Shown here in pieces: positions 1 through 64,000 of a stretch of DNA of 64,000 nucleotides. The DNA is from Zeus faber (lineage: Eukaryota; Chordata; Actinopteri; Zeiformes; Zeidae), in NCBI GenBank assembly GCA_960531495.1, contig OY482859.1:9696161-9760160 (forward strand). The letters are read 5' to 3'. The translations under genes and the position numbers were made by a program. Positions within the stretch are counted from its first letter, which is position 1; each line of letters opens with the position of its first letter. Below the pieces are notes generated by a model. That model saw nothing but the letters and a program-made list of their open reading frames with translations, was not told the DNA's origin and did no database searches.

Positions 1-579
1 GGCGGACTCCCCGGGGACTGTCGTCTCGCGCCACGTTCGTCCCTCTCCTCCACGCCGGGGGTATGAGGAATCAAAGCGAAAACAGCGAGACAAGTGGAGA
101 GTTACGTGACGAGGAGATAACACAGAGATACGGGGAGAGAGATAAAGGATGATGAAAAAACGGCATTTCCCCGAAACAGGTGAACCAGGCTCCAGCTTCT
201 TCATTTAAATTGCTTCTTGTTCTTGTTCCTTTGGTGTATGTTCTCAAGTTTGCCCAAATCATAATAGCAGAGAAGGGGAGGAAATTGCTCCATCGCAGAC
301 ATGAATAGTAGCTCTATAATGGTACAGGGTGTCTACAGGTATCAGAGTGTTACATTTAAGACCTTTCAAGATGAATTTTCGGGCAACTGATCCCTGATTA
401 AATAATGCAAAGTATCCGTACGTATAAAGGTTTTGGTGCAGGTTAGAGGTAAGTATTGGGTAGAAACAGGGCAGGTTATGAATCACATTATTATTTGTGG
501 TTGAGCCGCGGCTGCAGACGGCAGCATGGCTGCCTTCCCCCGCGACGCCACAGCTGCCCCAAGTCAGCCGAATGAGAGC

Positions 580-1606
580 CAAGCATCTGACACAGGCAAC
601 CGCAGCACGCACAGACAGGGCTGAGGCCTCGTGGGAGCCCGGACGTCTCGGACATCTTGTCGTTCAAGTTTGATTAATATCAATGTGCATTTGGAGCAGA
701 ACTGTTGCAATTTTCCCGGAAGTAGAAGAACGTGGGCGCGACTTGATTCGTTTGTGAAGCGGGCATCCAGCGACCTGCGCCCTGTGGACTGCATAGACTT
801 TGCTACACGTAGACCAGTGATACTCAAACCGTGGCTCACATAAGATATTACTGGTAGCCTAAAAAAAACGTATATTTTTGGGAAAAGGGAAAGGTTGAGA
901 GTAGACGGACAACCCGAGCCGATGCTGTGTTCAATGGAAACTCTGAAAACTGTGACTTGTACTGCGTTTCACAATACCCCCAAAAACTATATTCGGTCAC
1001 AGAAGGTGTTTTCACACCACAAGAAGTTCTAAGAACCTTGGATGGAACCGTCCCTTTCTTTCTTTGGGTCCTGTGATACAGGAGCGATCGTAATTGTTAA
1101 AACACGGTTCTTCAGGGACATCAGTGACGTAAAGTGCACGGTGAATGGTCCAGACATAAGTCCGTGGTGGTTGGACAAACACATGAGTCAGTGAAGCACC
1201 GGTAATGCTTGAAAACAATCTTAACAAAAAAAAAACAGAAAAGTATAAATAATCACAGAAAGCCGTCACCGTGTCATTATGTCGTGACGTCATCGTTGCC
1301 CGACACGGCACCAAGCGCTCGCCTGTCCGTCACTGAGAGTGCAGCCCGGTTTCCACGGACAACACAATTAGAAGTCCTGGTTTACAGGCAAACATAGACG
1401 GTTGTCTTAAAGACGGGAGGGTTGCGCTGTGTAGACCCTATAGTGGTTGCTCCGCAAGACGAGCAACCAGGAGAGAACCATCGGGAGCAGATGCAGCGTT
1501 CAATGTAAACTCGGAAAATCGTGCTGCGTTTCAGAGAACCTGGGAAACTGTAATACTGTACCTACCCAACACGACTAAACTGGACCCGTGTACTGCTGAC
1601 TGCACC
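580..1606 (+). repeat. Copy 1 of an unclassified dispersed repeat family
   Basis: The segment at 634-720 (with GGACGTCTCGGACAT, then TTCAAGTTTGATTAATATC) aligns with 34178-34250 and 55345-55410. Blocks at 917-980 and 1486-1560 share the core GATGCTGCGTTCAATGGGAA with 35322-35365 and 55586-55625. The end at 1566-1606 (CACGACTAAACTGGACCCGTG) matches 57236-57257, and both run into an ATT-type microsatellite. No coding capacity was seen. The class is unknown; a degraded non-autonomous DNA transposon is one possibility. Confidence 0.4.

Positions 1607-1654
<48 letters not shown>
1607..1654. repeat. (ATT)n microsatellite
   Basis: About 16 perfect ATT units, directly following the end of dispersed repeat copy 1. 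Confidence 0.9.
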
Positions 1655-1988
1655 CGCTATATAGTAGTTTAGTTATTCCCTTTAGGTCAGATAGCAAGGT
1701 AAGTGACTTGACTAATTTTGACTGAATTATGTGGATGAATAAAATCAGACAGGTTGAAACTATGACCTCAGAAATTCTTAGTCTTAAATCAGTCTTAGTT
1801 TAAGACTATTTAATCACTTTTAAAGCCTAATATTTGTAAACAAACACAATATTTGGAGACATTTCGAGACTTTCAGGATATGGTACAGAACAAACCTGCT
1901 ACTTGTTGGGTCAGTTTGTTTATGTTATTTCCCTTAATAATACAACAATACTATGGATGGTAATTGTCATGTGCACATGGCACATTTT

Positions 1989-2011
1989 TGTGTGTGTGTG
2001 TGTGTGTGTGT
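1989..2011. repeat. (GT)n microsatellite
   Basis: About 11 GT units in otherwise unremarkable non-coding DNA. Confidence 0.9.
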
Positions 2012-2400
2012 TGGGTTCTGTGCAAGTGTGCTCCTCAGCGTGCAGGCAGTGAAAACAAAGGCGGCGTCACATGCTTCTGTGCATCAGCAGCACGTGGCAT
2101 TTCCACTAGATGAACTGATGAAATGTCTCCGACAGCAAGCACTGCGCGCGCTAAAAGTGGAACCGCGGCCTCCATGAGTGCGGACGATGACGCAGAGCGC
2201 ACAGCATGTGGGCCCACGCCGCCACGCATACTCACATGTACACGTACACATCAGCACTGTGTTTACACCCACATCCAGTCGGAGAAAAACAGCCAAAAGC
2301 AGAGGAAACTTATTTTTAAGGAGCTGCATACGTCAATGTCAGTCTCCTCCGGGCGACTATCTTTATTGTGATATTCAGCTGAGGAGGCAGAGGGGGAGTG

Positions 2401-2404
<4 letters not shown>

Positions 2405-2443
<39 letters not shown>

Positions 2444-2610
2444 AGAGAGAGGGGAGGAGAGAGGATGGATAGAGCCCCAGCCTCTCTCCTGCTTCTCCCA
2501 AATCTCCTCTACATTCAGACCGTGTGGTCAGCCAGTAGGCCTCGTAGGAGGATTGGGGCTACGATCAGAGAGAGAGAGAGCGCGAGAGAGAGAGAGAGAG
2601 AGAGAGAGGT
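2405..2610. repeat. (GA)n tracts
   Basis: Two GA tracts, about 2405-2440 and 2565-2608, lie on either side of the left copy of the direct repeat. The second runs directly out of it. Confidence 0.8.
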
Positions 2611-2902
2611 TTTATTCATTCAGTTAATTGTGGTTGTCATCATTACTGTTGTTGTTGTTATTATAATTCTTTTTGTTGTTATTTATTTGGTTATTTATTT
2701 ATCTATTTATTAATTTCATTATAGTTTTGCTGTCCTTACTTCATCATAGGTTCTATGTGATAGTATTTTTGTAATATATGTATTATTATTGTCTTGTAAT
2801 GCTTTGGCAATGAAGGAATTTCTGTCATGCCAATAAAGGAGATTTGAGAGAGAGACAGAGAGAGACTATTATTAGAGACAGAGATTATTATTATTATTAT
2901 TA

Positions 2903-2981
<79 letters not shown>

Positions 2982-3102
2982 TAATAATAATGATAATAAT
3001 AAAAAAAAACCATCATCATCATCATCATCATAATAATCAGGGTGACTTACGTTCTTTTTGGTAGCAAAAATATTTCTACATGAATATTAACTACATTGCC
3101 AA

Positions 3103-3140
<38 letters not shown>

Positions 3141-3465
3141 AAATCTCCTTTATTGGCATGACAAAAATTCCTTCATTGCCAAAGCATTACAAGACAATAA
3201 TAATAATAATAATAATAATACCATTCATAAAAATTATAAATATTTTAAAAACCTACAGATAAAAATGATAATAATAAATAATATTGATAAAATGTGTAAA
3301 CATTTGAAATATAATAATATTGATTGAAATAGAAAAGCAATATTTAAAAATAAAATAATAATAATATTAATAATAACCTATATTGTTATAGCACAGCTTT
3401 TCACAATCTCCTCTACATTTAAACCGCGTGGTCAGCCAGTAGTAGGAGGATTGGGGCTATGATTA
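2498..3465. repeat. Opposed LINE-tail-like sequences framed by a direct repeat
   Basis: Arm 2783-2870 (containing TGTCATGCCAATAAAGGAGA) is the near-exact reverse complement of 3105-3210. The CATGCCAATAAAG motif beside simple repeats resembles 3' tails of fish non-LTR retrotransposons, from memory of such tails. Between the arms lie (ATT)n at 2884-2947 and (AAT)n at 2948-2999. Outside the arms, 2498-2573 and 3402-3465 are direct copies of each other, both containing GTGGTCAGCCAGTA or its close variant and AGGAGGATTGGGGCTA. The direct repeats could be a large target duplication or the product of rearrangement. Confidence 0.6.
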
Positions 3466-3659
3466 GAGAGTGAGGGAGGGAGGGGGAGCGAGAGAGGGCG
3501 AGAGGGAGAGTGTGAGAGAGAGAGAGAGAGAGAGGGAGAGAAATACAGGGGATGGGTGAGGCCAGCTTTGCTTTGGCATTTGACCCTGGAAGCGGGTCAG
3601 CTGACCGTCATCCCGTGTCACCGTCACAATTGACACACAGACACAGCGTGGCGCCGTGT

Positions 3660-4055
3660 GCAGAATCCAGGTCAGCCCCGGAGAAAAGTCAGCGGAGAGA
3701 TAACGGAGAGATGGAGGGGACGGAAGGGAAGGGGGGGTGAAAAAAAAAGGCTTAAGAGAAGTGGAGGAGAGACAGAGGGGGGGGGGGTGGATGGTGGGAA
3801 ATATGTCTGTGTGTGAGAGGGTGGGAGGAGGCGGAGGAGAAGACAGAGAGAGAGAGAGCGCGCTGGAAATAGGGGGAAGAGGGTGGGGGCTGACGGAGGA
3901 GAGGGGAGGGGAGGAGAGGGGGGTCGGGGGGGGGGGTCAGGCCTACTTCTGTTGCCATGGCGACCACATCCAGATGCTGTCGCAGCAGTGAGGCCAGCGG
4001 GAGGAGCGAGGGAGGCTGTAGCTAGAGGAGGAGGAGTGAAAGGGGGGAGGGGGAA

Positions 4056-4094
<39 letters not shown>
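3660..4094. repeat. Long purine-rich (Pu/Py) tract
   Basis: The plus strand is overwhelmingly A and G, with G runs at 3778-3787 and 3927-3936 and a (GA)n run at 4047-4086. Short pyrimidine interruptions occur near 3800-3815 and 3937-4020. The minus strand therefore reads as a Pro/Ser/Leu-rich open frame, which I regard as a composition artefact. Such tracts can adopt triplex or quadruplex forms; that is general knowledge, not shown here. Confidence 0.75.
3951..3964. promoter_or_regulatory. RFX-like X-box palindrome
   Basis: GTTGCCATGGCGAC differs from the palindromic RFX consensus GTTGCCATGGCAAC at one base. It lies in a GC-rich block just before a pair of CCAAT-type motifs, a plausible regulatory setting. 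Functional use is inferred. Confidence 0.4.
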
Positions 4095-4099
4095 GGCGG

Positions 4100-4700
4100 G
4101 GGAGAGGGGGAACGGAGCCCCCTTTGCTGTCTGAGCGGCGGCTAAAGCCATTGGCGGCGGTGCATTGTGGGAAGGGAGTGATTGGAGTAAACGAAGCGGT
4201 ATGGAGGACGAGGCCCGTCTGCACGCCGAAAAGAGGGGGAGGAGGAGGAGGAGGGAGAGAGGTGGAGAGAAGGGGGATTCCTGGAAGGAGGGGTTGTTGC
4301 TACACGGAAGAGCTCGCCGGAGAACGGCGGCTCGGCCAATCGCACGGCAGCCATTTCTAATGTATATCGAGAAACTCAGTTTTTTTTCCATGGGCGGGGG
4401 ACGCGGCGTGCGTCGAGGACGGGATTCGGGTGGAAAGCTCACGGAGGGTGTTTTTTTTTTGTTTTTTTCTCCCCCCCCTCCAACATCCACTGTGTGTCAG
4501 ATAAGCATGAACGGGGTTACACGCGCCATGTGGCGGCGCTGCGATATTCTAATTAATATGCTAATCCAAATAGGATTTCTGAAATCCATGTGTCTTGTGG
4601 ATGGAGTGGACCGGGAGTCTGTTCGCCCTAATGCGTGTCGCGCCCACCCAACTGAACTGTAAGTCAAAGCTAGTTGGCGCGCTTAGAAGCTAATGCAAGA
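4100..4700. promoter_or_regulatory. GC-rich block with CCAAT boxes and a homeodomain/POU-type cluster
   Basis: CCATTGG at about 4148 and GGCCAATCG at about 4334 are CCAAT-box-like, in both orientations. CpG is frequent from 4100 to 4460. TAATTAATATGCTAAT at 4550-4565 combines a TAATTA homeodomain core with an octamer-like site. No exon was found beside it. It could be an alternative promoter or enhancer inside the phactr3-like locus; this is inference. Confidence 0.3.
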
Positions 4701-7700
4701 TTAAAGATTATATACTGGGTTTTTTGGGGGGTTTTTTTGGAGGGGGGGGGTAGTTATTTTTATTTTGTGAACCTGACAGCAACATCAGCACATTAAATGC
4801 ACGGTTGAATAAAGGCGGGGAAATGAACTGTGTAAACAGAGTTAAGTGAAATGGAATTTGTATGGAGAAGAACATCTCATTTCCCTCCAATGATGCGTTG
4901 AATAAACGAGAAAACTTGGAAGAGTAAGACCCAGATTAGGCCTAAATTAAGGCTAAATCACACTTTTGATCCAGACTAAATGAAATGCCCTTTCTCAGTC
5001 ACGGTTTACAATAGTGTCAGACTTGCCCTAGTCTCGGTTAAAAAAAAAAAATCTGATTTCCAGAAGGAGGATTAGAGGTAACCTAGGTCTAAATGAAGGT
5101 TTAAAATACATTTTTGGCTTAAAGGTTGTGGTCTCCAGGTGGACCAGGTTGATCTGGACTGAGACCAGCACCAAGACCAGACAAGAAGGAGCTGACCAGT
5201 CCTTCATCACCTGAATCTAGGACCTCCTAGTCTACAATGAAGCACATTTTAAGAAAATTTTAATTCTTAAATTCTGGATGAATATAAGTAGAATTGCGCT
5301 TAGTCCTGATTTCCATTAAACCCCGTCTGCAAAACCGCCCAAAAGTGTGCAAATCAGACGTATTTTCAGGTTTTCTTCACTTAGGTTTTAGACTAGAGAG
5401 AAAATATAATCTAGGCAGGGAGTGCCAAAATATGCCTTTCATACACAGTCCCTCATGACCATTGCAGTTTATTCCATCCCAGGAGATTGATGCAGAATAG
5501 TGACGTGGGGGCCACACTGAAATGGAAGCGCTTTTATACAAAGCATTGGCAATATGTCACGACAACAAGCAATAATACTAGATTTAAAAAATGCAGGCCT
5601 TTGTTGAACTGAACTGTTTGAACTGAGCTTGACTGGGTCAAATTATCCAGCTGGTTTTGAGAAAATGTGCCTTCAGCTCCAAACACAATCTCTTACAACA
5701 GCTCATTTAAAGACAGATCTCTCACTTTCTACACTTCCTGACTTTAATTGCAAAGTTATGGCGGGTGTTTCAAGTATGTCTTAATGTTCCCTATGCTCGC
5801 CATTAGAGCTCAGCCTTTTATGTTCAAATAGATTACGCACGTATTTTCGACAAACATACAAAGCACATGCATGGAAATGAACACGCATTCCTGAATTGTA
5901 TCCCTCTGCGGCGTCTCGGTTCATAGAACAACACCTCTGTTGGATCCCGCTCACATTTTAAAGAGCTAATTAAACCTAAACAAAGTTCATTGTCAGTTAG
6001 TTTGTCCTCCGTCACAGGGAATAGGCGGAGAATCAATTTTGCTCCGGGACGCGTTGGCGTTTTGCCAACACGGGGTCCTTAAACTCACAACCTCCAGTTG
6101 AAAGGCCATTGTCGTAGCCCTGCCGCCTAAAAATCTCCCATTACCACTCGAATGATATGCACTGTAATTCAAATTTTATCGCCGCAGTTCTGTCCCCACC
6201 AACCACTCTGATCCTCTCTGCGTGCCTCGGGGGGGGGGGGAGACTGAAAAAACCCTAAGGAGAAAAAAACAACTCAAAAAGCGCAGCTCCCCGACTCTTC
6301 CTGACGGGGTTCCACGTCGAGGGCCACATCCGCCCCGTACGGCGACCGCGTGCCCTTGAATGAGCCGCCTCTTTACCTGCCGCCCTGCCAGCTCACCTCC
6401 TCGCTTTACCCCCACACTGGCTCTACCGCGCCGCTGCCATCTGTCTGCGGCGCGGCGCCCGCAGGCCCTGCCAGTCTCGCCGGCAGGGGGAGGAGGAGGA
6501 GGAGGAGGAGGAGGAGGAGAGTAGAGCTTGGGAAAGATGGAAAAGAAGACAAGAAGAGCGTGAGGAAGGGAAAGAATGAATGGAGCCTACGAGAGAGAGC
6601 AGCATGAAAAGGAGGAAGAAGCCTCATGAATGAATTAGGGTGACAGAGGGGGCGTCTGCTCTACGGTTTAAAGTGGTAATCCGTACGATTATTTTGTTCC
6701 AAAAAAATCCCATATTTAATACTTTAACGAGTTGGTACTTTTCAACAAACAGCCATTCAATGTGGTCACGTTATGCACGTGCTCTTCTGCATGGATATGA
6801 TCTTCTAATTATTGGTGGTGGGGTCCGCCACACGCAAGAAGCGAAAGGCAGCCACTGTGACTGAATCTTGTTCGGTAAACTGTCGATGAACATTCACAAA
6901 AAAAAAAGAACAACAATTAACCACCTTCAGTGACCAAGAAAAGAAAACACTGCATCCTTGAACGGTCTGTGACTTGTCCCACCGTAACCCACTCAGCGCA
7001 GAGGATCTCACGGATCGCCGCTCTGAGCGAAAAAGACAAAAATAAACCGCCTTCGCGGGATGACTTCCAAGCGTGTGAAAAGCGGCGCACACTCAACAGC
7101 ACACAAACAACTTGACGGGTTCCTCGCTCGTCATTCGTGAATATTCTCACAAACTTTTTTACCGTCCAAAAGAATCTCTGAGCCTCGTCATTCACTTTGG
7201 TATCTACACACTACACTTTTTCCAAAACGCCGCTGTACCAACAGAGTTATGGAAACAGCCTCTTAAAGAAGTTTTTGGAAAGTATTTAAATTAAAAGTAG
7301 TTATCATGTAAATCTTAGAAAATCTAGCCATCTTGAATATACAATTTCAAGGGATTATAATACATAGGAAACCTCACCTCCGCAGAACCAGCACAGGCTC
7401 AGGGAGATGAGCCTGTTTTTAATTGGCATCAGCAAAAAAATAAAAAATAAAAAAAAGAGCGATATAACATAAATGACACAATAAATAATACTCCCCATGA
7501 TGAGGCGCAGCCCGTCATTATATCGATAAGTGCTTCACTTACATGGAAAACATCCACAAGCTGTAATGGCCTTTTTCAGCCTGTTGTGCTGCAGGTGTTT
7601 TTTCCTCTGGCTCCTCCTGCACACTAGCCCTTGTTTTAAGTGGTTATCAGGGGTGTTTGAGACAAATTCCGTGCACGTGGATCCTCATGAAGCGCCGGAC

Positions 7701-7900
7701 CGCCAACACCCCACCTAAGACCCGACGGAGGTGACGCAGAGCTTTCTCGGGTTTTTGAGTTTTTCGGTAAATAACACTCTTCCATTCTTTCCGGGGAGAC
7801 ACGTCGCTTTGGAGCGGCGCAGAGGCCTCCAAAGGTCGAGCTACTGGCTCATTAAAGTGATTACTGACTCGGTGTGAAGTGAGGCTCCGATGTGTTGACT
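4700..7900. other. Non-coding stretch, no gene seen
   Basis: No open frame here has splice-compatible or family-like sequence. 4920-5300 repeats variants of an AGTCTAG/AGACTAG-like theme reminiscent of old MITEs, too weak to name. 6485-6520 is a (GGA)n run in a CpG-rich block from about 6300. Confidence 0.5.
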
Positions 7901-7910
7901 GATGGTGGCG

Positions 7911-7919
7911 TAGAGAGAG

Positions 7920-7978
<59 letters not shown>
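7911..7978. repeat. (GA)n microsatellite
   Basis: GA repeat interrupted twice by AAG, so it consists of three blocks. Confidence 0.9.
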
Positions 7979-8244
7979 CGGAGAGATGCTGTCAGCCAAT
8001 GGGAAACGCCTGAGGGTCTTCGTTGTCACCATATGTTGGTGCTGAGAACGAGGACGAGGGGGTGGCTTTGGCGCGGAGACCGGCTAAGTCATGCTGCGGC
8101 ACGAACACGGAGAGGGAGGAATCTGGTTCATTCTCAGCATCTTCTCACAATATCAAATGACCTTTTTCCAACTTTTTCAGCATCAGCATCACACATAGTA
8201 GATCGCTCGCACACTCGCACATTAATTCATACGCCCGCACAAAC

Positions 8245-8248
<4 letters not shown>

Positions 8249-8279
<31 letters not shown>
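8249..8279. repeat. (CA)n microsatellite
   Basis: About 15 CA units. No gene was seen between 8000 and 9300. Confidence 0.9.
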
Positions 8280-8281
<2 letters not shown>

Positions 8282-9338
8282 CCCACACATGACACGGTGA
8301 CATTTCACCCTCAAAATAAAGCGCCCGGCAGCCTCCTGTAGTGCCCCATAAAGCGCCCGTCTCTGGCGTTCCTGCTAAAAGTGCCTCTGGTGTCACCCAC
8401 TCGGCAGAGCAAACAGCAGTCACCTGGCCGTGAGAAGACTTGGCTTCTACGCCGCGGCCAAAATAAAGAAGAAGCAGAGGAAGAAAATACCTCGCGGGGG
8501 GGGGGGGGGTCACGGCCTTCCTCGTTTTAAGTTTTGGACCAAATCCGCCAACGTCCATAAATTCAAGTCTCATTCTGCTCCATCGAGAAGCTCCCTCTAA
8601 TTAAGTAATGGAAACCTTGGTGCCGTTCGCCTCTTAGTATGTTGGGCCTTTTTCTATCATTAATCACATTAGTTGCAAGAATTGGCAGATTCAAATGGAC
8701 TTATCCGGCTCCCTCTGGAACCCCGTAAGAGCCGAGAGAGCCTTTTTTTTTTTCTGGCGGCGGTGTAAGTAATGGTAAAAGTATAGCCTCTGACCTTGCT
8801 GACTAAAAGGTGGCATGAGGCCTAGTTATTAGAGAGAGCGTCTCAAAGCCAGCGAGCCGAGGCTCCAATGCCACGGTCGCAAAACTGTCCAGCCGCCACC
8901 TGTCCTTGTATCTCACTTTGATTCACTCTGAAAGTGCCTCCGGATGCGAACGCCAGCTGAAGGCTTCAGCACAAAATATAAATCGAAGTTGTTTTGGAGG
9001 CTCCAGACGCCTGGACGCAGCCAGGAACTCACCGGCGTCTCTTCACTGGGGCGGAGGTGTTTCCACCGAGTGGAGCTCATTATAGACTCCGGCTGCGCAG
9101 GATCAGGTGGGTGTGTGACTGTGTGTAATTCAGTGCTGTTATTCCCATTGATTTAGGTCAGAGCCTGAAAGATTCATATAAAGCGTACTGTGTGTGTGCA
9201 CAACAGAGAGAGGGAAAGAAAGAGAGAGAGAGGGGGAGAGAGGAGTGGAAGGGAGGGAAAGAGGGATATGTGACAGTAAGTACAGTAGTCCCAGCCTCCA
9301 CTGTGTGCGTCTGTGTACATTAAGACACTTGGTGATTA

Positions 9339-9341
<3 letters not shown>

Positions 9342-9415
<74 letters not shown>
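9342..9415. repeat. (GT)n microsatellite
   Basis: About 37 uninterrupted GT units. The His-Thr and Cys-Val open frames across it are artefacts. Confidence 0.95.
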
Positions 9416-9417
<2 letters not shown>

Positions 9418-10055
9418 CCATCCATGGCTGATGGCTCCCTTCCATTGGGCCCCCCTGACTCGACAGGGAGGAGAGCGCCTCATGGTCTCCAGGCAGAAAT
9501 TCAAAGGGAGGTGCAGCGAGGAACACAGCAAATCTCTGCTGTTAGCTCAGCGAGCACTGAGGGTTCCAAGCACCACCATCGCACCGTTCCCTCAAATCAA
9601 ACAGCACGCCGCTTTAAACGTCCGAATCAACAGAGCGCTTAAACTTGCCGTCACTTCCCCAAGAAGACATAGCCGAGCCTCAAGCAGTTCTGGTTTTATT
9701 TGGTGCTTACTATTATGCAACGTTCACAAATCGCAATCATTTTTGGTCGCAACAATCACAAAGAGCTCTGCAAATGAAATTCCGGAGTGACTGAAATAGT
9801 AATGGATACATTCCCTGGGAAATGGCAGTCAGGATAATTCCCGCTGAGGTGAGTCGTAGCGTAGAGTTCCATTTGCGTTACTGCGTGCCGGGGGGGAAAT
9901 ATCAATCTGGCATGCATTGTTTTGATGACATCGCAGGAAGCCGCTGCAATTATCTTGTGTTGGAGCCGCACAGCCGTGGTTTCCAGCCAGGCTGAGCAGC
10001 CGCCAGCAGCTCAGCATCTGAGCACAAAACATTCTGACAAAAGCCTGCGCGCCAA

Positions 10056-10301
10056 CTGTCCACAACAACCTGTTGTCCAACTGTCCACAACAATGTGTTG
10101 TCCAACTGTCCACAACAACCTGTTGTCCAACTGTCCACAACAACCTGTTGTCCAACTGTCCACAACAACCTGTTGTCCAACTGTCCACAACAACCTTTTG
10201 TCCAACTGTCCACAAAAACCTGTTGTCCAACTGTCCACAACAACCTGTTATCCAACTGTCCACAACAATGTGTTGTCCAACTGTCCACAACAACCTGGCT
10301 T
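10056..10301. repeat. 25-bp minisatellite, nine full units plus a partial one
   Basis: The unit starts CTGTCCACAACAACCTGTTG and recurs exactly every 25 bases from 10056 to 10281. Variants differ by one to three bases, for example AATGTGTTG at 10094 and 10266, CTTTTG at 10195 and AAAACC at 10215. Each unit holds a short inverted repeat (ACAAC, then GTTGT). Because 25 is not a multiple of three and the unit has no stop, several frames stay open across it on both strands; none is taken as coding. Confidence 0.95.
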
Positions 10302-10379
10302 AAGGCGGACGCAGATGTCCAGCCCACGTTCACAACAAATGTCCAATCCATGACCATGTTACTTCATTATACCGTGTAA

Positions 10380-12030
10380 TAAGAGATTCAAAAGTCGTGT
10401 CATGCATGTCCTGAGTGATGTGCTGAGCCATGAGCTTGCCTGTGTTAGGTGGACGTCCATGTTTACCCTTATCCTCCATATCCAAAGTTTACTGACCACA
10501 ACAAGCTATGCTGGCTGGTTTTACTTAAGTGAAAGCTATATAAACGATCAAATATGGGATCCATTTGAACAAACTAATCTCATGGATTACCACTTTAATT
10601 TAACTCTAATGAAAGATAATTTTGCCATCACCAGAGGTCAACTTCTCAACAGTTGTTTCATTTTGTTCCGACTAGTGAAAAACATGGAATCAAGTCCTGT
10701 GTTGACTTTTGATTAAGTTAGATTTGCACGATAACAACCTGTGAATGTCATTTAAAGTTCTAATAAAAGATCAAGTCAAGTCATAATCAATAAACTAGAA
10801 AGATCTAAATTGATAATCTTGATGTTGTTTCATCTAGTTAAGGTCAATAATTAGGAAACGGTGCTCATTGTTGGCGCTGCTACGAATCCGCACTGAGAGG
10901 AAAAATATTTTATTAAGGGATTTGTATGTGATTAAACACTTCCAAATACCCATCATGAGATTAGGGGCCATACATCAGGTGGGCAGAAAGGGCAACAAAT
11001 TCTCAATTACAAATATGTTGTGTCATGCTTTATGGGCATAAATGAGCATTGTGCATTCATTTCCAAATAACTGTGGTTCAAAAATAAACAGAGCGGGTTG
11101 AAGTATCAGGGTGACAGGGAGTGAGTATATTCCTGTTGACCACTGAACCCAGTGAGAAAAACACGTTTTCTGTGTGAAGCTTCAAAGGCCAAAGCCAAAA
11201 GCTGCTCTGTGCCACAGTGGGTTGAGGTGCCCAAAACGCTGCTGTCCACAGAGGACGAGCAGGTTAAGGCTTATTGTATCACCAGGGTTTAAAGAGAACG
11301 ACTCAAAATTCTGCCCAACGGATTCAGGAACACAAAGCCTGAACGGAACCTTTCATCTTCAAAAGAGATTCGATTCGTCCCTCTTTAATGTGCTATCAAG
11401 CTCACACAATCTAGTCATCGTGACGGTAAATATAGCAGTAGAAATAATATAGAGATAGAATTACTGTATCAATTGAAATATACCAGCATGGTTTCTAAAG
11501 TGAAAATAAATGATGTGAAAAAATCATGAATCTGATCGTGAATGAATCATGAATGTTTCTGTTTGGTTGTCTAAGCCATCAGTTGGAAAGAGTTTGAGAC
11601 AAATACTGACACTCAATATTGATGATCCAGCCGTATTTTAGGGATCATTATTGGTGCTTTCAGAAGATATTTACAACGAATAAATATTTAAAATGGGAAT
11701 CAATAATTAGCTAAATAGATATCATGATCTGCTCGAACAGCTTTTATGATAAAACAGCCTTGAAAACAAAGAACCCAAATCCCAGATAAAAACTCATCTC
11801 ATATCACAAATCGATATTAAAATGATATATCGGCCAGCCCTGATGTTATATATGTGCGGGTTGTACATCATGTTGTCGGAAAAAAATGCTAAAATGATTC
11901 TCTTCCCTGGTGGATCCAGAAACCAGTTGAGTCAGGGCCTTTCCAGCTCCGGGCCGCGCTCATCTGTAACCCGGGCGCTGTCCGCGGTGCTGACAATAAG
12001 CTCTCCAACCTTTCACACATTCCTACACTG
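10380..12030. other. Non-coding stretch, no gene seen
   Basis: AT-rich unique-looking sequence to about 11850, then a GC-richer block. No exon, RNA gene or recognisable mobile element could be supported. Confidence 0.5.
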
Positions 12031-12035
12031 GATGC

Positions 12036-12060
12036 CCCCACCCCACCCCACCCCACCCCT

Positions 12061-12095
<35 letters not shown>
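12036..12095. repeat. (CCCCA)n followed by (CT)n
   Basis: A short CCCCA repeat (about 12036-12058) runs into a CT tract (12062-12093). Another simple repeat, (CCGT)n then (CCGG)n, lies at 12382-12417, and a CT tract at 12847-12870. The surrounding block 11940-12980 is CpG-rich but no exon was found. Confidence 0.8.
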
Positions 12096-12097
<2 letters not shown>

Positions 12098-13330
12098 CTG
12101 GCTCTCTCCTTGTACCGTGCCTCTCACGACGAAAAGAGAAAGCCTAAACGGGTGCTCTTTCTCTTCGGGACCCGCATGCACTCCCACTCCACTCGGGCCG
12201 GGGATGAAATGAATAGCCGCGATTCATTTCCTTCTTACCGCCCATGCCGCCATCTGATCGCTCTGTGTATTTAATTTAGCGTCTCCCGAGAGGCACCGGG
12301 CAGAGATGTTCAATAAAGCTGGAGTGGCGTAAAGTGCCTATAAAGCCGACAGTTATTCCCCCTCTTGGAGCTCCTCACACCTCGTCCGTCCGTCCGTCCG
12401 TCTGTCCGGCCGGCCGGCTCCAGCCCTCTGCAGTGCCAACCCCCCAGTGTGAAGCGGGTACAGTTACTCTTTCCCTTCCCCTGCTCTCCCCTCCGCACAC
12501 CCCGCTCCATCAGTCCACCTCTACTCTATCCCTGCTTCCATTCGGCGGCTCATCGGCGCTTGCGTTGGATGAAACAAACGCATTTCAGCTGTGAAATCGC
12601 CGAAGACATATGACTGACAGTGAAAATGAGGCGCTGTGTGTTTTATGCATCATTGTTTTCCTCCGATACAGTTTCGGCGAGAAGGTAGAGTTAGTGCAGC
12701 GCGAGGCGGACTCACAGGGCCGACGCCTCGCTGTTAACGACTCCCACAGAACATCCATCATCCACAGGAGCCAGTTAGCGAAGGACGACTTCTTGGCTCC
12801 CTTTCAACAGATGCTGCCTCTTCCTCGTCTCCTGCTCCCCTGTTTCTCTCTCTCTCTCTCTCTCTCTCTCCTCTCGGAGCGAGTCCCTCTCATTCCTCGG
12901 TTTGCTACGCGGCCTCTCGTTTCTTTATCTGTTCTGTCTCAGCGTCCCCGGGGGGGTTTGCCTCGCGACGACTAGCTGAACGCCGCTTAACCAGAGCAGT
13001 TAAAGGTTAAATGGCTCCATTACCTGCAGCCTCAACGTCCGAGGCCTCTGACAGGTGTTTGGAGCTACTCGGGTCCCAGTTCTCCGGTCTCCAAGGGCTG
13101 TCTGTTCAACTGCCTGACTGCCTCTTCTACCCGCTCCGGCACATTTCGGCTGTGATTTATTTTTATTTCCTTGTTGCAACGGCACAGACCTGTGAGTTTT
13201 CCAACACATCGCTGCATACGTCGATGCACAAAGCAAAAAAAAAACACAGACATGCCGATGCATGTGGCTACATGCGCTCACACACACATACTGTATATAT
13301 ATATATATACTGCATATACGCAACAGAAGA

Positions 13331-13600
13331 AGTCTTCTTCTTCTTCTTCTCCTTTGGGCTGCTCCCGTTAGGGGTTGCCACAGCGGATCATCCGCCTCCA
13401 ATACCCTCTGTTCTGCGCATCTTCCTCCCTTACATGGCCCAAAAACTGTTAACTGCTTTAATCTGCTCCCACATCCGCAGGGCCCGGGGCCTGACGGCAT
13501 CCAAATGCTGCTTATCCCCATACCCTGGCGACTGCTCTTGAATGTGGCGGTACAAGGCGTGGCCATGTTAGACACAGATTACAAGTCAAGAATTTCTCAT
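13331..13600 (-). mobile_element. LINE-like 3' fragment with (TTC)n tail
   Basis: Reading on the minus strand, GGATGATCCGCTGTGG, then CCCCTAACGGGAGCAG, then an (AGA)n tail is a dispersed 3'-end sequence I recall as very common in fish genomes. The upstream part (TTAACAGTTTTTGGGCCATG and on) belongs with it. No reverse transcriptase remains. The LINE clade is not determined. Confidence 0.5.
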
Positions 13601-14589
13601 GGAAATTCTTATAAAGCTATTATATAAGGCGTCGTTGGGCACACAGCCAATTTAATACCAGAACAGCAGGTGAAGCAGATGTTCCACCGGCGGGCCGGTT
13701 TGGGTGATCAGTAGCAATAACCACCATCATCCTACATTTCATGTACGGAAAATTTACTATAAATCTTACAGGTACGCAGAAACGTTAATCCATAAAGTTA
13801 ATGGAGAATGAAGGGATCGGACAGGGCACATAAACTTCGGTCGAGGTCTACAGCACAGATCTGTATGACTGTGTTAATGGGACCGTATTGAAAAAAAATA
13901 CACACAGACAACCCCCGTGTGGGGCAGACAACAGTCAGGCTTACCTACAGCAATGAATAATAAAGATAGGTAAAAGTTTTATGAAGGTAGTAGCAGATAT
14001 TGTGTTCGGCAGCCAGGAAAGCGCTCTGGAGCAGCCTGGTGTCTCCCCAGTGTCTGTGGGGAAAGTGCAGAGTGCGGGCAGGAGCTGAACGGCTTTGCTT
14101 TGGGATGAGCTTATATGAACAGTAGACCCCTGATGTGACAATTAATAATAAAGAATAGCGGAGCTACAAGTACTACAAACAGGTCGCCTACACACGGAGA
14201 GCAGTGATGAACGGCTTGTACCCAAAACGCCAGAATCCAGTAAATCACAACTCTGAGCCAAAAATACAAAGCGCTTCGTTTGCACTGGTTTACACGGGGT
14301 GGACTGCATTGGGCATCGTGGGGAGGAAAACAAACCCTTCCGTTCTTGATAATATTTCTTTTTTCTCGCTTTTATTGAGTTTTTATTGAGTATCCATAAA
14401 GATATAAACGGAATAGGACATCCACATACGAAACACAAGAAATAATACAGCAAGATACACAAACAAATAAAATAAATAAATACATCAAGAATACAGGGAG
14501 CAGTTGTTTGGAAAGATTTCAATATTCACACAGATATGAGGCATTATGTGCATGTATGCATAATGATGCATCAATGTTTGTGGTTGTTA

Positions 14590-14665
14590 TAGATCGGTGA
14601 TTCCCAACCTAGGGTGCCCGAACCCCACAGGAGGTCGCCAGAGATCGCAGGGGGGGTTGCAAGAC
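14590..14665 (+). repeat. Dispersed repeat fragment, family shared with 38350-38425
   Basis: Contains GTGATTCCCAACCTAGGGTG, and further on AGGTCGCCAGAGATCGCAGG. The reverse complement of 38350-38425 carries close variants of both in the same order. The motif resembles ends of hAT-type non-autonomous elements. Confidence 0.5.
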
Positions 14666-15300
14666 CTCGGACGATTTGAAGCACGGTTTTATTTAGGGGG
14701 GTCTCTGAGGTAAGAAAGGGGCTGGAGCCCCCTGGTATGTGGTTCAGTTGCTGCATCTTCATCTAACCTCTAACTAAACCATCCCCTCATCCTCCCAGGC
14801 TCTCCTTTGTCCTTGTAAATGTTTGTGCGAAACCATAATTCACCTCCTGTATCTTCTATATATGTTTTCATTTCATCGTCTCCATCTACACAGAGACCGT
14901 GGCGGAGGAGAAGTACATCCCTCTCCCTTTTCACTCAGTCACACAAGTGATGACTCACATCCGTGCCTGGTCCATTAATTACCCTGCGATGGCGTCCAGT
15001 GCCAGCTTGACGTGGATCGGCCTCCTGAGTGGCTGACGTGAGGTCAGGGACAGCTCAACGGAGCCCCAGCGGCACGCTGGGACGGCAGAGCCGCGGCCAC
15101 TAAAGAATGGGAGGCGGGACGTTGTGAGGGGTAAGCTAAGCCAATGGTCAAAGAGAGGAAGTCAATAAAACCTACCGAGTGTTGGCGAGCAAAACGCGAG
15201 CTCTGGAAATAGGAAACAAAGGTTTGATGGTTGAAAACGGTGGAACCTGACAGGAAAGAGAAGACTATGACTGAATGATAGAAAGAAAGAAAGAATGAAA

Positions 15301-15942
<642 letters not shown>

Positions 15943-15949
15943 CACATCA

Positions 15950-16519
15950 ACGAACTTCCCCCAAACCTCAGACCCTTGTCTCAGGACCAAAGCAGCAACA
16001 GTGCAACAAGACAACAATACCTGTTAATAACTTGTCTCCTCTCGATCTTTCCTCATGTGCTTCAGTCCTGCAGCCGGTGTTCCGGTGAGAGGATGAGGAG
16101 ATCATCCTTTGCACTTCATCCTTCGACCCTCCTCGCTGCTGTGTCCGCAGGACCCTGGATCCCTTCCAGCCGCGTCGGCAGCATTATTTCACAAGTAGCA
16201 GTTTGGGAGAACTTCCCACTGTTCCCACTGTTCTGTGGGAGGTGGGGTGTTGGTTCTGCCAGGCTTCCTGTTAACTCCATCCTCTTCATGACTGAAAGAT
16301 GTTCTCTGGTCCCAAAGAATTGTCCCAGAGGAGCTGTAACAGAATTGCACGAGCCCTTGATGGAGCAAATTCTAGCTCCCGGTCACTTCATCGATTACTG
16401 ATAGTCTACTGTATATTGTACAATAGTCCATTTTTCATTTTTATTTGCATGTTCCATCTCAACCTACTTTACATTTTAGTCACAAGTATCAGGTGAGATT
16501 ATGTGAAAATATTAAGTAA

Positions 16520-16551
<32 letters not shown>

Positions 16552-19500
16552 TAATATTTATTTATGATGTATATTGGATCGAGTTGCAGTGCAACAAAGT
16601 GTGGTTCCCTCTGAGCCGCAACTTTAAACCACAGCGCGGTAAATAGACCTTCCAGATCGTCTTCGAGGCCTCCGAGTGTGGCCCGACAACAAAGCCTCCT
16701 CCGGATCAGTGTCTGTCAGCTTAAGGTTGTTGAGAAACCCTCGACGGAACGGAATTTACAAACTTAAAATTGTCGTCGCGGTGCCATCTGCCTCTGCAAG
16801 GTCTCCAGAGCAGACTCCCCGGCTCTCTGTCTACCTGCTGCCGCTCTTCAAACCTGCCTTTCAAGTTCAAAATATACAACTGTCATTCATGAATGTTTGG
16901 ACTTAAAACGCAAAAATATGTCTGTGTGGATATAATTTGTAATCAGTCAAGCGTCTAATTAAAAGTGCAGTTCACCCTTCTCATTTTGAAGTTGACCTAA
17001 GTCGATACTTGTATGGAAAAATTATCTATGAATGAATGAATGAATGGTTGAATGAAACACTACCATCAGATTCGGTTGAAATAGAGCAGTAGCACAACTT
17101 GAAACTCCCGAAAGCAATCTCAAGGCCAAGATCAAATCTGTTTGTATAAGGACAGTGTTTGAAGATGAGCGGACCTATGGAGCCCCAGAGGTAGATGGCG
17201 GAGGGACCGCTCCGCGATTGCCTTTAACCGTGAAGATATCATATCTAAACAGTAAAGCACCAGTGCGGCTTTGTGCAACTTAAACCACATTCCCGCTATG
17301 ATCAAAACTTTGTTCAACGGGAGGCATATTGAGAAAGACACACCTGATCAAAAATTGCTGGAATGTTGTCGTAATCCAGACCCGACCACTCGAGGAGGCT
17401 TCACCCGCAAGAGCCCTCGCTCGGGACTCAGAGAGAGTCATTGTCGAGGCTAATTTGCCGCCGTAAGAAGGGTTTGATAACCCCTTGTTAGCCAGCGACG
17501 TCCACTGATTCCTGCTCTGCTCGATGCCCCTGCTGCCGCTGCTGATGGCAGATCTAAGAGGATTATCCAGGTATCACAGGGATGGGTGAGCGACTCCGGA
17601 CGCTGGTCAGGCTGGAGTGCAGTCGGGGCTGGATCTCCTTTCGACCGGACAGACCTAGTCGAAGGCTCGGATGCCGTCGCTACACTTGCACCTAGAAGAC
17701 CATGGGGCAGACACTGAAATCCCCCTAAAAAAGAATACATTCATAATAACGTAAGTGTTTCCTAGGCACACCTACATCCACAAAGGCAATAAAAATGCAT
17801 CTGGATCGGCCCCTCAGGGCCGCAAATTACAGGTTTTCATCTTAATGAAGCATCTGAATGTTATTGACACTTCTTGCTTCACATATTCCTGTTCAAATTC
17901 CCCTGCCTATGGCATTCCTGGGGCCCAGCTACTCCAAGCTTCCTGCAAAGACCGACTAAATGTTCCCAGGTTGCTGCTATAGGATAACAACGACACCTTT
18001 AGAGTGGAACCCCAGGGCAGGGCCCTCTCTCCGTCCGCCAGGCTTCAAGGTGTCCTCGTCGCACCACAACCTCGCCTGGCACTGCGCCGACAAAGTGTGA
18101 CTACGAGCGAGAGTGACATTGTATTAGTGGGAAGAATCCAAAGCCACCCTTTCCTGAACAAACTAATTACCCAGTGGGTGGTTTTTATGTTGCTCCTCCA
18201 TGTTGTCAGACCTCCAATCGGCTATTTTGTGATACGCCGCTGTATCATCAGACATCGCAGCCGAGGGGAGCTTCTACGGCAGGGAGGCACACAGTCCGAG
18301 AATAAGAGGATCTGGATGAACCGCGGATTGATTCCTGTTTTCCATGTGGTCATGTGCAGCTGCTGTCTGGCCGTGCTCCTATACGCGCCTTTCTCCAGCT
18401 GTGAGTAAGTGGATGAATACAGTGTCAGCCTCTGCAGCTGCAAGGGCCACAGTCAGAAAGAAAAAAAAAAAAAGACTTGGTAATCCTTTGGCAAAGATGG
18501 GCGTCCCAGACGTTAACACAGTGACAATCCACACACAAGGGGGCAGACAATGTGTACTTTGGGTCACCAGACACTGATGATCCTCGTCAATGACTGTATT
18601 TACACAGCTTCTCGTTACAAAAGCTATTTCTAATTTGCATCGATAGACAAAACACAGGACAGTACCCATTGGAGATAATGATGCCCTTGCAAAAGACTGT
18701 CAACCTAGTCAAATATTGATATTCATATTTCCAGATGGGCTCAGCAATCAGCGCCCCAGCGGCTGAAGTGTCGACGCTTTATGTTGCTTTACCGCGTGTG
18801 TCGAGAGCCCGGTCAGACATTTTCACATCCAGGCATGTGTGAATTAAACCAGCTAGGAGGCTGAAGACCATGCAGCGAGTTAGAGGTGTCCTTTGGCCAC
18901 GCTGATGAGAGGGGGGAGAAAAGTGTGAGCCTGGAGAAAAAAAAAACACGGGGACCTGTGCAGGTTTAAAGGTGGATGACCCCCGGAGCACTTTGCACAA
19001 GCATCCTCCATGTGGGTCCTGCTCTGCTTGCGTGGGCGGAAACAGTGAATGGTTCTCAAACCCACGCAACATGATCAGAAATAGCTTACCAACACATCAA
19101 ACTAGGATAGTAGCACTAGCAGCACAAACGGTTCATACGAAAGGCTTAATGTGTCCCGAGTGGAGAAAAGGCATTGATTATGCATTTTATTTAGAAAATA
19201 CTATGACAAAATCTTTTTTTCAAGTGATTGACATGATTGGTCCCTAATTATGTAGCATATTAATGGGAAATGCATCCATGAATCCTACTGTATATGGATG
19301 ATGGACCGCCCTAGAGCAAACCAACTCTCCACACCTGCACGATCCGCGCTATAGTGAATTGACCGGTGGGGAGCGTGGATACACAGCGCTGGAGGCCTGA
19401 GCACCTTTACGTCACGTGGGAGGCAGAGGCATTGATCGTGGTGCTGTGCTCCGTTCAGCACCACGGCCAGTTGACACTGCCGTGACTGGACACTGCGTGG

Positions 19501-20088
19501 ACCTTGAGATATGGTGTCGCTTGCCCGCGGAGGTGCATATGCAACGGTGAAAGACCAATAGAGGAGAGCAAACCGCGAACGACCGCCAGCCCACTGTGCA
19601 GACTGACGACAGACCGCGCGGGTACACCTCCCGACACCGAGACACAAATAATAGAGTGGATGATATAATATATGTGCAAAAGTTTGAGGCTTGCAGGAAA
19701 AACACAGAAGATTGCTCGAGGCGATCAGTGCGTGGTCCGTAACTCCCCGACGCGCTACAGGCACCTTTACAACGCGCACATTTGGACGCGCATGCTTCCA
19801 TTCATTTAAGCGGATGCTGGATGGAACACACTCCCTCCCAGTTTCCGTGTCGTTCCCTCATTTTTGCAGCCAATCTTTATTATTATTTTTGTTCTTTTTG
19901 TTATTGTGTTGAATTATTACCATCCCCAGTGTCCCAAAAAACCCCGCTGTGCGGTGAATGGGATGGATGGATGGGTGGATGGACGAATTGACGGATGGAT
20001 GCCTCAATGGAAACCGCTGCATCTCCAAAACAAGCTGCATCCCACGAAAACCTCACATGATTTAAAAGAAAAAAAAACCAACAAAAAC

Positions 20089-20120
<32 letters not shown>

Positions 20121-20170
20121 AACAACAACAACACAGAAAACATCCAGGCAACGAATAAAGTGTTATTCTT
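15950..20170. other. Non-coding stretch, no gene seen
   Basis: Mostly unique-looking DNA with short simple repeats: (TTA)n at about 16520-16550, a GAAT run at 17032-17045 and (CAA)n at 20082-20118. A TGGATGGATGG run lies at 19960-20000. No exon with family-like sequence was found on either strand. Confidence 0.5.
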
Positions 20171-20172
20171 AC

Positions 20173-20278
20173 CTGCGCTGTGCACTAATTCGATGCCGGA
20201 TTCGGTGAGTATGTTCGGGTCACTCAGAGATCTGCCTCGCTGCAGAACGCAGCCGTCTATTCCATCCGAGGTAGCCAT
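20173..20278 (-). CDS. phactr3: First coding exon of a PHACTR3-like phosphatase and actin regulator (partial gene)
   Basis: On the minus strand, ATG at 20278-20276 sits in a good Kozak setting (CCCATGG) and opens 35 codons, followed by one base before a donor GTAAGA at 20172. The peptide starts MATSDGIDGCVLQRGRSLSD and continues PNILTESG. From memory, human PHACTR3 starts MAASEDGSGCLVSRGRSQSD and continues PSVLTDS. Both exons end in phase 1 after an Ala and the first base of a Gly codon. PHACTR proteins bind G-actin through RPEL motifs and bind protein phosphatase 1 at the C-terminus; none of those domains is in this window. Later exons are not visible, so the gene is 5'-partial here. PHACTR1, 2 and 4 fit less well from memory. 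The paralogue assignment is probable, not certain. Confidence 0.75.
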
Positions 20279-20720
20279 GGGGACGGAGCTAAAACACGGC
20301 GATGCGATATTAATAATAATAACAATAATAATAATAATAATAAATAAAAAAAAATTAAAAAAAAAAATTAAAACAAAAAAACCTCCAGCGGCGACGCAAG
20401 GTCAGCGGCGAGCGGAGAGCCGCCGCGGATGTGATTCCTCCCGACAACAGCCGCTCGCAGCGTCTAGCGCAGGTCCGCGGCTGAGCGCAAATTCCTGGCG
20501 TGTCTGCGCGTGTGTGAACGTGAGCGTGGACCGTGTGCGAGTGCGTGTGGGAGGGGTGGCGCGCCCCCAACGACGCCCGTCTGTGCGGTGTCTCACGGGG
20601 CGACGTGGCCGCCACCATCTTCGGTGTTTACGGTGTTTCGTCTCAAAATATGACCGGTCAAAACCAGTATAATAATTCATGTGGGCAATTACCGTCCGAG
20701 TTGATCGTGGCAGCGAATGC
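20279..20720 (-). promoter_or_regulatory. 5' UTR and CpG-rich promoter region of the phactr3-like gene
   Basis: CpG-dense sequence from about 20390 to 20640 lies directly upstream of the phactr3-like start codon on the minus strand. An AT-rich run (20310-20375) separates it from the ATG. A CpG-island promoter is inferred; no TATA box was identified. Confidence 0.45.
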
Positions 20721-20912
20721 TGGGCTATCGTTCCATGGTGGGTGGATCCCTCCACAGTGAATGGAGCATCTTGATAGTGATAAATGACTCGATAAATTAC
20801 ATGACACGGTCTAATCGGTTAATTAGGGGACTGGCACACTTTATTAATGGATGCCCAAAACTGAATTTGAGTATAAAGTTTTCTAATTTTTTTTATGAAA
20901 TGCATTTTGCTT

Positions 20913-20913
20913 G

Positions 20914-20950
<37 letters not shown>

Positions 20951-20951
20951 T
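20913..20951. repeat. (ATT)n microsatellite in the phactr3-pigt intergenic region
   Basis: About 12 ATT units between the two divergent genes. No other gene was seen between 20720 and 21340. Confidence 0.85.
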
Positions 20952-21339
20952 TATATGATTATGAGGATGAACATGATTATTATTATTATCATGCGACAGG
21001 AGACATTGAGTGGTCTCTTCATGTGTGAACTGTTTTCATTCGGAAGGGCCAACAAAGGGTTGGTCATACTAGTTTAAATCCTAATCCGCTATTTAATTTG
21101 GGCAACCGCGTCGCTCAAAATGTGAAAATGTGAACGTCTAGGAAATATAATTTCAATAATAATCTAATTCTAATAAAGCTTTCAGCCCCGTTAAAAAACA
21201 CAACATAGTATATAAATATATATATACATGTATATGTATTTATATTTCACTCAAATACATGCAGTACATGTCTTGCAAACGCTGAAAGGCAAAATCATTG
21301 TCAAAAATGGAGAAATATTTGCGTCAAACCTTCAGTTCA

Positions 21340-21448
21340 GTCGCGAAGCTCGACGTGATGCGGCGCTCCATACGTCGCTTCCTATTGGTCGGAGTCACGT
21401 ATGACGTACGACGCAAATACGGAAGTGGTCCGTCGCCGGGGGAAAAAA
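21340..21448 (+). promoter_or_regulatory. Candidate pigt core promoter
   Basis: CpG-rich sequence with an inverted CCAAT box (ATTGG, 21384-21388), a CRE-like TGACGTAC (21402-21409) and an ETS-like CGGAAGTG spanning 21420-21427, all within 70 bases of the start codon. This is typical of TATA-less housekeeping promoters. An in-frame upstream ATG at 21401 would add 16 basic residues ahead of the signal peptide, so the ATG at 21449 is preferred. Confidence 0.55.
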
Positions 21449-28630
<7,182 letters not shown>

Positions 28631-29781
28631 GACCCGAGAATGACAATAACTTTGGTGGAGGGGGGAGTGACATTCAGGGAAAAACTGGTCTAAGCACTGA
28701 GATCGATGTTTGTTATTTTTTATCAAATTGTCAACTTGAAAGTTTTGTTTGTTTGTTTGGTTTTTTTTCTTTAAGGGGAAACGTTTCTTAGAAACACTAA
28801 TGGACTGGTATTGTGTTTTCCTGTTGTCAGGAGGAAATATATGCACATTTTATTTACTGTAAGTACGGATGGTTTTGAATGAGGCTGCTGTTCGTCCACT
28901 AGGGAGAGCCAGAGCCGACCGAGGATGAAGGAGCCTCCGAACAGTTTGAATGTTTTAATCTCTGTTTGTCCGTCATCGTCTTCTGTTTCCGTGTTCAGAA
29001 GTCACAAGGTCTTTTCCAAAGAGCTGTGATACCTGTGAGGGCATCTAGTCGCTGTGACACTGGGAATGATGGAAAATATTCTATTCCGAAGAGAGCAAAG
29101 GTTAATAGAGTTTATTTAAAATGCTATTTAAAATGTTACCTTAAAGAGGGAACTGACCTTGGAATAGGATGAACGTTGTCAATTCCACAGCGGCCTGGAC
29201 GGATAACGTGTGATCACAGGAGGAAGAAAAAGATTGTTCTGAAGTGTATTATAATATTTATGCAGCCGATATATGGAAAAAGGGGAGATTGGCTTATTGT
29301 TTCCATAATATTTAGCAAAACAGCTTATTCCATTTTCTTTAGTTTGATACTCAACATTTTGATCTATCACATCTTCAATTGCCTGAGCAACACGATTGCT
29401 TAGCAAAGACTACATTATAAAATTGACCTGAGGATTTTAACATCATATATTTAAGGTGTGCTTGGATTTATTAGAATGCATGCTTCTATGTTGAATGCAG
29501 TAGTTTACACTTGCTTTACACTCCAAAATTAATTTCCCTTCCTTTTTTGGATCGCTGGCATTGATTCAGTGTTGTTGAAAGCAGCTGTCTGAATGTAGGT
29601 GCTGGGTCCAGCCTCCCATTAAACAGTGCATTTTAAATTATTAAGCAGTGTAAGAATGTGTGAAGCTTTTTTGGGGGGTGGGGGGGACGGTATTTGGTCT
29701 TTTTAATAAACTGGAGAAAAGAAACACTGCGAAATAGTGTGTGGAAAGCATCCAAACCTAATCTGTTTATGTGAAAATAAA
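28631..29781 (+). other. pigt 3' UTR and candidate poly(A) signals
   Basis: AATAAA hexamers on the plus strand at 29705-29710 and 29776-29781 are the first good poly(A) signals after the stop codon, giving a 3' UTR of about 1.1 kb. An earlier ATTAAA lies near 29620. No other open frame is supported here. Confidence 0.45.
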
Positions 29782-30048
29782 TCCTGCGAAAACTTTTTTT
29801 TAATTTAGAGCTGTGGTACATTAGTCTGCTTCCCTCTACGCCCCCTGTCCTGGATAAACAAACATGGCCCCTGTTATGTTCTGTCCAGAGAGCAAACGGT
29901 CGTCTCTGTGTGTGTTTGACCAGTCAGCAGTTTATCCCCCTGCACATGTTTGGCACCAAGCGGAATGAAAGTTGGGCAAAAAAAAAAAAGGGGGAAAATG
30001 TCAGCATTCTGAGATTTTTTTGAGAATTCTTGAGACATGACTGCAGAT

Positions 30049-30106
30049 TTTGAGTCATGTCTGCCAGAGGTGTTAAATTGAACACCTCTGGCAGACATGA
30101 CTCAAA
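30049..30106. repeat. Perfect 26-bp inverted repeat with 6-nt loop
   Basis: Arms 30049-30074 and 30081-30106 are exact reverse complements (outer end TTTGAGTCATGTCTGCC) around the loop AAATTG. The stem has no mismatch, bulge or microsatellite content. It lies between the convergent 3' ends of pigt and the WAP gene. It could be a foldback duplication, a small MITE or a hairpin RNA; nothing in the sequence decides this. Confidence 0.9.
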
Positions 30107-30651
30107 CTCTTGTGTTTTTAGTGGATACATAAACCTGATGCTCAACTTATTCAAAACAACTGGAAATGTGCCACGCACCTATGATCAAGACGGGAATGTG
30201 AGCATAGGTCCTGGACATTTTATTTTGTAATACATCAAAAATTCCTGGCCACACCTTAAGGCAAACTCTGGGTTTCAGCCAACGAGAAGTTTTTGTTCCT
30301 GCCATGGAATGAGTTGGATTTCATTATTTGTTTTCGCAATGAAGCTCCAGGCTGAAGTGCCCATAAAAAAAAACCACCTGGAACTCCCAAGGCCAATAAA
30401 CAAGGTCGTAAATGCACAGGAAAGGAATGTTTTGTTGTCGTTTTTTTTATTAGTCGAATAACAAAGAAGCACAAAATGTCCTCCAAACACCACAAACATC
30501 TTCTGTTTAGGTACAGTACGCTATGCATCCACTCAAGTATCAAGGTTCAAATATTTGAGTTAATGTGCAACAACAACAGCTAATATTGATTGGTGCGCTA
30601 GACACTTTGGGAATTAACAGGAGAGTAGAAAAAGGTTGATTTTAAAAAGCC

Positions 30652-30657
30652 TTTATT
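30652..30657 (-). terminator. Candidate poly(A) signal of the WAP gene
   Basis: On the minus strand this reads AATAAA, about 340 bases beyond the WAP stop codon. A second candidate lies near 30725. With the pigt signals at 29705 and 29776, the two genes would end about 0.9 kb apart, converging. Confidence 0.45.
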
Positions 30658-30995
30658 GGGTAAATCTGCTGACACGCCCTGATGAAGACCGATTTAGTCA
30701 GGATAACAATTTTATTTTAATTCATTTATTTTTTTTAACCGGATGCTTTGTTCTCTCCTGTTGATTTCCACAGCGCCCGGAACACCATCACGATCCGTTT
30801 GTGGACTTGTCTTCTATTCCCTTAGGTTATTTTCCCCATTCTGAGCACCAACCACTACTTTTTTTTTTTTTTTAACACCGTAAAGCACCTGGTGTTCCAC
30901 CTCCACACACTATCTGCTCCCCACCAAAGACTTTTAAATGCACTACTATTATACAAACAGTTACATGACATTTTCCAAACTTCTCACTCGTCCAA

Positions 30996-31883
30996 TCAGC
31001 AAGGCTCGCTGCAGGCGTGGCCGCACGTCGTCCGGCAGCACTTCTGTTCCCCGGGACACTGGCCATCGTGGTAACAATATTCGGCGCACATGGGTGTCCC
31101 CTGGGGAAGGGCGCAGCGGCCACGCTTCACTACGGCAACAGAAAGACACGGGGGGAGGAGGGTCCAAATGAGGGAGACTAATCAAGAGAAATAAGGACAA
31201 GTGGGCGTCCGGGCGGGGGGGCGTTCAGTGTGATGTTGCTGGACGGCAGTTTGGGGGGGGTTTCAATCTCACCTGTATACGGGGCGATGCACTCGTGACC
31301 GCATCCGTTGTGGCAGCATTTTTCGGCGTGGGGGCAGTCGCTGTCGTCAGAGCAGTACTCACCACACAGGCCTGCACCCCAGGTCCTGCGAGGACAGATG
31401 CCTGGCTTGGCTTTTGGGGAAAAGGGGAAGCAGTTTTTGTGTGTGTTTGTGTGTTTGTGTGTACGGTCCAGAAACACTAAGCATTAACCCTAAAAAACAG
31501 CCACTGAACACAACCGTCCTGCCCTCCTCCCGCCTTCCCTCCCAGGTGACATGCTGCGTCCTCTCCTGCACGGCGAGCGCTACGTGGCCGGCTACGGCCT
31601 GCAGACCGGAGAGATCCACACCCTGATGTACAACAACCACCCCTACCGCGCCTTCCCCGTGCTGCTGCTGGACACGGTGCCGTGGTACCTCCGCCTCTAC
31701 ATCCACACCCTGACTGTCACCAGCAAGGGGAAGGACAACAAGCCTAGTAAGTTGCCTGGAGGGTGGTGTGGGTTGTACAGGGGTGTCATTCTTTAGGGAA
31801 GTGACAGATTAGATTTAATTCTACCTGACAATAAAGACTTGTTACAGTGTGGGTAAATAGACAGATAGATAGATTGATGGGTG

Positions 31884-31926
<43 letters not shown>

Positions 31927-31931
31927 GGGTG

Positions 31932-31974
<43 letters not shown>

Positions 31975-31979
31975 GGGTG

Positions 31980-32011
<32 letters not shown>

Positions 32012-32354
32012 CACCTTATTGTTCCAAGGAGTGAAATCACAATTTCCCAGCAGCTCACATCAAAATAATAGGAAGTAATGAGAACAAACAATACAATAAA
32101 AATATGAAAATTCAAATCTAAAAAGGAAAGTGGCAATCTATGGGAAATGTGAAATATACAATAAAACTGACAGTTGATCGTAAACAATAAAAAATATAGC
32201 AGGATGATTGAAAATAAACCTGAACATTTTCAGCAGTATGGACCTGAAGAATTAAAGCAGTAAAAACAGAATGAGGAATATAAATGTAAAATGATACAGG
32301 TCCTGCGAGGACAGACGCCTGGCTTGGCTTTTGGTGAAAAGCAGAAGCAGTGTA

Positions 32355-32450
<96 letters not shown>

Positions 32451-33414
32451 TGTGTGAAGGCTAACCTGGATAACTTGATTTGGGCAACTAAAAGGCTAAG
32501 AGACACTTCAGGGATCACCGAGTGGCTGAATGAACGACAAATTAGTCCTGCGGTTCTGTCTTAAGCCACAGATCAGATCAGCGTTTCCCTAAACGAGGAC
32601 TCGAGATGAAGTCGCCGAAACTGTTCTTACTGGAAGCCGGGGGAACGCAGACGGCGCCGCAGTCGAAGACGCAACATTTGTCGTCTCCGGGACAGTCCTT
32701 GTCACATGTGCAGCCTTTTAGTGACGGGACGACGGTCAACCGACGAGGACAGTGACCCTGTTTGGGAGGAAACGCTGAGAGAGAGGGGGAGAGAGAGGGG
32801 GAGTGGGGGGGTGGGAGAGAGAGAGAGAGCGAGAGAGAGGAAGAGGGAAAGAGAGGGGAGGGAGAGGGGGAGTGGGAGAGAGAGGGGAGGGAGAGGGTTA
32901 GATATTGGTAATGCAGGTAATGTTACATGTGTAGAAAATAACATAATGATACAGTTATTATTATCATTATTGTTATTATTATTATTATTACTATTAATAA
33001 TAATAATATTAATAATATTAATAATAATGTTAATAAATGTTATATGTGTAAAAAATAACATAGTGATACAGTTATTATTATTATTATTATTATTATTATA
33101 ATAATGTTAATAAATGTTATATGTGTAAAAAATAACATAATGATACAGTTATTATTATCATTATTATTACTATTATTAATAATAATAATAATGTTAATAA
33201 ATGTTAAATGTGTTAAAAATAACAGTAATACATTTATTATTATTATTAATGTTATTATTATTATAATGTTAATAAATGTTATATGTGTAAAAAATATAAA
33301 ATGATACAGTTATTATTATCATTATTGTTATTATTATTATAACTATTATTATTAATATAATAATAATAATAATGTTAATAAATGTTATATGTGTAAAAAA
33401 TAACATAGTAATAC

Positions 33415-33454
<40 letters not shown>

Positions 33455-33850
33455 ATGTTAATAAATGTTATATGTGTAAAAAATAACATAATGATACAGT
33501 TATTATTATCATTATTGTTATTATTATTATAACTATTATTATTAATAATATGATAATAATAATGTTAATAAATGTTATATGTGTAAAAAATAACATAGTG
33601 ATACAGTTATTATTATCATTATTGTTATTATTAATAAACTAAAAGGAAGAAGAACAAGAACAAGAAGAACAAGAAGAAGAAGAAGAAGTAAACAAGCCAA
33701 ATGCATTCAATAAAAGTTCATGACTTATTCAGGGAGGTCATAGTCACCTGTTGCGTTTCCTTTGCTGCTTTCCGCAGCCAGAAGGCTTTTCAGGTTGAAG
33801 AGCAGGCACATCCCCAGGACCAGCGCACTGAGCGTGGCGGTGGCCTCCAT
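30996..33850 (-). CDS. wfdc2: Secreted three-WAP-domain protein, WFDC2-like (4 exons, 172 aa)
   Basis: Minus-strand exons: 33850-33748 (signal peptide), 32774-32631, 31410-31273 and 31129-30996 (stop TGA). All introns are GT-AG and phase 1, total 519 nt. Residues 1-25 ([20 protein letters not shown] and on) form a signal peptide. Each later exon encodes one complete WAP four-disulfide core with eight cysteines and the KxGxCP / CCxxxCG pattern: KQGHCPRR with [16 protein letters not shown] with KCCHNGCG, and KRGRCALP with KCCRTTCG. A ninth cysteine ends the protein. WAP proteins are secreted, often antiproteases or antimicrobials; no target can be read here. Human WFDC2 adjoins PIGT but has two WAP domains and, from memory, the same orientation as PIGT. 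Here there are three domains and convergent orientation, so the symbol rests on synteny. Intron 2 holds a copied piece of pigt; intron 1 holds AT-rich tandem repeats. Confidence 0.88.
31546..31746 (+). pseudogene. Orphan copy of pigt exon 8
   Basis: 201 bases identical to pigt exon 8 (25537-25737), with intact acceptor and donor sites. It encodes the same 67 codons (beginning [20 protein letters not shown]) but has no other pigt exon beside it. It lies about 2.9 kb downstream of the pigt stop codon, so it can reach pigt mRNA only by read-through splicing. Most likely it is a non-functional copy. Antisense transcripts of the WAP gene pass through it as intron. Confidence 0.9.
31861..32009. repeat. 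Expanded (GATA)n tract in the copied segment
   Basis: GATA repeat interrupted three times by GGGTGGATA, forming a higher-order repeat of about 53 bases. The source copy has only about seven units (25846-25873), so the expansion followed the duplication or the source tract contracted. Confidence 0.9.
32297..32350 (-). pseudogene. Partial copy of WAP exon 3 with a decoy splice acceptor
   Basis: Matches 31380-31433 at a constant offset of 917, with 4 differences in 54 bases. It contains the first 31 bases of WAP exon 3 and the intron end before it, including the AG acceptor (32328-32329). The rest of the exon is missing because the copied pigt segment starts there. The minus-strand transcript meets this decoy acceptor before the true one at 31411-31412. 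Confidence 0.85.
32357..32448. repeat. (GT)n microsatellite in WAP-gene intron 2
   Basis: 92 bases of GT directly after the partial exon 3 copy. The corresponding place beside the true exon 3 (31438-31462) has a shorter, interrupted GT tract. Confidence 0.95.
32776..32900. repeat. GA-rich tract next to WAP exon 2
   Basis: On the minus strand this is a long CT-rich run ending in the acceptor CTCAG of exon 2, so it serves as an unusually long polypyrimidine tract. It is imperfect (GA)n with G runs. Confidence 0.8.
32927..33640. repeat. AT-rich minisatellite in WAP-gene intron 1
   Basis: The core ATATGTGTAAAAAATAACAT, with TGATACAG following in most copies, recurs about eight times at 32927, 33040, 33115, 33203, 33276, 33384, 33464 and 33580. 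The copies are separated by variable ATT/ATC blocks, so units range from about 75 to 115 bases. The array runs into a GAA/AAC-rich tail (33640-33690). Confidence 0.85.
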
Positions 33851-34127
33851 GCTCCCTGTACTGAGCTCCGATGGCGTCCGCTCCGTGCCCAACATACACA
33901 CGGGCTGAGCGGCGCGGTGCATGCTGGGTCCTAGAGCCGCCCAGGGTGAACATTCTCTCAAATGTAGTTCTCAGTTCAATTATACGACTATATTATTTAT
34001 ATATAATACTATAATTATTATAATAATAATAATTACGATTAATGTTAAGGGTCCGGCCCGGCGGGCTCAATTGTTATTATTCAGATATTTGTTATTACTA
34101 ATCTCCTTTGCATTTTATCTGGGCTGA

Positions 34128-34345
34128 AGGTGTCTGGCCCATGTAAACCGACGGACATGGTTGAGGTCTTGTTAGAACCCGGACGTCTCGCACGTCTCGC
34201 GGTTCAAGTTTCGTCGATATCGATCTACATTTATAGCGGAATTACTGAAAAAAACGTTTAAATTTGATGGTTTGAAGTGGCCGAACGTTCGCGCATCGCC
34301 CACACGCCAAGGTTCTAAACCATCAGATCGGGTAACGGAGCGAGA
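34128..34345 (+). repeat. Copy 2 of the dispersed repeat family, left part
   Basis: GGACGTCTCGCACGTCTCGC, then GGTTCAAGTTTCGTCGATAT, aligns with 640-690 and 55345-55400. The family's second block (GATGCTGCGTTCAAGGGGAA) follows at 35322-35370 in the same orientation, after a MITE-like insertion. Confidence 0.4.
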
Positions 34346-34453
34346 GGAGTTTGTGGAGTAGGAGGCTTTGTGACATCATCATCGTCCAGTTCGTTAAAAA
34401 GATGTCGGTTGGGGCTCCGGACGCCCATTCGCATCATGCCACATAGTGTGGAC

Positions 34454-34455
<2 letters not shown>

Positions 34456-34486
<31 letters not shown>
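34456..34486. repeat. (GT)n microsatellite
   Basis: About 15 GT units in non-coding DNA upstream of the WAP gene. Confidence 0.9.
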
Positions 34487-34488
<2 letters not shown>

Positions 34489-34925
34489 ATCGCCTTACCT
34501 GCTTGACGTCAGCGGGGTGCTTCGTTTGATATTTTATCTCTTTTGCCCCTTTCGTAAATGTAAATGCATTCTGTTCCATCCAACCCGTTGTCGTGTCCCT
34601 CCTTATTTTGCGGCATTCGGGCCAGTCCTGACATACCGAACAACATACAAACGGTCCGAGTCGAAAACAGTCGAAAACATATTCCGTGTTTGTGTCCTCA
34701 CACGTGGAGTTTGCTTGCAGCTCCAGAGCAATGGCTTTGAGTTGTTTTATTATAGTCCCAAACGTTTAGAAAGTCCCTGAGGCGCATGCAGTGTTTAATC
34801 CATTTGAATGGAACCCTGTTGTTGGGAACGTCCACACGGAGTGATCGCCTTCCACAGACTCTGTTGACCACAGGTAGTCGACAGCAACCTCCTTATATTT
34901 AGGATAAGGTCATAACAAGTGCATT

Positions 34926-35240
34926 AGTGTTGCACGGTACACCAATACTAGTAAGGTATCGCAATACCCTGCTGGTAGAAACGGTACTAATGTGCGAATA
35001 GGGATGTTCCTCACGACTAATTTCCCTGACGTTTAAACAAAAGTTTGGACACATATTGTGTCTATTATAAAAATGATTGTGTATGTTATAAGAGACATTT
35101 GAAGCCGTTGATCACAGTGTTTAATGTGTGTAATAACCAAATCATATTATTTAAAATGCCACTCCCCCGTCACAGTTCACCGTCTCTCGGGTTTATGGCA
35201 GGTTTCTGCACAATTTATAATTTTGTATCGTGACAACACT
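34926..35240. mobile_element. MITE-like element with terminal inverted repeats
   Basis: The left end AGTGTTGCACGGTAC and the reverse complement of the right end, AGTGTTGTCACGATAC, match except for one extra base and one substitution. The element is 315 bases long with no coding capacity. Short terminal repeats of this type are common on fish hAT-like MITEs. No clear target-site duplication was found. Confidence 0.5.
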
Positions 35241-35779
35241 AACACTAAGTCTGTCAGCTTGTAGTTGTTATTCTGCGTGTAACCAGGACTCGGAAAACCC
35301 GCGTCACAGTGTCATTACGTCAGCCGATGCTGCGTTCAAGGGGAACTTGGAAAATTGTAACTTGTTTTAATAATAATGCTGATGTACCGATGAGCGACAT
35401 CATTACATCAGCGAGCGACATGTTGCAGCGCTGTTGGTGAAATGGATGTTGTTTGAATGCTGTTGTTTGAGTGCTGTTCGTCAGTGCTGTTGGGATAAAG
35501 ATGACGGAGATACTGGTGTGAGACATAAGTGTGAGGGATGCAGAACGAATATGGAAAAGTAAAGGACCGTTAAAAGTCACGGACAGAGATAGAAGGAAGT
35601 GAGCGGCTAGAGGGTCGGAGCGTACTGAGAGAAGTTTCCGCAAGAGATTCCAACTGCATGCGCTTTGCTGATGACGTGCGAATGTGTGTGTGTGACCAAC
35701 CCCACCCAGGATCCACAGCTAAGCCACCACACAGCAAGATTATTGATAAACACTGAGTTCCACTCACTCCAAGCTACAC

Positions 35780-36835
35780 ACATTTAGCATAGACAATAGC
35801 GCTAATTATTAACCGACACCCACATATAACCACAACAAGCTCACCCTCCTGAACCCGACTGAACCCAACTGAACCCAACTGAACAAACCGACTGAACAAA
35901 CCGACTGAACCGCTCACCGACATCTCTGCCAACCTGTGGGCAAAAACGACACCAACGCCATCAGCACTGCATGCACGGAGGAAGCCAACGCCACTGCCAA
36001 ATGCTAAGTACTTGCACCCAGCGAGTACACCCAGCAGAAACCGTGAGCCAGCAAAGCACATAGCACCCATTGAAACTATTCTGCAGAATCCGAGGCACCC
36101 TAGCATACTAGTCACAACATCATTATCAATAATACTCCCAATACTGTGGCTACTTGCTCAACCGATAGAAGACAATGGGGTCCTCAAACCTACGACCCCG
36201 CCACCAATCAGGCACACGGCCGAATTGTCATGCATCTGGAACTGCATGATATACCGCACCCATGTCAAAACCCCCCTTAATTCTGAAAACAACACAGTCT
36301 GTAAACGCCCGCCAAGTCATTGGACAGCACCGCGCATTCACTTATCCGGATCTAACGTCCGAGGCCAACAGGAGTGTTTTCAGTCCATCCGATCTGGAAA
36401 ATCCAGAGGGCAGTTCCCGTGCAACTGCTCCGTAGTCAATCAAAGGCCCAGCGACATGCCCATAGTGGAGGGTGGCTACTCCATTCCCGGCGTTCTGCAA
36501 CAGCAGACCAGGGCGGTCCCCCATCTATTCTGGCTGTGCGGAGGCCCTAAGCTGCGCACTACCTTGCCCGCCAGTTGGCCAGGCCTATGCGCCCGTGTAG
36601 CGGCGGCACAGTAAATGTCCATTATCACCGCAGCCGACCTGGAACTGCTTACCAGTGCCCCTGCCTCTCCCAGTCATGTCAGCAGGCGCTCGGTCGGACC
36701 TTTTTCTGGCGCCCCCAGTGTCTACGTTGAAGCGATAGGAGTTCCAAAGGGGGGTCCCTGAAGAATACAAGGCCCAGAAGCAAATTTCAAAGGGATTTTG
36801 CATCCATGATCTGTCAGCGGTGCACAATAAACAGA
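35780..36835 (+). mobile_element. Endogenous retrovirus fossil: env-like part only
   Basis: The stretch from about 36010 to 36835 resembles surface and early transmembrane regions of fish retroviral envelope proteins, including a WLCGG-type motif late in the surface part. The proline- and threonine-rich start is less certain. No gag, pol or paired LTRs were seen around it. It is old and broken, with probably several breaks, and shows no sign of being a working gene. The family is uncertain; a percomorph-type fish ERV envelope is the nearest match from memory. Confidence 0.5.
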
Positions 36836-36839
36836 AATG

Positions 36840-39800
36840 TCAGCCATCCCGTCCACATTCAAATTCACCATCGGTGTATATTTCTGTACCTTCTTACCCC
36901 GTAGATGTCTGTGGATCTGTTGGATTGATATATTCGCTGTTAATGGTCCCCATTACTTTGCCGGATTAATGAAAAATGCGGAAAATAAAGTGGTCAACAA
37001 AAACTCGTGTCCACGTGGGCTCCCGTCCACTGAAATGTGCGACTGAGTGATGCGCTCAAGATCCAGCGATCCGTCGGAAAAATAGAAGCCGTGCAATGGT
37101 AATTATTTACAGAAAAACCACAAAGTTTTTTCGTATTTCATGGAAACGTAACTTATTGAAAATGTAATTTAAGGAAAGAAGCCACGACTAAAATTACGTC
37201 AATTCGACTACTATCTTAAACTTCCTTAAATACGTAAACCTCCGTAAATACGTCATAATTGACGACCATGAGACAAAACGTCACCTACCTCTCTGAAACT
37301 ACAGATGTACTTACATACATCCAGTTAAGTTATAACAATGACAAGATTTGGTTGTAAGGTAAAAAATAAACATATTTTTTAAAGAAACATCATGTCGTAA
37401 CAGTTTCCTACAGCTAACCGTAGCAGATTATGAGATTAGGATGATGATGATGATGATTATTATTATTTCTGTGGGAAAATTATAAAACAAATTGCATTGC
37501 AAGTGATTTCTGTCTTAGCTTGTTATTTATCCACCACACAAGATTCAGTATTATGTCACAGTATTATATACATTATCCCATTTATTATAATGAATGAATA
37601 ATTTATGAATTAATATTATTATAGTTCAGTTATTGGATATAGAATATTTCACATATACTGCATATACTGTAATATCAAATAAATGGTTTCCAAGAATCAC
37701 CCCAAAGTAGCATGGTATGGGCACAGTAAATACAGTATATATATACGTACAGTATGATTTTGTGCCTGGTTAATATTTTAGGCGATTACTTGTTACAGTA
37801 GCACTCCCCAGTGGCTCATATGAAAAGTGTTCAACTTCTGGAGGCTAAAGAAGTAAAAGAAGACCTTTGCCTTCTACTAAAATAAGTGGGTGGTTATTAA
37901 AGTACATTTATCCTAACCATTTTCAACCCAAGCAAGTTTAGAATACGATATATTATTTTAATATTTCCCAGTCATAGTAGCAGTAGTCATATTCAGAACC
38001 GGGTCGGTCTTCAGCAACAGGAAGCAGTTTGATCTACATGAAACAGATATGTTCATCAGTCAGGTAAGCTGGAAGCAGTTTGATCTACCGCAGAACCCCC
38101 TTTATAAAAGACACAAAACATTTTTTTGTTTTTGTGTTGATGTACATATTTATTCGTAGTGACCCGTTGCATTTGTCTGAATTGGTTCTGTTGGTTCCAT
38201 GGAAAGGAAAAGGTGTTTAGGGCGAGACGTAACATAACAACCATGGATTTCGTCACAATTTATATTTGCATTAACAGTCATGTGGATTTTTGAGGTATTT
38301 GAACCAATATCTGACTAGTAGGGAAACATATGCCTCGAATCGGACAAGGCCCCCCTTCCCTGCGTTTTCTGGCGACCGCCGTGGGGTCTCGCACCCCAGG
38401 TTGGGAATCATTGGTCTGCAGGAAGCACATAGCTCTGCAGGAAGTCGATAGGCCCACAGGAAGTGAGCCCGAAGGCTGGCAGGTCAAGCCAAGCTGTGGT
38501 GCTGTCTATAAGCAAAATGCTGTCCCACCGTGGGGCGGACTTCCTTCCTCTCTTTACATTAAATAATGATTGGGAAGTAAGAAAGTCATATGATATTTTT
38601 AAAACATTGATTCTCTCCCAGGATGTAGAAGAATGGTCCTTTGTGAAAACAAAAACAAAAGTGTAACTGTTGCGCAATCTGTGCATCTTTCTTGAAGGAA
38701 GCTTGCTTATAAAAACATCTGTAATTTGTCACCTTCCAGAATTACAATCGGGGGAGAAGTTGGAGCGGCATCCGAGATATTCTGCCTCTAAGAGAAATGC
38801 ATGACCATGAACACAAGAGATTGTCCCGGAGTCTGAGAGAACATGAGGTATAGACATGAGATTTTCATACCTGATATGTCAGCAGCTTTGCATGCTATTG
38901 GATTTTAAATGAGAGTGTGGCCCAGGTTTCCTAGCTGTGAGATTGCGATGTCTATCTCATTCTCAGACAGTCACTACACTCTGTTATGAATTATCAGTGG
39001 AAAACCCCAATATGTTTGCTGTATATATGATGCATTGGCAATTGGCCCAGTGGGAAAGGGAGCATAAATATTTATTTCTGTTCAGCAAAATGCCACTACA
39101 CAACACATACATATGCACAAACGTAGGATTTTGCCATTGCAAACATTGTAAATTAGCAGTGATTGGTTCTATCAGCAGATGCAGATACGACCAATTTAGA
39201 TAAAAAATTTGTTTAAGGAATGACGATAATAATAAAGATGATAATAAAAACACTACTACTACTACTACTACTAATAATAATAATAATATACTGTATTCTT
39301 CTTCTTCTTCTTACTGTATAATATAATATATACTAGCACTATCACACATGGCCGCTAGATGGGGGTCTCCCTCTGGGGATTGGGTCCCAGGTTAACCCTC
39401 CTTCTACCCATAATGGAAGTACATTTATCATGAACAAAACGTATAAGACACAACCTCCAAAAACGATTTTTTTCCCCCTTACATTCTTCTTTTCCAACAA
39501 AGATCGTTTTTTTTTTTCTTTTTCATTATTTTATCCTTATTTTTGAATAAACCTGAATAAACATGAGATTTGAACCAGCTTTCAGATGGATAAACTTGCC
39601 TTGCCTTGCCTATGATTGTGATTGACAGGTATCCCTGAAAACCCCGGAACAGAAAAGGAATCCAGAGGGCTATTATGCAGAGTGCAGTGAGGAGTAATTT
39701 TACCCCGAGGAACGGAAAGGCCGCGCAATTTACATGTCCGAGAAGCCGCCGTTCTGCACTGCTCATGGCGAGCTCCGGAGACAACAGGATCCTATAGCTT

Positions 39801-42800
39801 AAGGCTTTTTAGGGGCAGAGATCTCGAGGCAGGCTCTTTGGAGGAGCGATGGCGTGCTTCCTAATTTACCGCCATGTATTACACTGTGCACCGGGCCCTT
39901 GTGCTTCCTAATTTGAGGCCATTCTTACGCGTGTGTGCACTGGGCCCTTGTGCTCCATGTGTACACTTACGCACACATGCAAAACACATCGGCACACCCA
40001 CACCCACAAAGTGTCCAAATACACACTATTTGTATGCACAGTGTTAATTTATTGAGCGTTGAGCTGTGAATTCACATTACCCCGGTACCGCACAATGAAT
40101 ATAATTGAATGTAGAGCAGTAGCCGACATAGTAGTCCTGAGGTCTCTCCAAGTCAACATTTGTACGTAATTTGCATTGTATTTCCTCCTATAGCTCTCTC
40201 TCCGTCTCCTGTTCATTTGGGGTTGTGTTCCCCCTCCCCTCTCTACCGTTCTGTCCTTGGGAATTCAGTCAAGGAATAGCAGGATCCTCTTCATCCTCCT
40301 GCTCCTCCTCCTCCTCTTCCTCTTCAGCTCGGCCAGTCCGTACTCTGCTGCGTGTCCTTGAGAGGATGGTGGAGATGCTATCAGTTTCACTATCAGCTGC
40401 AGTTTTCTCAGCAGTGAATACCTGAATGAGGTGGAGTGGAAGGGGGGTGGAGGTATGAATTGTTGAGCGTGGCCGTAAATATGAAATTTTTATGTTTAGC
40501 GCAGATATTCTTGCAGCCCGAGCCGAACAACCCAACCACCCCCTTCGTCCTCCACCACCACCACCACCACCACCAAAAGAAAACAGTAAAAAGTTGGAGC
40601 GGCTAAGACAATGAATGTTGGCACTGTGGGAAACGGTTGATTTGAATGGAGATTATTATCCATAATGAGGCAATCAGGGCTCTTTTCAGCCCCAGCGTGT
40701 CTTTCTATTTCTTACAAAAAAATAGACTCTGCAGATGTGATAGAGGGTGAACAATAGAAAAATGATATGCTTGCATAGTGGCGTCCTGAAAAGACAAAAT
40801 ACACTTTACAAAGTGATGAAGTAATGACATATCGGCAGGTATTAGTGGTTTGGACTTGGTTCGGAGCTGTTTAGCATTTAGGTTGAATTTATTTTGCATG
40901 GAATTTGGCCTTTCCACTGCTTTACTTCTCTAAGAAATTGATTGACGGTAAAAACAATTATATAAATTATGATGCTTTTTTAAGGAAAAAGGGGTGACCT
41001 ACATCACTGTTTGTAGAAATAAATCAATGCCTATACACTGGATCCTTTGCTATCGCAGACCTTGCAGACCCTCAAGATAAACACATACAATAAAAAATAT
41101 ATAATTAGATATAAATAATGAGGCATTTTCAAATTATATCTTCATTTGAATGTAATTAGAGTGTGCGTGTGTGCATGAATATCAAGCGGTAAAGCGTTTC
41201 GAAAAGCCCCCGCATAAATCTCCGTCTCGTGACAAACATGATAAATGACCATAATTCCGCGCTCCTTGCTCATATTGTTCTCGCGCCGACCCCAAAACAA
41301 GTCTGGCTATCGCCCCCTGACCCCGAAGCCCCGCCCCCTAATGGGCTTCCATCCTTAATCATGTATTACATTCTGCATTACCCTGCCTTTGACCTTTCTA
41401 TGCTAAACCCAATTGCCATATTATCCCCACCTTAATGTTCTGGGGCCTAGTTATCTTCCCCGAGACGGAATGGGTTTCTGTGTCCTACTTTCGCCCGCAG
41501 GCATCCTCAAAATGACTGCTTGAGACGGTGGAGGGTCATCTCATCTAAATCACCGCCAATGTTGAACTGGGGATATGGGGCCATCCAAAGCATCAGTCTG
41601 TGAACGCGACATTATTTCTGCTCCTGGAAAACAGGAAAAGATATGTTGTTTTGAGGTTTCTTTGATTGTACTGATAGAAAAAAAAAAAAGGATATTTGGT
41701 GGTGAAGAGGAATGGAGCCCTTTTGAAAGCCCCTCTCCTAATTCCTGACTCCTGGAATAATTTTTTTTTTTACCATGGTCACTCATTAGCCCCGACAATT
41801 ATGACCATTGTCTTGACCGCCGAGCACGCTTGACTGCTGCTCCCAACAAACACGTCGACTTATCCCGGTTAATACCATGAATAATGATAATCCTTGGCTA
41901 ATATTTGGAAAGTCCCAGATAATGCCACTAGTGCTAATGATGAAGCATGCTCAGAAATCCCTTCCGTCATCCCATTGTCTCCGGCGGCTGAAGAGCCGGC
42001 CCCCCGAGGGCCCTGCGGGAGCCCCGGTAATGTATTCAGCCAGACCTTGGGAGTAAAATGAAAACAAATGTGTTGTAATAAAGGAGAGAAGATGAAGCGA
42101 TTCTGTGATGATGCTCTCCACCAGCCCTATAAATCAAAATAAAAGTGGAGCAGGTCATATGCGGCTGCGCCCCACCCAACCCCACCCCACCCACCCCCGT
42201 CTTCCCCACCACCCATTGCATACAGATATGGGTGTGAGCAAAGATGGAAAAGACGGCGGAACGCTATATGAGAAAGATCCTATCTATTCCTACCACAAAG
42301 AAAAATAAAATACATAGTGGCGCCCTTGAAGGAAAAATATGCTCCACATGGAGCTATAACACAAACCATCCCAAAATGATTTCCTCCCCTTCGAATCGGC
42401 CAAATCGTGTCCTAATTTCCCATAATCTGCGTTTAACATACGTCTCACCACGTTGGATTTTTTTTTTTTTTTTATTGGTTCCAACTTTCGTGGAGCTCCG
42501 TAGCTTCTTATGTCCCCACAACAGGCCCATGTGCGGCGTCCGGCAAACGAGAGCGAGGCTGCAACGCGGCGCAGTACCATCCTCCGCCCACAGGGGCCAC
42601 TGTGGCCCCGGAGCAGGCTCCCGGCGCTAACGAGCGGAGAAACAGGAAGACGAATGACGTCAGCTCGTTAGGCGTGGAAGGTGGATGGACGGAGGAGCAA
42701 GCGGACAGACGGTAGAATAAACAGATAAACAATATATTCCAAACAACAACAAATTGGACACAGCAAAAGCAACAATGGTGGGATCAGGAGTAGTTTAGCA

Positions 42801-43000
42801 TCGGCGTCTGGTCGAGGGATAGAAAAAGCCCTTCAGGCGACTTGGAAGACGGGATTTGAGACAGTCCCTGACGAGGCGCCTGCTTATTACACACATAAAG
42901 AACGGCAAACGGAGAGCGCGATAAATAACTGACACCTAATAAGTCGGGGGAGAGCGCACGGGGCTCTTTTTTTTATTTTTTATTTTCAGGCCAGGAGGAG
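36840..43000. other. Non-coding stretch, no gene seen
   Basis: No supported exon. Small items: an 18-base direct repeat (GGAAGCAGTTTGATCTAC at 38020-38037 and 38071-38088); (ACT)n(AAT)n at 39255-39287; (TCC)n at 40287-40325; poly-T at 42458-42473. 39600-42700 is unique-looking and moderately GC-balanced, and may hold conserved non-coding DNA. Confidence 0.45.
38350..38425 (-). repeat. Dispersed repeat fragment, family shared with 14590-14665
   Basis: The reverse complement contains TGATTCCCAACCTGGGGTGC and CGGTCGCCAGAAAACGCAGG, close variants of the 14590 copy in the same order. Confidence 0.5.
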
Positions 43001-43008
43001 AGAGATGG

Positions 43009-43009
<1 letters not shown>

Positions 43010-43044
<35 letters not shown>
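43010..43044. repeat. (GA)n microsatellite
   Basis: About 15 GA units, followed at 43195-43500 by a pyrimidine-rich plus strand (CT and CCT runs). No gene was seen in 43050-45600. Confidence 0.85.
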
Positions 43045-43046
<2 letters not shown>

Positions 43047-44089
43047 TCCCGAGTTGTTCATTTTCTCCATTCCCTCTTTCTTTTCATGTCCTTCTCATTT
43101 TACGAGCCATGAGTCAACACAGCACACGTAAATGATATTTTGACACAGAGTGCCATGAATAATGCATTTGAATTTACTTTTATGCCAGACTTTGACTCCT
43201 CTCTGCACCCTCTCCCTTTACCCCCCTTTCTAATGCCTCCCTCCCTCCGTCTCCTCCACCTAACCCTCTCTTTCTCCACCTTCCTCCTCCTCCTCATTGT
43301 CTTCTTAGAGTGAGGCTGTGTTTCATCGCTACCTCCACCTCCGCCACCCACACTTTGCTTTTCCCCTGTTCTGCTCCTCTTGTAGCTTTGTAGCACTCCT
43401 CCTCCACCTTCGCCAGCCAGGGAGGCAGGAGGACACACCACGGGTGGAGAAGGATCACAAAACGAAGAGAGGTATCTCTCTCTCTCTCTCTCGAGTTGAG
43501 GATCTATCAGCGTTCCTGCTTCCTGTTCCCGCTCAGACGCCGTCTCCCTGACACATTTCCATGATCGGGCGGCCGAGAATCGCAGAATCCGGTGGGGGTT
43601 GCTGGGTGGGGGTTGCTGGGTGGTGGTGGTTGGATGGGACACAATAAGATACCCTCTCAATAGCTACTGTCATGACAGGGATGAATAGATTGCCGTCTGA
43701 GCGCAGTACGGAGACCACCGCATGATTAAACCGCTGTTTAAAGGACCCCATCCCAGTGAATATAGAGAATAAATCTCCCCCAAAAAACATCCAGGCCTGA
43801 TATGTTTCCTGTGTCCTTTGGGTTTTATTCAGAAGATGTTTAAAAAGAAAAGAAAATAAAAGGATGAGAAGCCTGGGGGAAGCATGTTTTTTAGTAAGTC
43901 TGCCATCGGTGTGACCTATGAAACCCATTGATTCAGTGTCTACATTAATTGGCCGTAACTTAATTTGTTGCCAGGGCAACAGCATCAACAAGCACATAAC
44001 ACTGATGTTGGCTCCGGTTCTGTCCGTGCTTTCTGGATTCATTCTCCTGAGTAAGGAGGAAAGAATGAGTGACGCAGAGTTGAGAGGGT

Positions 44090-44215
44090 GTTTAAAGTAA
44101 CTAATTACAAATTACAAATAATTACTGTTATTGAGTAAATTTCTATGGTTTGTGCTTTTTTGGGCAGGCTGTGAATCTACCCATACTAAAGTATTATAAT
44201 GTGATATAACCACTT
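44090..44215. repeat. Possible dispersed repeat fragment
   Basis: AAAGTAACTAATTACAAATT followed by TTGAGTAAATTT resembles a sequence I recall as a common fish repeat. It is short, and classification is not possible. Confidence 0.25.
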
Positions 44216-45607
44216 TAAGAACTTCTGATAACTATAGAGTACTCTATTCAGACCATGTGTAAAAGAAAAATACTTATTGAAACTTTATTTCCTCTCCTTC
44301 AAATTGGACCGTTTCATTACCTCAAAATTCACCAGCACAGAGCTGGTAACAATCGTCCATCACCTTGGGGGTCAACTTGCTAATTTATTTTTTTATTAAT
44401 TTATTCACAAAACATTGTTTCCAATCTCTCTGTTTTAGTTCCGTTTTAGTATCATTTTAGTTTTTTTAGTTCAAAAACATACTCCTGGTCTTATCATCAA
44501 AGAGTGTTTTTTGGAACCAGAAGTAGTTTGCTTACATTCTTGGTGTGGTTACTGCGCTTTCTATCTCTGGTTGCTATTCCTTCCTTCTAACCGTCACTTT
44601 GCAGTGGTGGAGGTGGTTTCAGCAAATTTTGATGGCCAGAAGGTGTGAACGTGTTGCGAAACTGTCTTGTGTGTGATGGCGTAGGCGCCTTCCGCTCAAT
44701 AAACCTGCAGAAATTCTCTAAATGTTTTTTACCTTTTGTCTTTTAGAAAAACTGACAGTTGCTTTTGTTTAGATCTTGGGGAGATCCACTCGAAGCAAAC
44801 TGCTGATTCCTAGTCCATAATCTAGATTTGATACTATAGCTCCTGGACGCCGCTCATAATCTCTCCCCCTGTTCTCCACTTGAGAGTTAATTCTCCCCTC
44901 ATCCCTCCAGTGTGAAATCCTCATAAGGAAGTGGGGATGATGAATAATCTGCGTCACCCTCGTTGGCGTTGTCCTCAGAGTGGTTCTCCATTCATAATTT
45001 AGGGCCCTCCCATTACATCTGATGAAAGCCACTGACCTGAATATACAAAGAGAACAGGCTCCCAGAAGAGCAGCGTTCACACCGCGCAGGCCGCGCCCGC
45101 TGCGCAAGCGTCGCCAGGAAACATCAATACCAACGTGGAGATCTCTGGGACGAGCCCATCCGCCAGGGGAAACGGGGGAACTGCCGAACTTTCTGAGCAG
45201 ATCCATAGCAAATAGATTTGGAGCAGGGGAGGATTTTCGTCAAATGTAGAGTCGACATACTGGTCATGCATTTCGGGGTGGATTGGCTTAAAACAAAATA
45301 TGCACATTGAGAGAATATCCGGACATAGTTTTGATCATGACATCGCAGATGGGATGTTTTACAGCCCAAATATACTTTCTGAACCTGAAAGCAGAGTGTT
45401 TTAATTTCAATCGAAAGGCTTTCACCATGACATGTTAGTTTCCACTGAGGCACCGTGGATGTGTTAGCGTTGTGGGAAGAGGGGAAAGTTGAATTCATGA
45501 CTTATTCCACCACGGCCGTCCCCCCGTCGTGACCCAGAAAATGCTTTTTCCCAAAGGTATTTCAAAAGTGCAAACACACACAATATGCACTCAAACGTTA
45601 TTTAAAG

Positions 45608-45608
45608 T

Positions 45609-45652
<44 letters not shown>
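45608..45652. repeat. (GT)n microsatellite
   Basis: GT repeat with one TTT interruption, running into GCGCACGCACATG. Confidence 0.9.
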
Positions 45653-45656
<4 letters not shown>

Positions 45657-45659
45657 ACG

Positions 45660-48020
45660 CACATGTGTGCTGCAGCAGGTCCTGCAACAATGGAGCAAGC
45701 ATCACACAGTTAACATTGTGTTTCCTCTGGGCCATACATTTTCCGGAGCTGGAACCTCTTTCAATAAGCACGTCTTTGTTCTATAATTGGGTTCTGGGGA
45801 ACAATAGAAAACGCTTACCATAACAAGTAATCTGAACATCAGTACATCATCTCTTTCCCACAATGCACTGCCTTGTAATGAAAACACAAGAAGCAAAGAT
45901 GAAGCCTTGTTTAAATGGTATAGGAGCTATTAATTTAGTTTCATTTGATTTTTTTGGGCTGGGGGTACTGTCTAATTAATATTACATAACTGTTTTTTCC
46001 CTACAAAAACAAGTTTGATGCGCTCCCTTTCCTTACATGTGAAACATGACCAGTGTTCACATTAGATACAGTATATAGGCTGTTTAATCACAGACGAACA
46101 CATTAGTCAGCGTGTTTGCCCGAGGCACAGCCCGTTTTCATACTGCATCATTTGCTGCGATATCCTCCCAAAGCCCTTCAAACTGGTTTTGCTGAGTGCT
46201 TTCTTGTTGCACAAAGAAAAATATTATACATTCTCTGAATTTCACAGCACAGCCATTCACATCAAAGTTCCCTAAAACAAGCTGGTCTTAAAGGTGCATT
46301 ATTTTATATTTATGGACTTTTGGTATTAGTTACCTGTACAAATTCTAATGTGAAACTCTCAGACTGTCCCTGGTCTGTTGCGGCGCCATTTTGAGTGGAC
46401 CACAGGCGTATCATATACTGTACATCCACGTCATAAAAAAAACCCCAAAAAACATATGATGTACATCAAGTGCGTCAAAACCTTGTGGATTTCCGTTACT
46501 GTAGTCCATTTGTGACTATTCATGAATACTATTAATTTCATGAAATTAATTAGATTGATTCAAATCTTAAATGATGTTTGGGTTGTGACTCAATGACAGA
46601 TCATTATAGACAGATATGGAACCTGAGGCTAGAACAGATGACAACCACTGACCTGTTCGCCCCATCTATCGCTCTGAACACTTTTTTTCCTTGAAAGCAG
46701 TAAAATGGCAGACTTGGTTACGAAACACGTTGAAAGAAGCAAGGACCCAAAAGTGTTGTTTGCATAAATATAAAACTATGTCAGAAAAAAAGGGATAAAA
46801 CTAGGATCCATAGTGGACTAGCTTTCATAAGACAGAGAGCTCTCATGAAGGTGAATTACTCTACTTGGATTCCTTTGTATTGGTACTTGATATTCATGGT
46901 TTATTTTGGTCAGGTGCGATAGGCAACTGCCCCCTCTAGTGGTCAAGAAAAAATAGCGATTGAAAGTGGAGCAAGAGAAAGATAACCATCCTGTGCTTTC
47001 ACCGTGCCACATGAGTCATCTTGGATTATGAGTCATTTTGCACCTTTCTCAACACAAGCCCAATCTCAACACACCTACAGACTGAAACTTTTCAGAGACT
47101 GAGGTTACACAGTCAGCACGGCAGCGGTGAAGTACAGTAAAAATGGGACAGCGTCTTTATTTTGGTGAAGTCCCGAGTGAATCGACAGATGTCATGAGAT
47201 CAGACGTGATGCATCAGGGGTGCACATGATGCTAGCGAGCTGCAAGGTGCCGTTAACGTTGTTGATAGCTGTCCAGAACGAAAATAACTAAAATACTTTT
47301 GCGATTTTGCTGAATGCTGTCAAAGCACCGTTATATCTTGGCTTCAAGATGTGCTGCAGTCTAGACCGAATGCTATGAATTATATAATATTTGACGTTTG
47401 ACACATTTGACTTCAGAGCTCAATAAAGAAAGTTAAAATTCAATCATTTCCCTATAGATAACTGTGGAAGTCTCTACCCACTGGTAGGGGTTTAGGGAGG
47501 TAGACCTAGAGTCTTTCTGGCGGTGGTTTGCCAACATGGCAGGAGTTTTCATCATAAACTTGAACAGAAAGGTTCACTGGCCAAAAAGATGAATAATTAA
47601 TGAATAATGATTTCGGGCGCAGGAGGAATGACGTTCCGCTCTGGTTCCCGGTCGGCTGACGAGCCCGTGCGCTGATCCCTCTCTGCAAGACAGACAAACA
47701 TTAAGAAAGCTCCTTTCCCCGAGTCGGACCAATAAGGTCGGGCTGATCGCCCGACTTGAGGCCACTGGGCGGCCGCAGAAAAGGAAGCCATGCCGGCGTC
47801 TACAGCCGTGGTTCGACCATGGCCCTTGGTCCGCCACAATAACACTTTTGGTTATCTGCCTCATAATAATAGTAAAGGGGCAGAGTAGAAGTATTAATAT
47901 AGGGAGGGAAACAACAAGTAACATCCACACAAGGAGAATAATAACTTTAATGAGGAACATTTGGAATCCTAAAATGAGTTACAAAGATCTCGATGCATGT
48001 ACACATATGCTTCCAAAGAC
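45660..48020. other. Non-coding stretch, no gene seen
   Basis: AT-rich, with no exon, RNA gene or clear mobile element that I can support. Confidence 0.45.
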
Positions 48021-48021
48021 A

Positions 48022-48028
<7 letters not shown>

Positions 48029-48095
<67 letters not shown>
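48029..48095. repeat. (CA)n microsatellite
   Basis: About 33 CA units. Nothing else is recognisable between 48100 and 49080. Confidence 0.95.
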
Positions 48096-48097
<2 letters not shown>

Positions 48098-49079
48098 AGC
48101 ACTCAACTCAGGTTTAATCAAGTAAACTTCATCTGAAGTTGCAGCCACTCTTTGAAATAGATGCCTCTGTGCCATTATAGGGAAATAATTGTGGCCACTT
48201 TTCATCCCCCGCACAATTAGTCTCTCTTCTGTGAAGTCGTTTGTTGGATAAAGGACAAGAGCAGACAGAACCTTTGTCACTTTAATCATCCCCTCTGTTT
48301 TTTTTTTCAGATTGGAAGGGACTGAGTTCCCAACAGTTGAATGTCAACAACTCCACAGGTTTTTCCCCCCTTTTTTATTTTAACAATTGCACTGCTCTTT
48401 TGTGTCTACACACTGTAACACCCCCAACTACATCCATGGGACCTTGCACACCCCAGGGTTTTATTCGGGACAGCATGCGACAAGCGTCAGGTAAAAGTAA
48501 CTTAATAACAATGAAACAAAATGTGAGCAGGATAGAACATTGATAGTCCCAGGCCTTATTAAAATGTTGGTTCCCATCGTTATAACTATTCATACTGTAG
48601 CATCAACATCGCTAAACGCTTTACTGTTGAGAAACGTACCACTCTGCTGCAGCTTTTTACTGTACTTCAATGCAGTCCAATGGGGCGAACGTTGAAGCCT
48701 TATGTTAATTCTCCTTTTCGAAAACATGATGCTCACATACGTCTTAGTGTATTTTCTGAATATGAAGTTTGAACAGTAATATCACATTCTATTTAAAATG
48801 AGTTTTTGCAATCTCTGCGGTACATTCAAACCCTTCAAACAGCAGGTTTTCAGTAGGAAGCGATGCAACTTCACATTTCTCTTACAATAACACAGATGCG
48901 GCCCAAAGAGCTGCGATAGGGAAGTGCAAAAGAGTTGATTAAACCGTGGAAAAGATAATAAAATGCACGGTTTTCATATGACAGTATTAGTTGCTGCCAG
49001 TGTACTATCCAGTAAACACAGACACACACAGACTTAGAAAATGTAAAGTGTTAGGCTCACTGACTTCTTATGTGAACCC

Positions 49080-49455
49080 ATAAGCGTGACACAAAAAATC
49101 AGGTAAGAAGTCAAAGTCCACAAGGTTTATTCCAAAAAACAGGCAGGGGTCAAAACCAGGAGATCAGTCAGAGAAGGCAAACTTGTCTGGCAGGGAACAG
49201 GCAGAGAATCGGAGTCCAGGGAATCAGGCAGAGGTTCACACAGAAGGTACAGGAATCAGGTAGTAGTGTGGGAAAGCTCAGCATAAGGCAAGAAACAAAT
49301 TTTGCAGAGAAAGGGAGATGGACTGGTATTTATACTGAGGGCCTAAGGCGGGAATGAGCAGGCGGGAGAAACCAGGTGAAGGGAGTGACAGCAAAGCAAA
49401 AGGGAGTGGGTGGATCCTAAATAACATGGGGGTTAGTGACATGGCATGAGGAAAT
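49080..49455 (-). mobile_element. Possible LTR-retrotransposon relic
   Basis: The stretch rich in CAGG and AGTC motifs (GGCAGGGGTCAAAACCAGGA and on) resembles a single LTR of a fish Gypsy-type element read on the minus strand, from memory of such sequences. No internal region or partner repeat was seen. It is an old, degraded fossil; the family call is tentative. Confidence 0.3.
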
Positions 49456-50724
49456 GACCAGATGAAAATAAAGGGTTTCATAAAAATTCTGTTCTTGGTA
49501 ATGCCAATTTCACTACAATAAAATAAAAAGTATAATATATATTTAAAATCAGAAGTTAATATTGTACAAACAAAGCAAAACACCACAAATGGAACCACAC
49601 GTACAATAATGAAGAAAAAAGCAATCAGTGTCAATAATTAGTCAGTGACTCGACATTGGGTAACTATCAAGGGATTTACGACTAAATAATGTCTTAATGT
49701 AATTAATGTAATAAAATTAACTTTCGAGGGAAAATCTTCCTGGTTTACAATTAGAGTAATGAAAAATAGAATTAAAAAAAACAATTGCTTGAAGGGATAC
49801 AACCATCTGTGTCATTAAAATGACTTTTCTTTTTTTTAACTCAAAGTGTATTTATAGCATTTGAAATTAACCTAATAAAATTGTGTATTGAGGAGTAACA
49901 CACTTTACTTTTGTATTTTGTGAGAGCTGTAATAAAAAAAATGATTACTGGAATTACGCAGAGAAAATAAAATGGGTATCGTTAAAGAGTTCATTAATGA
50001 GCCCATGAATCTTTGTTACAGCTTGGATGTTTAGAGGTGATTTTGATTATACCAGATCCTAACATTAATGTCTAAACCAGATCATTGTTTATTGATATCT
50101 GCAGGGAAATCCGACCATCTATGCAGCAGAGAGACAACAGGTAAGAGTGGTAAGATATGATACCCCTCACTAATAATAATAACAACAATAATAATATCAT
50201 TATAGCTGCAGGCAGCAATACGTGGAGTCCAAGGTAGCTCGTCCTTTGTTAAAGTTGAAAGGATGAGTGTGCTTTGGCTCTCTGTTTCAGTGTGTTTTGT
50301 GACTGCAGAAGTTCATTTGTTCCGTTTAATCCAATTGTCTTCTGGTAATACTTTTTTTTTTTCAAATATAATAAAGGTTAATAGTAATAAAATAAAACGT
50401 TTACTTTTATGTGTTTAAGAATTTGTATCTTTTATTCCTTTAATTAAAGTCCAGTTGCGAGTATATCTGACACGTGATCTGTTCACACCATCTGTGCCAT
50501 CTTGGTGTTGGCGATTGTTGATGACAAACCTCTTCCACAATGCTGAACCGCCCCTCTGGATAAACTCGAGCAACACCATGTTGGAACTGCCCCGAATACA
50601 AATTTTATTCAGCTTGTCTGAGTGCGGCCATGAGCTCCACTTACCACTGACCTCAGTTTTTTATTAACAAAAGCAATAAGGCTTCCACCCCTTCGGGCTA
50701 AACCCTAATAATAATAATAACAAT

Positions 50725-50725
50725 G

Positions 50726-50770
<45 letters not shown>

Positions 50771-50800
50771 AATAATACTACTACTACTACTACTACTATT
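50725..50800. repeat. (TTA)n and (ACT)n microsatellites
   Basis: (ATT)n at about 50727-50768, then (ACT)n at 50779-50798. The interval 49460-50725 is AT-rich and holds no supported gene; 50203-50240 carries the short repeat motif shared with 26131. Confidence 0.85.
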
Positions 50801-51081
50801 AATAATAAAAATATTGTTATTAATATTATAATTCTTATTTATTTCTTTTAACCTGTGTTGTCAGCATGCAACACAGAGTATTTGTATGCCATTGCATCTA
50901 GGAAAGAGTTAATCTGCAGTTCAACTTCTCAACTTGCAATACAACTCTTTACTAATCATCAAGAGCTGCTGCAGTAACTCTGTTCTGAAAGAAAAGGAGA
51001 TGGATATAACCAAGAGGGTGTTTGGAGGTGTGTTCAAAACAGGTGCTGATGGTGTGTGTGTGTGTACCTGTGATGAGTCCG

Positions 51082-51191
<110 letters not shown>

Positions 51192-51194
51192 GTG

Positions 51195-51665
51195 CCACCC
51201 CTTAGTCCCGCAGCCATATAGACACTCCATGACCGCAGGAATGCTCTGAGCACAACGCCCTGCAGTCACAGAAGACACCCCCCAGCCCCCAGAGAAGCAG
51301 CAAGCAACACCCAGGCACCGCCCGAGGAACATAAACCAGTCCCAGAGAGCGTGAGGAGACCCTGCACCCCTGAAGCGCAAGTATACACCCCAACCCTATG
51401 TGCAGGCATAAGACACACCCGCACGTGCAGAATCCGGTCTGCAGGCGCCAGGTCCCATGCCAATAGACCGACACCCTGCCAGAACTGCCCACCCTGCAGG
51501 CGAGCTGGCGGGGCCCCCATACCCACTTGTGTGGGCCGCGATATCGCAACCGGCTATATGCTCCACCTGGCCACAGGCCCCGAGCACCCACCCACGTAGC
51601 CGAGTGTGCATGGCATGGTGCAGGACACCCTGATGTCAGCCCCTCCTGCGCCAAAGCCTGCAGAC
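51195..51665. mobile_element. GC-rich block, probable non-LTR retroelement fragment
   Basis: A sharply bounded C-rich block in AT-rich surroundings, directly after a long GT tract. The plus strand has many CACCC, CAGCCC and GCACCC motifs. Open frames on both strands lack any family resemblance. The composition and some motifs (CCCAGAGAGCG) recall untranslated parts of fish LINEs, from memory. It and 51955-52330 may be parts of one element. Confidence 0.35.
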
Positions 51666-51954
51666 AGCCAGATTGATAATAATTATTAAGAGCTACTTTG
51701 GCTATTGGCTATAAAACTATAAAATATGGATAACGGAGGTCTATTGAATACAGGATTTTGTGCAGGAGATGTATATTAAAAAAATACCCTTAAAAAGTCA
51801 AGTATTATGCAGAAGTGCTTGGAATATAAGGTACTATGAGTGTAATAAATGCATAAAAAATACATAATAAAATAATATATATCATATACAGATTATTATT
51901 ATAATATATATATATTTTTATTGTTATTATTATTATTATAAATATTAACTTGCC

Positions 51955-52051
51955 ACTGGTGTAGAAGGTCGGTATTATGTCGTGGCGCCTTCAAGCAGCG
52001 GAAAGGGCCCAGAAGCCCCTCGAACTCCAAATACTGACCTTCTACACCAGT
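51955..52051. repeat. 22-bp inverted repeat, 53-bp spacer
   Basis: Arm 51955-51976 (ACTGGTGTAGAAGGTCGGTA and on) pairs with 52030-52051 at 21 of 22 positions. It sits at the start of a second C-rich segment that contains the CA repeat 52105-52168. Confidence 0.85.
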
Positions 52052-52103
52052 ACCAATGGGGATAAGTCATGTACACTCACCGGTGGTCATCTTACACACA
52101 CAT

Positions 52104-52104
<1 letters not shown>

Positions 52105-52168
<64 letters not shown>
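52105..52168. repeat. (CA)n microsatellite
   Basis: About 32 CA units. A short (CA)n also lies at 53608-53626. Confidence 0.95.
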
Positions 52169-52172
<4 letters not shown>

Positions 52173-52599
52173 CACAAGCACACACCACCACACCTGCTTC
52201 GAGTGCACCCCAGCACCCTCCTGGTTGCATTCCTCTCCTTTCCTCCCTCATTTACTGCCATAGCTATGAGAGGAAGAGGCCACGTGACCAGTTGTAGTTC
52301 CAGTTTTCCTGGACCTAATTAACTGTTTTTCAATACATGTCCAATGTTTATGTTTTTGTGTAAATGTTGTTTGTTTCTATGTTTATTTGTCTCCTCTGTG
52401 ATGATTGTCCCCCTCTTGGAGTAGTGATCAGTTGTTTATAGACATGATAAATAGTTCTCCGAAGAGAGGGGTTGGTGGTGGTTCCAAAAAAATAAAAATA
52501 AAAAATAAATATTAGCTTGCCAGACACTAACAAAATAAACTGGGTCTTGAATTGGATCTTATATGATGTTTTTTTTCTATTCAAACACAATCAATAGCT

Positions 52600-55200
52600 T
52601 CATTTTGTAATTTCCACTATTTTCCACTCGTTATTTTATCAGAAAATGTGACAATTTTCAGGGCTTGTCAGTCACTCCTGCTCAGTCGCCCTGTTTAACA
52701 CTGCAGTTTGACCCCCGCCCCCCCTGCCAATTCTAGTAAAAAAACTGACTTGCTCTGGCGTGTATTGTTTTGGAAAATAAATCAGTCGGCTCCTTCCATT
52801 TCATGCACTCACAACATCATTTGTTTCCCCTTTTAACTCAATTATTGTCGCTTAGTTCATGTGCGGGACAACAATGACCTGTAATGACAACACATCGAGG
52901 CCCTTCCCTCCTTCTGCTGCGCGATTAAAAGGATTTCGGGGGAATTTACGCCCAGAGCGCTGTTATGTTTGTCAAATAAGTCAAATACAAGCGAGCATAT
53001 TCTTCTGCTCGCTTCTCTGGCACCCCATCTCCGCCTCTTCCTGCCTTGAAAATAAGCTTTGGGGTAATTGTGTCATTGTGTCAAATGGCACAAGGGGGAA
53101 AATGATAATCCTCTAAATTCCATTCAGCTTTGCTGCTGTTTCTTTCTGGTGTGGATCAAGAACACTAAACTGTTGAAAGGGCAATTTAGGAATAAATACC
53201 GTAGATCTTGAATGCTTGATAATCCTAATCTCACTGCTGTTGTCAAATAAATCAGGTATGACTGTAAGCTATTTTGTCAGAATGTTCTAGAGCCGTGCAT
53301 GTAGAGTAGTGTCACATTAAAAAGTGGTTTTATTGTAATTAATCCACTGGCACTGTGAATAGTATAATCACCAATAATGTTCACCTACGACCCTTTTCTC
53401 TGTCCATCATTCAAACATCTTTCACCGAAAAGTTAATGTTGTAATCCATAACAAAAAATCCCATATTTTATCCTTTTTTTTAGCTGGCATTTTATAAGAA
53501 ACAGTCTGGCTAACAGTCTAGGTAATTGGACCTGGGATCAGGGTGGCTGTATACCTGTTGCTCATAAGAGCAATCAACGAGCTACAGGTAAAACCCCCAT
53601 CCCCCCACACACACACACACACACACAGGAGAGGAGCCCTTGTCATGACATCCAAGATTCAAGATTCATTTTTTATTTGTCACATACATATACATATATA
53701 TACATCCATTGCCTGTGTCTCTGTGTCGGAGGGCCCTGAAAATGGCACTTGGGTGGCGTGTGGCAGGTAAGACTGCCACACAGTCATTCAGTGGATTGTG
53801 TTATTTCATGTGCTCTTCTATATGCTGTTTCTATTGTTGGGGGCGGGGTCCGCCGCCTCTCCCGACAGGAATACATGCATAAGAAATGAAAGTTAGCTGC
53901 TGTGAACAGCCTTGGATGAAAAAGCATCCCCACCACCTCAATTGACCAAGAAAGACAAAAACAAAACAATCAAGGGATGTCGCAAAGAAATGTTGCAGTT
54001 CTTGATGGAATTCTGGGGCTTGTAGTGTAATCCACCCAACACAGACAAACGTACGGATTACCACTTTAAAGTGATGTGGACGATATGTCGAATATTCAAC
54101 TGCTTATATGTTCCTTATCTAGGTTGAAAGGTCCCACACAAGTGCAAGGACGGTTTTTTCTCGCTTCTAGATTTTCCCCGTTTACTTTGTTTACAGCCTC
54201 AGAAATGCACCTCCAAAAACATTCCTTTCATCAATAATTGATGGCCTATTTTGTACTACGGAGCTTTTACTACTGCCTTTTTTGATATAGAGCATTGAGT
54301 TGCTGATATTGCCGATGGGGGGAAAAACAAATAAATAAATAAAAAATCAGCCTTGTGAATAATTTAGTGTTAATCATTTTTAGGGCCAGATGTTTTTTTC
54401 TAACGCACTGCAACTGTCAATTAGTCGATCAAGTATCATCTAGTGTACCATTGTCTGCTGAAACCTGATCTGCTTTTAAATGGACTCATATTACAGGGGC
54501 AGCAGTGAGCAAGGGGGAAGGAACCATTTTCAATTACACGTCAGCGACATTTGACTGACAGTCGGGCACAATTTGATCAGGCTTTTACTTTAATTGCTTG
54601 CATTTCATTAAGTGTAATCATTCATCGGGGAAATTTAATCGCTCAGGATTCAGCAACACAGTGTGTTGGTTCAGGAATAGGCCAGCAGTCATTAGAATAC
54701 ATTCAATTAGGCGCTGAGAGGTTCCAGTCACACAATGTATACAGGAAGCCACCGAGTAGCTTAATTAGTCAAAGGTTAGAGTCTGAGGCTTTTCTATAAA
54801 CGCTCCCCCTACAAGTAACAATCATTTAGGTTTTCAAAGAAGAAGATGAAGAAGAGAAAGGAGAACCCAAACGCTCATCGTCACTTGAAATGGAAAAGCG
54901 ATTAAATTTCTATTCAACGATTTTTCTACGATCATAATCATAATACCTGCTTCATGTTTAAAAGGAATAAATCAAATCCCTGATGGATTAATTTAAGTTT
55001 ACTGTGAGAGGGCAGATAGTTGACTAAAGCTGAGAGTTAAACAAATTAAAAGAGAAATAAGAGAGACCATGGAAAAGATGAATTATTATATTTTCTTGGC
55101 AGATATAAATATTTATTAGTAGTAGTGCTACTACTTTCATTATTATGATTATGATTATAATTATTATTATTATTATTCAAGAGGTTTTATTTATTATATT
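52600..55200. other. Non-coding stretch, no gene seen
   Basis: 52620-53160 and 54480-54830 are unique-looking, free of simple repeats and balanced in composition, as conserved non-coding elements often are. Conservation cannot be judged from one sequence. 53650-53700 resembles a short retroelement tail (CAAGATTCAAGATTC). (ATT)n-like DNA lies at 55130-55180. Confidence 0.4.
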
Positions 55201-55284
55201 ATTATATCATTACCCTATTGTTTTTGTTTGTTGTTTTTATTATTATTAGTTTTTTAAATTGTATTTATAATTTTTCCCGTTGAA

Positions 55285-57300
55285 AGTGTCTGGCGCACAG
55301 CAACCGCTGAACCCACAGACATGAATGAAGTGTCGTTGGATTCGGGGCAGGTCTGACATTTTGTGGTCCAAGCTTGATCCACATTGATCCATTTTTGGAG
55401 CAGAAATTAGTGCGAGCACCAATGCTAATCTACCGGAAGTAGCCAAACGTCATCCAATTTGTTACATATTTACAGGTTGCGGCTCTGGGGGGGCTTTCGC
55501 ATGGGGGCAAGGTGCGCGGTGCACTGCGGTCTAGACTCCATTGGTGTGTATTGGTTGATTCGCTCAGGATCTTAGACGAGAGGGAGCCGATGCTGCGTTC
55601 TATGGGAACTCGGAAAATTGTAACTCGTGTTGGTAGGAGGTAATTTTGCCTTCCATGGGAACCCTGAAAATGTGTTTGAACTGATGGTGTCAGTTCCGAC
55701 ATGCCATCGTCCAAGTTCAAGTCACATCGCACGCATCAGGTTAAGTTCTACAAAATTTAAGCCAAATAACATCACAGAATTTATAGACATTCCAGAGTCA
55801 TCATGTATACGATCATACTGAATTATAATTACTGGTAAGAATAACCATAAGCAATTACATAATACAAGGAATGTGTATTTGTGATGTCTCATAGAAGCCC
55901 AAATTCCAAGGCAGCGACAAATCAAACGTGCAGCTTTAGAGGTCAGCCACTCTCCTGTTAAAAGAAAGACTAAAATACTTTCTGAAACCTCTGAACAAAA
56001 CTCTGAAAACTCTGGAAAAAACTTGAAAGTGAGGACTGCAAAAAAACTACAAAAAACGACTAGAAAGACGCCTACAGAAGTTGCTATGACAACATCTAAT
56101 ACAAAGTATTAGATGAAGATGAAGTTCCTTTAAATACACCCGTTTACTCCCCACATCTCGGTGATAAGAGGCTGGCTGGAGAGTCCAGGAAAAAGCAGTG
56201 TGCAGCTTTCAGTTTGACAGCGCTACTTAAGAGCAAGACCCAAAATGTTTTGACATGGACAGCAAGTGACCTAGATGATGTTTTGATAGGAGGAATTAGC
56301 TTTTATCAGGACACGGAAACATCTGGTAGCATAAAAGACAGTGTTTTGGGAAAAGATTATATTGCAATATCAGAATTGCCAAGGCAACATACTTTATGTC
56401 GATTGATATTTTATCTCTGGTCTTTTTGTGAATTAAAACATTGTATTCTGTTACAACCCTGTGTTAGATGCAGCGTGTTGGTCCGTCGTGGTACTTTGCG
56501 GGATTTGCAGCACTGGTAAGATACAAAATCAACGAGTTCATGATGAGTTCATATTCTCGGAAAGAATCAGAAAAATAGTATCCTGAAAATTGTAAATAAT
56601 CCCGTAAAAACATGAACCCTTTTCCGGTGTCACGCAAGCGTAACCCTTCGGAAAACTTGGACACGAAAAAACATTAATCCACAGAAAGTCTTCCCCACGT
56701 CAAGTCGAGTCCCCGTAACTGGGAATGAATGATGCGTCCATGGACTAGGAACTAGTCGGGAAAACTAGAAGCTGTGAAACTGTAATTACAATTATTAATT
56801 AATTAACATTTATTTATTATGTTTGTGAAATCACATGTATTTATTATGATCGCTGTATAACATAATTACAAAGTTTGTGTTAATTATTGTTCCAGGTGCC
56901 GAAAAATAGCCGAAGGTCTCAGGCAATAATGAAGCTATTGTTCAAAAATCCAGCCTTAGAGGTCAGTCACACTGTTCTAAAAGAAACCACTCAAGGAAAA
57001 AAATGTGAAAATAACCATGAAAAATAAAAAAAATTAAAAAACCTGGAAAATAAAATATAAAAAAAATTATATTGAAATGATATGTATGACAAAAGTTATT
57101 GTCAATGAGAAGCCTTTAAATGTAAATGTTGTTTCCCCATATGTATTGGTGTTATGAGGCTCATCTGATCGGGATGACTCACAGTTTGGAGGGTCCAGGA
57201 GCAAGCAATGTTTGCACATTGCAATTTGTCACTAACACGACTAAAATGGACCCCGTGTATTGCCGCCTGCAGCTATATATATTATTATAATTATTATTAT
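55285..57300 (+). repeat. Copy 3 of the dispersed repeat family, with internal duplication
   Basis: 55345-55410 aligns with 640-690 and 34178-34250. 55586-55625 (GATGCTGCGTTCTATGGGAA) matches 917 and 35322. 57236-57257 (ACACGACTAAAATGGACCCC) matches the end of copy 1. Within the copy, 55915-55970 (TTTAGAGGTCAGCCACTCTC) matches 56942-56990, and 56150-56215 matches 57137-57230, so an inner part is repeated about 1 kb apart. 56700-56785 weakly resembles 37015-37105. No coding frame is supported. Confidence 0.4.
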
Positions 57301-60300
57301 AAAAATATATCTCTGCAGACCAGGCTGTAGTGTGTGCTCTGGTCTTGGGGCTGGAGGAGGAGGAAGAGGTGGAGGAGGTGGAGAGCCATGTCTTGTGATC
57401 TTCTTAACCTTGTACGGCCTGATCTGGATCATCAGCTGAGAAGCAGGTGCCGCCTAAATATTCCAAAGGATAAAGGCTCCACGCTGCGGCGGGCAACTCT
57501 GACCTTTCCCTCGTTCTTGGCATCATCCAAACATTTTACTGTATCTCCCATCACGACGATGAGCAATTTAGTTTATGTTTTTGTTAATTTTTATGCCGTC
57601 TTACTGATTTTCACATCGGGAAAAAAACAGGAGAAGAGAATGGGAATGTTGTGGAAAATTCCTGCCTCACCCTGAGGCAGCGAGGCGCTTTTGAGGGTTG
57701 ACTTGATTGCTAATCACTTGATTATGAAACATTAAAAAAAAAAAACAGTTAATGGGTTTAATTCTGTCCCGCAATGACAAGGCAGATCTTTAACAGATCC
57801 AGTATTTTACTCACTGATTAGTGGATTTTGGGTTAATTGAGGTCGTACCCGTCCGTTCGTTTCTGGCCGCTCAGTCTGCTCACACAGCCGAGCGTTTTAT
57901 CTTTTTCTTTAATAGGATCACAGTCTTTGTTGTGCTCACTGACATTCCGGACATATTGCGCCTTTAACCGAGCACAATGTGTTCCGCTTCGACATGTCCT
58001 TAGCACAGGCTTGTTTTCGGCATCGAAAAACAGGAGCGGGTTTCGCCTTGTTACGTTCCCCTCACAGACAATATCGCACGGGCCCTCGCCATTCTCCCGC
58101 GGCGTCATCTCTGACTGCATGCATTCATTTTGGGAAGAAACATCACAAATGAACACAAATAGAGAGCGTAACTGCCAGAGACAGGCACATACAAAATACC
58201 CTTTTGTTGAGTGCCTTCCCTGGCACTGTGTTTCTAAAAGATGTGCGGAAAGCTGTGAGGCGGCCTCATTTATGCTATATGCACGACGGTGCTGTGCGTG
58301 GGCGTGCGCCCAACAGATGGACAGCCCGATCTAAATTCTAATCTGGTTATCCAATGAGGAGAGTGACAGCTCATCACTGATGGCCATGTAATTTGCATGG
58401 AAGTACACAGCCTTGTGAGAATCCCATTGGCGGCGGCATATGCTTTCCTTTCACTTCCGCCGGCGAAGGACGCTGCCAGAGCCGGCCGTTTCGCTGGGAA
58501 ACTCACCGCCTGCCCTTTGTCTTATCATGAATATTGCAACTTTGAGTGTCGCTAATACCTCGGGTGTCAGATTGTAAACCGTCTGTCAAGCTCGCTCGGC
58601 GCTTTTGGGTTTCCCCACCCGCTTCCCGACACTACAGCTCAAGTGACAGGCGACCAAGGCTAGAGGACCTCAGCAACAGTCGGTGGTGCGATAATACGAG
58701 GTCTGTCGGTATCTTTTGGTCTTTTTGTCTTAAAGAGCTGCCAGTTTAGCCAGTTTGCCCTCTAATCACAGGAGTCCTATCACCGACAGAAAGGGTTGTT
58801 TCATCACCATAGGAATAGACTCGGCACTAGGAATCTTTGGTCGTGGAAATGACACCAACATTTGCAAACCTGATGCTTCAACGGGGCTTCTTAGCCAATG
58901 TAGTAGAGGGGTCTTGCAACACCGGTAGTTTGGGAGCTGCGTATTCGTCCATACTTGCAGCTCACTAAAATGAAACCAGTTTAGGGGGAGGGTGGTGTAG
59001 GTCATGGGATTGAGTGGTGATTGACAAGTCTCGGGGCGAGATTACGGACTGGACTGCCTGTTTGGAGAGCTTGACATCTCAGCGGCCACCGAGGTCACAC
59101 TGGAGCGGCTGGCATTCATCGACAACATCCGCAAACCCACGGCCAATTAGCGCAATGAGGGAATAAAATATTACTGATTGTGCCTTTAAATCAGCGGAGA
59201 AATGTGAAAGACCGTCGCTCATCCAACTCATCGGGTGAAAAAAAAATGCGTCGCCCGTTTGGGTTTCGGTGTCTCGTGAAAGTAGCAAAAAAATAAAAAA
59301 TAAATCTTCCAGCCTTGTTAATTTTGCAGATTTCATGTGTTTGCTCTTTTGTATCGTAATGGCAATATTTTTTCACAATGTGTCCCCACCATCTGTAGGA
59401 ATGCGATACCTTTCTATAGCTGGCTGAGTGAGGGGGGGTGGGGGGGGGTGGTGTTCTCTAATCCCAGAATCCCTCACATCGAATCATGCAAATTTGGTGT
59501 ACTTTGAAGCGAATCCAGCTCCTACCATATGCAGAGTGAAAACAACAATCTATTATGCATGCATTGCACCAAGCTTATGGTAATGTTATTTCACTGCTAT
59601 TCCTATTAAGCCAAATTTCAGGATCCACGACGTACCTAAAGTTATATTTAAAATGATATTTGTCCTATTGTGCTGTGCATTCGTGAATAACAAGTGAAGC
59701 ATGTTGTGGTAACTGTTGTATGAGCTCTAGGAGTTTTCGGAGAGACTTCCATAAAGTGGAGCGGGTCATACCGCCGTCGTTGCTTTTGTTTCCCCAGCGG
59801 CTGCTTTAAAAGTGGTATTTTTTCCCCTGCGTTAAAGTTCTGCTCTGCTCTTTAAAGAAGGCGACACAATTGCTGGCTTCCTGCATGACAAAGCTGTTTG
59901 TTTTGCCCGGACCCCAGGGGCCGGATAGCGATCGTGATGTAATTATTATGTCTTGCATGAGTGGAAACGGCACGTTGCTGAGCCGTCTGAAGAATCTGCC
60001 ACTCTCAAAGCTCCGTATCATCCACCGCTACACTTCAATAAATGAGTTTGTCTGCAGTATTTGTGTGCAAAGCTCCCAAACGGTTCATGAACACGAACCG
60101 TTAGGCATGCGTATTTAGCCTCCATTTCATGCGATATTTCCCTTTGATCGGCTGAAGCAAAAACAGACTCGCAAGCCAAATAGCTGTCAGTGCACTTTGT
60201 TTTCTGCCTGTATAGTAGTGGATTAAGAACACAGCATTAATGATATTTCCGTTTATTGGATGGATAATTAGGGCCCGTGTCATGCCAAGAATCATTTTCT

Positions 60301-60890
60301 ACCCCGGTTCATCCTAATTTGGGGGAAGAATCAGGCAAGTGTAATTGGCAAGACGCTCCGTGACTGTGTCTCCCCAGCGGATCAGCGCTTTCTTATTACA
60401 ATGCGCTTTTTTTTTTCATGAAGAGACTGGCGGCACACTTGATTATGTTGTGTTGTACGCACTGCACGCCTGAGCCCACGGCACGGGGAAAATAATGTAA
60501 ATTAAAAGTTAACCCAACTCCGATTGTCAGCGTCGGATTCTGTGGAAATGTCCCCGTCGAACATGGAACGTCAACCAAAACAAAAGCAACGAAAGAAAGG
60601 AAGAGTGTTTGCAAACAGTTTACAGACCTCCGCCTGTCTGCAACCCGTCCAGATATCACAGAGCTGTCTTTTGCTTGTTGCAGAGTTCAACTTAGTTGTC
60701 TGTTTAATGCCCTTGATGCTTTTGGATTTAGTTTGCATGGTATTGGGGAATGCTGGTAGTTTGGCGAGTACTACCAGTTGAAATAAATCCAAATGGTCCC
60801 ATGTGAACTTTGCTCCAGATTTTCTCAGGTTTTTTTTCACAGGTTTTTATGTTGTTATTTTTAGTTGTCATAAAGAAGTAAGATGATCAG
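57300..60890. other. Non-coding stretch, possible conserved non-coding elements
   Basis: No exon could be supported. 57740-58740 and 59700-60480 are unique-looking, repeat-poor and include homeodomain/POU-type motifs. 59430-59450 is a G-rich run. Confidence 0.4.
58391..58398. promoter_or_regulatory. Octamer (POU-type) motif
   Basis: A perfect ATTTGCAT, with CCAAT-type motifs nearby (ATCCAATGAG at about 58350 and CCATTGGCGG at about 58424). A single octamer has little weight alone; the cluster in repeat-poor DNA suggests an enhancer candidate. Confidence 0.25.
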
Positions 60891-60901
60891 CATCTCTTAA
60901 A

Positions 60902-61175
60902 CAATGATTCTTAACCATTTTCACGTCAAGGGCCCTCAGTTTGATACGCAATAGGCAATGAATCCCATTTTACAAAATGTAGTCTCTACTGTTGTGAGGG
61001 AGACTAGGATCAAAACAGTCATTATTCTACATTCTCTAATGGTGCTCCATTACATTACATTACATCTTTTAAATAAAAGCATGTTAAAATTGTACTATTA
61101 ATCATTTTGCGGGGGACCCCTTGAATCTCTTGAAGGACCCCAGGGGGTCCCCGAACCCCCTGTTGAGAGCCGCTG
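60902..61175. mobile_element. hAT-type MITE-like element
   Basis: The left end CAATGATTCTTAACC and the reverse complement of the right end, CAGCGGCTCTCAACA, both fit the CAGNGGTTCTCAACC end consensus of hAT (Charlie-like) elements. The element is about 274 bases long with no coding capacity. No 8-bp target duplication could be recognised, so it is old. Confidence 0.5.
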
Positions 61176-61464
61176 CCATAATCGCAGCCCCTCACTACAG
61201 TATCTCTGCACTGGACATACAGGGATGAAATTGGTATTGACATTCTCTTCTGAAAGAGGTAAAAAGCAAATTTTCCCCCAAAAAGAGTATCTAATAATGT
61301 TCTGTTCCATTGTGTCGGTGTGGTGCTAAGATGGAGGCAGCCAGGGAAGCTCCTCCCAGCATGTGCTTATGTACACCCAGTATACCTGCAAACACATAAA
61401 AACATACATAAATGCATACATACGGTACACACATATATGAAATAGAGACACATGCACATGTGCG

Positions 61465-61473
<9 letters not shown>

Positions 61474-61496
<23 letters not shown>
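61474..61496. repeat. (CA)n microsatellite
   Basis: Short CA run preceded by CGCGCGCG. Confidence 0.9.
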
Positions 61497-61499
61497 ATC

Positions 61500-64000
61500 A
61501 CTCAGCCACTCACAACAGACATGCACTCTGAGTGCCTTATGCATCACAAAATTACATCCAGCATGCACCTCATAAATCCACAGGACTGGACAAATAAAAC
61601 GATGTTAACCCACTGCTGGGAGGGAGAGTCCTGGAGGGGCTGGTTTGGGGTGGGTGTTTGGGGTGGGGGAGGCGGGGGTGGTGGTGGTGCTTTATCACCC
61701 AAACCTGCCTCGTGGAGCCTGTTCTTGGTACTCTCTGCCAGCCAGACTCTAAGTTATTCTATGCCAGTGGAGCATTGATTTTCCACACTGTTAGCTCACA
61801 TTATCCACCCCACCCCCTTTCCCTTCCTCAGAGGAAAATTGCCGGGATGAAGAGAAGGGAGGGGGAAAAAAAAAAAAAGAAAGAAAGAAGGAGAACTCCT
61901 CATGATCGATTGGTCCGCCGCACTACTGAATTCAGGTTACAAGCTGAGAGGGGAGGGCGGGGCGCGGCGCAGCACAGTGGGTGGGAAGCGGGTCCTATTG
62001 AGGTAAATGTGGATTTGTAGAACCAGCACTGGGGAGTCAGAGGGCGTGGCTGCCTGGTCACATGCGTCGCAGACACAGGCCGTCTTCCTTTTTGGGTTTT
62101 GTTTTTCTTTCGGACATTTTCGTAAATAATTGTTTTCATTTGTTTACCGTGGTTCCCAACTATTGCGTGTTGGGGTCTCACTGGCTCACTAACGTCTCTT
62201 TCAGGTCTCCTCATCGGTGGACAAAAAATCTGCAAGTGAGTCGCTGCGATCGCTAGAATCCGCTGACCAAAGGATCATGGGAGATTGTTTTACGCTCGGT
62301 ATTTGTTAGAAGGTAGGACAGGCCAGTGCATTGGGGAAACAAACAAAGCAACATGAAATTAAGCAACAAGGCGAAACTATATGACCTCGAGATGATTAAA
62401 TGCGATCCCAACAGCTCTAATGGTCACTTCACAACACATCTAACACAGCACCACATCGTGCTATTCCTTTGTTTTGGCTGGGCGGCCAAAGCACACCGAG
62501 CCTGTGGAATTAGTACGGAAATAAGCCTGGACGCCATCAACAGTCACTTAGCTGTTTCCTTTCAATAAATAATGCCCTTCTTGCACACACCCTTTGTTCC
62601 TGCGCGTTAAATGGCATAGATTTTCATTAGTGTCGGCGGCCCTGGCTTTGATGCGGCCGCTCTCAGAACCATTACGCCGCACTGATGCATATGAACTTAT
62701 TTTCCCCGGTGATGGATGCAGAGTTTGGGGACATTCCACTCCAGGGACAATGGTCCCTCGCTAACCTGGCGATCCCCCATGCGTCGGAGCACCAGGTGCG
62801 GTCGCGGGACGCCGAGGCGCTCTTTGTGCTGATACTTGTCGGATGTGATAGAATGATGGCAGGTTTTGAGTAAATGAAGGTGAAAGACAAAAGAAAGCGG
62901 GAACGCAGAGAAATGGCACCAAGACGGAAGTGCAAAGCAACCATTTCATCAGTCCTTTTTTATTTGTTGAATTTGGTGAATTGCTTCAATTGCCTGCATG
63001 CACATTTCTGCTGAGAAGGAAATCAGTACAGACGTCATGCGGACTCTTTCTACAATATTAGAGATGTGAAGTTTAGTTTTGGAAGTGGCAGCTGTGGGAA
63101 TACTCGTATCGGTGGTGACATAGAATGTACTTAAGTACGCACTGATACATAAAAAAAATGCACGTACAGTAACAAAGTACTTGTACAAAGTTACTTTCCA
63201 CTTCATCAGAGATGTGTTTTGATCAGTCACGCTGAAGGAAACGAGCAGAGTTTTTCCAAAGACAGCTTCCTTGTTGTGTACTTTCTGTCACATGTTTTAT
63301 GACTTCCTGCTCCAACAGGAAGTGGAAAGCACTTCAACTGTTTACAGCTGTGACCTCTGAGTTGGTGTCGTTTGTATTTGGTGTGTTAAGCAGACAAACT
63401 TGTTGTGGTTTTACTCCCCCAGCTGGCGCCTTGACCTGAAAAGTGCGGATGGGATTATAATTCGATGCAAACCTCACGCCTCCATGTCGCCTTTGCTTCC
63501 CTGCGAGACGCTCTTATTTTGAAAGTATCTTCCCGTTCGCACCAGCATTCTCCCAATTATCCCTACGACACTACAACAGATGAAATTATTTGTCGGCCCT
63601 TATGTAAACAAGGCTCATAATCCGTTTTGGGTGATGTTTATCTAAAGAGGACAATTTCATTTCATTGAATTTATTTCTTTCCTTTTCTTTTGGGGGCGGA
63701 GGTAAACGGGTGATAAACATTGTCACTTTAATTACATCAGCGTGAATATTTCATATATATTTCAATCAGATCCTGTGGCCACAACAGTCTTGTAAATAGA
63801 ATTTTATCTGTAGCTGGAGACCATTAGTGGCACTGAGTTCTGAGGAAGCCTGGAGGATGGTAATTAAGTCCGCTCGGCCGTGACTAAACATTTTTGACGT
63901 TTTTCCGAGTCCGGAATGAACTGTCAGCGCGCAGGGAGAGTAACCATCTTGTCACATTGTGTTTGTAGAAGAATAGCAGGAATGCACAGATTCTGTGTTG
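61500..64000. other. Non-coding stretch, no gene seen
   Basis: No supported exon. 62330-62880 and 63420-63960 are unique-looking and repeat-poor. 63118-63215 (AAGTACTTGTACAAAGTTAC) recalls a common fish dispersed repeat. A purine-rich run lies at 61840-61895. Confidence 0.4.

Follow-up and report, generated by a model that had tools for sequence, protein, structure and literature searches.

Gene conversion has been documented extensively in fishes, and among 164 duplicated teleost genes a median of 7-8% of post-duplication codon substitutions were assigned to it (PMC10503786). In its interlocus (ectopic, non-allelic) form, it leaves an identical tract within more diverged paralogous sequence and can join neighboring copies on one chromosome over a few hundred bp. 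The locus described here resembles such cases in each of these respects; however, its partners are an exon of a gene and the fragment of that exon borne in an intron of another gene, not duplicate genes. The other closely related system is the set of break-repair insertions in rice, which measure 10-1000 bp and arise as tandem duplications or from ectopic donors (Vaughn and Bennetzen 2014, as summarized in part in PMC7407515). On the one hand, our insert matches the rice cases in its size range, its duplication from an ectopic donor, and its direct repeat of the target. On the other hand, the host is a fish, the donor is a neighboring gene 6 kb away, and the junction lies beside a (TG)n tract common to donor and target, unlike the rice insertions in that summary, which also does not include the combination of an ectopic donor and a target repeat within one insertion. 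No report of this locus was found among the titles and abstract openings covered by a partial literature search.

The window, that is, the whole stretch of 64,000 nucleotides that was analyzed, corresponds to positions 9,696,161 to 9,760,160 of Zeus faber contig OY482859.1, in an assembly of 803,497,848 bases and 153 contigs. The history that we consider likely is an old templated insertion made at the repair of a break, followed by recent gene conversion over the identical core of the insert. Insertion and conversion are both known kinds of DNA repair; the interest lies in the two clocks that stand at one locus, where the age of the insertion can be read from the target repeats and that of the later copying would be read from the core. 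Two convergent genes are involved:

21449..28630, plus strand, pigt gene (PIG-T, a GPI transamidase subunit); exon model with 11 coding exons, 635 amino acids, frame intact
25537..25737, plus strand, pigt exon 8 (the source exon), 201 bp; AG/GT splice sites and frame
30996..33850, minus strand, gene with three WAP domains; exon models and Pfam WAP (three stretches, E 1.7e-30)
33850-33748, 32774-32631, 31401-31273, and 31129-30996 (including the stop), minus strand, exons of the WAP gene; exon models

The pigt product scores E 1.6e-150 against Pfam Gpi16, the peptide encoded by exon 8 aligns with PIG-T of PDB 7wld (E 2.9e-32), and the assignment is also backed by fish PIG-T orthologs. Of the 120 matches listed from a total of 929, and considering those with more than 480 conserved columns covered, the nearest is the protein from Myripristis murdjan, identical in 94.3% of 540 columns, which places the host among the spiny-rayed fishes. 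In the WAP gene, a start of exon 3 at 31401 preserves the reading frame and gives the second WAP domain its first cysteine, and this boundary agrees with the eight-cysteine pattern of the domain. Intron 1 of the same gene contains a TTA-rich minisatellite at 33149-33641, with periods of 83, 107, and 190 bp.

The initial annotation, made from the sequence, had placed a copy of a pigt exon at 31474..32282, in an intron of the WAP gene. Homology to pigt does span these positions, and the copy can now be assigned to intron 2, in antisense orientation. Its parts and their sources are as follows:

25518..25852, plus strand, 335-bp identical core, source copy; exact match, one of two places in the genome
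31527..31861, plus strand, the same 335-bp core as it stands in intron 2 of the WAP gene, to which it is antisense; exact match
25465..25517, plus strand, left flank, source; 3/53 differences
31474..31526, plus strand, left flank, copy; alignment to source
25876..26133, plus strand, right flank, source; 17/256 differences, three indels
32011..32282, plus strand, right flank, copy; alignment to source
25848-25876, unstranded, (ATAG)n in the pigt source, 7.2 units; repeat analysis
31857..32011, unstranded, (ATAG)n array of 38.8 units between the core and the right flank of the copy

The reported identity of 335 bases proved to be a maximal exact match with 0 differences. It covers exon 8 (201/335, or 60%) with its two splice sites, along with 115 bp of intron 8, as had been described, and we add 19 bp of intron 7. 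A search of the whole 803-Mb assembly with the core returned two candidates, both scored, which are these two places only. An mRNA retrocopy is ruled out, since intron sequence is retained on both sides of the copied exon; exonization in the WAP gene is likewise ruled out, as the copy is antisense and its pigt splice sites are unread in WAP transcripts. The divergence of the flanks, estimated by eye at 5-8%, comes to 5.7% on the left and 6.6%, plus the three indels, on the right. The right flank is AT-rich (28% GC), and its mismatches are unevenly spread: 1/60 in 25908-25967 versus 8/60 in 26000-26059, with 7 and 8 mismatches in a pair of 60-column windows that overlap within 25968-26059. The (ATAG)n array of the copy has a 48-bp higher-order period, 98% alike over 3.2 copies.

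Around the insert there is a target duplication, which is new relative to the first reading of the sequence. The junctions and the left edge of the source are built as follows:

31380..31462, unstranded, proximal copy (copy 1) of the target duplication; contains the acceptor of WAP exon 3 plus 22 bases from the start of that exon
31463..31473, unstranded, 11-base stretch at the left junction, without a convincing source in the window
32283..32296, unstranded, filler of 14 bp at the right junction, for which a search of the window gave no other source
32297..32381, unstranded, distal copy (copy 2) of the target duplication; carries a decoy of the WAP exon 3 acceptor, whose exonic sequence would start at 32318
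25372..25464, unstranded, (GT)n tract in pigt intron 7, bordering the copied source segment on the left

The two copies of the target, 83-85 bp in length, share 89% identity across 85 columns (E about 1e-29), with a 2-base gap in the alignment, and bracket the insert as direct repeats of WAP sequence that run into (TG)n. Two features expected of a templated insertion with target duplication are seen: the donor, the exon 8 region of pigt, is intact elsewhere, and the insert is bordered by repeats of the target in direct orientation. For the 14-bp filler, the sole match of at least 9 bases within the window is an 11-base reverse complement at 27121; for the 11-bp stretch, no match of at least 9 bases within the window was reported. 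The duplicated distal acceptor at 32318 lies upstream of the real one and has a less pure pyrimidine tract. Splicing to this decoy is predicted to add 28 residues and then a stop.

The target repeats provide a measure of age that is independent of the copied pigt segment. Outside TG they differ at 5/58 positions, in agreement with the 20/309 of the flanks (Fisher P = 0.57) and in disagreement with the 0/335 of the core (P = 6e-5). Because the repeats match the flanks and not the core, the insertion appears to be old, and it looks as though the younger core was homogenized afterwards. The core also differs from the flanks directly (0/335 versus 20/309, Fisher 3e-7, with core bounds picked after the data were seen). 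A single age of duplication, which the initial annotation had considered inadequate, is indeed a poor fit: the step in identity is real and the repeats serve as a second clock. The stepped identity and the target-repeat comparison together support its proposal of gene conversion between copies 6 kb apart.

The main alternative raised there, an error of assembly, has been weakened, and we retain it as unlikely. Under this explanation, the second copy exists, but gap filling or polishing put pigt sequence in place of its middle part, or else haplotypes were mixed; a mis-filled patch might look like the core, which has more diverged sequence on both sides and a microsatellite at its right end. 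However, 153 contigs for 803 Mb and a window with no N suggest that long reads were used, and such reads would cross the entire 0.9-kb insert. Moreover, diverged flanks and target repeats are present on either side of the core.

It is distinctly unlikely that there was one old duplication, with the core kept intact by chance, selection, or a low mutation rate. The conserved exon does make up 60% of the core, and the low GC content and clustered changes of the right flank also count in favor of this reading; however, the antisense copy in the WAP intron should not be under the constraint of a pigt exon. Even with the exon evolving at half rate, flank divergence of 4.7-6.5% leads one to expect 11-15 differences in the core. 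The noncoding part of the core alone shows 0/134 differences versus 20/309 in the flanks (P = 8e-4, with the boundary picked after the data were seen). A run-length permutation allows for this choice of boundary: there are 644 aligned columns with 20 mismatches, and the longest clean run is 339 columns, i.e., the core plus 4 columns. At equal rates, a run of 339 was reached in 2/200,000 shuffles (0/100,000 in a second run; analytic bound, 4.8e-6). With the exon at half rate it was reached in 2/100,000 shuffles, and at quarter rate in 36/100,000. With the exon taken out, the number rose to 1,995/200,000, or about 1%, and the noncoding evidence alone is therefore moderate. Given the exon-free and slowed-exon tests and the uneven differences of the right flank, later homogenization is likely rather than proven. 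A different form of selection, in which antisense RNA from the WAP intron would tune pigt splicing or feed small RNAs, and pairing would keep the core identical, seems to us very improbable. It would draw on a feature that can be read directly from the sequence: the WAP pre-mRNA includes 335 nucleotides perfectly complementary to the pigt pre-mRNA, over exon 8 and its splice sites.

In pigt, a dispersed repeat (26109-26538) overlaps and follows the right end of the copied segment; it has at least 47 matches, including the locus itself, with 40 of 1039 candidates scored. Repeat copy L006 matches from 26109 on, and copy L005 reaches further left into the right flank, over 69 columns when aligned with pigt and 112 when aligned with the copy in the WAP intron. 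Because both overlap the copied part, homology probably stops, at 26133, within an old repeat, and this position is not a secure guide to the original breakpoint. Transposon capture was considered as well; the core has only two matches in the genome, and it is the right flank and the pigt sequence following it that resemble the dispersed repeat. Comparison with L005, one repeat copy at about 75% identity, suggests that the 9-bp and 7-bp gaps in the right flank are deletions in pigt. If so, they are changes since the insertion, and this speaks against copying errors at the time of insertion. A single recent insertion, in which error-prone synthesis left errors toward the two ends but an error-free center, is hardly credible: break-induced replication is called highly mutagenic (PMC7407515), but errors at about 6% would be required across about 300 bp, together with a complete absence of errors across 335 bp, the target repeats have diverged to a similar degree, two of the right-flank indels look like pigt-side deletions judging by that one repeat copy, and the ATAG arrays are of very unlike length.

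We thus return to an old insertion followed by conversion. In the first step, a break at the border of intron 2 and exon 3 of the WAP gene would have been under repair when about 0.67 kb of pigt (the end of intron 7, exon 8, and the start of intron 8) was templated in, leaving the target duplication and the short stretches of unexplained bases. The (TG)n tracts common to donor and target may have guided one junction, and the target duplication could have arisen by either staggered-break filling or template switching. In the second, recent step, interlocus gene conversion would have acted between the two copies, which lie in the same orientation, over a tract of at least 335 bp. Such a tract is on the long side, since the likelihood estimate of one review puts the mean at tens to hundreds of bp; among the experiments cited there, means are about 200-300 bp, with a yeast study giving 500 bp (PMC3924818).

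As to direction, transfer from pigt to the WAP intron appears likelier, because overwriting of pigt by a long-decayed copy would probably be visible in its sequence, and in exon 8 we found 0/67 residues that are private or near-private among the up to 120 of 929 orthologs listed. This test weakly favors pigt as the donor: exon 8 is conserved anyway, and exons 2, 3, 4, 6, and 11 are equally without private residues among the same orthologs.

If this history is correct, a gene fragment in the intron of a neighbor can keep exchanging sequence with a conserved gene. The 335-bp direct repeat now brackets pigt exons 9-11 together with the last two exons of the WAP gene, and unequal recombination between its copies could delete those exons. 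The simple repeats of the window include three TG arrays that are long (46.5-50 units) and almost pure, at 23594-23691, 25372-25464, and 32357-32456; BLAST detected further TG arrays around 51084-51188 and, on the opposite strand, around 15826-15946.
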